Assembly: GCF_000739595.1 (NCBI RefSeq)
Contig: NZ_BBJP01000005.1
Coordinates: forward strand, 1-64,000
Reading direction: 5' to 3'
Length of the DNA: 64,000 nucleotides
DNA from: Halorubrum halophilum
Lineage (GTDB): Archaea; Halobacteriota; Halobacteria; Halobacteriales; Haloferacaceae
Shown here: positions 1 through 64,000 of the stretch, piece after piece
How positions within the stretch are numbered: position 1 is the first letter of the stretch
Layout: each line of letters starts with the position of its first letter
Notes under the pieces: model-generated
What the model saw: the letters and a program-made list of their open reading frames with translations, nothing else
Databases searched by the model: none
Told to the model about the DNA's origin: nothing
Translations under genes and position numbers: made by a program

Positions 1-1
1 C

Positions 2-115
2 TCCCCCTCTCCCCCTCCTCACCGCACCACATACGGGTCCCACCCCCAACTCAGCGTGATGCAACACCCGCAGAAGCACTCGGCCTACGAGCGCGAGCGG
101 TTCGACGACCGCTAG
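2..115 (+). CDS. C-terminal end of an unidentified protein (truncated by window start)
   Basis: A reading frame is open from the window edge to a TAG at 113-115. It encodes about 37 residues ending in a charged, His- and Arg-rich stretch (HPQKHSAYERERFDDR). This looks like the hydrophilic tail of a gene that begins outside the window, because the frame has no stop upstream and the following gene has its own promoter. I cannot identify the family. A chance open frame is possible, since GC-rich DNA has few stops. The 140 bases after it hold only the promoter of the next gene. Confidence 0.3.
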   Translation, partial: SPSPPPHRTTYGSHPQLSVMQHPQKHSAYERERFDDR

Positions 116-256
116 GCCGCTCTCTGCCTCTCGTCATCATTTCTCCCAAACCTCGACCTCGTCCACTGACCGTTAGTATTGGGGTCACCAAAGCGTCTCG
201 CGAGCACGACGCCGAGGAGCGTGGCTTTTTATTGTCGCTGCGGGTAGCAACCCATC

Positions 257-1594
257 ATGACCGAACGATCGCGTCGGGAGTGGCTGCGGGTGCTCGGTGC
301 CGCGAGCACCGCGAGTGTCGCGGGACTGGCCGGCTGCTCCGCCCTCGACACCGGCGGATCCGGCGAAGACGACACGCCCGGGAACGGCGGTTCCGGAGGC
401 GGGAGCGACGGGGGAGACGAAGATGGGAGCGACCGCCCGACCGAAGCGCCCGACGACGGCGTGAAGACACAGTTCCGGAACGGACTCCGCAACACCGGGT
501 ACATCGACGCGGCGATCCCCGACGCGGTCGAGACTGCGTGGGAGGTGCCGGCCAACCACGGCGATCACTCGGCCTCCAAGGGAAGTCCCGTGGAGGCGCC
601 GAACGGGGCGATCGTCCTCGCCGACGACACCGGTCGGGTGCAGTCGATCGCGCCGGACGGGTCGGTGAACTGGGAGACCTCGATCAGCGACGACGACCGC
701 GGCAGCCACGGGACGCCGGCGATCGCGGACGGGAGCCTGTACGTCGGTACCTACGACGGCGTGGTCTCGGCGGTGGCGCTCGACGACGGCGAGATCCTGT
801 GGCAGACCGACGCCGGCGACGCGGCCGCCGCCAGCCCGACCTACCTCGACGGGAAGCTCTACGTCGCCATCGAACACGCCACTCCGAGCGGGAGCGTCGT
901 CAAGATGGACGCGGAGAGCGGCGAGATCGAGTGGCGCGACGAGCGCCCCACCAACCACCCGCACTCGACGGTCGCGATCGACCGCGAGCACGGGCGCCTC
1001 ATCTTCGGTTCCAACGACGGCAACTGCTACGCGTGGTCGTTCCCCGACCTGGAGCGCGAGTGGGCCTACGACACCGGCGGCGACGTGAAGCTCCCGCTCG
1101 CGATCAGCGACGGGATCGCGGTCGTCCCCTCGTGGGCGGGGACCGTCACCGGGCTCGACGTCGAGGACGGTTCCGTGCTGTGGGAGTTCGAGACCGACGG
1201 CGGCGAGACGTCGACGGGCGACCCCAGTCCGGCGGACACGGGCGGCGTCATGTGCGCCCCCGCGGTCCACGACGGCGAGGTGTACGTCGGGAGCCACGAC
1301 AGCAACGCCTACGCGATCGACCTCGAGAGCGGCGAGAAACTGTGGTCGACCGAGACGGGCGGCTGGATCACCGGGAGCGCGGTGGCCACGAACGACCACG
1401 TGCTCGTCGGCTCGTACGACGCGAAGCTGTACGCGCTCGACCGCGACGACGGATCGGTCACCTGGACCGCCGAGGGCCGCGGCGACGTGACCAGCGCGCC
1501 CATCGTGACCGACGACGGGATCTACTACGCGGAACGCGCCCCGCAGGACTCCGACGAGGCCGGGATGTGCTACAAACTCGTGGCGAGCGACTGA
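257..1594 (+). CDS. Tat-exported PQQ-type beta-propeller lipoprotein
   Basis: 445 residues. The N-terminus has a twin-arginine motif (SRREWLRVLG) followed by a hydrophobic stretch and a lipobox ending at Cys27 (AGLAGC), so the protein should be exported folded by Tat and lipid-anchored on the outside. Residues 28-75 are a Gly/Ser/Asp/Glu linker typical of haloarchaeal surface proteins. The rest is a series of propeller blades, each with the pattern LYVG..D..VYALD..DGE.LW (for example around 155-180, 345-370 and 385-410), as in the PQQ/BamB-like repeat family. Ligand and partner are unknown; such proteins often act as scaffolds or dehydrogenase-like domains. A TATA-like box (CTTTTTATTG, 224-233) lies about 25-30 bases before the ATG, implying a short or absent leader. 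The family call is firm; the role is not. Confidence 0.85.
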   Translation: MTERSRREWLRVLGAASTASVAGLAGCSALDTGGSGEDDTPGNGGSGGGSDGGDEDGSDRPTEAPDDGVKTQFRNGLRNTGYIDAAIPDAVETAWEVPANHGDHSASKGSPVEAPNGAIVLADDTGRVQSIAPDGSVNWETSISDDDRGSHGTPAIADGSLYVGTYDGVVSAVALDDGEILWQTDAGDAAAASPTYLDGKLYVAIEHATPSGSVVKMDAESGEIEWRDERPTNHPHSTVAIDREHGRLIFGSNDGNCYAWSFPDLEREWAYDTGGDVKLPLAISDGIAVVPSWAGTVTGLDVEDGSVLWEFETDGGETSTGDPSPADTGGVMCAPAVHDGEVYVGSHDSNAYAIDLESGEKLWSTETGGWITGSAVATNDHVLVGSYDAKLYALDRDDGSVTWTAEGRGDVTSAPIVTDDGIYYAERAPQDSDEAGMCYKLVASD

Positions 1595-1634
1595 CGCCCG
1601 CCATCACCCTCCGCACCGCCCCGACCCCGCCGAC

Positions 1635-3029
1635 TCACCGCTCCGGGTGGGTCTGGGCGTCGAACCCCCCGCGGACCAGCGGCTTCGCGACGTGTCGCCG
1701 GGCGCTCGGCGGGACCTCGTACCAGCCGGCCTCCAGTTCCCGGTCGATCGGCTGCTCGACCTTCCCGGGCGCGTCGGTGCCGCAGTCCCGGCAGCGGTAC
1801 CCCTGTCCCCTTCCCGCCGAGGACATCGACCGCCCGCAGTCGGGACAGGTCGGCACGGCGGGCTCCGTCTGGACGAGACTGCGAACTGCGAGCTTCTCCA
1901 CTTTCAGCGTCGCTGTCGGTTTGTCGCCATCGGATCCCCCATCTTCGGTGTCACCCTCAGCCGCCCGCACCTCGTGCTCGCCGCACACCGTCACCCGGTC
2001 GCCGGGGCGGAGAGCGCGCACGCGGTCGCGGAATCGCCCGGTCGGTTTAAATGCGACACACCGGAGGCGCGGGGAGGAGCCGTCGCCCGGCGCCGCCGCG
2101 TCGACGTGGACGTGTCCCCCGCGTTTCGTCTCCGGCTCGCCCTCGACGACGGCGTCGAGGCGGTAGCCCGCGCCGTCGCGGAGGCCGCCGATCGCGCCGG
2201 GAGCGAGGTGCGCGTCGGTGCCCTGATTCGTCAGGAACGTCGCGGCGCGCTCGATCGGCTCGGAGGCGATCGCCGCGGCGACCTCGCGGCACGCGTCGGC
2301 GTCGTCACCGCGGATTCCGTGGAGGATCGGGCCGGGGGCGTTCGGAACGCAGACCGCCTCGCCGGTCCCGCGGTCGACGGTGTCCCAGACCGTCGGGTAC
2401 TCCCGATCCGCGGCCGCGAAGACGCTCTCGATGTCGACGTCGCGGGGGGTGCCACAGCGGTCCAGCTCGCGGTAGGAGATGCGCTCGACGGTCCAGTCGT
2501 CGAACGCGGCGGGGGCGCCGACCGCCGCGAGCGCGCCGATCCGGCCGCGACCGAGAACTGCCTCCGCGTCGGTCTCTCCGCCGGACCCGAACGCCGCGTG
2601 GTGGAAGCCGTGCTCGTCGGCCAACTTGAGCGCCTCGTCTAGCGAGAGGCGGTGCCGGAGCGCGCGGCGAGCGAAGTCGGCCACGTCGGCGGGAATCGAT
2701 GTGGGGCTCGGATCGAACGGATCGCCGCCCGCGTCGACGTCGGCGACCACGACGCCGGGCGAGGTCCGGGGGTCGTCCGCCGCCGCGAACTCCCGGACGG
2801 TCTCCGCGGCGAGGTCGAACGCGGTCTCCGCGTCGACGCCGGAGACGTGGAGCGCGACCGCGGCGTTGCCCCGCGTTTTGTGTTTCACTGCGGGGTTGAG
2901 CCGGATCAGGAGTCGGCGGCGGACGCGCCCGCTAGCCGCGTCGAGCCGCTCCGCCAGCCGCGCGCCGACGTACGTCGTGCACATCCCGCGCTCGCGGGAG
3001 TCGGTGTCGTCGACGGCGACGATGGGCAT
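1635..3029 (-). CDS. tiaS: tRNA(Ile2) 2-agmatinylcytidine synthetase TiaS
   Basis: 464 residues. TiaS attaches agmatine to C34 of the CAU-anticodon tRNA-Ile so that it reads AUA, an essential archaeal modification. The N-terminus has the family signature MPIVAVDDTDSRERGMCT, followed by the kinase-like and ferredoxin-like regions and an OB-fold. A zinc ribbon with two CxxC pairs (about 395-398 and 413-416) lies near the C-terminus, matching the known domain order. The frame is open upstream for over 900 bases, but the conserved start MPIVAVDDTD fixes the ATG at 3029. It is divergent from the HTH regulator at 3216, so the 186-base gap carries both promoters. Length is in line with other archaeal TiaS proteins. 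Confidence 0.92.
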   Translation of the reverse strand: MPIVAVDDTDSRERGMCTTYVGARLAERLDAASGRVRRRLLIRLNPAVKHKTRGNAAVALHVSGVDAETAFDLAAETVREFAAADDPRTSPGVVVADVDAGGDPFDPSPTSIPADVADFARRALRHRLSLDEALKLADEHGFHHAAFGSGGETDAEAVLGRGRIGALAAVGAPAAFDDWTVERISYRELDRCGTPRDVDIESVFAAADREYPTVWDTVDRGTGEAVCVPNAPGPILHGIRGDDADACREVAAAIASEPIERAATFLTNQGTDAHLAPGAIGGLRDGAGYRLDAVVEGEPETKRGGHVHVDAAAPGDGSSPRLRCVAFKPTGRFRDRVRALRPGDRVTVCGEHEVRAAEGDTEDGGSDGDKPTATLKVEKLAVRSLVQTEPAVPTCPDCGRSMSSAGRGQGYRCRDCGTDAPGKVEQPIDRELEAGWYEVPPSARRHVAKPLVRGGFDAQTHPER

Positions 3030-3215
3030 ACGCGCCCTTTCGCGCTCCCGGACAAACCGGTTTCGGGGCGGGACGGCGCGGGCAGAGGGGGGAGCGCCGA
3101 TTAGCGAGTATATAACTGCTCCGGCACCTCGATCGAGAAAATCGCAAGCTGGCGCGGGTTTCGAACGTATTCGACTGACACAACGCATATATACGGCGAG
3201 CCGCTTATCTTGACT

Positions 3216-4187
3216 ATGTCCCGGACTGCGCTGATCGAAAACGTCACCGCAATGCTGGAGGACGCGGGCTTCCTCGTCAGCGACCGGTGTGCGGTCCGGC
3301 CCAAGAGCTTCGACGTGGCGGCCCGGCGCGACGAGGACCTCGTCCTCCTGAAAATCCTCGGGAACGTCGACGCGCTCGACGCGGAGACCGGCGCCGAGAT
3401 GCGTCGGCTCGGCGAGTACCTGCAGGCGACGCCGATGGTGATCGGGGTCCGGACCCGCGACGAGGAGCTGAAACCCGGAGTCGTCTACTTCCGACACGGC
3501 GTCCCGGTGATCAACCCCGACACGGGGTACGACCTGTTCGTCGAGGGGATGCCCCCGCTCATCTACGCGGCCCCCGGCGGGCTCTACGTGAGCCTCGACG
3601 GCGACCTGCTGGCCGACGAGCGCGAGGAGCGCGGCTGGTCGCTCGGCCGCCTCGCCACCGAGCTCGGCGTCTCGCGACGCACCGTCTCGAAGTACGAGGA
3701 CGGGATGAACGCCTCCATCGAGGTGGCGATCCAGCTGGAGGAGTTGTTCAACGAGCCGTTCTCCAGCCCGGTCGACGTGCTGGAGGGTGCCGACGACGTC
3801 CGCGACTCGGATCCCACGCCCTCGGCGCCCGAGACCGACCCCGACGACGAGCACGTCCTCCATGTCCTCACGAACGCGGGGTTCACGGTGCACCCGACCG
3901 CACGTGCCCCGTTCAAGGCCGTCTCGGAGGACGAGGGGAGCGCCGTGGCGCGAGTGCTCACCGGCCACTCGGCGTTCACCCCGGCCGCCGAGAAGCGCGC
4001 CCGGATCATGTCCTCGATCGGCGAGGTGGCGCAGACCCGCTCGGTCTACTTCACCGAGGAGGACGAGAAGCGCGAGTCGGTCGACGGCACCGCCCTCGTC
4101 TCCTGTGAGGAGCTCGCCGGCATTACCGACCCCGAAGAGATCCGCGAGCTCATCCGCGACCGGGCCGAGGCGCCCTCAGAGGCCTGA
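3216..4187 (+). CDS. Archaeal HTH-type transcriptional regulator (MF_00584-like family)
   Basis: 323 residues. The N-terminal 120 residues resemble a nuclease-like or sensor fold of unknown ligand. They are followed by an XRE-type helix-turn-helix at about 131-185 ([21 protein letters not shown]), where the second helix reads SRRTVSKYE. The C-terminal half is a conserved region of the same archaeal family. I recall this as the widespread 'putative HTH-type transcriptional regulatory protein' family with no known target. A TTG at 3210 also opens the frame, but ATG at 3216 fits better: a TATA-like ATATATAC (about 3187-3194) sits 22-29 bases upstream, suggesting a leaderless transcript. Its downstream neighbour is minD4, convergent. 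Confidence 0.85.
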
Positions 4188-4252
4188 GCGGCCCTTCGGC
4201 TCTCGTTCCGTATCGATACTTCACGAACTGACCGCCGGGAGCGACGCGCTCG

Positions 4253-5851
4253 CTACCGACCGAGCAGCCGGCTGAAGAAGCCGCCCTTCTCGTCTTCGTC
4301 GTCCTCCTTCTCTTCGGAGAGAGCGGTGTTCATCGTCCCCGTGTCGTCGTCGCGGAACGGGACGCTGCCGGCGAGTTCGTCGTCCGGATCGGGTTCCGGC
4401 TCCTCGTCTGGTTCCGCTTCCTCGCTCGGCTCCGGGTCCTCGCTTGGCTCCGGTTCTCCGTCTGACTCTGGCCCGTCGGCCGGCGACGGCTCTGCGGAAC
4501 GCTCGGTGCCTGACGGCTCGTCGACAGTGACTACCTCGTCCGCTGGCTCGTCGTCCGCGGTCGGTTCAGCGGTCTCGTCGTCTTCTTCGTCGAACTGGTC
4601 AGATCCGATATCCGATTCGATCATTGCTTCGAGGTCGTCGCCGTCGACGTGGCCCTTTCCCACCGTCTCCGTCTCGCCATCGACGGCGTCGACCTCGGCC
4701 GCCTCCGGATCGCTCGCGGTGTCGGTCTCTGGATCGCCCGCGTCGCTTCCGGCGCTACCGGGGGCTTCGACCGCCGTATCGTCCCCGACAGGCTCGGTGT
4801 CCTCGACGGGCGATTCCGCCGCGACGATGATGTCCTCCTCGTCACCCGGCTCGCCGAGACCGGCTCGCTCGGAGTCGGCGACGATGATGTCTTCCTCGTC
4901 CAGTGCAACGTCTTTCCCCCCTGAATCCCCGGTCTCAGTCGCTTCGGCCGGCTCGACCGTCTCGTCCGTGCCCTCGGTGTCGGCGTCCGCGGGAGCGTCG
5001 TCCTCTCCCGCGTCCGTCTCCTCGTCGACCTCCGGATCGGTAGATGACGCCGCGTCGGGCGTCGTCTCTCCGGGTTCGGTATCGCCGGTCTCCGCGTCGT
5101 CTACCGCCGCGTCGCCGGCGGCGAGTCCCGGACCGTCGATCGGCGCGCCGGTCAGCGCCCGCGTCAGGTCCCGGTACGCGCGGGTCGCCGGGGCGTCCGG
5201 GGCGAAGGCGGGGAGCGGCTGACCCGACTCCACCGCGCGCAACACCGCGTCGTCCTCGGGGATGCGCCCGATCACGGGGGCGTCGAGTGTCTCCTCGACC
5301 GCGTCGATCGGGTCGTCGCCGGCGGCGGTCGCCGGGTCGAGGCGGGTGATCGCGGCGCCCGCGACGGAGCCGCCGAGCCGCTCGGTCAGCTGTCGGGTCT
5401 TCTCGGTGTCGCCGAGGGCGCTCCGCTCCGCCGTGGAGACGAGCAGGGTCTCCTCCGCGATCCCGAGCGGGAGCGTGGAGTCGTGCGAGAGCCCTGCGCC
5501 GGCGTCGACGAGCACGTAGTCGGCGTCGTCGAAGGCGGCGACGACCTCGCTGAGTCCGGAGGGATCGGCCGCCGCGTACGCCTCCAGATCGGCCGCGCCC
5601 GGGACCACACGGAGGCCTGACGGCCCCTCGTGAACCGCGTCAGTGGGGTCGGCCGCCCCCGCCAGCACGTCGTGGAGAGTGATCCCGCTGGCGGGCACGC
5701 CCACGGCCGCCGCGAGGTTCGCCATGCCGAGGTCGGCGTCGATCGCGACGACGTCGGCGCCCGAGTCGGCCAGGAGCGTCGCCACCGCCGCGGTCGTGGT
5801 GGTCTTCCCGACCCCACCTTTCGCCGACGCGACCGCATACACCGTTGCCAT
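4253..5851 (-). CDS. minD4: MinD4-like ParA/MinD ATPase with long acidic C-terminal tail
   Basis: 532 residues. Residues 1-237 form a MinD-type ATPase with the deviant Walker A motif KGGVGKTT (11-18), the DADLGMAN switch region and the DAGAGLS Walker B-like segment. Residues 238-532 are an unusually long Asp/Glu/Thr-rich tail with two copies of EEDIIVA and a terminal amphipathic segment (GGFFSRLLGR) that could bind membrane. In Haloferax volcanii, MinD4 (recalled as HVO_0322) has such a tail, oscillates between poles and positions archaella and chemosensory arrays; its gene also lies near the ATP synthase cluster. Tail plus location make MinD4 the best match. ATG at 5851 is set by the MATVYAVASAKGG start and a TATA-like CTTTAAG about 25-31 bases upstream. 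It is divergent from atpH. Confidence 0.82.
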   Translation of the reverse strand: MATVYAVASAKGGVGKTTTTAAVATLLADSGADVVAIDADLGMANLAAAVGVPASGITLHDVLAGAADPTDAVHEGPSGLRVVPGAADLEAYAAADPSGLSEVVAAFDDADYVLVDAGAGLSHDSTLPLGIAEETLLVSTAERSALGDTEKTRQLTERLGGSVAGAAITRLDPATAAGDDPIDAVEETLDAPVIGRIPEDDAVLRAVESGQPLPAFAPDAPATRAYRDLTRALTGAPIDGPGLAAGDAAVDDAETGDTEPGETTPDAASSTDPEVDEETDAGEDDAPADADTEGTDETVEPAEATETGDSGGKDVALDEEDIIVADSERAGLGEPGDEEDIIVAAESPVEDTEPVGDDTAVEAPGSAGSDAGDPETDTASDPEAAEVDAVDGETETVGKGHVDGDDLEAMIESDIGSDQFDEEDDETAEPTADDEPADEVVTVDEPSGTERSAEPSPADGPESDGEPEPSEDPEPSEEAEPDEEPEPDPDDELAGSVPFRDDDTGTMNTALSEEKEDDEDEKGGFFSRLLGR

Positions 5852-6007
5852 ACGGTGAGGGTCCGGCGACTGGTACTTAAAGGTACGCGGCGACGGCGCG
5901 ATCGCGAGGGCGTTTCGACGCGATCGGCCGCCTGAGTTTGCGGAACCCCGCGCGCACTTTCGCAAACACCTTATACGTCGCTTGTGGAGTTTCAGGCGAT
6001 TAGTAGC
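5852..6007. promoter_or_regulatory. Divergent promoter region minD4 / ATP synthase operon
   Basis: This 156-base gap separates two divergent starts. Towards minD4, CTTTAAG on the minus strand (5876-5882) is 25-31 bases before its ATG, predicting a leaderless mRNA. Towards atpH, CCTTATACG (TTATAC at 5971-5976) is 32-37 bases before the ATG at 6008, predicting a leader of only a few bases. No Shine-Dalgarno sequence is visible for either gene. Box assignment is by eye. Confidence 0.55.
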
Positions 6008-6364
6008 ATGGCGAGACCAGAGGTGCTCGACCGGATCAAAGAGGCTGAAACGGAGGCGGACGAGATCATCGCGGCGGCGGAATCGGACGCCGACGAGCGC
6101 CTCGCCGAGGCTCGACAACGCGCGGAAGAGATCCGCGCGGAGGCCGAGGAAGAGGCGGACTCCGAGGCCGACGACCGGCTGGCGGCGGCCCGCGAGGAGA
6201 TCGAGGAACGCCGCGAGGAGATCCTCGAATCGGGTCGTGCCGACCGCGACGAGCTCGAACGCGAGGCCCGCGACCGCGTGGACTCGGCCGTCGACTACGC
6301 CGTCGAACGGTTCGAAGAAGCGGTGAACCAACAGGCCGAGGAGGCGGTGGATGCTCAGGCCTGA
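6008..6364 (+). CDS. atpH: A-type ATP synthase subunit H (peripheral stalk)
   Basis: 118 residues, almost entirely charged heptad-like coiled coil (MARPEVLDRIKEAETEADEIIAAAES...), rich in Glu, Ala and Arg. Subunit H pairs with subunit E to form the peripheral stalk that holds the A1 head against rotation. It is the first gene of the A1Ao cluster and lies directly before the membrane subunit I. A GTG at 5984 would extend the frame by 8 residues, but the ATG at 6008 gives the usual MARPEVL-type start. Its stop overlaps the likely start of atpI by 14 bases, so translation is probably coupled. Confidence 0.88.
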   Translation: MARPEVLDRIKEAETEADEIIAAAESDADERLAEARQRAEEIRAEAEEEADSEADDRLAAAREEIEERREEILESGRADRDELEREARDRVDSAVDYAVERFEEAVNQQAEEAVDAQA

Positions 6365-8573
6365 GCGGATGAGCAAGGTGTCGGTGACGGGCTCGAAGCG
6401 TGTCATCGACGACGTGATCGAGGCGACGTACGAACACCACTCCCTGCACGTTACGGACTACGACGAGCGCTACGAGGGCTTCTCGCCCGGCGAGTCGCTG
6501 GACGGCGCGGAGACCGTCAACGAGAAGCTCGTCACCGTGCGCTCGCTGGAGAGCATCCTCGACGTCGAGGGCGACGAGGTCGACGGGGCCCGCGCGCTCG
6601 ACGACGAGGCGCTCGAAGCAGAGCTCGACGACGTGCGCGAGCGCGTCAACGATCTCAACGACCGGCGCGACGATCTCAAGGCCGAGATCCGCGACCGGGA
6701 GGAGGAGATCGACCGAATGGAGCCGTTCGCGGATCTGGGCATCGAACTCGACCTGCTCGGCGGCTACGACTCGCTCGAGGTCGTCGTCGGCGAGGCGAAG
6801 CCGGAAGCGGTCGAGGCGACGCTCGCCGACGCGGACGGGATCGACGCGTTCGAGGTGTTCGCCGGGAGCGACGTCGTGGCGATCTTCGCTCGCCCCGCCG
6901 ACGGGGCCGACGAGGGTGTCCTGCAGGACTCGCTCGTCGGCGTCGACATCGCGCTGCTCGAGGTGCCTAGCGCGGACGCGAGCCCAAGCGAGTACGTCGC
7001 GGAGCTGGAGCGTGAACGCGAGGAGCTCCAGAACGACCTCGACGAAGTCGAGGCTGAGCTCGCGGCGGTGAAAGAGGAAGCGGCCGGCTTCCTGCTGCGC
7101 GCCGAAGAGCAGCTCACCATTGAGGCCGAAAAGAAGCAGGCGCCCCTCTCCTTCGCGACCACCGAGAACGCCTTCATCGCGGAGGGGTGGGTTCCGACCG
7201 AGACGTTCCCCGACCTGCAGGCGGCCGTCGCCGACGCGGTCGGCGACCACGCCGAGGTCGAGGAGCTGGAGCGCGCCTCGTTCACGCCCGACGGCGACCA
7301 CCACACGGAGGCGGTCGCTGACGGCGGCGCTGAGGCCGCGACCGCGGCGGGCGACGATACCGAGCGCGAGGCGGCCACGGACGGCGGCCACGCGGCTCAC
7401 GGGAGCGACGACCCGCCGGTCGTTCAGGACAACGGGGGCGCGGCCGGCCCCTTCGAAGTGCTCGTGCGAGGCTTCGGGCGGCCGAAGTACTCGGAGTTCG
7501 ACCCAACGCTCCTCGTCTTCCTCACGTTCCCGCTCATGTTCGGCTTCATGATCGGCGACGTGGGGTACGGCGTGCTGTACGCTGCGATCGGTGCCTTCCT
7601 GTACCGCAACTACGAGGGGACGTTCCGCGAACTCGGCGCCGTCGCGCTGTGGGCCGGCGGCTTCACGATCCTGTTCGGGATCTACTTCGGGATCGACGTG
7701 TTCGGCTACCACGCCTACCAGCTGCTGCCGGGCGATGTCCACTGGCCCGTCTCCGGGAAGGGCCTCTCGCCCGCCGACATCGACTGGGCGCTGTCGTTCC
7801 TGGTCGCCAGCGTGCTGTTCGGACTCGTGCATCTGAACGCGGGGCATATCCTCTCGTTCGTGAGTAACTACCAGCAGCACGACCTGAAACACGCGATGTA
7901 CGAGGGTGGCTCGTGGCTGCTGATCCTCAACGGCGCGTGGGTCTGGATCTTCAGCCAGCACCTCCCCGGTCCGAAGCCGGACTTCCTGTTCGAGTCGTTC
8001 TCGATCCTCACCTTCGGGGCGGTGTCGTTCGCCGGGTTCCCGATCGCCGTCGGGTACGCCGCCATCGCGGCCGTCGTGCTCGGCGTCGTCCTGCTCGCGA
8101 TCGGCGAGCCGCCGGAGCTCGCCGAGGTGCTCGCGCCGATCGTCAACGTCATCTCGTACGCCCGGATCATGGCGGTGCTGCTCGCGAAGGGCGGGATGGC
8201 GCTCGCCGTGAACCTGCTGGCGTTCGGGGCGTACATCGGCGAAGGCGGTGAAGGGAGCTTCCACTTCATCTTCTCCGCCGAGTACCTCGAGTACATCCGG
8301 AGCCACCCCGAGGAGTACGAACTCGTCTTCGCCGGGATCACGACCGCGTTCGACCCGGCCTCGATCGGGGCGGTCGGCGTCCTCGCGCTCGTGGGCGGGA
8401 TCGTCGTCGCGGTCGTCGGGCACATCGTCGTCCTCGCGCTCGGGGTCACCTCCGCCGGCATTCAGGCGGTGCGTCTCGAGTACGTGGAGTTCTTCGGGAA
8501 CTTCTACGAGGGCGGCGGGAACGCGTACCTGCCGTTCGGCTACGACCGGCAGTACACCGCCGACGAGGAGTAA
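6351..8573 (+). CDS. atpI: A-type ATP synthase membrane subunit I (a)
   Basis: 740 residues. The first ~400 residues are soluble with long coiled-coil segments and an acidic haloarchaeal insertion; the second half carries about seven or eight membrane helices. The helix reading ISYARIMAVLLAKGGMA holds the essential arginine that faces the proteolipid ring in the proton channel. The protein passes protons between half-channels in Ao. The ATG at 6351 (MLRPERMSKVSV) overlaps atpH; an ATG six codons in (6369) is a possible alternative. A 180-base gap with its own promoter follows before atpK, which is unusual in an otherwise tightly packed operon. Confidence 0.93.
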   Translation: MLRPERMSKVSVTGSKRVIDDVIEATYEHHSLHVTDYDERYEGFSPGESLDGAETVNEKLVTVRSLESILDVEGDEVDGARALDDEALEAELDDVRERVNDLNDRRDDLKAEIRDREEEIDRMEPFADLGIELDLLGGYDSLEVVVGEAKPEAVEATLADADGIDAFEVFAGSDVVAIFARPADGADEGVLQDSLVGVDIALLEVPSADASPSEYVAELEREREELQNDLDEVEAELAAVKEEAAGFLLRAEEQLTIEAEKKQAPLSFATTENAFIAEGWVPTETFPDLQAAVADAVGDHAEVEELERASFTPDGDHHTEAVADGGAEAATAAGDDTEREAATDGGHAAHGSDDPPVVQDNGGAAGPFEVLVRGFGRPKYSEFDPTLLVFLTFPLMFGFMIGDVGYGVLYAAIGAFLYRNYEGTFRELGAVALWAGGFTILFGIYFGIDVFGYHAYQLLPGDVHWPVSGKGLSPADIDWALSFLVASVLFGLVHLNAGHILSFVSNYQQHDLKHAMYEGGSWLLILNGAWVWIFSQHLPGPKPDFLFESFSILTFGAVSFAGFPIAVGYAAIAAVVLGVVLLAIGEPPELAEVLAPIVNVISYARIMAVLLAKGGMALAVNLLAFGAYIGEGGEGSFHFIFSAEYLEYIRSHPEEYELVFAGITTAFDPASIGAVGVLALVGGIVVAVVGHIVVLALGVTSAGIQAVRLEYVEFFGNFYEGGGNAYLPFGYDRQYTADEE

Positions 8574-8685
8574 CGGTCGCGGTCCGACCCGCGACCCGTC
8601 TCGCGGACGCCACGCGGAGTCCGAAAATTGCCGTCGTTAGTCGCACTTTTCTCCCGCGTCAGGGGCGCTCTATTCGGTCGTTTTG

Positions 8686-8753
8686 GGAAGCTTTATGACC
8701 ACTGTGGCGGCAAATAGCAACTGTTCGGAGACGAGCAACCGCAACTACTACCA
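8686..8753 (+). promoter_or_regulatory. Internal promoter ahead of atpK
   Basis: The 180-base gap between atpI and atpK contains GCTTTATGACC (TTTATG at 8692-8697), a TATA-like box about 57-62 bases before the atpK ATG, giving an expected leader of roughly 30 bases. An extra promoter here would help supply the many proteolipid copies needed per enzyme. Inferred by eye; no Shine-Dalgarno is visible. Confidence 0.45.
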
Positions 8754-9005
8754 ATGCTTGAAGCTACCAACGAACTCGGGAACGTCGCACTGCAGGCCGG
8801 TGGAACGCTGACTGACGCCAACGCCGCGGCAGCACTCGCTGTCGGGCTGGCGGCGCTCGGTGCGGGCTACGCCGAGCGGGGGATCGGTTCCGCGGCCGTC
8901 GGCGCGATGGCCGAGGACGACGATCTGTTCGTCAACGGGCTCATTCTGACGGTCCTCCCCGAGACGATTGTCATTCTCGCACTCGTCGTCGTCTTCATCG
9001 TCTAA
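8754..9005 (+). CDS. atpK: A-type ATP synthase proteolipid subunit K (c ring)
   Basis: 83 residues forming two membrane helices joined by a short polar loop (AEDDD, about 53-57). The second helix carries the ion-binding carboxylate Glu70 in the stretch LPETIVILAL, and the first helix is rich in Gly and Ala for tight ring packing (AALAVGLAALGAG). Multiple copies form the rotating ring that drives synthesis of ATP with the proton gradient. The two-helix, single-carboxylate form is the ordinary archaeal type. No sodium-site signature is obvious, so protons are the likely ion. It is separated from atpE by only 22 bases. Confidence 0.93.
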   Translation: MLEATNELGNVALQAGGTLTDANAAAALAVGLAALGAGYAERGIGSAAVGAMAEDDDLFVNGLILTVLPETIVILALVVVFIV

Positions 9006-9027
9006 GCGGCACCCCCTTTCCACACCA

Positions 9028-9606
9028 ATGAGTTTGGACACTGTCGTTGAGGACGTTCGAGACGAAGCCCGCGCGCGTGCAGAGGAAATCCGTGAGGCGG
9101 CGGAGTCCGAGGCGGACGAGATCGTCGCCGAGGCGGAGGCCGATGCCGAGCGCATCCGCGAAGAGCGGCTCGCCGAGGTCGATCGACAGATCGACCAGGA
9201 GCGCGAGCAGACGCTCTCCTCGGCCAAACTCGAGGCCAAACAGGAGCGGCTCGGGGCCCGTCGTGACGTCTTAGAGGACGTCTACGACGACGTCGAGGCC
9301 GCCATCGAGGGGCTCGACGGCGACCGGCGCCGCGAGCTGACCGAGACGCTGCTCGACGCGACTCTCGCGGAGTTCGACGACGACGCAGATGTCGCCGTCT
9401 ACACCCACGCCGAGGACGTCGAACTCGTCGAGGAGCTCGTCGCCGACCGCAACGCCGAGGTCGACGGCGAAGTTGACTGTCTCGGCGGCGTCGTCGCGGA
9501 GAGCGACACCTCTCGCGTTCGCGTGAACAACACGTTCGACTCGATCCTGGAGTCCGTCTGGGACGACGAGTTGAAGAACATCTCGGAGCAGCTGTTCGAC
9601 CAATGA
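9028..9606 (+). CDS. atpE: A-type ATP synthase subunit E (peripheral stalk)
   Basis: 192 residues. The N-terminal half is a long charged coiled coil (MSLDTVVEDVRDEARARAEEIREAA...) and the C-terminal half is the alpha/beta head that binds the A and B subunits. It pairs with subunit H. A frame extension upstream to 8968 exists but reads through atpK; the ATG at 9028 gives the canonical start. Its TGA overlaps the atpC start by four bases (ATGA), a sign of translational coupling. Confidence 0.92.
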   Translation: MSLDTVVEDVRDEARARAEEIREAAESEADEIVAEAEADAERIREERLAEVDRQIDQEREQTLSSAKLEAKQERLGARRDVLEDVYDDVEAAIEGLDGDRRRELTETLLDATLAEFDDDADVAVYTHAEDVELVEELVADRNAEVDGEVDCLGGVVAESDTSRVRVNNTFDSILESVWDDELKNISEQLFDQ

Positions 9607-10649
9607 GCGCCGTCGGGAGCTCGAACCCAGAGTACGTCGTCGCGCGGGTTCGTGCCCGCCGCGGCAGCCTCTACGGCGACGAGGAGTACCGGAAGCTGAC
9701 CCGGATGGGCCCGGCGGAGATCGCCCGGTTCATGGAGGAGTCGAGCTACGGCGCGGAGATCAACGCGCTCGGGAGTCGCCACGGCGGCGTGGACCTGATC
9801 GAGTACGCGTTGAACCGGAACCTCGCCGAGCAGTTCGACGACATCCTCGACTGGAGCGAGGGCGCGCTGTACGACCTGATCGCCCGGTACCTCCGGAAGT
9901 TCGACGCCTGGAACGTGAAGACGGTCATCCGCGGCGTCTACACCGACGCGGACCAGTCGGCGATCGAGGTCGATCTGATCCGCGCCGGCGAGTTCGACGA
10001 CCGGCTGATCCGGCGGCTGCTCGAGGCCGACTCGATCGACGCGGTCGTCGAGGTGCTCGAAGACACCATCTACGGGGACCCGCTGCGGGAGGCGTACGCC
10101 GAGTACGAGGAGACGGACACGCTCGTGCCGCTGGAGAACGCCGTCGACCGCGCGTTCTACGAACGGCTCCTGTCGGGGCTCGGCGGCGACGAGCCGACCC
10201 GTCAGTACGAGGCGTTCCTCAGGGCGGAGGTCGACTTCCGGAACGCGATTAACGCCCTCCGGCTCGCCCGGTCGGGCGCGGACATCGACCCCGCGGCGTA
10301 CTTCATCGAGGGCGGCGAGCTGTTCACTCGCGGGTCGCTCGCGCGGCTCGCGCGGAACCTCGACGAGCTCGTGGAGTACATCGCCGACAGCCAGTACGGT
10401 GAGGAGCTCGGTCCCGCGCTGCGCGAACTCGAGGAGGCGGACAGCCTCATCGCGTTCGAGCACGCGACCGACGCCGCCCTGCTGGCGTACGGTGATCAGC
10501 TCGGCACGATCCACCCGGTGTCGGTGACGCCGGTGATCTCGTACATCCTCGCGAAGGAGCGCGAGGTCGAGAACATCCGGGCGATCGCCCGCGGGAAGGA
10601 GGCCGGCCTGTCGGCCGACGAGATCGAATCGGAGCTGGTGATAACATGA
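9603..10649 (+). CDS. atpC: A-type ATP synthase subunit C (central stalk adaptor)
   Basis: 348 residues, close to the usual length for archaeal subunit C/V-type d. It is a three-lobed helical funnel that links the central shaft to the proteolipid ring. The sequence opens with ...NPEYVVARVRARRGSLYG and ends with ILAKEREVENIRAIARGKEAGLS, a conserved C-terminal segment of the family. The start overlaps the atpE stop by four bases and its own stop overlaps the atpF start by four bases, so E, C and F look translationally coupled. Confidence 0.93.
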   Translation: MSAVGSSNPEYVVARVRARRGSLYGDEEYRKLTRMGPAEIARFMEESSYGAEINALGSRHGGVDLIEYALNRNLAEQFDDILDWSEGALYDLIARYLRKFDAWNVKTVIRGVYTDADQSAIEVDLIRAGEFDDRLIRRLLEADSIDAVVEVLEDTIYGDPLREAYAEYEETDTLVPLENAVDRAFYERLLSGLGGDEPTRQYEAFLRAEVDFRNAINALRLARSGADIDPAAYFIEGGELFTRGSLARLARNLDELVEYIADSQYGEELGPALRELEEADSLIAFEHATDAALLAYGDQLGTIHPVSVTPVISYILAKEREVENIRAIARGKEAGLSADEIESELVIT

Positions 10650-10975
10650 GCCAGGAGATCGCCGTCGTCGGGAGCCCGGAGTTCACGACCGGATTCCGGC
10701 TCGCCGGCGTGCGGAAGTTCGAGAACGTACCGGACGACGAGAAGGACGAGCGGCTCGACGACGCCGTCGAACGGACCCTCGACGACGAGGGAACCGGCAT
10801 CATCGTGATGCACACCGACGACCTCGACCACCTCTCGCGGGGGACCCGCGAGTCGGTGGAGGGGAGCATCGAGCCCGTGCTCGTGACGCTCGGCGGGTCC
10901 GGCGCCGGCAGCGGCGGGCTGCGCGACCAGATCAAACGAGCCATCGGGATCGACCTGATGGAGGAGGACGACTAA
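10646..10975 (+). CDS. atpF: A-type ATP synthase subunit F (central stalk)
   Basis: 109 residues with the family's small alpha/beta fold: an opening strand [19 protein letters not shown], a central strand [13 protein letters not shown] and the motif around PVLVTLGG. Subunit F sits on the rotor beside subunit D and can modulate ATPase activity. ATG overlaps the atpC stop (ATGA). Only one base separates its stop from atpA. Confidence 0.92.
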
Positions 10976-10976
10976 T

Positions 10977-12755
10977 ATGAGTAAAGCAGAATCCACGGAG
11001 ACCACCATCAGCGAAGACGGTGTTATCCAAAGCGTGAGCGGTCCGGTCGTGAGCGCCCGCGACCTCGACGCCCGCATGAACGACGTCGTCTACGTCGGCG
11101 ACGAAGGCCTCATGGGGGAAGTGATCGAGATCGAAGGCGACATCACGACCATTCAGGTGTACGAGGAGACCTCCGGGGTCGCCCCCGGCGAACCCGTCGA
11201 GAACACGGGCGAGCCGCTGTCGGTTGACCTTGGTCCGGGCATGCTGGACGCCATCTACGACGGCGTCCAGCGTCCCTTGGACGTGCTGGAGGGCAAGATG
11301 GGCAGTCCGTACCTCGACCGCGGGGTCGACGCGCCCGGCATCGACCTCGAGAAGGAGTGGGAGTTCGAACCCACCGTCGAGGTCGGCGACGAGGTCGGCC
11401 GCGGCGACGTGGTCGGCGTCGTCGAGGAGACGGTCACCATCGACCACAAGGTGATGGTGCCGCCGGACGCGCTCGAGGAGGGCGAGACCACCGAGGTCAC
11501 CGCCGTCGAGTCGGGCTCGTTCGACGTCACCGAGACGGTTGCCGAGCTCGCCAACGGGACGGACGTCTCGATGCACCAGGAGTGGCCCGTCCGCGAGGCG
11601 CGCCCCTCCGAGAACAAGAAGACGCCCCGGACGCCGCTGGTGTCCGGCCAGCGCATCCTCGACGGCCTGTTCCCCATCGCGAAGGGCGGAACGGCCGCGA
11701 TTCCGGGGCCGTTCGGCTCCGGGAAGACGGTCACGCAGCACCAGCTCGCGAAGTACGCCGACGCGGACATCATCGTCTACGTCGGGTGCGGCGAGCGCGG
11801 CAACGAGATGACCGAGGTCATCGAGGACTTCCCCGAGCTGGAGGACCCGGCCAACGGCAACCCGCTGATGGCCCGCACCTCGCTCATCGCGAACACCTCG
11901 AACATGCCCGTCGCGGCGCGTGAGTCCTGTATCTACACGGGGATCACGATCGCCGAGTACTACCGCGACATGGGGTACGACGTGGCGCTGATGGCCGACT
12001 CCACCTCGCGGTGGGCGGAGGCCATGCGCGAGATCTCCTCCCGGCTGGAGGAGATGCCCGGCGAGGAGGGGTACCCCGCGTACCTCGCCGCCCGGCTCGC
12101 GCAGTTCTACGAGCGCGCCGGCTACTTCGAGAACGTCAACGGGACGGAAGGGTCCGTCTCGGCGATCGGCGCGGTGTCGCCGCCCGGCGGCGACTTCTCC
12201 GAGCCGGTCACCCAGAACACGCTGCGTATCGTGAAGACGTTCTGGGCGCTCGACGCGGACTTGGCGGAGCGCCGCCACTTCCCGTCGATCAACTGGAACG
12301 AGTCGTACTCGCTGTACAAGGATCAGCTCGATCCCTGGTTCGAAGACGAGGTCGCCGACGACTGGTCCGAGAAACGCCAGTGGGCGGTCGACGTGCTCGA
12401 CGAGGAGACCGAGCTGCAGGAGATTGTCCAGCTCGTCGGGAAGGACGCCCTGCCCGACGACCAGCAGCTCACCCTCGAGGTCGCGCGCTACCTGCGCGAG
12501 GCGTACCTCCAGCAGAACGCGTTCCACCCGGTGGACACGTTCTGTCCGCCGGAGAAGACGTACCTCATGCTGACGACGATCGAGACGTTCAACGACGAGG
12601 CGTTCAAGGCGCTCGAAGCGGGCGTCCCCGTCGAGGAGATCGTCGACACCGAGGCCGCCCCCCGGATCAACCGGATCGGCGTCCAAGAGGACTACGAGGA
12701 GTACATCGAGGAGCTCAAAGCGGACATCAGCGAAGAACTCCGGAGCCTCTACTAA
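10977..12755 (+). CDS. atpA: A-type ATP synthase catalytic subunit A
   Basis: 592 residues, normal length with no intein. It has the family P-loop [10 protein letters not shown] (about 244-253), the non-homologous insertion characteristic of A/V-type A subunits (about 110-215) and the [14 protein letters not shown] motif near the active site. Three copies alternate with subunit B in the head and make ATP as the central shaft turns. It starts one base after the atpF stop and ends one base before atpB, in the core of the operon. Confidence 0.96.
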
Positions 12756-12756
12756 C

Positions 12757-14178
12757 ATGAAAGAGTACCAAACTATCACCGAGATCAGCGGCCCCCTCGT
12801 GTACGCCGAGGTCGACGAGGCGATCGGGTACGACGAGATCGTCGAGATCGAGACGGCACAGGGCGAGACGCTGCGTGGACAGGTGCTCGAATCCTCGGAG
12901 GGCGTCGTCGCCATCCAGGTGTTCGAGGGCACCTCCGGTATCGACCAGAACGCGTCCGTTCGCTTCCTGGGCGAGACGATGAAGATGCCCGTCACCGAGG
13001 ACCTGCTCGGGCGGGTCCTTGACGGCTCCGGCCGCCCCATCGACGACGGCCCGGAGATCGTCCCCGAGGAGCGACAGGACATCGTCGGCGCGGCGATCAA
13101 CCCGTACTCCCGGGAGTACCCCGAGGAGTTCATCGAGACGGGCGTCTCCGCGATCGACGGCATGAACACGCTCGTCCGCGGCCAGAAGCTCCCGATCTTC
13201 TCCAGTTCCGGCCAGCCGCACAGCCAGCTGGCGATGCAGATCGCCCGGCAGGCCAGCGTGCCGGAAGAAGAGGAGGGCGACGACGAGGAGGGCTCCGAGT
13301 TCGCCGTCATCTTCGGCGCGATGGGGATCACCCAGGAGGAGGCCAACGAGTTCATGCAGGACTTCGAGCGCACCGGCGCGCTGGAGCGCTCCGTCGTCTT
13401 CATGAACCTCGCGGACGACCCCGCCGTCGAGCGGACGGTCACGCCGCGGATGGTGCTCACCACGGCCGAGTACCTCGCCTTCGAGAAGGACTACCACGTC
13501 CTCGTCATCCTGACGGACATGACCAACTACTGCGAGGCGCTCCGCGAGATCGGCGCGGCCCGCGAGGAGGTCCCGGGGCGACGCGGCTACCCCGGATACA
13601 TGTACACCGACCTGGCGCAGCTGTACGAGCGTGCCGGTCGGATTCAGGGGCGTGAGGGGTCGGTGACGCAGATCCCGATCCTCACGATGCCGGGCGACGA
13701 CGACACCCACCCGATCCCGGACCTGACTGGGTACATCACGGAGGGGCAGATCTACGTCGACCCCGATCTGAACAGTCAGGGGCTCCAGCCCCCGATCAAC
13801 GTCCTCCCCAGCCTGTCGCGGCTGATGGACGACGGGATCGGCGAGGGGCTCACCCGCGAGGACCACGCCGACGTGAAAGACCAGATGTTCGCGGCGTACG
13901 CGGAGGGTGAAGACCTCCGCGACCTCGTGAACATCGTCGGTCGAGAGGCGCTCTCGGAGCTCGACAACAAGTACCTCGACTTCGCTGACGCCTTCGAGTC
14001 CGAGTTCGTCGACCAGGGCTTCGACCAGAACCGAGACATCGAGGAGACGCTCTCGATCGGCTGGGACCTGCTCTCGATGCTTCCGAAAGACGCCCTCAAC
14101 CGGATCGACGAGGAGTTCATCGAGGAGTACTACCGCGAGGACGACTCCGAGCGCGAAGTCGTCGAAGCGGCCGACTGA
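12757..14178 (+). CDS. atpB: A-type ATP synthase regulatory subunit B
   Basis: 473 residues. It is the non-catalytic partner of subunit A: the normal P-loop lysine motif is absent and replaced by the ...[21 protein letters not shown] region typical of B subunits. An acidic insertion ([11 protein letters not shown], about 170) is a haloarchaeal feature. In many archaea atpD follows directly. Here the operon stops after atpB with a T-rich tract, and two light-related genes come before atpD. Confidence 0.95.
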
Positions 14179-14180
14179 TC

Positions 14181-14201
14181 GCGGTTTTTCCTCTACTCTT
14201 T
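14181..14201 (+). terminator. T-rich terminator-like tract after atpB
   Basis: Just after the atpB stop the DNA reads GCGGTTTTTCCTCTACTCTTT. Pyrimidine- and T-rich tracts without a strong hairpin are the usual haloarchaeal terminators. This suggests that the main ATP synthase transcript ends here and that the following regulator, bop and atpD are transcribed separately. Confidence 0.4.
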
Positions 14202-14367
14202 CGCAATACCGGCGAGCAGCCGCGCCGAGCGGCGACAGAAGACGGCACCAGCAGAGCGTCCGGCCGTCGGAAGCGATCGCCCGCCGCCGTCAGAGGCACA
14301 CGATCTCTGTCCCCTCTTCCTGTTTGTCTACCCGACATGTTTTGGTCGTTCAACACGATACTACCGT

Positions 14368-16044
14368 ATGGTACGGCCGGAGTTTTTGAAATCCGAGCCG
14401 AGAGCGGAACGGCCGACGCGCGGCCCCGGTTCGGGGACGTCGGCGAGCACCGACGCCGTCGGCGAGTCGCTGAAGACTCGCATGATGGACGAGGCACCAG
14501 TCGGGATCACGATCGCGGACGCGACCCAGCCGGACATGCCGTTGATCTACGTGAACGCCGCGTTCGAGCGCATGACCGGATACTCGCCGTCGTACGCGAT
14601 CGGTCGCAACTGCCGGTTCCTGCAGGGCGAGGAGACTCGGGAGAAGCCGGTGCGTCAGATGCGCGTCGCCATCGAGGAGGGGGAAGCCGTGACCGTCGAA
14701 CTCCGCAACTACCGCCGGAGCGGCGAACTGTTCTGGAACGAGGTGACGATCGCACCGCTCCGGGACGACACGGGGGATATCGCGTACTACGTCGGCTTCC
14801 AACAGGATGTCACGCGTCGCAAGCGGGCCGAACAGGCCGCTGCTGACCGCGCGGCGCGGATCGAGCACGAACGAACCGCACAGTCGCGTCTCTTGGAACG
14901 GTTGGACGGCGTCGTCGCCGACGTCACCGAAGCCGTAGCCCTGGCGTCGTCGCCGGGAGAGCTCCGACAGGAGGTCGTCCGGAGCATCGCGGACACCTAC
15001 ACCGGCGCGTGGATCGGGACGTACGATCCGGCGACTGAGACGGTCGAACTGCGAGTCGCGGACGGTAAGACCGGGTCCGAGATCGAAGCGATCCCCGTCG
15101 CAACCGGAAACACCGGCGCCCGATCGACGAACGCGGTTGTCGCGGCGGCGGTCGACGATCGGCATGTGCGGCTCGAATCGATCGGGCCGGACGAACCGAA
15201 CGAGCCGGCGGAGGCGGCTGCGGTCGCCGGCGTCCCGCTCTACTTCGGCGAGGCGACCTACGGGGCCATCGCCGTCTACGCACAGACCGAGGAGCTTCGG
15301 CGGCACGAACGCGACGTACTGACGGCGCTCGGACGAACCGTCGCGATCGGCATCAACGCGCTCGAGAGCCAGCGGACGCTCCGCGGCGAGAGCGTTGTCG
15401 AGTTCCAACTGACGCTCGGCGATCATCCGTTAGGTTCGTTCGCCGAGGCGCTGTCCTGCTCGCTCCAGCACATCAGTACCGTCGGCGACCGCGGCGAACG
15501 GTCGTTGCTGTTCGAACTCGACGGAGCGCCGGCTGTCGATGCCGAACGCATCCACGCGGCCGCCGAGGCGACGGGCGTTACGGTCCACGCGGTCCTCGTC
15601 GCGGAGACCGACGTCCCCGTGGTCGAGGTGTCGGTCGACGAGACGCCGCTGGAGGAGTTGCTCAGGGAGTACAGCGGTGAGCTGTGCGGCTGGGCCGTCG
15701 AGGACGGCACCGCGATCGCGACGATCGAGGTCGGACGGGAGGCCTTGGCGCGCTCGCTCGCGGCCGACGCGATGGAGCAGCTGGCGAACGTAGACCTCCG
15801 CAGCTATCGTCGGCGGGAGCAGACGCACGAGACCCGCCGCGAGTTCGTCGCCGAGATCGAGTCGCGGTTGACGGAGCGACAGCGAGCTGCGCTGATCCGC
15901 GCGCACACGAGCGGGTACTTCGAGTGGCCGCACGAGACGAGCGGAGACGAGCTCGCCGACTCGATGGGTGTCACCCGATCTACGTTCCACCAGCACCTGC
16001 GAGCGGCACAACGCAAGATCGCGGCCGCGATCCTCGACCGCTGA
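14368..16044 (+). CDS. bat: Bat-like bacterio-opsin activator with LOV photosensor, GAF and HTH_10 domains
   Basis: 558 residues. Residues ~35-150 form a PAS domain of the LOV class: it has the photoactive cysteine motif GRNCRFLQ (79-86, Cys82), the flavin-binding asparagines in RNYRRSG and FWNEVTI (114, 124) and the Gln of YYVGFQQDVT (145/146). Residues ~180-340 look like a GAF domain, then a Bat-type spacer, and ~500-555 is the HTH_10 DNA-binding domain (LTERQRAALIRAH...ADSMGVTRSTFHQHL). Bat activates bop in Halobacterium salinarum under low oxygen and light; here the intact LOV motif suggests direct blue-light sensing. It ends 118 bases before bop on the same strand. Identity as the bop activator is inferred from architecture and position. 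Confidence 0.88.
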   Translation: MVRPEFLKSEPRAERPTRGPGSGTSASTDAVGESLKTRMMDEAPVGITIADATQPDMPLIYVNAAFERMTGYSPSYAIGRNCRFLQGEETREKPVRQMRVAIEEGEAVTVELRNYRRSGELFWNEVTIAPLRDDTGDIAYYVGFQQDVTRRKRAEQAAADRAARIEHERTAQSRLLERLDGVVADVTEAVALASSPGELRQEVVRSIADTYTGAWIGTYDPATETVELRVADGKTGSEIEAIPVATGNTGARSTNAVVAAAVDDRHVRLESIGPDEPNEPAEAAAVAGVPLYFGEATYGAIAVYAQTEELRRHERDVLTALGRTVAIGINALESQRTLRGESVVEFQLTLGDHPLGSFAEALSCSLQHISTVGDRGERSLLFELDGAPAVDAERIHAAAEATGVTVHAVLVAETDVPVVEVSVDETPLEELLREYSGELCGWAVEDGTAIATIEVGREALARSLAADAMEQLANVDLRSYRRREQTHETRREFVAEIESRLTERQRAALIRAHTSGYFEWPHETSGDELADSMGVTRSTFHQHLRAAQRKIAAAILDR

Positions 16045-16105
16045 GCGGACTCCCTCGACCGCGACGCCCTCCCTTCACGGAGATTCTTCCGGCTCTCGAC
16101 GACGG

Positions 16106-16162
16106 ACCACACCAGTTGTGTACGCCGTTTAGTATCGATCGTTCCGTATATTTACTTGCGTC
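16106..16162 (+). promoter_or_regulatory. bop promoter with Bat-UAS-like element
   Basis: ACCACACCAGTTGTG (16106-16120) resembles the H. salinarum bop activator site as I recall it (ACCcnACTAGTTnGG), sharing ACC, the ACnAGTT core and the last G. A clear TATA box TATATTTA (16147-16154) lies 9-16 bases before the first bop ATG, or about 10-19 before the second. The spacing between the two is 26 bases, longer than in H. salinarum, which weakens the match. Alternatively the UAS resemblance is chance. Confidence 0.4.
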
Positions 16163-16912
16163 ATGATGGCACAACCCGGTAGCGAAGGGATTTGGCTCTG
16201 GATCGGGACGCTAGGCATGTTCCTCGGGATGCTGTACTTCATCGCGAGGGGTTGGGGAGAGACCGACAGACGGCGGCAGGAGTTCTACATCGTGACGATA
16301 TTCATCACTGCCATCGCGTTCGTCAACTATCTCGCGATGGCGCTCGGGTTCGGGTTGACGACGGTGACGCTCGGCGGCGAAGAGGTGCCGATCTACTGGG
16401 CCCGGTACACTGACTGGCTGTTCACGACGCCGCTCCTGCTCGTCGACCTCGGGCTGCTCGTCGGGGCGACACGGAACCAGCTCGCCTCGCTGGTCGGGCT
16501 CGACGTGTTGATGATCGGCACCGGCGCGATCGCGACGCTGTCGACGAGCGCGGCCGTGCTCTCCGCGGGCGGGACCCGGCTCGTCTGGTGGGGCGTCTCC
16601 ACCGGCTTCCTGCTCGTGCTCCTGTACATGCTGTACGGCTCGCTCGACGAGAAGGCGTCGCAGCTGTCCGGCTCCGCCGCGTCGACGTTCAGCACCCTCC
16701 GGACGCTGATCGTCGTCGTCTGGCTGGTGTATCCCGTCTGGTGGCTCCTCGGGACCGAGGGGTTACAGATCGTCTCGCTCAACATCGAGACGGCGGGGTT
16801 CATGGTGCTCGATCTGGTCGCGAAGGTCGGATTCGGGTTTATCCTGTTGTCGAGCCGAGAGGTGCTCGACGCCGCCGGCTCGGCGATGGCGGAGCCCGGA
16901 GCGGCCGACTAG
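16163..16912 (+). CDS. bop: Bacteriorhodopsin (light-driven proton pump)
   Basis: 249 residues, seven membrane helices. All residues of the proton path are present: Arg81, Asp84 and Asp95 in helix C ([20 protein letters not shown]82, D85, D96 of bacteriorhodopsin), Glu199 and Glu209 of the release group, Asp217 and the retinal Schiff-base Lys221 ([12 protein letters not shown]). Asp at the cytoplasmic donor site separates it from sensory rhodopsins, and Asp84 from halorhodopsin. A Thr replaces the Ala next to the counter-ion (RYADW to RYTDW). It pumps protons outward in light, feeding the ATP synthase encoded around it. No brp/blh or carotenoid gene is nearby, so retinal must be made elsewhere. 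Start may be the first or second ATG (16163 or 16166). Confidence 0.95.
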
Positions 16913-16937
16913 CCGGGACAGCGGACGAGCCGAGACC

Positions 16938-16957
16938 GACGGACGCGGGAGTCCGTC
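16938..16957 (+). terminator. Hairpin between bop and atpD
   Basis: GACGGAC-GCGGGA-GTCCGTC is a perfect 7-bp stem with a 6-base loop, starting 26 bases after the bop stop. It is followed by AACAATAAAAGG, which reads as a TATA-like box for atpD (about 16961-16972). The hairpin may end or stabilise the bop mRNA and isolate atpD transcription. Confidence 0.4.
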
Positions 16958-17006
16958 GAGAACAATAAAAGGTTAACAGGCTCGGTTCGTTACCTCCTTC
17001 CAATAG

Positions 17007-17702
17007 ATGGCCAAGGACGTCAAACCGACGCGCAAGAACCTGATGGCGATCGAGGACCGCATCGAGCTCTCCGAGCGCGGTCACGACACGCTTGAACAGA
17101 AGCGTGACGGCCTCATCATGGAGTTCATGGACATCCTCGATCAGGCGCAGGACGTCCGCTCGGACGTCTCCGAGAACTACGAGACGGCCCAGCGCAAGAT
17201 CGACATGGCCCGCGCGATGGAGGGCGACGTGGCGGTTCGCGGCGCGGCCGCGGCGCTGAAAGAGCACCCCGAGATCACGACTCAGTCGAAGAACATCATG
17301 GGCGTCGTGGTCCCGCAGATCGAGTCCTCGAAGGTGAAGAAGAGCCTCGACGAGCGGGGATACGGGCTGCTCGGCTCTTCCGCGCGGATCGACGAGGCCG
17401 CGGACGCCTACGAAGAGCTGTTGGAGAAGATCATCCTCGCCGCTGAGGTCGAGACGGCGATGAAGAAGATGCTCACGGAGATCGAGACGACCAAGCGCCG
17501 CGTGAACGCCTTGGAGTTCACGCTCCTTCCGACCCTGTACGAGAACCAGGAGTACATCGAGCAGAAGCTCGAAGAGCAGGAGCGCGAGGAGATCTTCCGG
17601 ATGAAGAAGATCAAGGCCAAGAAGGAGGAAGAGGAAAAGGCGGAAGCCGAGGCCGAAGCCGCCGAGGCCGCCGCGACCGAAGAGCCGGAGCCCGCGGACT
17701 GA
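17007..17702 (+). CDS. atpD: A-type ATP synthase subunit D (central rotor shaft)
   Basis: 231 residues. The start [25 protein letters not shown]... and the C-terminal half ([21 protein letters not shown]) are signatures of the A/V-type D subunit, a long antiparallel coiled coil that forms the rotor shaft with subunit F. The tail ends in a Glu/Ala-rich run. It is on the same strand as the rest of the operon but 2.8 kb away from atpB, separated by the bat-like gene and bop. A TATA-like AATAAAAGG about 40 bases upstream suggests an independent promoter. Confidence 0.93.
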
Positions 17703-17752
17703 CGCCCCCGAACCGATTCGTTCTCGCGTCTCTCAATCTCATCTTCGGTTTC

Positions 17753-18172
17753 ATGTCCTGTCCCCACTGCGACGCCGCCGTCGTCGCGTTCGTCGTCCCG
17801 CCCGCGCTCCGCGAGCACGCGCCGGACTCCCTGACTGCGATCTGCACTCGCTGTCTCCGGACGTTTCCGGCCAGTGAGGCCGGTGTCGCGCCCGAGAGGC
17901 GTTCCGGCGACGAGCCTCCTACCGACGCCGACACTGATCCCGACTTTTCGGCGGTCGACCCCGCGTTTCCCGCCGGCGAGGCCGGCGTCGCCCTCGCGCT
18001 CGCCTGCGGCCGGTTGGAGTCGCTCGCGCTCAACCGGGCGTCGATCGCGGCGCTCGTCGAGCACGCGGAGCGGTCGGGGGCAGACGCCTTCGCCTTCTTC
18101 GAGCGGCTCGACGCCCCCGACGCCGCGTTCGACCTCGAACGGCGGCGGTCGGCGCTGCTCGATATGGTGTAG
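17753..18172 (+). CDS. Small haloarchaeal zinc-ribbon protein (DUF6276-like)
   Basis: 139 residues. The N-terminus has two Cys pairs, CPHC (3-6) and CTRC (31-34), that could bind one zinc. A variable acidic linker follows, then a helical C-terminal domain (GVALALACGRLESLALNRASIAALVEHAERSGADAFAFFERL). I recall this as a conserved haloarchaeal protein of unknown function, often near atpD. It lies 50 bases after atpD on the same strand, so it may be cotranscribed. No catalytic motif is seen. Confidence 0.7.
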   Translation: MSCPHCDAAVVAFVVPPALREHAPDSLTAICTRCLRTFPASEAGVAPERRSGDEPPTDADTDPDFSAVDPAFPAGEAGVALALACGRLESLALNRASIAALVEHAERSGADAFAFFERLDAPDAAFDLERRRSALLDMV

Positions 18173-18315
18173 CGGCTCCGTTGCAATCTTCAGCGAGTGA
18201 CACTCCGATCCCGTGGCGATCAGTGCGGACACAGCGGTGATCGATAGCGGGAGTATGTGTGTCAGTGCGGTTGATCGGCTATTTATAAGTGATCGAGTGG
18301 TGTTGCTGTCGGCTG

Positions 18316-18620
18316 TTTATACGTGGTTGGTGGTGCTGTGGTGACGGCTTTCAAAGCCCCAGTCGGCGAGGCCGGCGCACGCTCGCTGCGCTCCTCACTC
18401 GGTCACGTTGCTCCCTCGTTGCGGTGCTTGCGTCGCCTGCGCCGGCCTCGCCGACTGCCCCTTTGAGTCCCGCCCGCCCCGCACAGCACCGCACCTCACG
18501 CCTCCCCAGCCTCGTCGCTGGCGGCTGTCGCCGCCAGCGACTCCCTCGCGCGACGCTCCTCGTAGCCGCCGATGGCGGCTACTCGGAGGCGCGCGCCACC
18601 GCACATCTCTTTATAAATAA
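18316..18620 (+). repeat. Dispersed structured intergenic element, copy A
   Basis: This copy fills most of the 552-base gap between two convergent genes. It begins with a TATA-like TTTATAC, 17 bases before GGTGA, and ends with TTTATAAATA. Stem P1 pairs 18361-18379 with 18438-18456 (19 bp). Then comes the invariant core GCCCCTTTGAGTCC, stem P2 pairs 18514-18524 with 18531-18541 (11 bp) and stem P3 pairs 18562-18570 with 18574-18582 (9 bp). All stems are perfect. Four other copies in this window share the spine but have different stem sequences. The flanks (18173-18315 and 18621-18724) hold nothing else I can identify. Confidence 0.85.
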
Positions 18621-18724
18621 TCGTCGCTGTCACTTATGTACTTTTAAATAGCGTCTTGCCACCATCGATCTGCAATACCCACTCCCGACATCGATCGAGA
18701 AGAGCCGTTCAGTGGCCAGCCGTT

Positions 18725-19105
18725 TCAGCCGGCTCTGTTCTCGTCTCGGTCGTCGTCGATATCGATCCCGTCGGGATCGTTCCACTCGTTCGTCTCGTCG
18801 GCGTCGTCCGCCTCGGTCCCGGCCGGCCCGAGCCCCTTCTCCCCGCGCCGTCGCTCGTGGACGGCGAGGCCGGCCTTGCGCGCGTCGCTCTCCGGCGCGT
18901 ACGGGTCCTCGGACGGGTCGTAGTCGCGCTCGCCGCGTTCGAACACGTACGCGAAGAAGCCGAACAGCGGGACGAAAAAGCAGATGAGCGCCCACTTCCG
19001 CCGGTCCATTCCGTGGTTCGGCGCGTCGAGGTAGGCGTAGGCCGCGAACGCGACGAGCCACGCGAGCGGGACGCCGACGAGGATGACGGCGACGAGCGGT
19101 TGCAT
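18725..19105 (-). CDS. Small membrane protein, PLDc_N-like N-terminus
   Basis: 126 residues. Two hydrophobic helices (VAVILVGVPLAWLVAFAAYAY and WALICFFVPLFGFFAYVF) flank a short polar loop (DAPNHGMDRRK). The second helix, with its R-R-K-W-A lead-in, resembles the PLDc_N/'negative regulatory' small-membrane domain found in many prokaryotes. A long acidic cytoplasmic tail follows (RDYDPSEDPYAPESDARK...DDRDENRAG). ATG at 19105 is chosen because MQPLVAV begins the first helix and a TATA-like TTTATG lies about 25-30 bases upstream. Divergent from the photolyase gene. Function unknown. Confidence 0.7.
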   Translation of the reverse strand: MQPLVAVILVGVPLAWLVAFAAYAYLDAPNHGMDRRKWALICFFVPLFGFFAYVFERGERDYDPSEDPYAPESDARKAGLAVHERRRGEKGLGPAGTEADDADETNEWNDPDGIDIDDDRDENRAG

Positions 19106-19208
19106 ACCCTCGCTTCGACCTCGACGACATAAACGCACGGGTGGGATCATCGACTCTGTGCCGATCGACCGCCGAAGGACACTATCCGGCGGAGCCCGTA
19201 CCGGTCCC

Positions 19209-20624
19209 ATGCAGCTGTTCTGGCACCGGCGCGATCCGCGGACTCGTGACAACGCGGGGCTCGCGGCGGCCGCGGAGAGAAAGGGAGAGGCCGTCGTTCC
19301 CGTCTTCGTCTACGACACCGACCTGTTCGGGGCGACGGGCGCGCGCAAGCGGGCCTTCTTCCTTCGACACGTCAAGCGACTGAAGGCGCGCTACCGTGAG
19401 CTCGACAGCGACCTGATCGTTCGGGCGGGCGACCCCGAAGATGTCCTCGTCGAACTCGCCGACGAGTACGACGTCGAGACCGTGTTCCACAACGAGTACT
19501 ACCGACCGGCTCGCCGGAACCGCCAGCGAGCCGTCGAGGAGGCGCTCGCGAACGCCGGCGTCGCGACCGAGGCCCGCACCGACGCCGTGCTGGTCGATCC
19601 CGGCCGGCTGGAAGAGCGCTACGCGAACCACAGTCGGTTTCACAGCGACTGGGAGGCCGTTCCCACGCCCGAGCCGTACCCGGAGCCGGACGCGGACGCG
19701 CTGGTCGACGTGCGGGATGGGACGGCCGTCGCTGAGCCTAACGCCGACACGGACGTCGACCTCGGGAGCGACATCGACCTCCCGGAAGCCGGCTACCGGG
19801 CCGCCCGCAAGCGATTCGACGACTTCCTCGCTCACGGGATCCGGTCGTACGCCGACACGCGAGACGACCTCGCCCGCGCGGTCGAGGCGCCGACTCACGC
19901 GGTCTCGCGTATGTCGCCGTATCTCGCGGTCGGGGCGATCGGGATCCGAGAGGTGTGGACGGGCGCGAGCGACGCGTTCGAGGCGGCGACGGGCGAGGAG
20001 CGCCGCAACGTCGACAAGTATCGGTACGAGCTGTCGTGGCGCGAGCAGATGTACCACCTGCTCTACTACAACCCCGACCTTGCCGTGGCGAACTACAAGT
20101 CGTTCCCCAACCGAATCGCGTGGCGCGATAACGACGAGGACTTCGAGGCGTGGACGCGCGGCGAGACCGGCTACCCGCTCGTCGACGCCGGGATGCGCCA
20201 GCTGAACGCGGAGGGGTACGTCCACAACCGCCCGCGACAGGTGGTCGCGAGCTTCCTCGCCAAACACCTCCTGATCGATTGGCGACGCGGGGCGCGCTAC
20301 TTCGCGAAACGGTTGATCGACCACGACCACGCCTCGAACCACGGGGCGTGGCAGTGGACCGCCTCTACCGGCACCGACTCGGTGGACGTGCGCATCTTCG
20401 ATCCGGTGGCTCAGATGGCGAAGTACGACGCGAACGCGACGTTCGTGAAGGCGTACGTCCCCGAGCTGCGCGACGTACCGGCCGAGAGAATCGTCGACTG
20501 GCCGACCCTCTCGCGAGGCGAGCGCGAGGACCTCGCGCCCGACTACCACCACCCGATCGTCGACCGGGACGAGGGGTACGAGCGCGCACAACGGGTCTTC
20601 GAGGAGGCGCTCGGGAAGCGGTGA
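19209..20624 (+). CDS. phr2: Class I CPD photolyase (Phr2-type)
   Basis: 471 residues. It has the N-terminal antenna-chromophore domain (MQLFWHRRDPRTRDNAGL) and the C-terminal FAD domain with the classic photolyase block: W-x-x-G-x-T-G-x-P-L-V-D-A-G-M-R-Q-L, HNRPRQVVASFLAKHLLIDWR, and ASNHGAWQW. It repairs cyclobutane pyrimidine dimers with blue light, expected in a sun-exposed halophile. The upstream in-frame extension (to 19083) runs into the divergent gene's promoter, so ATG 19209 is preferred. It lies 2.3 kb from bop and 3.2 kb from the LOV regulator, but there is no evidence here of shared control. Confidence 0.92.
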   Translation: MQLFWHRRDPRTRDNAGLAAAAERKGEAVVPVFVYDTDLFGATGARKRAFFLRHVKRLKARYRELDSDLIVRAGDPEDVLVELADEYDVETVFHNEYYRPARRNRQRAVEEALANAGVATEARTDAVLVDPGRLEERYANHSRFHSDWEAVPTPEPYPEPDADALVDVRDGTAVAEPNADTDVDLGSDIDLPEAGYRAARKRFDDFLAHGIRSYADTRDDLARAVEAPTHAVSRMSPYLAVGAIGIREVWTGASDAFEAATGEERRNVDKYRYELSWREQMYHLLYYNPDLAVANYKSFPNRIAWRDNDEDFEAWTRGETGYPLVDAGMRQLNAEGYVHNRPRQVVASFLAKHLLIDWRRGARYFAKRLIDHDHASNHGAWQWTASTGTDSVDVRIFDPVAQMAKYDANATFVKAYVPELRDVPAERIVDWPTLSRGEREDLAPDYHHPIVDRDEGYERAQRVFEEALGKR

Positions 20625-20642
20625 GGGGCGGTTACGCGACCC

Positions 20643-21260
20643 CTACGCCAACATCGCGGCCGCAAGGAACATCCCTCCGGCCGCGACGGGTGGGATGGTG
20701 AGGTTGTCGTCGACGGCAACGCCGCGGACGATCGGCGGGAGCCCGTCGGCAATCGCGGCGGGGATCGCGCCAGAGAGCGCGACGGCGACGCCGGCGCCGC
20801 CCCCGAACGCCGGGACGGTGAAGGGAAGTGCCAACGCGAAACTGACGAGGAACATCGCGATCCACGCGACGGGCCGCTTCGACTCGGTCGCGTCGTTGTC
20901 TCCGAGTGCGCCGCTGACGGGGTCACCGACCGACAGCATCCACATCGCGGGGATCGCGAGCGTCGGCTGCAACAGGAGGACCACGCCGGTCATACTCACC
21001 TGGTAGAGCGCGTAGCCGGCGACGCTGTCGGACTCGTACTCCCGGGTGAGGTGCCGGTAGACGGCGTGATCGAGCCCGACGACGAGCCGGAGGAACTCCA
21101 AGAAGCAGACGACGGCGAGCGCGGCCACGAGGAAGTACCGGGTCTCCGTCCACGTGAGCCAGCCGAGCAGGAACGGTGCGGGGTACAGCGTCCCGCCAAA
21201 GTGGACCAGCCGCCGCTCGAACTCCACTTCGGCCCGCCACTCCGCCGCCGGAAGGGGCAC
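20643..21260 (-). CDS. Dolichol/phytol kinase-like membrane protein
   Basis: 205 residues with about six membrane helices. Two family motifs of the CTP-dependent polyprenol kinase group are visible: GDPVSGALGD (about 117-126), where the substrate CTP is thought to bind, and near the C-terminus VAVDDNLTIP (about 183-192). The enzyme would phosphorylate a dolichol-type lipid carrier for glycoprotein synthesis, or a related isoprenoid alcohol. The end lies 3 bases from glyS, downstream of it on the same strand, so they may share a transcript. Confidence 0.7.
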   Translation of the reverse strand: MPLPAAEWRAEVEFERRLVHFGGTLYPAPFLLGWLTWTETRYFLVAALAVVCFLEFLRLVVGLDHAVYRHLTREYESDSVAGYALYQVSMTGVVLLLQPTLAIPAMWMLSVGDPVSGALGDNDATESKRPVAWIAMFLVSFALALPFTVPAFGGGAGVAVALSGAIPAAIADGLPPIVRGVAVDDNLTIPPVAAGGMFLAAAMLA

Positions 21261-21263
21261 GGG

Positions 21264-23060
21264 TCAGTTGGTCTCGACGTCGGTCGCGACGGTCTCGTAG
21301 CGGTCCGCCAGCGCGTCGAACTCGCCGCCGGCGCGGAGCGCGGCCAGCTCCGCGGCCAGCTCCGCGGCCGGGACCCGGACCTGTGCCGCGGAGTCGCGCT
21401 CCCGAACGGTCACCGTCTCGTCGCCGTCGCCCTCGATTCCGTCGCGGTCGATCGTGACGCAGAACGGGGTCCCGACCTCGTCCTGTCGACGGTAGCGCCG
21501 CCCGATCGAGCCGGAGTCGTCGTACGCGACCGCCAGCCCCGCCTCGCGGAGGTCCGCGGCGACGCGGTCGGCCAGCTCGGTGAGCCGGTCGTCGTTGGTC
21601 ACGAGCGGGAAGACCGCGGCGTCTTGGGGCGCGATCTCGGGCTCCAGAGAGAGGTACGTTCGCTCCTCGCCGTCGACCTCGTCTTCGCTGTAGGCGTGCG
21701 CCAGCAGGGTCTGAACCGTCCGGCCCACGCCGAATGAGGGCTCGACGACGTGCGGCGTGAGGTGCTCGCCGTTCTCGGTCACCGTCTCCACCGAGAAGTT
21801 CGCCACGTCGGCGTCGACCTCGTGGGTCTCCGCGTCGTCGCCCTCGCCCACGGTCACCTCGACCGTCTCGCCGTCGAACGCGTCGGGGTCGCGCTCGGCG
21901 AGCGTCTCAAGGGCCTCGGCGACCGCGGCGGCGTCACCGCCGAACTCGGGGCCGAGCACGGACATATCGGGGTCGACGGTCGCGCGCTCGACCGTCTTCG
22001 GCTCGTCGTAGCGCTTGAACACGGTGAACGCGTCGTCGCCGTGCTCGCCGTGCTTCGAGAGGTCGTAGTCGGAGCGGTACGAGAAGCCCGCGATCTCGAT
22101 CCAGTCGCCGTCGACCTCGCTCTCCGCGTCCCAGCAGTCGGCGGCGTAGTGTGCGCGCTCGCCCGCGAGGTGCTGGCGGAACCGGAACCGATCGAGGTCG
22201 ACGCCGACCCGGTCGTACCACTCCTTCGCGACGCCGAGGTAGTAGCCGACCCACGGGGAGCCGATGACCCCCTCGTCGACCGCCTCGCCGACCGTCGTCT
22301 CGACGTACCCGCCGTCCTCGGCCTCCTGTTCGGTCGCGGGGTACAGCCGGACCTCGACGTCGCGCACGCGGTCCAGCGGCGGCTCGTCCTCCTCGGGGTC
22401 GATGAACTGTTCGAGTTCGGCCTGCGTGAACTCGCGCAGCCGGAGGAGCCCGCCGCGCGGGGAAATCTCGTTGCGGTAGGCGGGGCCGATCTGGGTGATC
22501 CCGAACGGGAGGTTCCCGCGGGCGTACTCCTTCAGCCGCGGGAACTCGACGAAGATACCCTGGGCCGTCTCCGGTCGGAGGTAGCCGGGTTGGGCGTCGC
22601 CCGGGCCGATGTCGGTCGCGAACATGAGGTTGAAGTCCTCAACTGATTCGCCCGCGAGCGCGGTGCCGCAGGACGGGCAGGCGATGTCGTTGTCGGCGAT
22701 GAGCTCTTCGACTTCCGACCCGGGCAGCGCTTCGGCGTCCTCGATCTCCGTGACGGCCTCGACGAGGTGGTCGGCGCGGTGGGACTCGCCGCACTCGGGG
22801 CACTCGACGAGCATGTCGTCGAACCCCTCCAGGTGACCGGACGCCTCGAAGACGGGCTCCGGCATGATCGTCGGCGCCTCGATCTCGCGGTTCCCCTCCC
22901 GGAGGGTGAACCGGTCGCGCCACGCGTCCTCGACGTTCTTCTTCAGCGCCGCGCCCTGCGGGCCGAAGGTATAGAAGCCGGCGGTGCCGCCGTACGCGCC
23001 GTTCGAGCCGAAGAAGAACCCGCGACGCTTCGCCAGCTCGACGATCGCCTCGGACGCCAT
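21264..23060 (-). CDS. glyS: Glycine--tRNA ligase (alpha2 type)
   Basis: 598 residues, the usual length for archaeal/eukaryal-type dimeric GlyRS. It opens with a class II catalytic domain (KRRGFFFGSNGAYGGTAGFYTFGPQG), has motif 2 (RNEISPRGGLLRLREFTQ) and the C-terminal anticodon-binding domain (PLVTNDDRLTELADRVAADLREAGLAV). Two CxxC pairs (CPEC and CPSC, about 84-133) form a zinc knuckle inserted in the catalytic domain. It begins immediately after the stop of the CBS protein with no gap, so the pair is probably one operon. Confidence 0.95.
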   Translation of the reverse strand: MASEAIVELAKRRGFFFGSNGAYGGTAGFYTFGPQGAALKKNVEDAWRDRFTLREGNREIEAPTIMPEPVFEASGHLEGFDDMLVECPECGESHRADHLVEAVTEIEDAEALPGSEVEELIADNDIACPSCGTALAGESVEDFNLMFATDIGPGDAQPGYLRPETAQGIFVEFPRLKEYARGNLPFGITQIGPAYRNEISPRGGLLRLREFTQAELEQFIDPEEDEPPLDRVRDVEVRLYPATEQEAEDGGYVETTVGEAVDEGVIGSPWVGYYLGVAKEWYDRVGVDLDRFRFRQHLAGERAHYAADCWDAESEVDGDWIEIAGFSYRSDYDLSKHGEHGDDAFTVFKRYDEPKTVERATVDPDMSVLGPEFGGDAAAVAEALETLAERDPDAFDGETVEVTVGEGDDAETHEVDADVANFSVETVTENGEHLTPHVVEPSFGVGRTVQTLLAHAYSEDEVDGEERTYLSLEPEIAPQDAAVFPLVTNDDRLTELADRVAADLREAGLAVAYDDSGSIGRRYRRQDEVGTPFCVTIDRDGIEGDGDETVTVRERDSAAQVRVPAAELAAELAALRAGGEFDALADRYETVATDVETN

Positions 23061-23909
23061 TTATAAGCCCTCCAGCAGGTCTACGTCGCGCACGATGCCG
23101 TCGAGGTCGGTGCCGTTGACCAGCGGCACCTGCTCGATGTCGTTGCTGATGAGCTCCTGTGCGACCTCCTTGGCGGTCCGCGCCCCGCTGACCGTCACGA
23201 GGTCCTCGGTCATGAAGTGGCGTGTCGCTCCCACGGGCAGCTCCACGTTCCGGGTCGGGAGGTAGCGGGCGCCGGTCGCCTTGATCCCCTCCCACGACCA
23301 CTCGGAGTCCTGTTCGGCGATGGAGTCGCCCGTGCTGGCCTCGCCCTCGACGACGCGGGCGACCTCCAGTACGTCGACCTCGGTGAGGATGCCGGCGAGC
23401 CCGGCGTCGTCGTCGAGCACCACGGCGTAGGGGACGTTCGCCAGCCCGATCTCCCGCTCCGCGACCGGCAGCGGGGTCTCGGTGTACGTCGCGTTGACCG
23501 CGCTGGTCGCGAGCCCGCCGACCTCGGTGTCGCCGTCGATCTCGCCGCGGGCGATGGCCCGCACCACGTCGGTGACGGTGAGGATGCCGACGAGCGAATC
23601 GCCGTCGACGACCGGGAGCCGGCGCGAGTCCTCGGCGGCCATCGTGGCGGCGGCGTCGCCGATCGCGGCGTCGGCGCCGATCGTCGGTACCCCGCGCATG
23701 AGCAGCGCGAGCTGGTCCTCGTCCGGCTGCTCGATCAGGTCGTCGCGGGAGACGAGCCCGCGGTACACCTCCTCGCCGTCGACGTCCTTCACGACCGGCA
23801 CCGACGAGAAGCCGTACTCCTGGATGTACTCCAGCACGTCGTTCCGGCTCCCCGGGATCTCGACGACGACGAGATCCGACCGCGGCGTCATGGCGTCTGA
23901 TACGTTCAT
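23061..23909 (-). CDS. Four-CBS-domain protein
   Basis: 282 residues made of four CBS motifs in two pairs: around 1-60 (GFSSVPVVKDVDGEEVYRGLVSRDDL), 65-125 (DSRRLPVVDGDSLVGILTVTDVVRAI), 135-190 (PYAVVLDDDAGLAGILTEVDVL) and 225-282 (IEQVPLVNGTDLDGIVRDVDLL). CBS pairs bind adenine nucleotides, so this is likely an energy or nucleotide sensor. Its stop abuts the glyS start, suggesting coupling to glycyl-tRNA supply, though the link is unproven. ATG 23909 is set by the MNVSDAMTPRSD start and a TATA-like TATAC upstream on the minus strand (about 23936-23942). Confidence 0.88.
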   Translation of the reverse strand: MNVSDAMTPRSDLVVVEIPGSRNDVLEYIQEYGFSSVPVVKDVDGEEVYRGLVSRDDLIEQPDEDQLALLMRGVPTIGADAAIGDAAATMAAEDSRRLPVVDGDSLVGILTVTDVVRAIARGEIDGDTEVGGLATSAVNATYTETPLPVAEREIGLANVPYAVVLDDDAGLAGILTEVDVLEVARVVEGEASTGDSIAEQDSEWSWEGIKATGARYLPTRNVELPVGATRHFMTEDLVTVSGARTAKEVAQELISNDIEQVPLVNGTDLDGIVRDVDLLEGL

Positions 23910-24193
23910 GCACCGTCTTTCAGCGTGCCACCTCTTGTATACTGCGAAGGTGGTCCGCGAGCGGGCGGCGATCGACCGCGGTGTGTCACGGGCGATCGCG
24001 GGCCGTCGCGGGGCATCTCGCCGGGACGCCGGAGGTCGCGAATCGACGCTCTGACAACGAACCAATCAGTTCGTCAGATCGATGTCTCACTCCGTCACTT
24101 CCCCCGTGATCGACGACTGACACGGGCTCTCGTCACCGATTATCGCCTCAAAGCGCCGATCCGCCGACTGCGGACGCTCTTGGTCCGGAACGC
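23910..24193. other. Intergenic stretch without recognised genes
   Basis: This is most of the 312-base divergent gap between the CBS gene and the small DUF7556-like gene. Apart from the TATA-like box of the CBS gene near its left end and the promoter/operator at 24194-24218 on the right, I see no conserved motif, RNA gene or repeat. Confidence 0.5.
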
Positions 24194-24221
24194 TTATATG
24201 TACTGTGAACAATTCACAATC
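24194..24221 (+). promoter_or_regulatory. Promoter with palindromic operator overlapping the start site
   Basis: TTATAT (24194-24199) is a good TATA-like box 23-28 bases before the ATG at 24222, so the mRNA should be leaderless. Directly downstream is the perfect inverted repeat TGTGAA-CAA-TTCACA (24204-24218). A dimeric regulator bound there would cover the transcription start, so repression is the simple prediction. Confidence 0.6.
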
Positions 24222-24446
24222 ATGTCACGGAGTTCCACTCCATGGGACGACCCGGACCCCGATCACCGGCGGACGGCGCTGCCGACGGATCCGGCCCTCG
24301 ACGCCGACGACTCGCCGGACGTGATGGCGTCTATCGACGACTCCTCGTCGTCGCGACCGGAGCTCGTGATCGCGGACGTCTCCCGGGAGAACGCGTGGGT
24401 CTCGGTCACCGAGACCGACGCCACCGTCCTCGAAGAGTGGTGCTGA
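24222..24446 (+). CDS. Small haloarchaeal protein (DUF7556-like)
   Basis: 74 residues. The C-terminal part (SRPELVIADVSRENAWVSVTETDATVLEEWC) matches a short conserved haloarchaeal protein family I recall as DUF7556. It ends in Cys, and the first 35 residues are a disordered Asp/Pro/Thr-rich region. The frame extends upstream to 23925 but has no conserved content, and the TATA box at 24194-24199 fixes the ATG at 24222. No enzymatic motif is visible. Its promoter carries a perfect palindrome, so it is likely under a specific regulator. Confidence 0.65.
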   Translation: MSRSSTPWDDPDPDHRRTALPTDPALDADDSPDVMASIDDSSSSRPELVIADVSRENAWVSVTETDATVLEEWC

Positions 24447-24494
24447 ATCCGCTGAAACGACCGTAGACGCTCCCGTTTTTCCGCCCGTTTGAGG

Positions 24495-25424
24495 TCACTC
24501 CGAGCGTGTTTCGTCAGCGTCCGCCCCGGGTCGAACCCCGGCACCGACCTCCCACCCTCGGATCAGCGACGCGATCGTCCGACACGTCGGCGCCGACACG
24601 CTGAACCGGTCGGCGCGCTCGGTCGCGGCGCCGTAGATGGCGTCGACCTCGGTCCGCCGGCCCGCGGTCACGTCCTCGCACATCGACGACCGGTTGGCGG
24701 CGGTGTCGGCGGCGACGCGCTCGACGGCCGCGACCGCCTCATCGTCGCCGAGGCCGATCCCGTCGGCCCGGGCGACGCGCGCGACCTCGCGAGCCGCCTC
24801 GCGCGCCGCCTCCCCGCCCGGCCCGTCGAGGGTCCTTCCGTTCGAGAGCCGCGCGAGCGCCGAGGGGCCGTTGATCCCCGCGTTGACCGCGAGCTTCTCG
24901 TACCGGCGCCGGGGCATGTCCGCGGCGACGATCGTCTCGATCCCGGCCTCGTCGAACGCGTTCCCCACGCGCTCCGCGAGCGGGTCGTCCCCCCCGGAGA
25001 GCGCCCCGACGACGACCTCGCCGATACCCGTACACGTGACTCGACCGGGCTCGACGAACCGAGCGCCGTAGCTCGCGGTCCCCGCGAGGACGGTCGGGTC
25101 GAGCGCCGCGACCAGCCGCTCCTCCGTGAAGCCGTTCTGCAGCGAGCAGACCGCGTCGTACTCGCCGGTCGCGAGCGCCCGCGCGGCCGCGTCCGTGTCG
25201 TACGCCTTCGTCGTGACCACCGCGAGGTCCGCGGAGCGATGCGTTCCGTCGGTGAGCGCCCGTGGATGAACGCGCGCGTCGACCTCGCCGTCGATCCGGA
25301 GCCCGTCCTGTCGGACCCGTCGCATGTGCGGGTCGCGCCCGACGAGCGTGACCTCGTGGACCCGCGCCAGTAACCCCCCGACGAGGCTCCCGAGCGCGCC
25401 GGCGCCGTAGACGAGGACCTCCAT
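24495..25424 (-). CDS. panE: 2-dehydropantoate 2-reductase
   Basis: 309 residues. It reduces ketopantoate with NADPH in pantothenate/CoA synthesis. The N-terminal Rossmann motif is GAGALGSLVGG (about 7-17), NADPH contacts lie in TTKAYDTD (about 91-98), and the catalytic lysine region reads YEKLAVNAGINGPSALARLSNG. ATG 25424 gives MEVLVYGAGALGS; the ATG four codons upstream (25436) is less likely. It is on the same strand as thrC but 91 bases apart, with no sign of coupling. Confidence 0.88.
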   Translation of the reverse strand: MEVLVYGAGALGSLVGGLLARVHEVTLVGRDPHMRRVRQDGLRIDGEVDARVHPRALTDGTHRSADLAVVTTKAYDTDAAARALATGEYDAVCSLQNGFTEERLVAALDPTVLAGTASYGARFVEPGRVTCTGIGEVVVGALSGGDDPLAERVGNAFDEAGIETIVAADMPRRRYEKLAVNAGINGPSALARLSNGRTLDGPGGEAAREAAREVARVARADGIGLGDDEAVAAVERVAADTAANRSSMCEDVTAGRRTEVDAIYGAATERADRFSVSAPTCRTIASLIRGWEVGAGVRPGADADETRSE

Positions 25425-25515
25425 ACGCTCTCTCACGGGACGAGACTGAAAAGGGATGGCGGTGGGAAGACCACTCGGCCGCCGCGATCGATCCTTCAGT
25501 TCCCGGCCGCCGCGG

Positions 25516-26721
25516 TCAGCCCTTCAGTCCGTTCCCGGTCAGGGGGACGACCACGTCGTCGTCGGGCGCGAGGGTCCCGCGCTCGCGGAGTTCGCGCAGC
25601 GCCGCCGGCGCCACGGCGCAGGTCGGTTCGGTATAAAAGCCTGCGGCGTGGAGTCGGTCGAGTTCGGTTTCGGCCGCCGACTGCGTGACCGCGATCGCGT
25701 CGCCGTCGGCCTCGGCGATCGCGTCGAGAATCTGCCCCCTCCGGACCGGTTCGGCGATCTGGATCCCGTCGGCGGCCGCGTTGACGCGCCCCTCGGGGTC
25801 GGCCGCGTCCGCGCCGTGGAGCTCGCGGACGATCGGCGCGACCCCGGCCGCCTGCGCGCCGAACAGCCGCGGGACCTCGTCGATCCAGCCCGCGCGCTTC
25901 AGTCGGCGGAAGCCGCGGTAGGCGCCGAGGAACAGGGTTCCATGGCCGAGCGGCGTGACGACCGCGTCGGGGGCCTCCCAGTCGCGCTGGTACGCGATCT
26001 CGTAGGCGACGGTGGCGGTCCCCTCGAAGAAGGCCGGGTTCCACGCGTGGCTGGCGTACCACGCGGAACCCTCGGAGCCGCCGCCGGAATCACCTTTGTG
26101 TCCGCTCTCGCCTCTCTCACCGCCTTCGCCAAGCGCGGCCACGCACGCCGCCGTCACGTCCGCGCGCGATCCCTCGATCCGGATCGGCTCGGCGCCGGCT
26201 TGGCGGATCGCGCGGAGCTTCGATTCCTTGACGTCGGCTGGGACGTACACCGCGGCGTCGATCCCGGCGCGCGCCGCGTACGTCGCGATCGCGGCGCCGG
26301 CGTTACCGGAGGAGTCCTCGACGACGCGCTCGACGCCCAGCTCACGGGCCCGCGTGAGCGTCGTCGTCGCGCCGCGGTCCTTAAAAGAGCCAGTCGGGAA
26401 GACGTACTCCAGCTTGAACGCGGCGTTCCACTCGTCCGCGTCGGGTGAGTCGCCTCCGTCTGCCCCCGCGTCCGCGTCGACCAACGGCGTCATCCCCTCG
26501 CCGAGCGTCACCCGGTCAGCGGGGTCGTCGCCGACGGCGAGGAACTCCTCGAACGCCCACAGGCCGTTTCGGGCGTCTATCGAGTCCCGATCCCCGCTCT
26601 CTGGGAGCGGTGGCTCCGCGAACTCCAGCGGGGCGCCGCACTCGCAGCGCCACCGGTCCCGGACGGTTGCGCCGCATTCGGGGCAGACGAGATCTCGGAT
26701 CGCGTCGCGGTCGCCGGACAT
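25516..26721 (-). CDS. thrC: Threonine synthase (PLP enzyme)
   Basis: 401 residues. An N-terminal zinc ribbon (C13, C16, C26, C28) is followed by a fold II PLP domain. The PLP lysine is Lys114 in FPTGSFKDRG, with the SSGNAGAA phosphate loop after it and a glycine-rich loop toward the C-terminus. Threonine synthases of this ribbon-bearing archaeal type convert O-phosphohomoserine to threonine; cysteate synthase is a related possibility. A Gly/Asp/Ser-rich loop (about 83-97) and a second around 208-225 are haloarchaeal insertions. ATG overlaps the stop of the AstE-like gene by one base (ATGA), so the two are cotranscribed. Confidence 0.85.
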   Translation of the reverse strand: MSGDRDAIRDLVCPECGATVRDRWRCECGAPLEFAEPPLPESGDRDSIDARNGLWAFEEFLAVGDDPADRVTLGEGMTPLVDADAGADGGDSPDADEWNAAFKLEYVFPTGSFKDRGATTTLTRARELGVERVVEDSSGNAGAAIATYAARAGIDAAVYVPADVKESKLRAIRQAGAEPIRIEGSRADVTAACVAALGEGGERGESGHKGDSGGGSEGSAWYASHAWNPAFFEGTATVAYEIAYQRDWEAPDAVVTPLGHGTLFLGAYRGFRRLKRAGWIDEVPRLFGAQAAGVAPIVRELHGADAADPEGRVNAAADGIQIAEPVRRGQILDAIAEADGDAIAVTQSAAETELDRLHAAGFYTEPTCAVAPAALRELRERGTLAPDDDVVVPLTGNGLKG

Positions 26722-27677
26722 CAGTACGTGTCGACGTTGGTGCCGACCGAGCAGACGTACTCGCCGGCGGCGACCTGGGGGAGCCGTCGGGTGCGCCAGA
26801 AGACCCCGTCGTCGTCGGCGGTGACACGTCCTTTTAGCTCGCCGAACACGTCGGTTACCTCGAAGAGCACGTCCCCGGTGGAGACGCGCTCGCCGAGCTC
26901 GCGCTCGAACCGGACCAGCCCGCCCGCCGGCGACCCGTACTGGTCGAAGCCGCGCGCCCTCGTCTGCCGTTCGAGGTCGACGTCGCCGTCAAGGAAGCCG
27001 TAGTGGCGGAGCACGTTGAACGCGCCCTCGACGCCGTACCGGATCGACTCCTCGTCCCAGCCGACGGCGCCGCCGAGCTCGGGGTCGATGGTGGGGATGC
27101 CGTGTTCCGGGCCGGCGCGCGCGAGCTGCCCGTCCGGTCCCTTGATGTCGAGGACGTGACCGCAGCCGAAGACCTTCGCAAGCTCCAAGCAGTCGCCGTG
27201 GAGGTGGTGTCGGACTCCACAGCGGACCCGCGTCTCATTTATCATCCGGCTGGTCGACCCCTGATGAAGGTCTAAGATGAGGTCCGCCCGTTTCGCGGCT
27301 TGGAACGTCGCGTGAGCGATACGCTCGCTCGTCGTCCCGTCCTCGTCGCCGGGGTACCCGCGGTTCATCTTCCGGTCGTCGATCGGATTCCGATGTTCGG
27401 CGACCTGAAACGCGAAGTAGTTGACGACCCCGACGACGAGGACGGCTCCGGACAGCTCTCCCGGATCGAGCCGGGGGACGACGCGGTTGACGACGCCGAG
27501 CCCGTTGAGCTCGTCGCCGTCACTGACCGCCTGCATGTACAGCGTCTCGCCGTCTTCGGCGCCGTTAATGACCGCCACCGGCAGTCGGACGGGACTCCCG
27601 TCCCGCGTCTCGCCGACCTCGAGACGGCCCGTGTCCGTCTCGCCCGGCGGGGCGCGAGCCGTTCCAAGCGTGATCAT
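26721..27677 (-). CDS. Succinylglutamate desuccinylase/aspartoacylase family hydrolase
   Basis: 318 residues. The zinc-carboxypeptidase-like fold is recognised by DLILDLHQGSTSRMINET (His138 as a zinc ligand) and the C-terminal beta-strand lobe (GEYVCSVGTNVDTY). The usual first zinc motif GxHGDE reads SDGDELNG here, so the first His ligand is an Asp (residue 53) while Glu56 is kept. I recall this as common in haloarchaeal members. Substrate is unknown: an N-acyl amino acid or an ester. It lies upstream of thrC with a one-base overlap and could act on an amino acid derivative. Confidence 0.8.
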   Translation of the reverse strand: MITLGTARAPPGETDTGRLEVGETRDGSPVRLPVAVINGAEDGETLYMQAVSDGDELNGLGVVNRVVPRLDPGELSGAVLVVGVVNYFAFQVAEHRNPIDDRKMNRGYPGDEDGTTSERIAHATFQAAKRADLILDLHQGSTSRMINETRVRCGVRHHLHGDCLELAKVFGCGHVLDIKGPDGQLARAGPEHGIPTIDPELGGAVGWDEESIRYGVEGAFNVLRHYGFLDGDVDLERQTRARGFDQYGSPAGGLVRFERELGERVSTGDVLFEVTDVFGELKGRVTADDDGVFWRTRRLPQVAAGEYVCSVGTNVDTY

Positions 27678-27847
27678 TACGCGAACGTGGGCCGGCCGCC
27701 CCTTTATCCGTTCGGTCCGCGGCGATCCCCCGACACAACCTTTATCGCCGCATCGCCCAAGATGTCGGTAACGACGGCCGCGTCGCATCGCTGCCGCGTC
27801 GAGCCCTTCCGCGGCGACTCCGACGCCGACCGAACGCGGTCCACCTC

Positions 27848-30004
27848 ATGAGTATCGACATCGACCCGCTGTCCGGCGCGGCCGGACTCGCCGTCACCGA
27901 CCACATCGAGAACACGCAGTTCGAGGTGTACACGGACCGGCCGGTCGAGCCGACCGCCAGTCCCGAGGACGCCCACTACTTCCCGGTCGACGCGAGTGTG
28001 ACCGTCGAGACCGGTACGATCGAGATCCCTCGCGTCGCGGTCGTCGAGACCCGATCCGCCGACGGAACGCTGCTCACCCGCGGCGACGACTATGCGATGC
28101 CTCCCGGCACCTACCACGTCGGAATCGACCCTGCGCCGACGAAGCTGTACCTCGCGTTCGCGTCGCCCTTCTCCGTGTCGACGACGGAGCGGACGACCCG
28201 GATCGATCTCGACGCCCCCGACGAGGTGACGCTCGGGTTCCGGTCGCTTCACCAGGTCCCCGCGGGGACGATCGAGACGCCCACCGACCCCGAGTCGCTG
28301 ATGGACGCCGTCTCCCTGCTCGGCTCCGCGCTCCAGACGACGAGCCCGGAGCGGTCGTTCCCGACCCTCCGCGGGCACCCGCCGCTGATCGAGCCGGGCG
28401 AGGAGCTCCGCGTCCCCGACCGAGTCGAACCGCCCGACTCCGGGATCCGGATCGTCGTCCCCCCGGAGTACCGCTACCTCTACCCGGTGGTCTCGCTGGC
28501 GTACTACTTCGCCGCCGACGTGGTCCCCGGCGACGCCCCCCGGATCGAGGGAGACGGTTGGACACACTCTCTGGAGCCCGACTTCGAGCGGCGGACCGCC
28601 GAAGTGCTCCGGCAGGCGTTCCACTTCGACTGCCTCGCGCGCACGGAGGGATTCTACCCGGTCGACCTCCACGAGCGCGAGACCACCGACCTCGACCTCG
28701 ACTGGGGCCGGCTGTACGACCTCCCGCTCGCGGAGCGGCTCGGAGAGTACCTGGCGGTCCCCTTCGATCGCGTCGAGCCGGAACTCCCCCAGTGGACGCT
28801 GACGACCGACGTGCGTCCCGATCCCGAGAACGTGGAGATGCTCCCGTTCGTGGCCGGCGAGCTGTCGGTCGTTCGATCGCCGGAGACGGTGACCCCCGCG
28901 ACGGCCGGCGAGGGCGACGGGCTCGGGTTCTTCCGCGGGCCGGGGGCCGGTGCCGGCGCCGGCGACTCTCCAACTGACGCGGCGTCCCTCGGTCCGGACG
29001 AGTTCGTTCGGGGCGGTGCCACCGGCACCGAACCCACCCGCGGCGCCGACGCCTCGGCGGAGCGCGGCGCGGTACCAACCGACGCCGACTTCGTGCGACC
29101 GGAGCCCGTCGACACCGTCGAGCACGCGTGGGTCGGCGCCGGCGTCCCGCTCGACGCCAACAAGGCCACCCTCGACGCGTACCACCGACGGTTAGAGGCC
29201 GGGTCGGTCGAGCAGTCGCGGATCTCCGTGCTCGTCGTCTGCAACGACGAGCAGATGCGCGAAGAGGGTGAGGTCGCCGACTTATACGGCCTCCGCGACA
29301 TGGTCCAGTTCGATATCGAGGTGCGCCACGACCTCACCCGCGAGGAGATGCGCGAGGCCCTGCAGTCCGACGTGGACTTCCTCCACTACATCGGTCACGT
29401 CGACGATCGCGGGATGCAGTGCACCGACGAGTACCTCGACCTCACGTCCGCCGACCTCGACGTCGGCGTCAGCGCCTTCCTGCTCAACGCCTGTCAGTCG
29501 TACCAGCAGGGCGAGGCCCTCGTCCACCGCGGCTCCCGCGGCGGCATCGTCACCCTCTCCGACGTGGCGAACTCGCCGGCGACCCAGCTCGGTCGCATCA
29601 TCGCCCGCCTAATGAACAGCGGGTTCAACCTCCGCACCGCGCTCCACGTCGCCAAGCGGGAGCTGATAACCGGCAACCAGTACATCGTCGTTGGAGATGG
29701 AGGGACAACGATCTGTCAGAGCCGGAGTGGTGTGGCTTTGGTTCTTAATTTAACTGAATCCCAAAATGAAAGATGGGACCTGACTGTAGAAGGATTCCCC
29801 AATGGCCCCTATGGTACCGGTACGATGATGTATCTAAATCTAGATGCTGATGACAAAAATCATATTGTCCCGTCGAAAATACATTTTAACCGGCTGTGCT
29901 CCCCTGATATCGACGATTTTCTGAACCTAGAAAACACGCCGATCTTCTACGACGAGGAACTGACGTGGAATGATGAGTTCACGCAGCTCACGGACCGGGA
30001 GTAG
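27848..30004 (+). CDS. CHAT-domain (caspase-fold) protease-like protein with grafted C-terminus
   Basis: 718 residues. Residues 1-430 form a conserved haloarchaeal N-terminal region with no motif I recognise, and ~345-420 is a Gly/Ala/Thr-rich linker. Residues ~455-615 are a CHAT domain: the catalytic histidine lies in DFLHYIGH (His513 or 517) and the cysteine in LLNACQSY (Cys549). CHAT proteases act in regulated proteolysis and cell-death or defence systems, but its partner is unknown here. From about residue 615 (nucleotide 29,690) GC falls abruptly to roughly half and codon use changes, so the last ~100 residues come from foreign or recombined DNA. The 3' end overlaps the convergent small gene by 17 bases. 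Confidence 0.82.
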   Translation: MSIDIDPLSGAAGLAVTDHIENTQFEVYTDRPVEPTASPEDAHYFPVDASVTVETGTIEIPRVAVVETRSADGTLLTRGDDYAMPPGTYHVGIDPAPTKLYLAFASPFSVSTTERTTRIDLDAPDEVTLGFRSLHQVPAGTIETPTDPESLMDAVSLLGSALQTTSPERSFPTLRGHPPLIEPGEELRVPDRVEPPDSGIRIVVPPEYRYLYPVVSLAYYFAADVVPGDAPRIEGDGWTHSLEPDFERRTAEVLRQAFHFDCLARTEGFYPVDLHERETTDLDLDWGRLYDLPLAERLGEYLAVPFDRVEPELPQWTLTTDVRPDPENVEMLPFVAGELSVVRSPETVTPATAGEGDGLGFFRGPGAGAGAGDSPTDAASLGPDEFVRGGATGTEPTRGADASAERGAVPTDADFVRPEPVDTVEHAWVGAGVPLDANKATLDAYHRRLEAGSVEQSRISVLVVCNDEQMREEGEVADLYGLRDMVQFDIEVRHDLTREEMREALQSDVDFLHYIGHVDDRGMQCTDEYLDLTSADLDVGVSAFLLNACQSYQQGEALVHRGSRGGIVTLSDVANSPATQLGRIIARLMNSGFNLRTALHVAKRELITGNQYIVVGDGGTTICQSRSGVALVLNLTESQNERWDLTVEGFPNGPYGTGTMMYLNLDADDKNHIVPSKIHFNRLCSPDIDDFLNLENTPIFYDEELTWNDEFTQLTDRE

Positions 30005-30119
30005 CAGCTGCCTGGTTCGCCGCCGCGGGCGCCGCCTGCGTCAACAGGAGGAGCGCGGTGAACAGGACGCCGGCCATCTTCGGGTGCTCTGCCACGTAGT
30101 CTGCAACACTTTCGTGCAT
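29988..30119 (-). CDS. Tiny single-helix membrane protein (DUF7503-like)
   Basis: 43 residues: MHESVADYVAEHPKMAGV followed by a hydrophobic helix (LFTALLLLTQAAPAAA) and a short tail. This pattern, a short acidic lead ending HPKM and one membrane span, matches a tiny haloarchaeal family I recall as DUF7503. A TATA-like TTAATATC lies about 25-30 bases upstream on the minus strand. The stop lies inside the 3' end of the CHAT gene (17-base convergent overlap). Function unknown; a peptide near a CHAT protein could be a regulator or substrate, which is speculation. Confidence 0.6.
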   Translation of the reverse strand: MHESVADYVAEHPKMAGVLFTALLLLTQAAPAAANQAAATPGP

Positions 30120-30329
30120 ATTACACAGAATATCGCGTGATATTAACATCAAAACCGTTTTGCGTCAACTATTCTCAGATATTTGAATATTCAGAAATAG
30201 TAAATAAATAGGCCGTCGCGGAACGCTTATCGGTTCGATCGTTCCGCGAGCACCCGCAATCGGTGTCGACGAGCCGGTTTCGGGGTTCTGCCCCACCGTT
30301 TTTTCCGCCTCCTCGACGGAGGTAGAGCC

Positions 30330-30578
30330 ATGACCGACATCGACGCCACGATTCGCGACGCGTTCGAGCACACCGACTACGACCTCGGCGACATCGCCGT
30401 CAACCGGCGGCAGGTCCGGGTACCCGTCCTCCAGCAGGGCGCCGACCCCGACGCGCTCACCGCGGTGATCGAGGAGGCGCTCGGCGCGGACGCGGTCGCC
30501 GCCGCGACCGTCACTACCGAGGCTATCGACGGCGAGGATACCATCGGTACCGTCGTCTCGTTCCGGTATCGGGCGTGA
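30330..30578 (+). CDS. Conserved-looking small acidic protein of unknown function
   Basis: 82 residues (MTDIDATIRDAFEHTDYDLGDIAVNRRQVRVPVLQQGADPDALTAVIEEAL...). The alternation of helices and strands with a VRVPVLQQGADPDALTAVIEEAL core suggests a small compact alpha/beta domain. No cysteine, membrane segment or catalytic motif is seen. It has normal GC and codon use. A TTTTTTCC tract lies just upstream. It stands alone between the CHAT locus and the regulator at 30676. The minus-strand frame covering it looks like a shadow. Confidence 0.55.
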   Translation: MTDIDATIRDAFEHTDYDLGDIAVNRRQVRVPVLQQGADPDALTAVIEEALGADAVAAATVTTEAIDGEDTIGTVVSFRYRA

Positions 30579-30675
30579 GTGGAGTGCGGCGCCGGGTAGT
30601 TCCGTCTGCCGCCTTTTTATCACCGCGTGACGCGGTACGGTTAAGCGTGCGGTGTCCGTACACACGGCTCATACG

Positions 30676-31473
30676 ATGACGGGCGACGACGGACACGACG
30701 GCGCACAGTACCTCGCCGGGTCTCCCGTCCGGGTCGCGATGCTCCGAGCGCTCCGAGAGGAGCCGCGCCGCCCGGCGAGTCTCACGGCCGCGGTCGACGC
30801 GACGCGGACGACGGTCCAGCGCATTCTCTCCGGGTTCCGCGAGCGGGACTGGGTGGTCAAGCGCGACGCGGTCTACCACGTCACGCCGACCGGGAAACGG
30901 GTTCACGACGCGTACGAGGCGCTGCTCGACGAGGTCGAGCTCGCCGACCGATACGGGCAGCTTGCTGCCGATCTCGAACGCGTCGGCGCCGACTTCCCGG
31001 CCGCGGCGATCGACGACGGAGAGCTGACCGTCGCGGCCGATCGGAACCCCCTCGCCGCCGTCGACCGGGTCACCGAACTGCTACGCGAGGGATGCGGCTC
31101 GGAGATCCGCGCCGTCTCGCCCGTCGTCATCCAGCAGTTCAACGACGCGGCTGCCGAGGCACTGGAGGCGGGTGCCGAGATAGAACTCGTCATCGACCGC
31201 GACGTGGTCGAGGAGTCGATCGCGGCGTTCGGCCCCGCGACCGACCGGGCGCTCCGCGACGACGGCGCGACCGTGTACGTCTCCCCGGAGCCGATTGAAT
31301 ACGGGATATTCCGGTACGACGACGTCGCCTGCGTGACCGCCTACGACCGCAGGAACAACCCTCGATGCCTGCTCGAATCGACGGACCAAGCGGTGATCGA
31401 GTGGGTCGACGATCGGTTCGAATCGTTCGTCGAAGAGGCTCAGTGTCTCTCCGCGGTCGTCGAGAACGCCTGA
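30676..31473 (+). CDS. HTH transcriptional regulator with FilR1/DUF1724-like sensor domain
   Basis: 265 residues. Residues ~10-85 form a winged helix (VRVAMLRALREEPRRPASLTAAVDATRTTVQRILSGFRERDWV). Residues ~125-250 match the sensor domain of the archaeal FilR1/methanogenesis-regulator class (IRAVSPVVIQQFNDAAAEALEAGAEIELVIDRDVVE...). Haloarchaeal genomes hold many such regulators with mostly unknown ligands. A GTG at 30652 extends the frame by eight residues, but ATG 30676 fits the winged-helix N-terminus better. Target genes are not evident from the neighbourhood. Confidence 0.8.
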   Translation: MTGDDGHDGAQYLAGSPVRVAMLRALREEPRRPASLTAAVDATRTTVQRILSGFRERDWVVKRDAVYHVTPTGKRVHDAYEALLDEVELADRYGQLAADLERVGADFPAAAIDDGELTVAADRNPLAAVDRVTELLREGCGSEIRAVSPVVIQQFNDAAAEALEAGAEIELVIDRDVVEESIAAFGPATDRALRDDGATVYVSPEPIEYGIFRYDDVACVTAYDRRNNPRCLLESTDQAVIEWVDDRFESFVEEAQCLSAVVENA

Positions 31474-31495
31474 TTCCGGCTCTCGGTCCCGGTGG

Positions 31496-31636
31496 TTACC
31501 GGTCCGCTCGTCCGTCGTCTGCCGCGCTCGCCGGCTCGTCGGCGTCGGCAGCGCAGTCGACGGCCTCGGAATCGAAGTTGGCGGGGACGACCGTCGGGTG
31601 ATCGATGCCGACGGACGGCTGGCTGTGTGCGCTCAT
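31496..31636 (-). CDS. Tentative 46-residue acidic protein
   Basis: A short frame (MSAHSQPSVGIDHPTVVPANFDSEAVDC..., ending ...DDGRADR) with a TATA-like TTTTTAGG 29-38 bases upstream and, beyond it, the palindrome CCCATGGG (31677-31684). The composition is acidic, like real haloarchaeal proteins. Its N-terminal half looks ordered enough to be conserved, the rest disordered. No family is recognised. It faces the regulator at 30676 convergently. A chance frame cannot be excluded. Confidence 0.35.
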   Translation of the reverse strand: MSAHSQPSVGIDHPTVVPANFDSEAVDCAADADEPASAADDGRADR

Positions 31637-31787
31637 GGCTCTACTTACGCGTAGGCGACCCATTCCCTAAAAATTACCCATGGGCATAACGCATCCGCGG
31701 TGCCGGTAGGTATGTTCGCAAGTTATTCGACGCGACGAGGGAGCGCGTCCCGAGCCCTCGGTCGGATCTACAGATAAGCAAGGCGAG

Positions 31788-31812
31788 TGCCTCGGGGCTT
31801 GACCCCGAGGCA
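31788..31812 (-). terminator. Perfect hairpin just after ppa
   Basis: TGCCTCGGGG and CCCCGAGGCA form a perfect 10-bp stem with a 5-base loop, starting two bases after the ppa stop on the minus strand. It may act as a terminator or mRNA 3' stabiliser. Haloarchaeal IS200/IS605-type elements end in similar GCCTCGGGGTCAAG... hairpins as I recall, so a transposon-end remnant is an alternative. Confidence 0.5.
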
Positions 31813-31814
31813 GT

Positions 31815-32348
31815 TCACTGGAACTCCTCGTCGTAGAGGTCTTGCGCGTGTTCGATCGCGTCCTTCGCGGCCTGCTTGTCTTCCCACCCGAGCGTCTCGA
31901 CTTCCTTGCCCGCTTCGAGGTTCTTGTACGTCGAGAAGAACTCGTCAATCTCGTCGAGCGTCTGCTGGGGGATGTCGTCGAGGTCCTCGATGTGGTCGAA
32001 CCGGGGATCCTCGGTGGGCACCGCGATCACCTTGTCGTCCTGCTCGCCGTCGTCGTCCATCTTCATCAGCGCGACGGGACGGGCCTCGACCACGCAGCCG
32101 GGGAACGTCTGGTCCTCGACGAGCACCATCACGTCGAAGGGGTCCTCGTCGTCGTAGTACGACTGCGGGATGAAGCCGTAGTCGTACGGGTAGTGGACGT
32201 TCGAGTGGAGCACGCGATCGAGAACGACGCCCGGAATGTCCTTGTCGTACTCGTACTTGTTCCGCTCGCCTTTGAGACACTCGACGACGGCGTAGATTTC
32301 GTCCGGCGCGTTCGGTCCCGTCTCCAGATCTTCCCAGAGGTTGGCCAT
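31815..32348 (-). CDS. ppa: Inorganic pyrophosphatase (soluble, family I)
   Basis: 177 residues, the length of bacterial/archaeal family I enzymes. It hydrolyses pyrophosphate to phosphate and drives biosynthetic reactions forward. The active-site signature DDEDPFDVMVLVED carries the metal-binding aspartates, the conserved YPYDYGFIPQSY precedes it and a second acidic set (EDLDDIP) follows. The frame is open for 56 codons upstream, but MANLWEDLETGP is the family start. A TATA-like GAATATCTC lies just upstream. It is divergent from rosR across a 566-base gap; the same neighbours occur in H. volcanii and H. salinarum as I recall. Confidence 0.94.
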   Translation of the reverse strand: MANLWEDLETGPNAPDEIYAVVECLKGERNKYEYDKDIPGVVLDRVLHSNVHYPYDYGFIPQSYYDDEDPFDVMVLVEDQTFPGCVVEARPVALMKMDDDGEQDDKVIAVPTEDPRFDHIEDLDDIPQQTLDEIDEFFSTYKNLEAGKEVETLGWEDKQAAKDAIEHAQDLYDEEFQ

Positions 32349-32871
32349 GTATGAGATATTCCGTCCATGGTTCGCAAAGTCCTTTCGGGTTCCCGTCGTG
32401 GACCCCGGCGTGGGCGGCCCATTCTCCTCAGCCGGGAGGCGGTTGGCCTCTCGTCTTTGATCAGCTCCGATAACTGTGTTCAATACACACAGAGACACAC
32501 GCGTACAGATATTCACATATAGAAAATGTACACTTACTCACATTCACATATAGAAAATACACGCGTACGGACTGATACAATATGGTACCGCCTTTCGCGG
32601 CCACGGTACTGGTTGCTACGGACCGATGTCACGCGGCATCGCTCCGTTAGCTCCTCGTGAAGTGCGTTATTCCCCGAAAGATGCACCGCTTCTCGGATGA
32701 CAATTTTGTCTCGATTACCCTGTTTCGTCGATGAATTGTCGTGGATCAGCACGCACAGTGAGAGATATTTGGATAATGAGATTCTGTCGGATCAGAGCGC
32801 TCGACGCTGTTTCCACGGGTAACAGTACATTTCGTCGGTTTTACCCCTGCTGAAGTATTTAAACGTTCGTG
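32349..32871. other. AT-rich intergenic region with short direct repeats
   Basis: A 520-base low-GC island between ppa and rosR. It holds two 17-base copies of ATTCACATATAGAAAAT (32511-32527 and 32542-32558, 31-base pitch), bracketed by two copies of ACACGCGTAC (32497-32506 and 32559-32568). The remainder (32570-32760) has a 72-codon minus-strand frame with no recognised similarity. The composition suggests a decayed mobile or foreign insert, or a complex regulatory region. No intact gene is supported. Confidence 0.5.
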
Positions 32872-32914
32872 AACCTTGAGAAAGGTTATAAGTTCGGGTT
32901 CCCTTCATTAAGCT
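32872..32914 (+). promoter_or_regulatory. rosR promoter with palindrome
   Basis: AACCTT-GAGA-AAGGTT (32872-32887) is a perfect 6+6 inverted repeat. It overlaps the start of the TATA-like TTATAAG (32886-32892), which lies 23-29 bases before the rosR ATG at 32915 and predicts a leaderless mRNA. A dimer bound at the palindrome would cover the TFB/BRE position. RosR is a candidate for binding its own promoter here. Confidence 0.5.
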
Positions 32915-33274
32915 ATGTCAGAGGCACAATCAGTCACTGATGACCCAACGACGCGGACAGCGGCAGACCTGACCGCATTCCAACAGAACATTCTCGGGAT
33001 CCTCTCGGAGGAGCCCATGTACGGCCTCGCGATCAAACGCGAGCTGGAGTCGTACTACGGCTCCGAGGTGAACCACGGGCGGCTCTACCCGAACCTCGAC
33101 GACCTCGTCGAGGACGGGCTGGTCGAGAAGAGCGAGCTCGACAAGCGGACCAACCAGTATGAGCTCACCGAGGCGGGCCACGACGCCGTTCTCGGCCAGC
33201 TGGAGTGGGTCCTCGATCGGTTCGCAACTGACGAGGAGCGCGCGGACGAGGTCCGCGCCCTGCTCGACGAGTAA
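32915..33274 (+). CDS. rosR: PadR-family regulator, RosR-like
   Basis: 119 residues. It is a PadR winged helix: TAFQQNILGILSEEPMYGLAIKRELESYYGSEVNHGRLYPNLDDLVEDGLVEKSELDKRTNQYELTEAGH. The block NHGRLYPNLDDLV is the recognition region. This matches haloarchaeal RosR, the H. salinarum regulator of the oxidative stress response (VNG0258H, recalled), and the neighbours ppa, rnhA and tfb are the same there. It probably acts as a dimer on many promoters. A perfect palindrome overlaps its own TATA box. Confidence 0.85.
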   Translation: MSEAQSVTDDPTTRTAADLTAFQQNILGILSEEPMYGLAIKRELESYYGSEVNHGRLYPNLDDLVEDGLVEKSELDKRTNQYELTEAGHDAVLGQLEWVLDRFATDEERADEVRALLDE

Positions 33275-33327
33275 CGACGACCGCGTCGCCGGCGTCCCGC
33301 GCGGCAACCGACACTTTTGGCACACGC

Positions 33328-33362
33328 GCGCGGCGAAAGCCGCGCACGCTCGCTCGGCGAGC
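33328..33362. terminator. Two tandem hairpins between convergent genes
   Basis: GCGCGGC-GAAA-GCCGCGC (33328-33345) is a perfect 7-bp stem closed by a GNRA tetraloop. It is followed after two bases by GCTCGC-TCG-GCGAGC (33348-33362). They sit in the 105-base gap between the convergent rosR and DUF7108 genes, so they could form a bidirectional terminator or protect both 3' ends. Confidence 0.45.
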
Positions 33363-33379
33363 GACGGTTTCGTCTCTCG

Positions 33380-34084
33380 CTACGACTCCTCGGGACCGTC
33401 CACGTCCGCCGCGACCGCCTCGATCACGTCAAGCGACTCGTCGACGACGGCCAGCTGCTCGTCGGTCGGCCAGCCGTTCCGCGGGAAGTACTCCTCGCGG
33501 AACTCCTCGCGCACGTCGGGGGTCGCGTCGTCGACCGCGCGCACGTAGTGGTTGCTCATGAACGCCGCGAAACTCCGGGCGGTGTCGGCGTGTGGCTCGC
33601 CGTGCGTGTCCGCGACCGCGTCGGCGACCGCGTCGTTGTACGCGGCGATCTCGCGGTAGCGGTCGGCGTCGCCCGGCCCCGACAGCGACACCTCGACGGC
33701 CCGGTCGGTGGTCTCGATCCGGTCGAGCTGGACCGTCCCGTCGTCCATCCACTCGTCGGGGTACAACACGAGCGTGTCGTCGTCCTCGCGGAGCCGCGGG
33801 ACGTAGTCGTGACCCTTGACGAGTTCGTCGCGGCGCTCGCGGTAGAACGCGGCGGCCGCCTCGTCCTCGGTCTGCCGAGCGAGCCGGGTGAGCCGCTCCG
33901 CCTCGTCGACGGTCTCGACCGGCACGTCGGGGACGCGGTCGTCGGCGTCGGATCCGTCGGCATCGCGGTCGCCCTCGCCGTCGGCTCCTTCCGTCTCCCC
34001 GTCTTCGCCCGATTCCTCGGCCGCCATCACTTCGCGCGCCCGTTCCTTCGCCCACTCCGGTGGTTCGTCGTCAGTTCGCGTCAT
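33380..34084 (-). CDS. 'rnhA operon protein' (DUF7108-like)
   Basis: 234 residues. N-terminal PPEWAKERAREVMAAEE is followed by an acidic Glu/Asp/Gly linker (about 25-50), then a helical domain with ERLTRLARQTEDEAAAAFYRERRDELVKGHDYVPRLREDDDTLVLYPDEW and a C-terminal region of unknown fold. Haloarchaeal genomes carry it directly after rnhA, hence the name. Its ATG overlaps the rnhA stop by 14 bases, so it is translated from the same mRNA. A role linked to RNase H or nucleic acid metabolism is inferred only from this constant linkage. Confidence 0.8.
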   Translation of the reverse strand: MTRTDDEPPEWAKERAREVMAAEESGEDGETEGADGEGDRDADGSDADDRVPDVPVETVDEAERLTRLARQTEDEAAAAFYRERRDELVKGHDYVPRLREDDDTLVLYPDEWMDDGTVQLDRIETTDRAVEVSLSGPGDADRYREIAAYNDAVADAVADTHGEPHADTARSFAAFMSNHYVRAVDDATPDVREEFREEYFPRNGWPTDEQLAVVDESLDVIEAVAADVDGPEES

Positions 34085-34667
34085 CGAGTGCCTCGTTCGC
34101 CAGATCGTCGGCGCGTTCGTTTATCTCCCGCGGAACGTGCCCGATCGACCACCGGTCGAACCGCTCTAACAGCTCTCGGACGCGGACCCGCTTCTCGCGG
34201 AGTTCCGGGTCGTTAGCGTTCCACTCGCCGCGCACCTGTTTGACGATCAGCTGGGAGTCGCCGCGGACGTCGATCTCGTCGAAGCCGTACTCGTCGGCGG
34301 CCTCCAGCGCCCGGATCAGCGCGGCGTACTCGGCCTGGTTGTTGGTGGCGCGACCGATCCGCTCGCCGCCCTCGGCCGCGATCCCGTCGGACGTGACCAG
34401 ACACCAACCGACTCCGGCCGGGCCGGGGTTCCCGCGCGAGCCCCCGTCGAAGTAGACGTGCGCGCGCCCGCCGCCCTCGCTCAGCAGGGCAGTCAGGCGA
34501 GTCGGGTCGCTCCCCTGCACCACGACTTTGTCGTCGTACGCGACGGCGACGGCGCCATCTCGCTCGGCACGCCACCGCTCGTGGGCCGTGTTCCCCTCGT
34601 CGATCCGGACGCCGGCGTCCTCCAGACGGGCTCGCGCAGTCGCCGGATCGCAGTCGATCGTCGGCAT
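34071..34667 (-). CDS. rnhA: Ribonuclease HI
   Basis: 198 residues: an N-terminal ~65-residue domain of unknown role, then the RNase H fold. The four catalytic acidic residues are visible in order: Asp in VYFDGGSRGNPG, Glu in NNQAEYAAL, Asp in VRGDSQLIV and Asp in ERADDLAN. It cuts the RNA strand of RNA-DNA hybrids, for example at primers and R-loops. It shares an operon with the DUF7108 gene. It is divergent from tfb, with about 140 bases between starts. Confidence 0.93.
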   Translation of the reverse strand: MPTIDCDPATARARLEDAGVRIDEGNTAHERWRAERDGAVAVAYDDKVVVQGSDPTRLTALLSEGGGRAHVYFDGGSRGNPGPAGVGWCLVTSDGIAAEGGERIGRATNNQAEYAALIRALEAADEYGFDEIDVRGDSQLIVKQVRGEWNANDPELREKRVRVRELLERFDRWSIGHVPREINERADDLANEALDDAN

Positions 34668-34808
34668 TCGATAAGGATCAGCGCTCGCGGGACAAAGGGC
34701 TGTCCGTCCGCCGTGGAGAACGCGCGATCGCCCGACGACGGAACTGTGTTACTCCGTCTCAATCTCACGAAATTTTAAGTCAATCCGTTCGGATAGTATA
34801 TAAATGCG

Positions 34809-35810
34809 ATGACACGGCCAACCCGGCAACGGGATCACGACCGGCAGCGTGTGCGGGACGAGGACGCCGACGAGTCCGAAACCGACGCCGAGGGGGTCGA
34901 GGGGGTCGACGCCGACGAGTTGGACCCCGAGGACTTCGACCCGGAGGAGCTCACCCGGACGGCCGACGGGGAGCTGATACACGAGGAGACGGGGATCATC
35001 ATCGAGGAGGAACAGATCGATCCCGGCCCGGAGTGGCGCGCGTTCAACCACTCGGAGCGACAGGAGAAGTCGCGCGTCGGCGCCCCGACGACGAAGACGA
35101 TGCACGACAAGGGGCTGACGACGACGATCGACTGGAAGGACAAGGACGCGTACGGGCGCTCCATCTCCTCGAAGAAGCGGTCGCAGATGCATCGCTTACG
35201 CAAGTGGCAGGAGCGGATTCGAACGAAGGACGCGGGCGAGCGCAACCTCCAGTTCGCGCTCTCGGAGATCGACCGGATGGCGAGCGCGCTCGGCGTGCCC
35301 CGGTCGGTACGCGAGGTCGCCTCCGTCATCTACCGACGCGCGCTCAACGAGGACCTGATCCGCGGGCGCTCGATCGAGGGCGTCTCCACCGCCGCCCTCT
35401 ACGCCGCCTGTCGCAAGGAGGGAATCCCGCGCTCGCTCGAGGAGATCTCCGACGTGTCGCGGGTCGACCGCAAGGAGATCGGTCGCACGTACCGCTACAT
35501 CTCCCAGGAGCTCGGCTTAGAGATGCGGCCCGTCGACCCGAAGAAGTACGTCCCCCGCTTCTCCTCCGAGCTCGAACTGAGCGAGGAGGTCCAGTCGAAG
35601 GCCAACGAGATAATCGAGACGACCGCTGAGAAGGGGCTGCTCTCGGGGAAATCCCCCACCGGGTACGCGGCCGCCGCGATCTACGCCGCCTCCCTGCTCT
35701 GTAACGAGAAGAAGACCCAGCGCGAGGTCGCCGACGTCGCGCAGGTCACCGAGGTCACCATCCGCAACCGGTATCAGGAGCAGATCGAAGCGATGGGGAT
35801 CCACAGTTAG
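34809..35810 (+). CDS. tfb: Transcription initiation factor TFB lacking zinc-ribbon cysteines
   Basis: 333 residues. The B-finger/linker and both cyclin-like repeats are fully conserved ([28 protein letters not shown]...[20 protein letters not shown], then two ~90-residue cyclin folds with a C-terminal HTH). The N-terminal zinc ribbon that normally binds RNA polymerase is degenerate: the first CxxC is DPED (39-42) and the second CxxC reads HEET (58-61), with no cysteine in the first 200 residues. Neighbours match the tfbG-rnhA-rosR-ppa order recalled from H. salinarum. Two TATA-like boxes lie upstream: TTTTAAG (34773-34779) and TATATAAA (about 34797-34804), the latter too close for a leader. 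It should still bind TBP-DNA, but its polymerase contact may differ. Confidence 0.92.
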
Positions 35811-35894
35811 GCGTCGTCGACGGACCCGCTTTCTCTTCGCGTCGTCGCGCTCGCCAGCAACGTTCAAGCCGGCGCGGAGCCAACACCGATCCGA

Positions 35895-37220
35895 ATGCGG
35901 CTCGACGAGTTCATCGAGTTCGAGGCGAACGAGCGCGCCGAGCGGCGGCGCCTCGCCGCCGAGAAGGATTACGGCATCCTCGACCACCTCGACTCCTTCG
36001 AGCGGCGCTTCGAGGAGCACGTCTCCGACGACGCCGTGGTCGGCAGCGTCTCCCCTTCCATCTTCGTCGGTCGCTCGAACTACCCGAACGTCTCGACCGG
36101 GTTGCTCTCGCCCGTCGGCCGCGAGGAGCGCGCCGCGGCGTTCGAGACCTCCGCGGCGTGGTACGACGAGGACGTCTCCATCGCGGACGTGTTCGACCGC
36201 CGGACCAGCCTCCTCAACTCGACGCGCGGGGTCGACGTGGCGGACGCCGGCGCGACCGGCGGCGTGAAGTCGATTGCCGGAGACGGCCCGGCCGAGAGCG
36301 TCCACGACGCGTGGAACGGCTGGCTCGGCGTTCAACGCGAAGTCGCCATCGCCGACCGCCCGGTCGACGTCGAGATCGGGCTCGACGGCACTCCCGACCT
36401 CGACTTCGATATCGGCACGCAGGACATCAAGACGCCGACCGGGCCGCGCGCCGCGGCCCGGACCGCCGACCTCGGAGAGAACCCGCACGTCCCGCGGCCG
36501 GTGAAGAAGACGCTCGAAGACGACGACTGGCGCGCCGAGGGCGCGATGACGTACCTCTACCGCCGCGGGTTCGACGTGTACGAGATCAACACGATCCTCT
36601 CCGCGGGCGCGCTCGGACAGGGCGAGAACCGCCGGCTCGTCCCGACGCGCTGGTCGATCACGGCGGTCGACGACACGGTCGGGCAGTTCCTCCGCGGCGC
36701 GATCCGAGAGAATCCGACGGTCGACCGGATCGAGGTCCACCGCAACGAATACTTGGGGAACGCGTTCTGGGTGATCTTGATCCCGGGACGGTGGGAGTAC
36801 GAGCTCGTCGAGATGAAGTCGCCCGGTTCGATCTGGAACCCAGACCCCGAGGCGGGCGTCTACCTCGCGGCCGCGAGCGAGGGTCGCGAGGGCCGGACCG
36901 GCTACGTCGAGGAGACGGCCGGCGCCTACTACGCGTCCCGGATCGGGGTCTTGGAGCACCTCGACGACCGCGGGCGACAGGCGAAGGCGCTCGTCTTACG
37001 CCACGTTTCCGACGACTACTGGGGGCCGGTCGGCGTCTGGCAGGTGCGGGAGGCCGTCCGCAACGCCTTCGAGGGAGAACACGGGACCGCGGAGACGTTC
37101 GGGGAGGCGGTCCGCGGCGTCGCCGACCACCTCCCGGTCCCGCTGGGTCGTCTGCGTCGGAAATCGACGATGGCGGCCGGGCTGCAGGCGAACCTCGGAG
37201 ACTTTGTCGGCGCGGAGTGA
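35895..37220 (+). CDS. nreA: DNA repair protein NreA
   Basis: 441 residues, with the NreA-type start MRLDEFIEFEANERAERRRLAAEKDYG. The family's conserved blocks are present (SVSPSIFVGRSNYPNVSTGLLSP, TGPRAAART, RWSITAVDDTVG). The C-terminus ends QANLGDFVGAE, a PIP-box-like motif at 431-438 for binding the PCNA sliding clamp, as known for archaeal Nre proteins. Nre acts in repair of DNA damage, studied in Haloferax. It is a stand-alone gene, tandem with tfb, and is followed by repeat copy B on the opposite strand. Confidence 0.92.
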   Translation: MRLDEFIEFEANERAERRRLAAEKDYGILDHLDSFERRFEEHVSDDAVVGSVSPSIFVGRSNYPNVSTGLLSPVGREERAAAFETSAAWYDEDVSIADVFDRRTSLLNSTRGVDVADAGATGGVKSIAGDGPAESVHDAWNGWLGVQREVAIADRPVDVEIGLDGTPDLDFDIGTQDIKTPTGPRAAARTADLGENPHVPRPVKKTLEDDDWRAEGAMTYLYRRGFDVYEINTILSAGALGQGENRRLVPTRWSITAVDDTVGQFLRGAIRENPTVDRIEVHRNEYLGNAFWVILIPGRWEYELVEMKSPGSIWNPDPEAGVYLAAASEGREGRTGYVEETAGAYYASRIGVLEHLDDRGRQAKALVLRHVSDDYWGPVGVWQVREAVRNAFEGEHGTAETFGEAVRGVADHLPVPLGRLRRKSTMAAGLQANLGDFVGAE

Positions 37221-37262
37221 GAGGCGGGAGCAGCGTGGACTGACGTCGGCTTCATAGCTACT

Positions 37263-37589
37263 GCTTAAAAATGCAGTGCGGTGGCGCGCCTGCGAGCGCC
37301 CGGAGGGCGCGAGCAGCCCGCGAGGGGGTCGGCGGTCCGGAGCGAAGCGGAGGACCGCCGACGAGGCTGGGGAGGCGTGAGGCTGCCGTTTGCGGTGCGG
37401 GGTGGGACTCAAAGGGGCAGCCGCGAGGACGAAGCCTGACGACGCAAGGACCACAGGGAGCGAACGAAGTGAGCGACCGAGGACCGCAGCGAGTCATGCG
37501 AGTCCTCGCGGCTGGGGCTTTGGAGGCCTTCACTGGCGAGTCACCGATCACGTATATGTGTCGTGCTACCTACTACCACACTTATAAGG
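37263..37589 (-). repeat. Dispersed structured intergenic element, copy B (reverse orientation)
   Basis: It fills the 390-base gap between nreA and the rubredoxin-like gene and is oriented opposite to the other four copies. Stem P1 pairs 37419-37430 with 37502-37513 (AGCCGCGAGGAC with its complement). P2 pairs 37328-37337 with 37353-37362, and P3 uses GCGCCC/GGGCGC. The invariant core reads GGGACTCAAAGGGGC on this strand. A minus-strand ATATAC box (37552-37557) precedes the element start. Its outer CTTATAAGG (37581-37589) doubles as the TATA box of the rubredoxin-like gene. P2 and P3 sequences are identical to those of copy C, so B and C form a large inverted repeat. Confidence 0.85.
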
Positions 37590-37610
37590 AATAAACGCGT
37601 ACAGTCGCGC

Positions 37611-37907
37611 ATGGCCTCCGAAGAACCCGTATTCGCCGACGTGAGCATCGGGCAAGCCGTGTACGACGAGGAGGGCGAGAAGCTCGGGTCGGTTCGGGGC
37701 GTCGACGACGACGGCTTCTACGTCTCGGCGCCCTCCGGCTCGGAGCCGCTGACGCTCACGGACGCCCGCGACGTGTTCGGCACCGCCTACGTGATGTGGC
37801 GCTGCTGGGAGTGCGGCGAGATGGGCGAGATCGGGACGGAGCTCCCCGAGAACTGCCCGAACTGCGACGCGCCCCGCGAGGAGCTGTACTACTGGGCCGA
37901 GGACTGA
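37611..37907 (+). CDS. Rubredoxin-like zinc/iron-ribbon protein (DUF7130-like)
   Basis: 98 residues. The first 60 residues form a small beta-rich, PRC-barrel-like domain (SIGQAVYDEEGEKLGSVRGVDDDGFYVSA). The C-terminal ribbon has CWECGEMGEIGTELPENCPNC, a rubredoxin-like CxxC...CxxC site for iron or zinc. ATG 37611 is set by the TATA-like CTTATAAGG 22-30 bases upstream, which is part of repeat copy B. The gene is bracketed by inverted repeat copies B and C. Function unknown; electron transfer or a structural zinc site are both possible. Confidence 0.72.
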   Translation: MASEEPVFADVSIGQAVYDEEGEKLGSVRGVDDDGFYVSAPSGSEPLTLTDARDVFGTAYVMWRCWECGEMGEIGTELPENCPNCDAPREELYYWAED

Positions 37908-37949
37908 GACGACGACGGCGGGAACCCCGCTCCTGTTCTCGTCGTTTAT

Positions 37950-38245
37950 TTATAAGTGGTCGACCGCGGAGGCGCGGCGAACACCACCGAAGCCCCAGCC
38001 GTGAGGCGGGCGCACGCTCGCTGTGCTCCTCACTCAGTCGCTCACTTTGCTCGCTCCCTCGTTGCGGTGCTTACGTCGCCTGCGCCCGCCTCACGGCTGC
38101 CCCTTTGAGTCCCACCCCGCACCGCAAACGGCAGCCTCACGCCTCCCCAGCCTCGTCGGCGGTCCTCCGCTTCGCTCCGGACCGCCGACTCCCTCGCGGG
38201 CTGCTCGCGCCCTCCGGGCGCTCGCAGGCACGCCACCGCACCGAA
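37950..38245 (+). repeat. Dispersed structured intergenic element, copy C
   Basis: It fills the 417-base convergent gap between the rubredoxin-like gene and the radical SAM gene. It starts with TTATAAG, 19 bases before GGCGAACACC. P1 pairs 37997-38014 with 38081-38098 (18 bp, perfect), the core is CCCCTTTGAGTCCCACC (about 38100-38116), and P2 pairs 38155-38164 with 38180-38189. P3 is GCGCCC/GGGCGC. Much of the sequence after the core matches copy B on the other strand. The rest of the gap (38246-38324) shows nothing identifiable. Confidence 0.85.
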
Positions 38246-38324
38246 AATCGCGTGTTCACTCGCCAGTCGCACGCGTCGCTCCACGACTCCGAAAACCCCG
38301 ACTCGAACGGTCGAAAAACGCGAC

Positions 38325-39323
38325 TCAGGCGACCGGCGTGCGCTCGACGACGGTCCCGTCGACGGTCGGGTACTGCTCGACGATTTCGCCCTCGGCTAAG
38401 TCGCCGTCCTCGACCATCTCTTCGAGGAGCCACCACGCGACCTCGACGTGGTCCGACTTCACCGTGTAGAACTCCTCGGGGACGCCGAGCGCCTCGAAGC
38501 GGTCGGCGTCGGCGAACGCCTTCCCGTAGACGAGGGTGCCGTCGTCGGTCACCTCGTCGAACTCGCGCCGGATGTTCTTCGCCATCCGCTTCAGGCGGTT
38601 CCGGTGTTGCGCGGCGTCCTTAAAGACGGACGTACAGAAGTACACCTTCTCGTGGCTCGCCATCTCGGAGACGATCGCGTCGTCCTTCGACCCCTCGACG
38701 GCGGACATGTGGCCCTCCTGCAGCTCGAAGCCCTCCTCCTGCATCCGGCGGTAGTTCCCGTCGGACATCTCGAACTCGTTGATGTTGCAGAACTCGGCGG
38801 CGCCCTCGTCCAAGAACTCTAAGAACTCCGGCTCCGCGCGGATGCCGGGGATCTCGAAGGCGGGCGTGAGCCCCTCCTCGCGGGCGATGTGGAGGATCTC
38901 CTCCCACTCGGTGCCGTGCATGTCGCCCCACATCTCTAACGGCGGGTGGAAGCGGATCTCGTCGAGCCCCGCCTCCGAGAGGCGGCGCATGTTCTCGCGG
39001 CCGCCCGTGATTCCGGTGTAGAGGTGGGTGTGGTGGTCCTCGCCGAACTCGTCTTTCAGCAGTTCGAGGTACCGGCACGTCTTCGCCATCGCCTCCTGCG
39101 GCTCGCCGCCGGTGATCGAGGTGCCCAGCGCGCTCATGCGCTTGGCCTCCTCGATGACGTCCTCGTCGGACTCGACTTTCCGCTCGTTGGCGTACACGTC
39201 GGTGACGTTCTTCCGGTTCTCTCCGAGGGGGCAGTAGAAGCAGTCCCGCTGGTCGCAGTAGCCGTAGACGAACAGCACCATCTTCCCGCCCTTGGCGCAC
39301 TGTTCACAGCCCTTGGAGATCAT
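38325..39323 (-). CDS. Radical SAM protein of unknown substrate
   Basis: 332 residues. The N-terminus has a Cys pair (GCEQC, 6-9) and then the iron-sulfur binding cysteines Cys23, Cys28 and Cys31 (YCDQRDCFYCPLG), spaced CX4CX2C rather than the classic CX3CX2C. The SAM-binding GGE motif follows (SITGGEPQEAM), with the family's barrel continuing to the C-terminus (VVERTPVA). Conserved blocks RFHPPLEMWG and EFCNINEFEM indicate a distinct archaeal family. I recall it as conserved in haloarchaea but without a known product. Its 3' end faces repeat copy C. Start ATG 39323 gives MISKGCEQC. Confidence 0.82.
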   Translation of the reverse strand: MISKGCEQCAKGGKMVLFVYGYCDQRDCFYCPLGENRKNVTDVYANERKVESDEDVIEEAKRMSALGTSITGGEPQEAMAKTCRYLELLKDEFGEDHHTHLYTGITGGRENMRRLSEAGLDEIRFHPPLEMWGDMHGTEWEEILHIAREEGLTPAFEIPGIRAEPEFLEFLDEGAAEFCNINEFEMSDGNYRRMQEEGFELQEGHMSAVEGSKDDAIVSEMASHEKVYFCTSVFKDAAQHRNRLKRMAKNIRREFDEVTDDGTLVYGKAFADADRFEALGVPEEFYTVKSDHVEVAWWLLEEMVEDGDLAEGEIVEQYPTVDGTVVERTPVA

Positions 39324-39478
39324 CTACCCCGTTCTACCGTCCCCGGCCTCAAAAAGCGTCCGAACCGCGCACTCCCGGGAGATTCGTTGACATGGTTACG
39401 GCTTGAGTCGCCCGTCAGGCCTGCTGATCGGGTCGTTCGAACACAAAGTATGTACCCCCGCCGTCGTCATTGGCGCCC

Positions 39479-40195
39479 ATGAAACGAGGACCGACCGTCG
39501 ACGAGCCAGCCGAGAACCGGAACGACGCGATCAGCCGTCGCCGGGCACTCGCGGCCGGCGGCGCGGTGGGACTCGCGAGCCTCGCCGGCTGCACCGCCCT
39601 CGACGTCGCCACGGGCGGCGAGCCCGCGGAGTTCGCCGCCGGCACCGCGACGGTCGGAGACGCGACGCTCGACGAAAGCGGGTACGACCTCAACGACGTG
39701 AGCGACGAAACGATCTCTCGGGAGGTCGAGGTGGCCGGACAGACCCGAGAGGTCCGCGTGACGAACACCGTCGCCGAGTACGACAAGGCCGTCGAGCTGT
39801 TCGGCGAGCGCTACCAGGCCGCCGTCTTCGCCGCGGTGACGACGCCGCAGATCGAGGTGCTCGGTCAGGAACTCAATCCGATCGCCGAGTTCAGCACCCG
39901 CGAGCGCGCCGAGATCATCCTGAGCCGCTACGAGGAGGTCGGGGACCTCGAACGCGGCTCGGAGTACACGACGACCGTCCTCGACTCGGACGCCGAGGTC
40001 GTCGTGTACAGCGCCGAGGGCCAGATCGGTGGAACGGGCGCGAGCACCGAACTGGAGCTGCATATCGGCGAACCGGTCGGCGTCGACGACGACTTCGTGC
40101 TCCCGCTCGCGGCGTACCCGGCCGCGTTCAGCGACGGCGAGAACGTCCGGCGGATGATGAACGGGATCGAACACGAGCCGAACGAAGAGAACTGA
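39479..40195 (+). CDS. Haloarchaeal Tat lipoprotein (DUF6517-like)
   Basis: 238 residues. The N-terminus has a twin-arginine motif (SRRRALAAGG) and a lipobox ending in Cys38 (LASLAGC), so it is exported by Tat and lipid-anchored. The remaining ~200 residues are mostly beta-strand with no cysteine and no catalytic motif; the segment VTNTVAEYDKAVELFGERYQAAVFAAVTTP is characteristic of the DUF6517 family as I recall. Start is the ATG at 39479, three codons inside a TTG-initiated extension. Role unknown. Confidence 0.75.
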   Translation: MKRGPTVDEPAENRNDAISRRRALAAGGAVGLASLAGCTALDVATGGEPAEFAAGTATVGDATLDESGYDLNDVSDETISREVEVAGQTREVRVTNTVAEYDKAVELFGERYQAAVFAAVTTPQIEVLGQELNPIAEFSTRERAEIILSRYEEVGDLERGSEYTTTVLDSDAEVVVYSAEGQIGGTGASTELELHIGEPVGVDDDFVLPLAAYPAAFSDGENVRRMMNGIEHEPNEEN

Positions 40196-40280
40196 CGGGG
40201 CGCGGCGACGCGGCCCCCGAAGTCACCGGACCGCGGAGCGAGCCGAAAACATATGCCGACCCCTCGCGTACCCTCGTACG

Positions 40281-41390
40281 ATGCTGCTCGTCCTCTGTGT
40301 CGACCTTGACGACGACCTCGGTCGGAAGACGGGGATCCCCACCCCCGTCATCGGCGCCGACGAGGTCACCGAGGCCGCGGTCGCGCTCGCGACGGCCGAT
40401 CCGGAGGACTCCGACGTGAACGTCCTCTTTCAAGGCGTCAACGTCTACGACGAGCTGGCGGCCGGCGGCGAGGCGGTCGAGGTCGCCGCGGTCACCGGCG
40501 TCGACGGCTCCGACGTGAAGGCGAACCGCGCGGTGGGGAAAGAGGTCGACCGCGTGCTCGCGGAGCTGTCGACCGGTGAGGAGGTCTCGGCGGTCGTCAT
40601 CACCGACGGCGCGCAGGACGAGTCGGTCCTCCCGGTGATCCGCTCGCGGATGCCGATCGACGGGATGCGCCGCGTCGTCGTGCGGCAGGCGCAGGACCTC
40701 GAATCCCTCTACTACACGATCAAGCAGGTGCTCGGCGACCCGGAGACCCGCGGCACGATCCTGGTGCCGCTCGGCGTGCTCCTCTTAATCTACCCGCTCG
40801 TCGTCGTCGCCAACCTGTTCGACGTTGCGGGCGCGGCGGTCCTCGGGATCCTCTCCGGCCTCCTCGGGCTCTACTCGCTGTTCCGCGGGCTCGGACTCGA
40901 AGACACGGTCGACGGCGCGGCCGCATCTGTCCGCAACGTGCTCTACACCGGGCGGGTGACGCTCGTCACCTACGTCGTCGCGCTCGCGCTGATCGTCGTC
41001 GGCGGGTTCCAAGGAATGGAAACGATCGAAACCGTCCGCGGCGTCCGTGGAGGAGGAATCACCGCGGGCGTCGCGCTCGCGGCGTTCGTCCACGGATTCG
41101 TCCAGTGGCTCGCCGTCGCCGGGGTCACCTCCAGCCTCGGCCAGATCACCGACGAGTACCTCGCGGGGCGCTTCCGGTGGCGGTACCTCAACGCGCCCTT
41201 TTACGTGCTTTCGATCGCGGTCGTGCTGTACGCCGTCTCCGGGTTCTTCCTGCCGACGGCCCCGGGCGTGACCTCGCTCGGGCTCCCCGACCTCGCGATG
41301 GCGCTCGCGGCCGGGACGCTCACCGCGGTGTTGAGCACGCTCGCGTTCGCGGTCGCGGAGTCGCAGCTCCCGTCGGCTGATCCAGCTTAA
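40281..41390 (+). CDS. DUF373 family membrane protein
   Basis: 369 residues. Residues 1-140 form a soluble domain with strand-rich repeats (MLLVLCVDLDDDLGRKTGI..., then NVLFQGVNVYDELAAGGEAVEVAAVTG...VVITDGAQDESVLPVI). About six or seven hydrophobic helices follow. The soluble part matches DUF373, an archaeal family of unknown function. It is often annotated only as a membrane protein, with no catalytic residue known. It stands in its own transcription unit, convergent with the DUF7139-like gene. Confidence 0.8.
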   Translation: MLLVLCVDLDDDLGRKTGIPTPVIGADEVTEAAVALATADPEDSDVNVLFQGVNVYDELAAGGEAVEVAAVTGVDGSDVKANRAVGKEVDRVLAELSTGEEVSAVVITDGAQDESVLPVIRSRMPIDGMRRVVVRQAQDLESLYYTIKQVLGDPETRGTILVPLGVLLLIYPLVVVANLFDVAGAAVLGILSGLLGLYSLFRGLGLEDTVDGAAASVRNVLYTGRVTLVTYVVALALIVVGGFQGMETIETVRGVRGGGITAGVALAAFVHGFVQWLAVAGVTSSLGQITDEYLAGRFRWRYLNAPFYVLSIAVVLYAVSGFFLPTAPGVTSLGLPDLAMALAAGTLTAVLSTLAFAVAESQLPSADPA

Positions 41391-41424
41391 AAGGGGACGG
41401 CTCAGGCGCTCGCTTCCGATCGGG

Positions 41425-42450
41425 TCACCGCGGCGTCCATTCCTCGCAGGCGTCCATGTCGTCCATCAGCGCGTCGTGGTGGCCGCAGTAGGGCTGCATC
41501 CCCTGCTCCGTTCGGACGTAGTCGAACTGCGCGCAGTTCCCGCAGTAGGTGTCGCCCGGGCCGTCGCGCGCCTCGGGCGAGACGCCGGGGGTGACCGGTC
41601 CGTCCGGGCCGGACGGGCCGGACGGACCGCCGGAGTCGTTCCCGCCGCTCGTCCCGTCAAGCGGGGACCGGATGTTGGTCTCGGCCGCGCCGCCGTCGCT
41701 CACGCCGGCGGGCTGGCCGCCTCCGGCCGAACGAGACCCACCAGCCGACCTGGTCGAACCGGACGACGTGGGCGATCCGGACGATCCGGGAGATCCGGAC
41801 GAGCTCGGTCCGGATCCCGAGCCGGAACCACTGCTGCTCCCACCGCGCCGGTTCGTCTGCGTCTCCACGTTACCGTCGGGCGTGCCGCCGAGGAGGCCGA
41901 CGCCGCCGCCGCGGTTGAGTTCGTCGCGGTCGACCTCGATCACCTTCGTCTCGCCCTTGTGGGTCACCTCCATCGTGACGGTGCCACCGGGATCGTTCCG
42001 GGTCTTGAAGTTGGCGACGCCGACGAACACGCTCCACAGCGTCGTGGCGGCGCCGACGAAGTATAGCCCCGCGGTCGGGAGCGTGAGGTCCGTGAGCTCC
42101 GGGTGCGGGCCGCCGACCCACTGGTCGGGGTACGCGTACGCGAACAGCGCGACGCCGAGACACATCACCGCCGCGCCGACGATCGCCGCGACGCGGGTGT
42201 TGCGGTCCGCCGGGAGGACGGTCATCACGCCGAGCAACACGAGGGGGACGCCCACGCCGCCGAGCACGCCGCCGAGCCGCCGCGCCTCGCCGGAGGTGTA
42301 GCCGTTCGGGAGGGCGACCTCCGCGGCCACGAGGATTCCGGCGACGAGGAGCAGCGTTCCGGCGACGAACGAGCCCACGCCTAGGTACAGTCGGCGCGGG
42401 TCGACCTCGGAGCGCCCCCGCCCGCCGTACGCCTCCGAGAGACTGGTCAT
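41425..42450 (-). CDS. Membrane protein with C-terminal Cys/His ribbon (DUF7139-like)
   Basis: 341 residues. The N-terminal ~150 residues contain about four membrane helices (GSFVAGTLLLVAGILVAAEVAL, VGVPLVLLGVMTVL, VAAIVGAAVMCLGVALFAYAY, AGLYFVGAATTLWSVFVGVANF). A small polar domain (VTMEVTHKGETKVIEVD) is followed by a ~100-residue Ser/Gly/Pro low-complexity linker (about 205-300). The C-terminus is a Cys/His ribbon (DTYCGNCAQFDYVRT...PYCGHHDALMDDMDACEEW). The family is haloarchaeal and of unknown role; the ribbon could bind zinc at the cytoplasmic face. Confidence 0.75.
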   Translation of the reverse strand: MTSLSEAYGGRGRSEVDPRRLYLGVGSFVAGTLLLVAGILVAAEVALPNGYTSGEARRLGGVLGGVGVPLVLLGVMTVLPADRNTRVAAIVGAAVMCLGVALFAYAYPDQWVGGPHPELTDLTLPTAGLYFVGAATTLWSVFVGVANFKTRNDPGGTVTMEVTHKGETKVIEVDRDELNRGGGVGLLGGTPDGNVETQTNRRGGSSSGSGSGSGPSSSGSPGSSGSPTSSGSTRSAGGSRSAGGGQPAGVSDGGAAETNIRSPLDGTSGGNDSGGPSGPSGPDGPVTPGVSPEARDGPGDTYCGNCAQFDYVRTEQGMQPYCGHHDALMDDMDACEEWTPR

Positions 42451-42549
42451 AGGGCCCCTACGTCGTCCTCCCTGAAAACAGTATGTCAGACGTTCGCCCG
42501 CGGCGGGGGACGCGAGGGGGATCCCCCTCGCTCAGCGACCGGCTCCGAC

Positions 42550-43611
42550 TCAGACCAGCGCGTCCACGTCGACGTGCGCGTCGAGCAGCTCCGCCATCCG
42601 GTCGACGGTGCGGGCGTCGCGGGTGCGACCGCCGCGGACGATCCCCTCAGCGCGGTCGATCGCGGTGACCGTGTCGGTGTTCACCGCGAGGACGGGCTTG
42701 CCGGCGTCGGCCGCCTTCCCGAGCACGGCGCCCGAGGGGCGGTGGCCGCCGGTGAGCACGAGGCAGGCGACGCCGGAGGCCTCGAGCGCCGCGGTCTGCA
42801 CGTCGGCGCGGTCGCCGCCGGTGATGACGGCGGCGTCGCGGGCGCGCCGGAAGTAGCGGAGCGCCTCGTCGCCGCCCATCGCGCCGACGAGGAAGCGCTC
42901 GACGAAGCCGTCGGTCGGGGCGTCGGTGAGGAGTTCGGCGCCGAGCTCGTCCGCGAGCTCGCCGACGGTGACGCCGGCCAGCTCCTTCTCGGACGGGATG
43001 GCGCCGAACACGGTGATCCCCTTCGACTCGAGGAACGGGATCCCGTCCTGATCGAGCGACTCGAAGGCGTCGTCGGAGACCTTGTTGAACACGACGCCGG
43101 CGAGGCGGTCACCGAACGCGTCGGCGGCCGCGAGCACCTCGTCGAGGTCGTTCGGCGAGTCGTACCCGGCGACCAGCACGACCCGCGCGTCGAGGAGTTC
43201 CGCCACGTCCACGTCGGTGAGGTCGACGACGCCGCCGGTGGTCCAGCGGCCACCGCCCTCAATGAACATGTGGTCGCGGTCGGCGGACAGCTCCTCGTAC
43301 TCCTCCCGGATCCGGTCGCGGAGCGCGTCGGCGTCCTCCGTGCCGCGGATCGCGCCCTCGACGAACGTCGGCGAGTAGACGACGGGCTCCATCTGGTGCA
43401 TCTCCGCGTCGAGACCGAGCACCTCGCGGGCGAGCATGGGGTCCTGATCGAGCGTCTTCCCGACGTTCGACTGGAGCCGCGTCCCCTTCGGCTTCATGTA
43501 GCCGACGCTGCGGTCGCGGTCGGCGGCGAGTCGCGCGAGCGCGACGGTGATCGCTGTCTTTCCGGCGCCTTCTCCGGTCGCGGTGACGAGTGTCGTGGTT
43601 GTGTCTGTCAT
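42550..43611 (-). CDS. Pta N-terminal-like P-loop protein with DRTGG domain
   Basis: 353 residues. A P-loop GEGAGKTAIT (13-22) of the dethiobiotin synthetase/CobQ-like class is followed by a DRTGG domain, the same arrangement as the N-terminal half of long phosphate acetyltransferases, but the catalytic PTA_PTB domain is missing. Its ATG overlaps the stop of the downstream acetyl-CoA synthetase frame by four bases (on this strand the ligase gene comes first), so the two are an operon. It may regulate acetate metabolism, for example by sensing nucleotides. The function is inferred from context. Confidence 0.78.
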   Translation of the reverse strand: MTDTTTTLVTATGEGAGKTAITVALARLAADRDRSVGYMKPKGTRLQSNVGKTLDQDPMLAREVLGLDAEMHQMEPVVYSPTFVEGAIRGTEDADALRDRIREEYEELSADRDHMFIEGGGRWTTGGVVDLTDVDVAELLDARVVLVAGYDSPNDLDEVLAAADAFGDRLAGVVFNKVSDDAFESLDQDGIPFLESKGITVFGAIPSEKELAGVTVGELADELGAELLTDAPTDGFVERFLVGAMGGDEALRYFRRARDAAVITGGDRADVQTAALEASGVACLVLTGGHRPSGAVLGKAADAGKPVLAVNTDTVTAIDRAEGIVRGGRTRDARTVDRMAELLDAHVDVDALV

Positions 43612-45722
43612 TGGTCGAGTTCCTCCGGGTCAACGGTGAGTCTCACGTCGACGGCGGCGGCGTTCGTGCCGCCGTCGGCGTCGGGCAGTGCGACGAGGGG
43701 GTTGATGTCGAGCTCTAAGATCGCCGGGAAGTCGGTCACCAGCTGTGAGAGCCGGCCGATCGTCTCGATCACGGCGTCGACGTCGACCGGGTCGCGGCCG
43801 CGGGCGCCGCGCAGCAGCGGCGCCGACTGGATCTCCTCGGTCATCTCGCGGGCCTCCGGCTCGGAGACGGGCGCGACGCGGAAGGTGGTGTCCTCCATCA
43901 CTTCCACGAAGATGCCGCCCAGCCCGAACATCAGCAGGGGGCCGAACTGCGGGTCGCGGTTCATGCCGACGATCGTCTCGACGCCGTCGTCGAGGTCGAC
44001 CATCTCCTGCACTTGGACGCCGAGGACGGTCGCGTCCGGCTGGTAGTTGCGCGCCCGCGTGATCAGGTCCTCGTAGGTGTCCGCCACCTCGCCGTCCTCG
44101 ACGCCGACGGCGACGCCGCCGATGTCGGACTTGTGGAGGATGTCTGGCGAGACGATCTTCATCACCACGCCGCCGTCGATCCCGGCGGCGACCTCGCGGG
44201 CGCGCTCGGGCGAGTCGACGATCTCGCCGGCGGGCGTGGGGATGCCGTACGCGTCGAGCAGCTCCATCGCCTCGACGCCCAAGCGGTTGTCGTCGCGCTC
44301 GCGCACCGTCCCGAGTATCTCGCGGGCGCGCTCGCGGTCGACGTCGAACGACATCGGGTCGGCGTACTCGCGCGCCTTGATGTCGCGGTACTCCGCGAGC
44401 GTCGCGAGGCTGTCGATGGCGCGCGCGGGGTCGAAGTAACAGGGGATCCCCTTCGACTGGAGCCGCTGTTTCGGCTTCCGAGTCCGGTCGCCCCCCATCA
44501 GGCAGGCGGCGACGGGGGCGTCCATCTCGTCGCTCACGCCGGTGATCGCCTCGGCGAGCTCGTCGAAGTCGATCGTCGCGGTCGGCGCGGCCAACACGAG
44601 GGCGGCCCCGACGTTGTCGTCGGCGACGGTGATCTCCAGCGCCTCGCGGAACCGCTCCACGTCGGCGTCGCCGATCACGTCGACCGGGTTGTGGATGTTC
44701 GCCTCGTCGGGCATCGACTCGGAGAGCCGATCGGTCGTCTCCCCGGTGAACGACGCCATGTCGAGGTCGGCGTCGCCGACGGCGTCGGTCGCCATCACGC
44801 CGGGGCCGCCGGCGTTGGTGACGATGGCGACGCTGTCGGTGTCGGGGAGCGGCTGGCTGCCTAAGATTCCGGCCGAGTCGAACAGCTCGTCGACCGACTC
44901 GGCGCGGATGACGCCCGCCTGGTCGAGGCCGGCCTCGTACGCCTTGTCGGAGCCGGCGAGCGTGCCGGTGTGCGAGGAGGCTGCCTGTGCCCCCGCGCTC
45001 GTCCGCCCGGACTTCACGGCGACGATCGGGGTGTCCCGCGTCGTCTCGCGGGCGGTCTCGATGAACTCGCGACCGTCCTCGATCCCCTCGAGGTAGCCGA
45101 TTATCACGTCGGTCTCCTCGTCGTCGCCCCAGTGGTCGACGAAGTCGGTCTCGTCGAGGACGGCCTTGTTACCCAGCGAGACCACGTCTTTGAAGCCGAT
45201 CCCGTTGTCGTTGGCCCAGTCGAGGACCGCGGTGACGAACGCCCCCGACTGGCTCATGAAGGAGAGCCCGCCGGGGAGCGCGTTCTCCGGGCCGAACGTC
45301 GCGTTCATCCCCGAGGGCGTCGACATAATCCCCAGACTGTTGGGGCCGACGAGGTTCAGGTCGTACTCGTCGGCTATCTCCGCGAGGTGCTGCTCCCTCG
45401 CGGCCCCGTCCTCCCCCGTCTCGCCGAACCCCGCGGTGATCACGACGACGTTCCGGACGCCGGCCTCGCCGCACGCCTCGATCGCGTCCAACACGATCGA
45501 CGGCGGCACGACGATCACGGCGACGTCGGCGTCGGCGTCGGCCACCGCGTCGACGCAGGGCGTGCCGAGCACCTCGTCGTAGTTCGGGTTGACGGGAACG
45601 GTGTCGCCGTCGAAGTCGTCGAGCAGATTTGACGTGACGGCGCGTCCGACAGCCCCCTCTCGGGATGTCGCGCCGACGACGGCGACCCGGTCCGGGTCGA
45701 ACAGCTCGTTGAGCGTACCCAT
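43608..45722 (-). CDS. acd: Acetate--CoA ligase (ADP-forming), fused alpha-beta subunits
   Basis: 704 residues. The alpha part has a CoA-binding Rossmann domain (RVAVVGATSREGAVGR), two ligase domains and the phosphorylated histidine in AASSHTGTLAG (His251). The beta part is an ATP-grasp domain with MKIVSPDILHKSDIGGVAVG. It makes acetate and ATP from acetyl-CoA, ADP and phosphate, an archaeal route of energy conservation during overflow. Haloarchaea typically have this fused form. A TATA-like CTTAAG (minus strand, about 45749-45754) lies 27-32 bases upstream. The next gene (Pta-like) is translated from the same mRNA. Confidence 0.9.
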   Translation of the reverse strand: MGTLNELFDPDRVAVVGATSREGAVGRAVTSNLLDDFDGDTVPVNPNYDEVLGTPCVDAVADADADVAVIVVPPSIVLDAIEACGEAGVRNVVVITAGFGETGEDGAAREQHLAEIADEYDLNLVGPNSLGIMSTPSGMNATFGPENALPGGLSFMSQSGAFVTAVLDWANDNGIGFKDVVSLGNKAVLDETDFVDHWGDDEETDVIIGYLEGIEDGREFIETARETTRDTPIVAVKSGRTSAGAQAASSHTGTLAGSDKAYEAGLDQAGVIRAESVDELFDSAGILGSQPLPDTDSVAIVTNAGGPGVMATDAVGDADLDMASFTGETTDRLSESMPDEANIHNPVDVIGDADVERFREALEITVADDNVGAALVLAAPTATIDFDELAEAITGVSDEMDAPVAACLMGGDRTRKPKQRLQSKGIPCYFDPARAIDSLATLAEYRDIKAREYADPMSFDVDRERAREILGTVRERDDNRLGVEAMELLDAYGIPTPAGEIVDSPERAREVAAGIDGGVVMKIVSPDILHKSDIGGVAVGVEDGEVADTYEDLITRARNYQPDATVLGVQVQEMVDLDDGVETIVGMNRDPQFGPLLMFGLGGIFVEVMEDTTFRVAPVSEPEAREMTEEIQSAPLLRGARGRDPVDVDAVIETIGRLSQLVTDFPAILELDINPLVALPDADGGTNAAAVDVRLTVDPEELDQ

Positions 45723-45846
45723 CGGTACGTGGCTATACGCACCGACGGCTTAAGATCGACGGGAGCGTTCTCATATCCTGAATATTAATGAACGACCGTC
45801 CGGATCCATCACGGTGAGTTCGAGGATCGGCGAGGTGATCGCCCGT

Positions 45847-47661
45847 TCAGTCGGTGTCGTCGAACTCCTCCGGCTCCGAGCCGCGGTCTTCCGAATCCGA
45901 AGGCGCGGACCCGTCCGTTCGCATCCGCGTCTCCGATCGCTCCACGGCGGCGGTCCGCGGGCGGTTCGAGGGGCTCGCCTCGCGGGAGTCCCCGTCGGTC
46001 GCACCGGTCCTCGCGTTCGGAACTGAGAGGGTCACGAGGTTCCCGTCGCCGTGGGTGTCGAAGGTCAAGTCGCCGCCCGACCGGTTGGCGACCCAGTACA
46101 CGAGCCACAGGCCCATCCCGCCGGTGTGACGCAGGTCGTCCATCTCCCACCGGTCGGTGATGACGTACCGCTCCTCGACCGGGATCGGCGGGCAGTTGTC
46201 GCGGATCGACACCTCAATCGCCTCGTCCGTCCCACGCACGTCGATCCGGACCCGCGGCGTCGACTCCGCGTGTTCGAGGGCGTTCTCGACCAGTTCCGCG
46301 ATCGCGTAATCGAGCTCCGGGTGCGTGAACGCCCTCGCGTCCGGCGGATACGAGACCGACACTTGGGGGACCGTCGAACCGTCGTCTTCCGTCCCCTCGC
46401 TCACCGTTCCCTCGCTCGCCGTTCCCTCGCTCACCGTTCCCTCGCTCGCCGTTCCCTCGTCGGTCATCCAGTCCGCGTTCTCGGCTTCCTCTCCGGGATC
46501 GGCCTCAGCCGCGTCGCCGTCGGCGACTGGATCGCGATACGTGATGTCTATCGCCTCGTCGCAGTCGTCGACGACCATGCCGAGCGCCTCCTCGACCACG
46601 GGCGCGACTTCGACCGCTCGGGGCGACCCGCGCTGTCGCAGCAGGTCGATCACGCCGCGCTGCTTCTCCGCCGTCGTCAACAGGTCGGAGGCGATCCGCC
46701 GGATCGTCTCCGCGTACTCCTGTAAGTCCGCGCCGAGTTCGGCGAGGGCGTCGGGGTCGATCCGATTGCCGTCGGCCTCTTGGTCCGTACCCGCGCCGCC
46801 GCCCCACGCCTCTGGATCGAACGCGTCCGAGCCGTCGATGGAATCGACGATGCGCTCCGCGGTCCCGTCGACGATATTCATGTCGTTGCGGATCGTGTGC
46901 CGCAGGAGGTTATCCATCACGGCGAGCTGTCGCTCGCGGCGGTACTCCTCGGTGACGTCGCGGGCGAATCCGGTGACTGCGACGACCTCATCGTTCTCGA
47001 TCACCGGCTCGCCGGGCACGCGGACCCACTTCGTGGTCCCGTCGGCAGACCCGAGACGGTAGTCGATCAGCGTCGACTCGCCGCTCGAGAGCCGCTCCAT
47101 CGCCCGCTCGACGTACGGGCGGTCCTCGGGGTGGACCGCGTCGAGGAACTTCGTGGGCCGCCGTTCGAGCACGTCCGACGACACGCCGAAGACATCGTCG
47201 ACGGCGTCGTTGACGAACAGCAGCTCGTCCCACTCGGCGGAGAACATCCAGAACACGTCGGACGAGACCGACGCGATCGTCTCCAGTCGGCGCCGAGACT
47301 CGACCTCGGCGGTGATGTCCCGCGAGGCCACCACGTAGCCGTCGATCCCCGTCTCTCCGGGCGGGTGCACCGTCGTCCGGAGCCACACCCATTCGTCGTC
47401 GTCGGTGCGGTGCCGGTACTCCAGCGGCTCGGCGGCCGCCCGCTCCCCGGAGGCGATCCGCGCGAACTTCTCTCGGATCCGCCCCTCGTCGTCGGGGTGA
47501 ACGAGCGCGAACGCGTCCGCCCCGACGAGTTCGTCCGGTTCGAACCCGATCAAGTCGGCGACGGCCGCGTTGAGGTGCCGGTAGACCCCGTCTTCGTCGA
47601 GGACGGCGATCTTGTCCCCCGCGAGATCCAGAAGAACTGCGGGATCCGGCGACTCGGCCAT
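45847..47661 (-). CDS. PAS-containing sensor histidine kinase
   Basis: 604 residues. Two PAS domains (about 10-115 and 125-245) feed a histidine kinase core. The phosphorylated histidine is in NLLRHTIRNDMNIV (~273), the N box reads ELVENALEH and the G box TGGMGLWLVYWV. A linker contains the near-perfect pentapeptide repeat TASEGTVSEG (x2). There is no membrane span, so it is a cytoplasmic sensor. No response regulator is adjacent. ATG 47661 (MAESPDPAVLLDLAG) is preferred over a 17-codon extension. It ends with a long acidic tail of unknown role. Confidence 0.85.
   Translation of the reverse strand: MAESPDPAVLLDLAGDKIAVLDEDGVYRHLNAAVADLIGFEPDELVGADAFALVHPDDEGRIREKFARIASGERAAAEPLEYRHRTDDDEWVWLRTTVHPPGETGIDGYVVASRDITAEVESRRRLETIASVSSDVFWMFSAEWDELLFVNDAVDDVFGVSSDVLERRPTKFLDAVHPEDRPYVERAMERLSSGESTLIDYRLGSADGTTKWVRVPGEPVIENDEVVAVTGFARDVTEEYRRERQLAVMDNLLRHTIRNDMNIVDGTAERIVDSIDGSDAFDPEAWGGGAGTDQEADGNRIDPDALAELGADLQEYAETIRRIASDLLTTAEKQRGVIDLLRQRGSPRAVEVAPVVEEALGMVVDDCDEAIDITYRDPVADGDAAEADPGEEAENADWMTDEGTASEGTVSEGTASEGTVSEGTEDDGSTVPQVSVSYPPDARAFTHPELDYAIAELVENALEHAESTPRVRIDVRGTDEAIEVSIRDNCPPIPVEERYVITDRWEMDDLRHTGGMGLWLVYWVANRSGGDLTFDTHGDGNLVTLSVPNARTGATDGDSREASPSNRPRTAAVERSETRMRTDGSAPSDSEDRGSEPEEFDDTD
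46396..46455. repeat. Tandem repeat inside the sensor kinase gene
   Basis: Four 15-base units alternate as CTCGCTCACCGTTCC and CTCGCTCGCCGTTCC, so the whole is a perfect 30-base duplication. It encodes TVSEG/TASEG pentapeptides in the acidic linker of the kinase. Copy number could change by slippage without breaking the frame, since 15 is a multiple of three. Confidence 0.8.
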
Positions 47662-47761
47662 ATGGGTACCGCTTTCCGAGGCGGATGATAAGACTGGCCG
47701 CCTGATTATCACGAGAGAAATTCTTCGGCCGTGCGGTCGGTCGACCGCGACAGGTGGTAGA

Positions 47762-48151
47762 TCAGTCGGCCGAGACGCCGGTGGTGTCGAACGCGGTGTT
47801 CACCGGGTCGGCCGCCGAGTCGTCGACGGTCAGCGTGACGCCGCCCTCGTCGAGCTCGATGGTGGCGTCGGTCGCGCCCCGCGAGTACTCCGCCGCGTGG
47901 TCGCCGTCGGGGTCGAAGCGAACGCCCTCGACCAGCAGGGGCGTCTCGCTGAGTCGTTCGACCTTGCGGTACGCGGTCGAGAGCGCGATGTCGCACGCCT
48001 CGGCCAGCTCGCTCGTCGTCATCGCCGTGTCGGCGGCCCCGAGGATCGCCCGGCAGTCGGGGTCGGCGAGCGCGTCGAACGTGTCGTCGAGGGTCTCGTC
48101 GCCTTCCGTCGCGGTCGTCGGTCCGGTCGCCTGCGGCGCGTTTCGCTTCAT
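47762..48151 (-). CDS. Winged-helix HTH regulator (ArsR/DUF7344-like)
   Basis: 129 residues. The N-terminal half is a winged helix (TFDALADPDCRAILGAADTAMTTSELAEACDIALSTAYRKVERLSE), followed by a small beta-rich C-terminal part (VRFDPDGDHAAEYSRGATDATIELDEGGVTLTV) seen in many haloarchaeal one-component regulators. ATG 48151 is set by MKRNAPQAT. Its promoter has a TATA-like TTATAAAAAA and, between it and the ATG, the near-palindrome CCCTACATATGTGGGG. Autorepression is the simple prediction. It is divergent from the HTH_10 regulator at 48341. Confidence 0.78.
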   Translation of the reverse strand: MKRNAPQATGPTTATEGDETLDDTFDALADPDCRAILGAADTAMTTSELAEACDIALSTAYRKVERLSETPLLVEGVRFDPDGDHAAEYSRGATDATIELDEGGVTLTVDDSAADPVNTAFDTTGVSAD

Positions 48152-48187
48152 GGATGTAGGTAACGGCTCCACCCTCCCCAACACCGG

Positions 48188-48213
48188 CCCTACATATGTG
48201 GGGTTTTTTATAA
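48188..48213 (-). promoter_or_regulatory. Promoter and palindrome of the winged-helix gene
   Basis: On the minus strand TTATAAAAAA (48204-48213) is an A/T-rich TATA box. Immediately downstream is CCCCACATATGTAGGG (48188-48203), a near-perfect palindrome centred on ACATATGT that would overlap the transcription start. An operator for the divergent regulators is likely; the leader to the ATG would be about 30 bases. Confidence 0.55.
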
Positions 48214-48340
48214 GGAAGCGCCGATCGCGGCGCCTGCGAGCGAGCGCTGCGTCCGGCGGCGATCCGGAGGTCGACGACACCGACGCCGACGCGACGACGG
48301 CGTCAACGTTTTGCCGGCCGGCGGACACGAACGGACGCAG

Positions 48341-48976
48341 ATGGGATCCGGAATCAGGGCGGAGGTCTCGCTCCCGACGGCGGCGCCCTCCCCGTTCGAC
48401 GGCGTGGTCGACGGGTCGACGCCGATCTACAGCGTCGCGCGCAGTACGTCGACCGACGACCCGGAGACGGTCGTCCTCGAGTTCATCGCCGACGCGGACC
48501 TCCCGGTCCCCGACGGGGTCGAGGTCGTGTTCGACTACGGCGCCAAGGCCGCCTACCGGTTCGAGGCGCCGTGGGTCGAGGCGTCGCCGTTCGCGGTGCT
48601 CGACCGACACGGCGTCCCCGCCTCGGAGACCACGATCCGAGACGGGCGGCTGCTCGTCACGTTCCACGCGACCGACCTGCCGACGCTCCGCTCCGTGCTT
48701 GACGAGTTCCGGGAGTCCTGTTCCGATATGCAGGTGTTGCGACTTCTCCAGTCGTCGTCGACGCCCGAGGAGTCGGACCTGGTCACCGTCGACCGGAGCG
48801 AGCTGACCGAGCGCCAGCGCGAGGTGCTCACCGCCGCCTACGACGCCGGCTACTTCGACCACCCGAAGGGGGCGAACGCCGGCGAGGTCGCGGAGTCGCT
48901 CGACATCGATCGCTCGACGTTCTCGGAGCACATGGCGGCCGCACAGCGGAAGCTGCTCTCGACGCTGCTCGACTAG
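48341..48976 (+). CDS. HTH_10 (Bat-like) transcriptional regulator
   Basis: 211 residues. The N-terminal ~130 residues are a compact sensor-like domain resembling the Bat C-terminal spacer (VVLEFIADADLPVPDGVEVVFDYGAKAAYRFEAPWVEA...). The C-terminal HTH_10 domain (LTERQREVLTAAYDAGYFDHPKGANAGEVAESLDIDRSTFSEHMAAAQRKLL) is the same DNA-binding class as in the LOV regulator at 14368. It lacks PAS and GAF domains, so the input is unknown. ATG 48341 is chosen; ten residues upstream is another ATG without conserved content. It shares the divergent region with the winged-helix gene. Confidence 0.8.
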   Translation: MGSGIRAEVSLPTAAPSPFDGVVDGSTPIYSVARSTSTDDPETVVLEFIADADLPVPDGVEVVFDYGAKAAYRFEAPWVEASPFAVLDRHGVPASETTIRDGRLLVTFHATDLPTLRSVLDEFRESCSDMQVLRLLQSSSTPEESDLVTVDRSELTERQREVLTAAYDAGYFDHPKGANAGEVAESLDIDRSTFSEHMAAAQRKLLSTLLD

Positions 48977-49087
48977 GTCCGGCCGCAGTCCGGCGATCAC
49001 CCGCCTTCGAGTCCGGTGATCAGCCGGATTCCTGTGGCCTCGGAATTCGAACTATCCTTCATGTGGGTTCGTGTCGTACTCTGCGGT

Positions 49088-49240
49088 ATGAGCCCACGGA
49101 CGCACACCTTCGTCTGCCCAGAGTGTCGTCGCTCGATTGAGGTGGACGACGAGATGCGGGCGACGCTGATCGAGACGGGCTGTGTCGTCTGCGGTGCGCC
49201 CATCAGCGAGGGCGACATCGGGAACACCCAGACCGCGTAG
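49088..49240 (+). CDS. Tiny zinc-ribbon protein (DUF7560-like), copy 1
   Basis: 50 residues: MSPRTHTFVCPECRRSIEVDDEMRATLIETGCVVCGAPISEGD. Two CxxC pairs (10-13 and 32-35) form one zinc ribbon. It is about half identical to the 45-residue protein at 57752, including IEV-DDEM-IL-TGC-VC, so the two are paralogues. I recall the family as DUF7560, with unknown partners. The upstream ATG at 49016 gives a hydrophobic extension not conserved in the paralogue; ATG 49088 is preferred. Confidence 0.72.
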   Translation: MSPRTHTFVCPECRRSIEVDDEMRATLIETGCVVCGAPISEGDIGNTQTA

Positions 49241-49375
49241 GGATCGTCGTCGCTCGGGGCCGTCCCAGCCTCTTGCTCTCGTCGCACCCACTGCGGGTCC
49301 CCGTCACCGATAGCCGTCGGCTCCCCCTCGCCCGGTCTCGTGTCCTTTATCCCCTCGTACCCAGAGAGGTAGCGT

Positions 49376-49843
49376 ATGGCGACGAGAAGCGAGGTCGAGA
49401 TGTCCGACGCGGAGGTCGACGCGCTCCTGTCTCGGCACGAGACAGGTGTGCTGTCCCTCGCGCGCGACGAGACCCCGTACGCGATCCCGATCTCGTACGG
49501 ATTCGACGAGGAGTCGCGGACCGCCTTCCTCCGGCTCGTGTCGACGCCCGACAGCGAGAAGCGGGAGTTCCTCGCGTCCGACCCGCAGGCCCGGATCGTG
49601 GTGTACGAGGAGGGCGGCGAGGGAGACCGCGAGGAGTACGCGAGCGTCGTCGCCGTCGGCACCCTCCACCGGGTCGACCTCGACGATCTCACGCCCGAGA
49701 CGATCGCGCAGTACGGCGAGACGCAACGGCCCTTATTCGAGATCTGGGCCGACGGGAAGGAGAACCTCGACATCGAGCTGTACCGGTTTGAGCCCGAGCG
49801 ACTCACCGGGCGGACGGTGGTCGTCGACCGCGACGAGGAGTAG
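49376..49843 (+). CDS. Pyridoxamine 5'-phosphate oxidase-like FMN-binding protein
   Basis: 155 residues, split beta-barrel of the PPOX/FMN-binding class: MSDAEVDALLSRHETGVLSLARDETPYAIPISYGFD at the start, with FMN-binding strand residues in RTAFLRLVSTPDSEKREFLASDPQARIVVYE. The lack of a full PdxH signature makes it more likely a flavin reductase/nitroimidazole-resistance type than vitamin B6 synthesis. A TATA-like CCTTTATCCC lies about 30 bases upstream. Stand-alone gene followed by repeat copy D. Confidence 0.78.
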   Translation: MATRSEVEMSDAEVDALLSRHETGVLSLARDETPYAIPISYGFDEESRTAFLRLVSTPDSEKREFLASDPQARIVVYEEGGEGDREEYASVVAVGTLHRVDLDDLTPETIAQYGETQRPLFEIWADGKENLDIELYRFEPERLTGRTVVVDRDEE

Positions 49844-49911
49844 GAATTCGCCGATCGCTTATAAACAGTCGTTCGTGGATCGTCGATTCGGGTTTTGTCG
49901 TTCTCGATCGC

Positions 49912-50271
49912 TTATAAGCGGCCTCTAGCGGACTTGCGGTGAACACCTCCAAAGCCCCAGCCGGCGACGACTCGCGCGCTTTGCTGCGCTCCTCGGTCGC
50001 TCACTTCGTTCGCTCCCTGCGGTACTTGCTGCAGCGTGCTTCGTCCTCGCGGCAGCGAGGCGCTTCGCGCCTCTGGCAGCCGGCGGCGAAGCCGCCGGCG
50101 ACTGCCCCTTTGAGTCCCACCCGCACCGCACAGTCCCGCACCTCACGCCTCCCCAACCTCGTCAGTCGCCCTCCGCTTCGCTCCGGACGACTGACTCCCT
50201 CGCGCGGGCTCCTCGTGGCCGCCAAAGGCGGCCACTCGGAGGCGCGCGCCGACCGCAGAACGATTTATAAG
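49912..50271 (+). repeat. Dispersed structured intergenic element, copy D
   Basis: It occupies most of the 504-base convergent gap. It starts with TTATAAG, 19 bases before GGTGAACACC, and ends in TTTATAAG. P1 is the most divergent here (AGCCGGCG with CGCCGGC plus a two-base bulge), with extra local hairpins GAGGCGC/GCGCCTC and GCCGGCGG/CCGCCGGC inserted. The core CCCCTTTGAGTCCCACC is intact (about 50104-50120). P2 pairs 50161-50168 with 50188-50195 (GTCAGTCG/CGACTGAC) and P3 pairs 50215-50223 with 50227-50235 (9 bp). A partial extra left end (TTATAAACAG) precedes it. Confidence 0.82.
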
Positions 50272-50347
50272 AAGTCGTTGGTGCCGTCGCTCGGCGGCTC
50301 CGTCGCAGGTCAGTTGCTTAAAAAGGCGCTCGTGGTTCGGTCGCCGC

Positions 50348-51418
50348 TCAGTCGTCTGCGGCCGCGGCGTCGGCGGTCGGCTCGTACAGCTCGCCGGCGC
50401 GCTCGCGCTCGGTGAGGTACTCGTCGACGTCGAGCGCGGCCTTCACGCCCATCCCGCTGGCCGTGGCCGCCTGCTGGTAGTGGAAGTCGACCACGTCGCC
50501 CGCGCCGAAGAGGCCCTCGACGCCGGTCGCGGTCTGGTTCCCGCCGCGGCCGCCCTCGGTGATCAAGTAGCCGTCGTCGTCGGTCTCGATCCCGGTGCCT
50601 TCGAGGAAATCGGTGTTCGGGGTGTGGCCGATGGCGAAGAAGACGGCGCCCACGTCGAAGTCGTATTCGTCAACCTCGTCGGCGGTGGCGGGGTCGTCGA
50701 GCTTCTCCTTCGGGTGCCCGTCCGGGTGTTCGACGAGGCTCACGTGGTCGATGCCGTCCTCGGGGGTGCCGTGGATCTCGGTGAGTTCGGTGTTGAGGAG
50801 GAGTTCGATCTCGCCGTCTTCCACCTTCTCCATCGTGCGCTCGATCCACACGTCCTCGGCGCGGAACTCCTCGCGGCGATGGACGATGTAGACGGTGTCC
50901 GCGAACTTCGTCAGGAAGTTCGCCTCCTCCATCGCGGCGTCGCCGCCGCCGACGACGAGCATGTCCTCGTCGCGGAAGAACGCGCCGTCGCAGGTCGCGC
51001 ACGTCGAGAGCCCGTACCCCATCAGCTCGTCCTCGCCGGGAACGCCGAGGGTGCGGGCGCTGGCCCCCGAGGCGGCGATGAAGGCGTCGGCGGTGTAGAC
51101 GTCGCCGTCGGAGAGCTCGACGCGGAAGTGGCCCGCGGGCTCTTTGGTGACGTCCACGATGACCCCGTTGCGAGTCTCGGCGCCGAACTTCGTCGCCTGT
51201 TCTTTCATGTTGTTGATCAGCTCCGGCCCGGAGACCCCCTCGGGGAAGCCGGGGTAGTTCTCCACGTCGGTGGTGAGCGTGAGCTGTCCGCCCGGCTCGT
51301 CGCCTTCGATGAGCAGGGGGTCGTTGTTCGACCGCGCGGCGTAGATCGCGGCGGAGAGCCCCGCGATCCCGGTACCGGCGATCATCAGTCGGCGGTGTTC
51401 GACGGTGTCGTCGGTCAT
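50348..51418 (-). CDS. trxB: Thioredoxin reductase-like FAD/NADPH oxidoreductase
   Basis: 356 residues. FAD-binding GTGIAGLSAAIYAARS (15-30), the redox-active disulfide CATC (140-143 in STCATCDGAFF) and the NADPH motif VVGGGDAAMEEANFL are all present, matching prokaryotic TrxB. It passes electrons from NADPH to thioredoxin or a similar partner. The C-terminal ~20 residues are an acidic extension. It is convergent with repeat copy D. Some haloarchaeal TrxB-like proteins use other partners (for example ferredoxin-dependent), so the exact substrate is uncertain. Confidence 0.88.
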   Translation of the reverse strand: MTDDTVEHRRLMIAGTGIAGLSAAIYAARSNNDPLLIEGDEPGGQLTLTTDVENYPGFPEGVSGPELINNMKEQATKFGAETRNGVIVDVTKEPAGHFRVELSDGDVYTADAFIAASGASARTLGVPGEDELMGYGLSTCATCDGAFFRDEDMLVVGGGDAAMEEANFLTKFADTVYIVHRREEFRAEDVWIERTMEKVEDGEIELLLNTELTEIHGTPEDGIDHVSLVEHPDGHPKEKLDDPATADEVDEYDFDVGAVFFAIGHTPNTDFLEGTGIETDDDGYLITEGGRGGNQTATGVEGLFGAGDVVDFHYQQAATASGMGVKAALDVDEYLTERERAGELYEPTADAAAADD

Positions 51419-51491
51419 GGATACCGCTTCGCCGTCGCGAACTATGTAGGTTGCGCCCTCGGGCGCACGGAGCGGGAAGCAGCGAACGCCC

Positions 51492-52928
51492 TCAGTCGGT
51501 CGGGAACTGCGGCAACCCCCCCGCCGGCGGCGAGGGGGCGTCGTCGAGCGCCTCGAAGAAGCGCCCGGCGACGAACGCCTCGACGACGTCTTCGAGCGAC
51601 TCCTCCTCCGAGACCTCCTCGAGGATGCCGAGCGGGACCTGCGCGCCGGCCATGGTCGCGTGGCCCCCGGCGGAGCCGACCGGGTCGAGCGCGTCGCGGA
51701 GCAGTTCGCCCACGTCGAGGTCGGCGCCCCGAGCCCGCGCCGAGCCGTAGATCACGCCGTCCATGTAGCCGAACACGAACGTCACCGCGATCCCGTCCAG
51801 ATCGAGGAGGCGCTCGGACGCCTGCGCGAGCGCGTCGCGGTCGCCGATTTCGCCGACGCAGGAGGCGACGGTTGAGCCGCGCACGTCGCGGCCCTCGATG
51901 GCGCGCGCGAGCACGCGGAGCGTCTCCGGGCTCACGCTCGGGCTCTCGACGCGTTCGAGCGTCGACTCGTCGGCGAACGCCGACAGCGACGCGGCCGCCT
52001 CGAAGTCCGGGATCGACGTCGACCGCGTGAAGTCCTTCGTGTCGATCCGGATCCCGTACAGGAGGGCGGTCGCGAGGGCCTGGTCGGGTTCGATGCCGAG
52101 CCGCGAGAGGTACTCCTCGATCAGCGTGCTCGTCGCGCCCGCGTCCGGCCGGATGTCGACGAACTCCCCGGCGACGGGTCCCCGCGGCGGGTGGTGGTCG
52201 ACGACGATGTCGACCGGGTGGTCTTCGGGGAGGCTGTCGTTGATCCCGGCGCGCGAGTGGTCGACGAGGGCGACCCCGTCGTAGTCGTCGAGATCGATCT
52301 CGTCGAAGGTCCGCAGCGAGAGGTCGAGCAGGTTCACCATCGCGCGGTTCTCCTGATGCGCTATCTCGCCGCCGTAACAGGCGTCCGCGGGGACGCCGAT
52401 CTCCTCGGCGATCCGCTTCAGACCGAGCGCGCTCGCGATGGCGTCGGGGTCGGGGTTGTCGTGCGCGACGACGAGGAGGGGACCGGAGAGATTCCGGAGG
52501 ACTCGAAACAGCCGGACCGGCTCCTCGTCGGCGTCGACGCCGGTGGCCTCGCGGACTCGTGAGACGACGGCCTCAACGGGATCGACGACGCGGTCGGCGG
52601 CCGCCTTCAGCGCGTCCTGCTGGGCCGCGGTCGGGTTCGTGCCGACGTGCGCGACGATCATCGCGTCCGGGTAGCGGCGTCGCGCGGCCTCCGCGGCGGC
52701 GACGTTCCGCGCCGGGTCGTCGCTCGCGACCAGCACGACAGCGGCGCTGTCGGGGTACGTCGCGGGGTCGGTCGGATCGGCCTCCACGGTGGCGACGTTG
52801 CGGTCGCGCAGGGTCGAGACCCACCCGGTGTCGTCGGTGATCGCGACGAGCTCGCCGTGCGACTCGCGGGTGCGCTCGACAAGCGTGTTCCCGACCGCGC
52901 TACAGCCGAGCAGCAGACGCCGGGCCAT
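51492..52928 (-). CDS. RCK-N/DHH phosphoesterase fusion protein
   Basis: 478 residues. Residues 1-125 are a TrkA-N/RCK-type Rossmann domain (MARRLLLGCSAVGNTLVERT, NP-binding). Residues ~145-360 are a DHH phosphoesterase with the metal-binding motif VVDHHPPRG and AHDNPDPDAIASAL, and ~370-460 a DHHA1 domain (GGHATMAGAQ). DHH-DHHA1 enzymes cleave small nucleotides or nanoRNAs, such as cyclic dinucleotides or pAp. The RCK domain could sense NAD(H), linking redox state to nucleotide signalling; that link is inference. No membrane segment is present. Confidence 0.82.
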   Translation of the reverse strand: MARRLLLGCSAVGNTLVERTRESHGELVAITDDTGWVSTLRDRNVATVEADPTDPATYPDSAAVVLVASDDPARNVAAAEAARRRYPDAMIVAHVGTNPTAAQQDALKAAADRVVDPVEAVVSRVREATGVDADEEPVRLFRVLRNLSGPLLVVAHDNPDPDAIASALGLKRIAEEIGVPADACYGGEIAHQENRAMVNLLDLSLRTFDEIDLDDYDGVALVDHSRAGINDSLPEDHPVDIVVDHHPPRGPVAGEFVDIRPDAGATSTLIEEYLSRLGIEPDQALATALLYGIRIDTKDFTRSTSIPDFEAAASLSAFADESTLERVESPSVSPETLRVLARAIEGRDVRGSTVASCVGEIGDRDALAQASERLLDLDGIAVTFVFGYMDGVIYGSARARGADLDVGELLRDALDPVGSAGGHATMAGAQVPLGILEEVSEEESLEDVVEAFVAGRFFEALDDAPSPPAGGLPQFPTD

Positions 52929-52964
52929 ACCGGCGCGAGGGGGTCGCGACGCAAAACGCTGCCG

Positions 52965-55628
52965 TCATTCGTCGGGTTCGCTCCCCCCGGGTTCGTCCCC
53001 CGACGACTGCCCGCCCTCGTGCAGAGAGCCGTTCACCGCGGCGGCGACGTCGACCGCGGCGCGGTTCTCGGCGACGTCGTGGACACGAACGATGTCCGCC
53101 CCCCGATCGGCGGCGAGCGCGGTCGCGGCGACGGTGGCGTGCTCGCGGTCGTCCGGCCCTCGGTCGACCGCGTCGTACATCGACTTGTGGGAGTGGCCGA
53201 TCAGCACCGGACAGTCGAGCGCGTCGAACTCCCGGGCGCGGTCGATCAGCTCGAACGCCTCGGCGGCCGACTTGCCGAAGCCGATCCCGGGGTCGACTAT
53301 CACCTTCTCGCGGTCGATCCCGGCGGTCTCGGCCAGCGCGAGCCGCTCGCGGAGCGCCGTGATCACGTCGTCGACGGCGTCGTCGTACTCGGGGTCGTTC
53401 GTCGGGTCGACGGGGGCTTCGAGGCTGTGCATCACCACGACCGGACAGCCGGCGTCGGCGACGACCTCGCGCATCTCCGGGTCCGCCAGCCCGGTCACGT
53501 CGTTGATGACGTCCGCGCCCGCCTCCAGCGCCGCCTCCGCGACCGCCGGCTTCCGCGTGTCGACCGAGACCAGCACGTCGCCGTCGGCGACCGCTGGCAC
53601 CGACCGGATCGCTTCCAGCGTCGGGACGACCCGATCGATCTCCTCGTCGACCGGCACGGGCTCGGCGCCCGGTCGCGTCGACTCGCCGCCCACGTCGACA
53701 ATGTCGACGCCGGCCTCGACCATCCGCTCGACGCCCGCGACCGCGTCGTCGAGGCCCCCGTGTCGCCCCCCGTCGTGGAAGGAGTCCGGCGTGACGTTGA
53801 GCACGCCCATGACTGCGGTGCCGTCGGTCCAGGGGTAGTCGTCTGGGTCGGAGTCGTCTGGGTCGGAACCGTCGGAAACGGTGTCGTCGGGACCGGAGGC
53901 GTCACGCGAGTTCCCGTCGATCCCGATTCGGTCGGCGATGTCGTCCGCGATCCCCGCGAACTCCTCGCCCTCGCGCTCGCGGAGCCGGCCGAGAAGCTCG
54001 CGGTACTCCGCCACCGTCCCCGCGAGCGTGACGGGCACGCGCTCGCCGCCGGGGACGCGCCCCTCGCCGCCGCCGAGCCCGCCGATCGCGGCGTCGCCGC
54101 CGACTTCGCGGATGGCGGCAGTGATACGTTCCGCGCGGTCGCCGCGGAGCCGGAGCGAGAGGACGCGGTGGTCGATCCCGTCGGCGTTCGCTTCGGCCGC
54201 GTCCGGCGGCACTCCGCCGGAGTCGAGCGCGCGGGCCGCTCTCGTGGCCGGGTCGGCCCCGCCCCCGACCGACCGCGGAGTCACGGTTCGCATGCGCGCC
54301 GCGCGGGCCTCGGCGACCGCGAACAGCGAGCCGACGAGCAGCACGCAGTCGCCGGGGGCGGCGCGCTCGACCGCGCTCTCGAGTGCGGCAGCCACGTCGC
54401 CGCCGGCGGTCACGTCGCCGACGCCGGCGGTCCGGAGCGCGGCGGCCAACACCTCTGGGTCCTCCGCGCGGTCGAGGTCCGGGCGGCAAGTGACCGCGGA
54501 GGCGGCGTCCGGGAGCGCGCTCGCGGCGCTCGCGTGGTCCTTGTCGTGCATCGCGCCGTACACCAAATGGAGGTCGTCGTAGTCGTACTCGGCGAGGGTC
54601 CCCGCGAGGGTCCGGCAGGCGGCCGGGTTGTGCGCGCCGTCGAGCACCGTGAGCGGGGCCGTATTGATAACCTCGAACCGGCCGGGCCACGTCGCCCGCG
54701 CGAGGCCGTCGCGGACCGCGGTGTCGGGGAGGTGGGTGGCGGCCTCGTCCGCACCGCCGAGGGCCGCCGCGGTGCGCCGGGCGAGCGCGACCGCGATCCC
54801 CGCGTTCGTCGCCTGGTGGTCGCCGACGAGCGGGATCCGGTAGGTCCCGGTCACCTCGCCGGACAGCGTCACCTCGGCGTCGGTCGGGCTCACGCGCCCC
54901 TCGTAGGCGACGGAGAGGGCGTGGTCGGAATCGTCGCCGTCGTCGTTTTCACCACTCTCTCTCACCCCCGCAACCGTCGCGACCGGGGCGCCAGCCTCGT
55001 CGGCGACCCCGCGGACGACCGACAGGGCCTCGCCCTCGCAGGCGGTGACGAAGGGGGCGCCCGGCTCGGCGATCCGCGCCTTGGTGCGGGCGATCTCTTC
55101 GATCGTGTCGCCGAGGACCGCGGTGTGTTCGAGCGAGACGTTGGTGACCGCTGTCGCGACGGGGTCGACCGCGCTGGTGGCGTCGTACTCGCCGCCGAGC
55201 CCAACCTCGAGGACGGCGGCGTCGACCTCGCGGCGCGCGAACTCGCGGATCGCCATCGCCGTGACGACTTCGAAGAAGGTGAGCGGTTCGCCGGCCGCGG
55301 CGCGCTCGACGAGCCACGGCTTCACCTCCGCGACGAAGTCGGTGATGGCGTCCTCGGTCATCGCCAGCCCGTCGACCCGGATCCGCTCGGCGAGCGCGGA
55401 GAGGTGCGGGGAGGTGTAGAGGCCGACGGAGAGCCCGGACTCGCGCAGGATCGACTCGGTCATGCGCGCGGTGCTTCCCTTCCCGTTCGAGCCGGCGACC
55501 TGCACGAACGACACGTCCTCCTCCGGGTTCCCGAGGTGGTCGAGCAGCGCCGCCACGCGCTCGGTCCCCGGCTTCACCGAGAAGCGGCGGAGGTCGAAGA
55601 GGAACGCCGCCGCCTCGTGGTAGTGCAT
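52965..55628 (-). CDS. folCP: FolC-FolP fusion: folylpolyglutamate synthase / dihydropteroate synthase
   Basis: 887 residues. The N-terminal ~430 residues are FolC: P-loop GSNGKGST (46-53), LGGEYDATSAVDPVATAVTNVSLEHTAVLG and LDGAHNPAACRTL. A ~130-residue linker with acidic repeats (SDPDDSDPDDYPW) leads into FolP (about 610-887): MGVLNVTPDSFHDGG, DVGGESTRPGA, VDPGIGFGK, the dihydropteroate synthase signatures. Together they build and poly-glutamylate folate. Haloferax has the same fusion (folCP, recalled). Start ATG 55628 is set by MHYHEAAAFLFDL; the frame is open further upstream as a shadow. Divergent from the ABC genes. Confidence 0.92.
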   Translation of the reverse strand: MHYHEAAAFLFDLRRFSVKPGTERVAALLDHLGNPEEDVSFVQVAGSNGKGSTARMTESILRESGLSVGLYTSPHLSALAERIRVDGLAMTEDAITDFVAEVKPWLVERAAAGEPLTFFEVVTAMAIREFARREVDAAVLEVGLGGEYDATSAVDPVATAVTNVSLEHTAVLGDTIEEIARTKARIAEPGAPFVTACEGEALSVVRGVADEAGAPVATVAGVRESGENDDGDDSDHALSVAYEGRVSPTDAEVTLSGEVTGTYRIPLVGDHQATNAGIAVALARRTAAALGGADEAATHLPDTAVRDGLARATWPGRFEVINTAPLTVLDGAHNPAACRTLAGTLAEYDYDDLHLVYGAMHDKDHASAASALPDAASAVTCRPDLDRAEDPEVLAAALRTAGVGDVTAGGDVAAALESAVERAAPGDCVLLVGSLFAVAEARAARMRTVTPRSVGGGADPATRAARALDSGGVPPDAAEANADGIDHRVLSLRLRGDRAERITAAIREVGGDAAIGGLGGGEGRVPGGERVPVTLAGTVAEYRELLGRLREREGEEFAGIADDIADRIGIDGNSRDASGPDDTVSDGSDPDDSDPDDYPWTDGTAVMGVLNVTPDSFHDGGRHGGLDDAVAGVERMVEAGVDIVDVGGESTRPGAEPVPVDEEIDRVVPTLEAIRSVPAVADGDVLVSVDTRKPAVAEAALEAGADVINDVTGLADPEMREVVADAGCPVVVMHSLEAPVDPTNDPEYDDAVDDVITALRERLALAETAGIDREKVIVDPGIGFGKSAAEAFELIDRAREFDALDCPVLIGHSHKSMYDAVDRGPDDREHATVAATALAADRGADIVRVHDVAENRAAVDVAAAVNGSLHEGGQSSGDEPGGSEPDE

Positions 55629-55757
55629 ACGCCGTGGGTCGGCTCGCCGTCGCTTAGGCGTAACGGACCGGGACGATCGCGGATTCCGCGGCTCCCCTCG
55701 ACTTCCCGCCCGCCCGGAAGAGCAACCCTTACGCGCGCGGCACCCCGACCGAGTAGC

Positions 55758-56831
55758 ATGAACGAGACTGCGGCCGCGTCGGCGTCCGCGGCCGAGGACG
55801 GAGAGACGGATCGCGGCACGACCGACGCCGCGGGTGTCGACGCCGCCACCGACTCCTCTCCGGTCGTCGTCGGCGAGGGCGTCCGCAAGTCGTACGGCGA
55901 GGTCGCCGCGCTCGACGGCGTCGACGTCCGGGTCGAACCCGGCGAGGTGTTCGGGCTCATCGGTCCCAACGGCGCGGGGAAGACGACGCTGGTCCGCGCG
56001 CTGACGGGGACGACCGAGGCCGAGGGCAAACTTCGGGTGTTCGGGGCCTCGCCGCGCGAGGTCGACCCGCAGCGGATCGGGCTGCTCCCGCAGTCGTTCG
56101 ATCCGCCGGAGCGGCTCACAGCGTCCGAACTGGTCGACTACTACGGCGGGCTGTACGACGCGGCCCGCGACACCGAGCCCGTCCTCCGGGACGTGGGGAT
56201 GGCCGACGACGCCGACGCATGGTACGAGACGCTCTCGGGCGGGCAGCAGCGTCGGACCTGCGTCGCCACCGCCATCGTCAACGACCCCGACCTCCTCTTC
56301 CTCGACGAGCCGACCACGGGGATCGACCCGGCCGGCCGGCGGTCGATCCACCGGCTGATCGAGCGGCTCGCGGGCGACGGGACCACCGTCTTCCTCACGA
56401 GCCACGCGATGGACGAGGTCGAGCGACTGGCCGACCGCGTCGCGCTCCTCCGTGACGGCGCGGTCGTCGCGGTCGGCGCCCCTGACGAACTCATCGCCGA
56501 ACACGGCGGCGAGCCGAGCCTGGAAGTCGCGCTCGACGGCCCCGCCGACGAGGCGGACGCCGAGTCGGTCCGAGATGCGCTTTCGGACGGGGCTGCGGGT
56601 GCGTCCTCGCCTGCAGTCGAGTCCACCCGCGAGGGCCTCCGGATCGGGGGCGTCCGACCCGAGGAGATCGGCGACGCGGTCGACGCGCTGGAGGCTGCCG
56701 GGGTCGCCTTCGAGTCGCTCGCGTGGTCCGAACCCTCGCTGGAGGACGTGTACCTCCGGCTCACGGGCGAGGAGTACTCGCCGCGGTCCGGTGAGTTCGG
56801 TGAGACCGCACCTGACGGGGGGGACCGATGA
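55758..56831 (+). CDS. ABC transporter ATP-binding protein
   Basis: 357 residues. A ~35-residue acidic lead precedes the ATPase domain: Walker A GPNGAGKTT, signature LSGGQQRR, Walker B LLFLDEPTTG and the His of TSHAMDE. The C-terminal ~100 residues are an acidic regulatory region. It overlaps the permease gene by four bases (ATGA) and is the partner of that two-gene exporter, the ABC-2 type used for drugs or lipids. Substrate unknown. Confidence 0.88.
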   Translation: MNETAAASASAAEDGETDRGTTDAAGVDAATDSSPVVVGEGVRKSYGEVAALDGVDVRVEPGEVFGLIGPNGAGKTTLVRALTGTTEAEGKLRVFGASPREVDPQRIGLLPQSFDPPERLTASELVDYYGGLYDAARDTEPVLRDVGMADDADAWYETLSGGQQRRTCVATAIVNDPDLLFLDEPTTGIDPAGRRSIHRLIERLAGDGTTVFLTSHAMDEVERLADRVALLRDGAVVAVGAPDELIAEHGGEPSLEVALDGPADEADAESVRDALSDGAAGASSPAVESTREGLRIGGVRPEEIGDAVDALEAAGVAFESLAWSEPSLEDVYLRLTGEEYSPRSGEFGETAPDGGDR

Positions 56832-57583
56832 CCCGCGTCGGGCGGATCGCGACCGAGGCGAGCGCGGCGTCGCGGTCGTTCCTCCGCCGACGGACGGCGG
56901 TGTTCTTCACCTTCTTCTTCCCAGTCATCCTCGTGCTGATCTTCGGCGCGCTGGTCCAGACGCAGCCGACCGGGGGCGGGCTGTTCGCGGAGCCCGCCGG
57001 CTACTACGTCCCCGGCTATCTCGCTGTCGTCGTCCTCTTTACGCCGCTGTCGCGCGTCGGCTCCGAGATCGCTCGCCACCGCGACGGCGGCCGGTTCGAG
57101 AAGCTGGCGACGACGCCGCTCTCGCGCGCCGAGTGGCTGCTCGCGCACACGCTGGTCAACGTCGCGATCATCGGCGCGGCGAGCCTGCTCATCCTCGCGC
57201 TCGTGGTGGTCGTGACCGACGCGAAGCCGGTCGTCTCGCCAGCCTTGGCGGCGCTCCCCGTCTTCGTCGCCGTCGCCGTCGCGCTCTTCTGCGGGCTCGG
57301 CGCGCTGCTCGGCGCGCTCGCGGACTCGCAGGACGGCGTGATCGCCGCGAGCAACACGGTCGCGCTCCCACTGCTCTTCCTCTCCGAGACGTTCGTCTCG
57401 CCCGGCTTGCTGCCGGAGTGGTTCCTGCCGGCGGTCGCGGCTTCGCCGCTGACCTACTTCGCGCGCGGGACGCGAGCGATCGTCTACGAGCCGGGGCCGT
57501 GGGTCGGCGATCTGGCGGTGCTCTCGGTCCTCGCCGCCGTGTTCCTCGCGCTGGGGGCGTACGCGGTTCCGCGGACGGACTGA
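56828..57583 (+). CDS. ABC-2 type exporter permease
   Basis: 251 residues with six membrane helices: VFFTFFFPVILVLIFGALV, YLAVVVLFTPLSRVG, LVNVAIIGAASLLILALVVVV, ALPVFVAVAVALFCGLGALLGALA, NTVALPLLFLSETFVSPGLLPEWF and VLSVLAAVFLALGAYAV. The GSEIARHRDGGRFEKLATTPLSRAEW loop is the coupling helix region of ABC-2 permeases. It is translated from the same mRNA as the ATPase. It probably exports a lipid, drug or peptide; which one is unknown. Confidence 0.85.
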   Translation: MTRVGRIATEASAASRSFLRRRTAVFFTFFFPVILVLIFGALVQTQPTGGGLFAEPAGYYVPGYLAVVVLFTPLSRVGSEIARHRDGGRFEKLATTPLSRAEWLLAHTLVNVAIIGAASLLILALVVVVTDAKPVVSPALAALPVFVAVAVALFCGLGALLGALADSQDGVIAASNTVALPLLFLSETFVSPGLLPEWFLPAVAASPLTYFARGTRAIVYEPGPWVGDLAVLSVLAAVFLALGAYAVPRTD

Positions 57584-57595
57584 GTGGTCGGGTGG

Positions 57596-57623
57596 TAGAG
57601 GGACGAGAGTAGAGGGACGAGAG
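57596..57623. repeat. Two-copy 14-base tandem repeat
   Basis: TAGAGGGACGAGAG is duplicated in tandem just after the ABC permease stop. It is short and noncoding. It is probably a slippage product and has no evident function. Confidence 0.7.
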
Positions 57624-57712
57624 CGGAGTGGCGCGCGGTCGTCGGGACGCGGACGCCGGGATATTCCGGGGTTTAGACGCGGATTCCCGGCCCCCGAAAC
57701 GGAAGCCGGTCA

Positions 57713-57751
57713 TTTATATCGCCCGACGCCATCTCCGTCAACGAGAGAAGC
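57713..57751 (+). promoter_or_regulatory. Promoter of the second tiny zinc-ribbon gene
   Basis: CATTTATATC (TTTATAT at 57713-57719) is a TATA-like box 33-39 bases before the GTG start at 57752, implying a leader of about 8-12 bases. No Shine-Dalgarno sequence is visible, so the start codon is read near the 5' end of the mRNA. This supports the GTG start. Confidence 0.5.
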
Positions 57752-57889
57752 GTGCCCACCGTTCAATTCACCTGCTCGGACTGCACGCAGACGATCGAGG
57801 TCAACGACGAGATGCGGGAGACGATCCTCGACACCGGCTGTCCGGTCTGTACGACCCCGGCCAGCGAAGACGACTTCGACGACGAGTAG
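57752..57889 (+). CDS. Tiny zinc-ribbon protein (DUF7560-like), copy 2, GTG start
   Basis: 45 residues: (V/M)PTVQFTCSDCTQTIEVNDEMRETILDTGCPVCTTPASEDDFDDE. Two CxxC pairs form one zinc ribbon, and the sequence parallels the protein at 49088 position by position. The start is GTG, not ATG, so simple ORF calling misses it. A TATA-like box 33-39 bases upstream supports it. It is followed by repeat copy E. A paralogue pair of tiny ribbon proteins 8.7 kb apart suggests they act on different partners. Confidence 0.7.
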   Translation: MPTVQFTCSDCTQTIEVNDEMRETILDTGCPVCTTPASEDDFDDE

Positions 57890-57931
57890 CGGCTTTACCG
57901 TCGATATGCGGGTGAGCCTGTACTCGATCAT

Positions 57932-58356
57932 TTATAAGCGATCGACGATTCTGCGGTGACCGCCTCCAAAGCTCTAGCCGCTTGCTTATAAACAGCTGCT
58001 GGCAGATCGGCGGTGAACACTTCCAAAGCCCCAGCCGGTGAGGCGGGCGCACGCTCGCTGCGCGCTTCGGTCGCTCGCGCTGCTCGCTCCCTGCAGTGCT
58101 TACGTCACCTGCGCCCGCCTCGCCGGCTGCCCCTTTGAGTCCCACCCCGCACGGCACCGCCCCGCACCTCACGCCTCCCCAGCCTCGTCGGTCGTCCTCC
58201 GCGTTGCTCCGGACGACCGACTCCAGCGAGAGACCTTCGGTCTCTCTCTACTCGCGCCCTTATCAGGGCGCTCGGAGGCGCGCAGGGCGAGAGCGAAGCT
58301 CTCGCTTGCAGCCGGCGCGTAGCGCCGGCGACGCCGACCGCACATCTGCTTATAAG
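57932..58356 (+). repeat. Dispersed structured intergenic element, copy E (with duplicated left end)
   Basis: It occupies most of the 480-base convergent gap before ilvA. The left end is duplicated: a first TTATAAG at 57932-57938 with GGTGACCGCC, then a second TTATAAA at 57986-57992 with GGTGAACACT, both 16-19 bases before GGTGA. P1 pairs 58033-58051 with 58110-58128 (19 bp, one G-U pair), core CCCCTTTGAGTCCCACC at about 58130-58146, P2 pairs 58187-58196 with 58212-58221, P3 pairs 58254-58259 with 58266-58271. Extra perfect hairpins are inserted at 58229-58245 (AGAGACC), 58287-58305 and 58311-58329. It ends with CTTATAAGTG. Confidence 0.85.
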
Positions 58357-58369
58357 TGTTCGTCTGCGA

Positions 58370-59581
58370 TCACGAGAGAATCTCGACCTCGTACCCGTCG
58401 GCTTCGAGCGCGTCGACGATGTCGGCGGCGTGCTCGGCGTCGTCGGTCTCCAGTTCGAGTTCGAGTTCGGCGGCGTTGACGGCAACGTCCCGCGAGGTGC
58501 GGTCGTGGTGGACTGCATACACGTTCGCGCCGGTGCGGGCGACGATGCTGGAGACGCGCTCCAGTTCGCCGGGTCGGTCCTTCAGGTCGATCGTGATCTT
58601 GAGGTATCGGCCCATCTGGACCAGTCCCCGCCGGATCACGGTGCCGAGGCGGTTGAGGTCGATGTTGCCGCCGCAGAGCGCGGCGACGATCGTCTCGTCC
58701 TCGTCGTACTCGAACGCCTCCGAGAGGACGGCCGCGAGCGCGACCGCGCCGGCCCCCTCGACGAGCGTCTTCGAGCGCTCTAAGAGGAGCGTGAGCGCGA
58801 GGGCTATCTCGCGGTCGTCGACCGTGACGACCTCGTCGACGTACTCGGCCATTACCTCAAAGGTCTGCTCGCCGACAGATCGGGTGGCGATCCCGTCGGC
58901 GATCGTGTCGACGCTGTCGATCTCGCGGACCGCTCCGGCCTCCAGCGACTTCGCGGCCGAGGCCGCGCCCTCGGCCTGCACGCCGACGACCCGCACGTCC
59001 GGGAGCTGTTCTTTGATCGCGACCGCGACCCCCGAGATGAGCCCGCCGCCGCCGATCGGGACGACGACCGTGTCGAGGTCGGGGCAGTCGTCGACGATCT
59101 CGAGGCCGAGTGTCCCCTGCCCAGCCATCACCACGGGGTCGTCGAACGCGTGGACATAGGTCCGGCCCTCCTCGCGTTCGAGCTCGTGGGCGTACGCCTG
59201 CGCTTCGTCGTAGTCGACGCCCTCCAGCCGGACACTGGCGCCGTACCCGCGCGTGGCCTTCACCTTCGAGACGGGCGCGAACTTCGGCATCACGACGGTG
59301 GCGTCGACGCCCGCGCGGTCGGCCGCGAGGGCGACGCCCTGCGCGTGGTTGCCCGCGCTCGCGGTGACCACGCCGGCCTCGCGCTCGCTCTCGGAGAGCG
59401 TGGCGATCCGGTTCATCGCGCCGCGGATCTTGAACGCGCCGGTGCGCTGGAAGTTCTCCAATTTGAGGTGCACGTCCGCGCCGCTCATCTCGGAGAAGGT
59501 CCGCGACCGCTCTAAGGGCGTGTGCCGGGCGGCGTCGCCGACGCGCTCGCGCGCCTCGCGAACGTCGGAGAGACTGATCAT
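58370..59581 (-). CDS. ilvA: Threonine ammonia-lyase (catabolic/biosynthetic) with ACT domain
   Basis: 403 residues. The PLP lysine is Lys51 in NFQRTGAFKIRGA, with the SAGNHAQG loop and a glycine-rich PIGGGGL segment for phosphate binding. The C-terminal ~75 residues form an ACT domain (LKDRPGELERVSSIVARTGANVYAV), used for feedback control by amino acids, probably isoleucine or valine. It deaminates threonine to 2-oxobutyrate, the first step to isoleucine. Convergent with repeat copy E; no adjacent ilv gene. Serine dehydratase activity is a related possibility. Confidence 0.9.
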   Translation of the reverse strand: MISLSDVREARERVGDAARHTPLERSRTFSEMSGADVHLKLENFQRTGAFKIRGAMNRIATLSESEREAGVVTASAGNHAQGVALAADRAGVDATVVMPKFAPVSKVKATRGYGASVRLEGVDYDEAQAYAHELEREEGRTYVHAFDDPVVMAGQGTLGLEIVDDCPDLDTVVVPIGGGGLISGVAVAIKEQLPDVRVVGVQAEGAASAAKSLEAGAVREIDSVDTIADGIATRSVGEQTFEVMAEYVDEVVTVDDREIALALTLLLERSKTLVEGAGAVALAAVLSEAFEYDEDETIVAALCGGNIDLNRLGTVIRRGLVQMGRYLKITIDLKDRPGELERVSSIVARTGANVYAVHHDRTSRDVAVNAAELELELETDDAEHAADIVDALEADGYEVEILS

Positions 59582-59818
59582 ACGCTGGTGTCGCCGCGCC
59601 GGGAGCTAATTGGTTCCGGTCCGTTCCGTTTCGCCACCGAACAACGCGAACGAGACCGCGCCTCGATCGAGCCGCGGGCTCGTCGTCTGTGAAGGGGGGA
59701 ATGCACGCGTGTGACGTGCAAGTAGAACGAAACGTGCCGAATACAAAAAGGTAGGGCTAGCGGAGTGAAAGTGAAAACGCACGACTGCGGCGCCGTCATC
59801 GCTCCGTCAGACGGGATC

Positions 59819-60229
59819 TCAGGGGGTCAGGCGTACTCGGACCTCTTCTCGTTCGAGGTAGCGATCGACTCGATCGGCGAACCCGAGACCGTCGCCGTCG
59901 TCCTCACCCGGCCACGCCGCGTCCGCGTCGAGTCGGTCGGGATCGCCGACGTACACCGCCGCCTTCTCCGGGTGCCCGTCTGGCGCGTCGAGGGGGATCG
60001 CTACCCGCAGATACAGTCCCGCTCCGACGCCCTCGTACTCGTCGAGGGCGTCCAGCTCCTCCGTGCGGAGGAGCCGTCCGGCGGTCTCACCGCCCGGTGC
60101 GAGCGTCGGGTACTGCCCCTCGACGAGGTGAAGTCCGAACAGCGTCGCCGGCCCGACGTACACGTACGAGCCGAGCACCTCGGCGACCCGCTCCGGCTCG
60201 GTCAACGTCCCGTACACGAAAACGTCCAT
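59819..60229 (-). CDS. Gamma-glutamylcyclotransferase-like protein
   Basis: 136 residues. It has the GGCT start motif VYGTL (5-9) and a conserved Glu/Tyr-rich segment (LLRTEELDALDEYEGVGAGLYLRV) that includes the candidate catalytic glutamate. The frame continues upstream for 67 codons, but MDVFVYGTLTEPE is the family start. Haloarchaea make gamma-glutamylcysteine instead of glutathione, so an enzyme of this fold may turn over gamma-glutamyl compounds. A (TG) repeat lies directly upstream. Specific substrate unproven. Confidence 0.8.
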   Translation of the reverse strand: MDVFVYGTLTEPERVAEVLGSYVYVGPATLFGLHLVEGQYPTLAPGGETAGRLLRTEELDALDEYEGVGAGLYLRVAIPLDAPDGHPEKAAVYVGDPDRLDADAAWPGEDDGDGLGFADRVDRYLEREEVRVRLTP

Positions 60230-60230
60230 A

Positions 60231-60246
60231 CTGTGTGTGTGTGTGT
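60231..60246. repeat. Dinucleotide (TG) repeat before the GGCT gene
   Basis: CTGTGTGTGTGTGTGTC contains about seven to eight TG units immediately upstream of the GGCT ATG (on the minus strand, an ACAC run just before the start). Slippage could change the short leader length. There is no evidence of function. Confidence 0.6.
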
Positions 60247-60332
60247 CGTTCACATGTTTCAACGTTCGGGCGCCGGGTCGGGTACGGACCTCAACCCAAA
60301 CGATTTTGGCCGTTCCGCCGGTGGCAACTGGC

Positions 60333-61471
60333 ATGTGGCGACCCCGCGGCCACCGACTCGTCGCGGGAGTCGGGGTTTTCCTGCTATTCGCCGCGACGGT
60401 CCACCACGGGACCGAAATCGGCTCCGTCACCCGCTCGGCCGGGCCGCTGCTCGCGCTGGCGCTCGACGGCGGGATCGCCGTCGGCGTCGTCTACGCCGGG
60501 TCCCGGATCGCCGCGCTGGAGTTCGCACCCGCTGAAGAGTACCGTATCGCCCGGTGGACGGTCGCCGGCGCGCTCATCGCCATCGGCGCAATCGGTGCGA
60601 CGCTCTTCGTTCGCGCGTTCGAGGGACGCCCGCTCGTCGAGCCCGCGTTCCCGCTTCTGGTCGCCGCGGGCGCCGGCGCGCTCGCCGGCACGGTCGCGGG
60701 CTACTACGCGGTCCGGAGCGCGGGCGAGGCGCGACGCGCGCGGGACGCGACCCGCGCCGTCGCCTTCGTGAACCACCTCCTCCGTCACGACCTCCGAAAC
60801 GACCTCTCCGCGATCCGCGGGTACGCCGACCTCTTGGACGGGGAAACGGATTCCCACGGCCCGGCAGAGCGGCTCCCAGACGCCGACGCTGACTCCGGTT
60901 CCGACTCCGCGTCGTCGCCGTCGGCCGTCATCGCGCGGAAGGCGGACGAGGGCTCGACCGGGTCGAGGCGACGGGCGCGGTCGCGGACGCCCTCCTCGGG
61001 CGGGCGTCGCTCCGGCGTATCGACCTCGCCGAGACGACTGGGGACGTGCTGGCCGGGACCGCCGATCACCCCGGAGTGACCGTCGACGCCGACATCGCCG
61101 AGGCGGCTCCGGTCAGGGCCAACGAGGGGCTGCGATCGGCCGTCGACAACCTCGTCGAGAACGCGATCGAACACGCCGGCCCAGAGGTCACCGTCCGCGA
61201 CGGCGACGAGCGAGTCACGCTGACGGTCGCTGACGACGGCCCCGGGATCCCGCCCGAGCGCCGCGACTCGCTTCTCGACGAAGGCGGCGTGACCGGGCTC
61301 GATCGCGGCGACGACGGTTCGGATGAGGGCGATACCGGGGACGGCGCGGTCGGCGGCCTCCAAATCGTCTCGACGCTCGTCGACCGCTACGGCGGCGACC
61401 TCGCGATCGGTGAGTCCGACCTCGGCGGGGCGCGGATCCAAGTCACACTCCCGCGGGCGGAGCCGAGATAG
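60333..61471 (+). pseudogene. Histidine kinase split by one-base frameshift
   Basis: The first frame (60333-61079) encodes six membrane helices and then the phosphorylated histidine motif NHLLRHDLRNDLSAIRGYADLL. After about nucleotide 60950 it turns into Arg/Ser-rich nonsense ending at 61079. A second frame (61046-61471, open from about 60950) carries the rest of the same domain: ...LLGRASLRRIDLAETTGDVLAG, the N box NLVENAIEHA and the G box ADDGPGIP. One extra G in the run at 60950-60952 would restore a single continuous protein of about 380 residues. So it is a broken gene in this strain or a sequencing error. Membrane sensor of unknown signal. Confidence 0.8.
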
Positions 61472-61586
61472 GGATCGTGAGCGGCCTCGGCGAGCGAGCG
61501 CTTCGCGGAGCGGCGAGCCGACTGCGTCCGGCGGGGGCCGCCGGCTCCGACACGTAAAAATCCCGGCCGCCCCTCCGCGGTGACAC

Positions 61587-63053
61587 ATGGACCTCCCGCG
61601 GCTGCGGCGCGTCTGGACGCGCGTCTTCTCGCTCGCGTGGCCGGTCATGGCGGAGCAGACGTTCCGCACCGCGATGCGGACGACCGACGTCCTCGTCACC
61701 GCGCTGTTCTCGCCGGCGGCCGTGGTCGCGATCGGGCTCGCCGACCTCTACGCCCGGTTTCCACTCCGGATCGGGCTCGGCCTCGGGGGCGGCGCGATCG
61801 CGCTCTCCTCCCAGGACACCGGCGCGGGCGCGACCGACACCCGCGACGAGGCGGTGACGCAGGCGGTCCTCGTCGGCGCACTCGCTGGGATCCCCTTCGC
61901 GCTCTTCGGGCTCCTCTTCGGCGAGTACGCGATCGACGTGTTCGGGCGGCTCGTCGGCGAGCAAACCTCGCCGGAGGTCGTCGCCCTCGGCTCGACGTAC
62001 CTCGCGATCGTTTTCGCGACCGCCCCCGCGCGCCACGTCGCCCTGGTCGCCGCCCGCGCGCTCCAGGGGACCGGCGACACCCGCACCCCGATGTACGTCA
62101 ACGTCGCCGCCAACTCCGTCAACATCGCGGGCTCGGTCGCTCTCGGGCTCGGCCTGTTCGGCCTCCCGCGGCTGGAGGTCGTCGGCGTCGGCCTCGCGAC
62201 CGCCGGCGCCAACGTGCTCACGGCCGGGCTCCTCTGTCTCGCCATTCGGGGCCCTTGGACCGAGGCGTCGTTCGCGCGTCCCCGGGACCTCACGATCGCG
62301 AGCCAACTCCTCCGAGTGAGCACGCCCCGCGTGCTCGAAGGATTCGGCTCGGAGATCGCCGAGTTCCCCTTCAACGCGCTCTTGCTCGGCTTCGGCGAGG
62401 CGGTCAACGCCGGGTTCCAGATCGGGCGGCGGGTGTACCAGCAGGTGACCGGCCCGCTCTCGCGCGGGTATAACGTCGCCGCCTCGGTGCTCGTCGGCCA
62501 GTCGCTCGGCGCCGGCGACCCGGAGGAGGCTCGGTTCAACGGGTGGGCTGTCGCCGGGCTAGGCGTGTTCACGGTCGGGTCGATCGGGATCGCTCTAGTC
62601 GCGCTCGCGCCCCGACTCGTCCCGCTCTTCACCGACGACGGCCCCACGGTCGCGTACGCGGTCGACTTCGCCCGCGTCTACGGGCTCGCCGGCGCCGCCT
62701 TGGTCTGCTTCTCCGCGCTCTCCGGGGCGCTGCAGGGGGCGAGCGAGACCCGGATCCCGCTCGTCGCTCGCGTGTCCGGCATGTTCAGCCTCTTCCTCGG
62801 GGCGTCGTGGCTGCTCGGACGCACGGCCGGATTCGGTCCGCAGGGCGCGTACGTCGGCGTGTCCCTCGCGTACGCGTGGATGGCGCTCGTCGTCGCCGTC
62901 GGCTTCCGGTACTCTGGATGGGCCGACCGCGCCGCGGAGATGATGGCGGAACGGGGGATCGACGGCGCGAGCGACACGTCGCAGTCGAACGGTTCGTCGC
63001 CAGACGACGGTCCATCGACGGACGATCCGGCTCCCGACCGCGCATCGGAGTGA
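61587..63053 (+). CDS. MATE family efflux transporter
   Basis: 488 residues with twelve predicted membrane helices in two halves, as in the MATE (DinF/NorM) family: the first half starts with SLAWPVMAEQTFRTAMRTTDVL and the second with STPRVLEGFGSEIAEFPFNALLLGF. The motif region RIGLGLGGGAIALSSQDTGAG and the pseudo-symmetric GNG-like PITGPLS... parts fit. MATE proteins expel drugs or metabolites using a sodium or proton gradient. The C-terminus is a Ser/Asp-rich tail of about 25 residues. No regulator is adjacent; the upstream 115 bases are GC-rich with inverted repeats. Confidence 0.85.
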   Translation: MDLPRLRRVWTRVFSLAWPVMAEQTFRTAMRTTDVLVTALFSPAAVVAIGLADLYARFPLRIGLGLGGGAIALSSQDTGAGATDTRDEAVTQAVLVGALAGIPFALFGLLFGEYAIDVFGRLVGEQTSPEVVALGSTYLAIVFATAPARHVALVAARALQGTGDTRTPMYVNVAANSVNIAGSVALGLGLFGLPRLEVVGVGLATAGANVLTAGLLCLAIRGPWTEASFARPRDLTIASQLLRVSTPRVLEGFGSEIAEFPFNALLLGFGEAVNAGFQIGRRVYQQVTGPLSRGYNVAASVLVGQSLGAGDPEEARFNGWAVAGLGVFTVGSIGIALVALAPRLVPLFTDDGPTVAYAVDFARVYGLAGAALVCFSALSGALQGASETRIPLVARVSGMFSLFLGASWLLGRTAGFGPQGAYVGVSLAYAWMALVVAVGFRYSGWADRAAEMMAERGIDGASDTSQSNGSSPDDGPSTDDPAPDRASE

Positions 63054-63103
63054 CCGACCGAATCGCTCGGGCTTTTAAGTATGAGACGGTCGAATCGGTC
63101 CGC

Positions 63104-64000
63104 ATGGACCTGTCAGCCGCGGTCTCCGCTACTGCGTCGACCCTCCGGCGGCGACCCGCCGACCTCCTCCCGTTTTATTTCCTCGGCACGGCGGTCCCCG
63201 TCGTCGCCCGGATGGGGCTCTTCGTCGCGCTCGCCGGAACGTACCTCCACTACGAGCTGACCGGTCGGCTCGACGACGCGCGCCAAGCGCTCGCCGAACT
63301 GGACCTGACGCCGCCCGACACGCAGGACCCCGAGGCGGTCCAGGCGTGGGTCGACAGCGCGGCGCCGGCGCTCGAACCGCTCGCGTCGCCGACCGCGATC
63401 CTCCTCGTGGCCGCCGGCACGGTCGTGACGCTCCTCTTGGCGCTCCTGACGTACGCCGCCGTCTCCGCCGGACAGATGTCCGCGGTCGCGGGTCGGGTCC
63501 GCGGCGGGCGCGGGCTCACGGCCGGAATCGCCGGCGTGCGAGGGCGCTGGCTCACGTTCCTCGGCCTCTACGTCGCCGAGTTCCTGCTGTGGGTGGGGAT
63601 GTCGCTGCTCGCCGCGCTCGCAATCGGCGGCGCGTTCCTCGTCAGCCCCTTCCTCGGTGCCGTCGTCGCGCTGCTCGCGCTGCTCGTCGGGCTGATCGTC
63701 CTGCTCCTCGTCCGCGCGGTGTTCGCGTTCGCCCCGGCTGCGGTCGTCGTTGACGACGCGGGCGTGGTCGGCGCCGTCGAGGGAGCCGGCGGGTTCATCC
63801 GAGCGAACCCCGTCGACGCTCTCGCGTACCTCGTCGTCGCCGTCGGCGTGCTCGTGGCGGTCTCCTCGGCCGCATCTGCGCTCGCGTTTGTCGGGGGCGG
63901 AGCCGCCGTCGCGCTCGCCAGTGCGGTCGTCGCCGCTCCCGCCCTCGATCTGCTCAAAACAGTCTTGTACGGCGACCACCGCGGGGTAGTCGCGCCCGTC
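63104..64000 (+). CDS. Haloarchaeal multi-pass membrane protein (truncated by window end)
   Basis: At least 299 residues, open to the window edge. It starts MDLSAAVSATASTLRRRPADLLPFYFLGTAVPVV and has about six hydrophobic helices: LGTAVPVVARMGLFVALAGT, TAILLVAAGTVVTLLLALLTYAAV, FLGLYVAEFLLWVGMSLLAA, FLVSPFLGAVVALLALLVGLIVLLLVRAVFAFAPAAVVV, ALAYLVVAVGVLVAVSSAASAL and GGAAVALASAVVAAPALDLL. It resembles the DUF7847/GlyX-like membrane family of haloarchaea, not a known transporter. TATA-like TTTTAAG (63072-63078) is 26-32 bases upstream, predicting a leaderless mRNA. The C-terminus is outside the window. Confidence 0.75.
   Translation, partial: MDLSAAVSATASTLRRRPADLLPFYFLGTAVPVVARMGLFVALAGTYLHYELTGRLDDARQALAELDLTPPDTQDPEAVQAWVDSAAPALEPLASPTAILLVAAGTVVTLLLALLTYAAVSAGQMSAVAGRVRGGRGLTAGIAGVRGRWLTFLGLYVAEFLLWVGMSLLAALAIGGAFLVSPFLGAVVALLALLVGLIVLLLVRAVFAFAPAAVVVDDAGVVGAVEGAGGFIRANPVDALAYLVVAVGVLVAVSSAASALAFVGGGAAVALASAVVAAPALDLLKTVLYGDHRGVVAPV

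Follow-up and report, generated by a model that had tools for sequence, protein, structure and literature searches.

The window analysed here, a stretch of 64,000 nucleotides from Halorubrum halophilum, carries the regulator gene bat and the opsin gene bop as a pair between the ATPase genes atpB and atpD (Table 1). The two genes lie on the same strand with the start of bop 118 bases 3' of bat, and an earlier note on this DNA had rightly described them as neighbours; the presence of bop and bat within the ATPase operon has also been published (PMC7755889). The bop product most resembles Bacteriorhodopsin 4pxk and cruxrhodopsin-3, and is assigned as a proton pump because the equivalents of the pump residues and of the retinal lysine given in Table 1 are present. 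Directly 3' of atpD lies a gene for a 139-aa DUF6276 protein with zinc-ribbon-like CxxC pairs (17753-18172, +), and a DNA photolyase gene (PF03441, PF00875; 19083-20624, +) follows about 2 kb 3' of bop. The retinal synthesis gene blh and a neighbouring lycopene-cyclase-like gene are found on a different contig (C102). A simple scan for Brz-like CPxCG zinc-finger genes gave no match at 9000-25000, nor did it give one in the bop/bat region of a relative of the H. salinarum type.

Table 1 Features of the bat-bop locus, in positions of the window
Feature	Position	Strand	Basis
atpB, upstream flank	12757..14178	+	ORF; order atpB-bat-bop-atpD conserved in relatives
bat, 558-aa one-component regulator LOV-GAF-BAT-HTH_10	14368..16044	+	ORF and Pfam
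LOV domain, residues 38-153	14479..14826	+	phmmer to solved LOV proteins; AlphaFold model
LOV signature GRNCRFLQ, residues 79-86	14602..14625	+	Translation of 14368-16041
Cys82, equivalent to YtvA Cys62 (adduct-forming)	14611..14613	+	Translation, phmmer alignment
Arg99, equivalent to YtvA Arg79	14662..14664	+	Conservation among surveyed Bats
Asn114, equivalent to YtvA Asn94	14707..14709	+	Translation, phmmer alignment
Asn124, equivalent to YtvA Asn104	14737..14739	+	Translation, phmmer alignment
Gln145, flavin N5-sensing glutamine, equivalent to YtvA Gln123	14800..14802	+	phmmer alignment; invariant in 64/64 Bats
Helix residues 149-192, LOV to GAF connection, probable signalling helix	14812..14943	+	DSSP on low-confidence full-length model; inference
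GAF domain	14962..15354	+	Pfam
BAT domain PF15915	15397..15849	+	Pfam
HTH_10 DNA-binding domain	15868..16023	+	Pfam
Conserved element CCACACCAGTTGTGTA, probable Bat-responsive upstream activator sequence (candidate)	16107..16122	+	Alignment upstream of bop
TTTA, probable TATA-like element	16128..16131	+	Block ~32-35 bases before bop start; TTA columns invariant; role inferred
bop, cruxrhodopsin-type bacteriorhodopsin	16163..16912	+	D85/T89/D96/K216 equivalents present
atpD, downstream flank	17007..17702	+	ORF; conserved order

The domains of Bat follow the order expected of a bacterioopsin activator, with Pfam matches to PAS_9 (residues 44-149), GAF (199-329), BAT (344-494) and HTH_10 (501-552). 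Its nearest relatives belong to named Halorubrum and Halobellus species. Most of the sampled relatives show an N-terminal Response_reg match; the window's Bat has none, and about 37 residues precede its LOV domain. Searching solved sequences with phmmer returned 151 matches at E <= 0.001, the best 60 of which are all LOV-type, including 6hmj (1.7e-34), YtvA (2pr5, 1.1e-29) and Chlamydomonas phototropin (about 1e-29). The earlier note had placed the signature GRNCRFLQ with its cysteine in the PAS domain, which the translation confirms, and the alignment sets Cys82 on YtvA Cys62, ruling out a cysteine misplaced relative to LOV photoreceptors. The asparagines and the glutamine pair listed in that note also occur in the stated order (Gln145 and Gln146 are encoded at 14800-14805). 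The switch residue, left there as either glutamine, is Gln145, since it aligns with YtvA Gln123, and Gln146 is thereby rejected. Likewise, the span 14602-14809 given in the note covers residues 79-147, a part of the LOV domain of about 38-153.

Using published YtvA numbering, every residue that defines LOV domains according to Yee et al. 2015 (YtvA G59, N61, R63, F64, L65, Q66, N94, N104 and Q123; PMC4682037) is found in the LOV domain of Bat, together with the cysteine. The flavin-contacting set is complete as well, comprising N114, N124, Q145 and the phosphate arginines R83 and R99. Arg99 is presumably the second FMN-phosphate arginine. All 47 Bats of the window's kind keep Cys82, Asn114 and Gln145 unchanged, with LOV identity going down to 47%; this invariance, with the 151 solved matches and the LOV-type best 60, argues that the signature did not arise by chance. 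In two of these Bats (L072, L140), the Asn124 position holds Gln or Thr. That the motif is a relic, left in a LOV-descended PAS domain that lost flavin binding, is highly improbable, as the full residue set is intact and invariant or nearly so; nothing speaks positively for this reading, and the nearest observation is the modest flavin content of the studied Bat protein BAT-LOV* after expression in E. coli (PMC4682037).

The predicted structure agrees with the LOV assignment. An AlphaFold model of residues 29-167 has a mean pLDDT of 73 and superimposes on LOV crystal structures (CrPhotLOV1, CagFbFP) in Foldseek with TMt 0.84-0.87 and an rmsd of 1.5-1.8 Å over ~105 columns, and both phmmer and Foldseek place the PAS fold nearest to LOV domains. 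Because the full-length model, built with 12 close relatives, is poor (mean pLDDT 61), structural claims are drawn from the LOV-domain model, and the full-length model contributes a tentative linker helix. Like YtvA and phototropin LOV1, to which it is 40-47% identical in structural alignment, the domain contains the Cys, Asn and Gln LOV set, whereas its output is a DNA-binding activator reached through GAF instead of a STAS or kinase domain.

Several related systems have been described, and two of them are Bats that lack the cysteine. H. salinarum Bat (OE3101R / VNG1464G) shares the LOV/PAS-GAF-BAT-HTH_10 plan and the role of bop activator, and its clade retains all flavin-pocket signature residues tested, save the cysteine. 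It differs in having His at that position (GANHRFLQ), in belonging to a clade without the phosphate arginine, and in a different bop neighbourhood; a close relative (L168) also shows a weak N-terminal receiver-like match. The GANHRFLQ Bat at locus L187 comes from a genome encoding a bop product with 100% identity to H. salinarum BR, in agreement with Losi et al., according to whom H. salinarum Bat lacks the cysteine (PMC4844311). The second, BAT-LOV* of Halorubrum hochstenium (Yee et al. 2015, PMC4682037), is of the same family and genus as the window's Bat, yet carries Pro at the cysteine position and Trp172, and falls in a clade without the phosphate arginine. Its residues Y163, W172, P188, Y247 and N252 match the archaerhodopsin-linked Pro clade in 10/10 members. 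Orthology with the window's Bat is thus ruled out, and the BAT-LOV* results are not transferable to it; Cys82 likewise excludes the window's Bat from the cysteine-less LOV* type. BAT-LOV* reconstitutes with FMN, FAD or riboflavin (PMC4682037). The position of its flavin-quenching Trp172 is Phe in the window's Bat, where Tyr141, adjoining the flavin, could act as a quencher; the same Tyr occurs in BAT-LOV*, and its mutation had little effect there (PMC4682037).

Archaeal LOV-HTH proteins combining LOV, GAF and HTH have also been reported, one arrangement being noted as Bat-like, and HTH domains are given for 30% of halobacterial LOV proteins in Losi et al. 2014 (PMC4844311). The passages concerned make no mention of bop linkage, a promoter element or a division of the cysteine by pump type. 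ALovD-1 of Halonotius, like the window's Bat, is a halophilic archaeal LOV protein with the cysteine; it is a histidine-kinase protein with a demonstrated photocycle, which proceeds at up to 3 M salt (PMC12202551), whereas the window's Bat is known here from sequence and model. Haloarchaeal LOV-HTH proteins (PMC4844311), a photocycling archaeal LOV domain (PMC12202551), a cysteine-less Bat (PMC4682037) and bat/bop within the ATPase operon (PMC7755889) were therefore already known.

In a survey of 293 genomes of the order searched for opsin, from which about 120 loci were fetched, 64 distinct LOV-containing Bats were found, having Cys (47), His (7) or Pro (10) at the Cys82 position. All but one of the 47 Cys-Bats are near a cruxrhodopsin-type bop (38 on the same strand, 8 opposite) whose product is 55-100% identical to the window's opsin, and at most of these loci bat is immediately 5' of bop on the same strand, often inside atpB-atpD. 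The 17 Cys-less Bats are all near opsins of less than 53% identity to the window's, with no Cys-Bat there; these opsins fall into a single clade that includes H. salinarum BR as well as those of most Halorubrum sampled, the latter here named archaerhodopsin-type. Locus and genome counts share ancestry and the tree needs only two changes, so Fisher and rank tests, which ignore this, are descriptive. A division of the cysteine by pump type, in which most bop-adjacent Bats keep the residue and the studied ones have lost it, was not described in any paper found in the open-licence literature searched. At two Halobellus inordinatus loci (L029, from 7855, and L069), codon 31 of bop is an in-frame TGA (RGW*ETD), so that an interrupted pump gene lies beside an intact Bat with the cysteine.

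The survey also bears on the function of the cysteine. It could be argued that the LOV domain is chiefly a flavin redox or oxygen sensor, as proposed for BAT-LOV*, with the cysteine serving as a redox thiol or minor light input. When the flavin of BAT-LOV* is reduced chemically, the protein changes shape, and signalling via the semiquinone is possible for LOV proteins lacking the cysteine (PMC4682037); moreover, H. salinarum induces bop at low oxygen through Bat (cited in PMC2253796). Yet redox sensing has no need of Cys82, which is nevertheless invariant in the 47 Bats, and two redox-capable clades lost it. In addition, the Arg99 equivalent is Arg in 42/47 Cys-Bats versus 0/17 Cys-less Bats, and is thus mostly kept alongside the cysteine and absent without it, as expected if Cys-less pockets no longer depend on the FMN phosphate. 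A chiefly redox-sensing role is consequently considered unlikely for the window's Bat.

A candidate target of Bat was found upstream of bop. Aligning the upstream regions revealed a block, CCnnACTAGTTGnGTA, at fixed spacing from the start, 53-57 bases in most loci and about -50 to -57 in most Cys-Bat loci. In H. salinarum, bop is preceded by a known upstream activator sequence, which also occurs near brp and crtB1 (PMC1447603, PMC2253796), and by analogy we infer that the block is its equivalent; the window offers both the bop linkage and a probable activator element, as expected of a bacterioopsin activator. The exact pattern CCNNACYRGTTGNGTA has a single match in the 3.68-Mb genome, namely the window's bop element. 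An element score of >=11/14 was reached by 40/47 bops with a Cys-Bat versus 9/67 bops without a Bat found nearby, and related but weaker versions precede bop at Cys-less Bat loci. This distribution, and the lack of a second exact match in the genome, make it rather improbable that Bat is photoactive but serves mainly other genes, its adjacency to bop reflecting block transfer. For such a reading, it may be noted that Halorubrum sp. CSM-61, the source of the one Cys-Bat with no opsin beside its gene, retains Bat after loss of bop from the locus, and that bat without bop has been reported in the ATPase operon (PMC7755889).

In Halorubrum sp. CSM-61 (L023:7670-7803), bop and the element are both absent, bat leads directly to atpD, and Bat with its cysteine is intact. 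Several of the loci with bop between atpB and atpD and no Bat nearby (L085-L091) keep a degenerate element at -56, e.g., CCATATATTTTGGGTA, which may thus still serve another factor. A GTTTTGGTCGT-like block also lies ~35 bases before the bat start (14331-14350); it is common to the relatives checked (L021-L025, L027), partly resembles the bop element and possibly reflects autoregulation or a core promoter. Motif matches upstream of bat covered 7-8/9 positions and were mostly not significant, hence autoregulation is not claimed.

Taken as a whole, sequence, fold, residue conservation, linkage and promoter element suggest that Bat of the window's Halorubrum is probably a one-component regulator that senses blue light and activates transcription of bop. 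The LOV domain would bind flavin, probably FMN given that Arg99 is kept, and blue light would lead to an adduct between Cys82 and flavin C4a. Gln145 would sense the protonated N5, and the change would travel along the post-LOV helix to the GAF, BAT and HTH_10 domains, whereupon the HTH would act at the element at 16107-16122 and raise bop transcription; the binding of flavin, the photocycle, the direction of the response and the contact of Bat with that element are each predictions. The view in the earlier note that direct blue-light sensing is likely thus holds as a prediction, based on LOV assignment, cysteine position, bop adjacency and the conserved promoter element. Its further suggestion that bop would then be under direct light control, rather than control only through oxygen, understates prior knowledge, and oxygen or redox state could still act through the flavin or GAF as a possible second input. 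Light induction of bop has been reported in H. salinarum, whose Bat lacks the cysteine, and needs Bat, Brz and Brb, the light/dark differences in bop mRNA and BR being small in the published tables (PMC3184054). Light control by itself is therefore no proof of adduct chemistry, and the cysteine is not necessarily used.

In the Bat tree, His-Bats and Pro-Bats form two separate clades (100/100 support each), and a Cys clade with GVNCRFLQ is the sister group of the His clade (100/100), in agreement with LOV-only trees. As few deep branches are resolved in the LOV-only tree that includes outgroups, the ancestral state is based on parsimony and on the outgroup LOV domains, which carry the cysteine. 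The cysteine is hence likelier ancestral, and two losses are the simplest history: most likely, it was lost once in the lineage of H. salinarum Bats (His) and once in that of archaerhodopsin-type Halorubrum Bats (Pro). More tentatively, and with somewhat less than even confidence, it could be speculated that two pump controls exist, with cruxrhodopsin-type bop under a blue-light LOV protein and BR and archaerhodopsin under Bats that lost the cysteine twice and now sense redox state. If so, the textbook Bat would descend from a light sensor and have become "blinded"; within the Bat family at least, this would run counter to the proposed origin of LOV photoreceptors from redox proteins. Three genomes, G260 (L070/L175), G263 (L068/L174) and G275 (L079/L171), carry both modules, i.e., a Cys-Bat with cruxrhodopsin-type bop and a His-Bat with H. 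salinarum-type BR; one cell could therefore run two pumps on two inputs.

Yee et al. 2015 regard a direct light response of Bat as a suggestion that still falls short of definitive proof (PMC4682037). The cysteine required for LOV photochemistry is missing from the Bats studied to date, whereas the window's Bat comes from a large group keeping it and is beside bop. With a candidate target site at hand, and Cys-less relatives to serve as natural controls, direct light control of bop becomes cleanly testable, and Bat may yield a salt-tolerant light-controlled activator. Finally, the window's genome encodes further LOV domains with the cysteine, GINCRFLQ (L189, C70) and GKDCRFLQ (L190, C91), both in histidine-kinase-like proteins, giving at least three LOV proteins in this genome.
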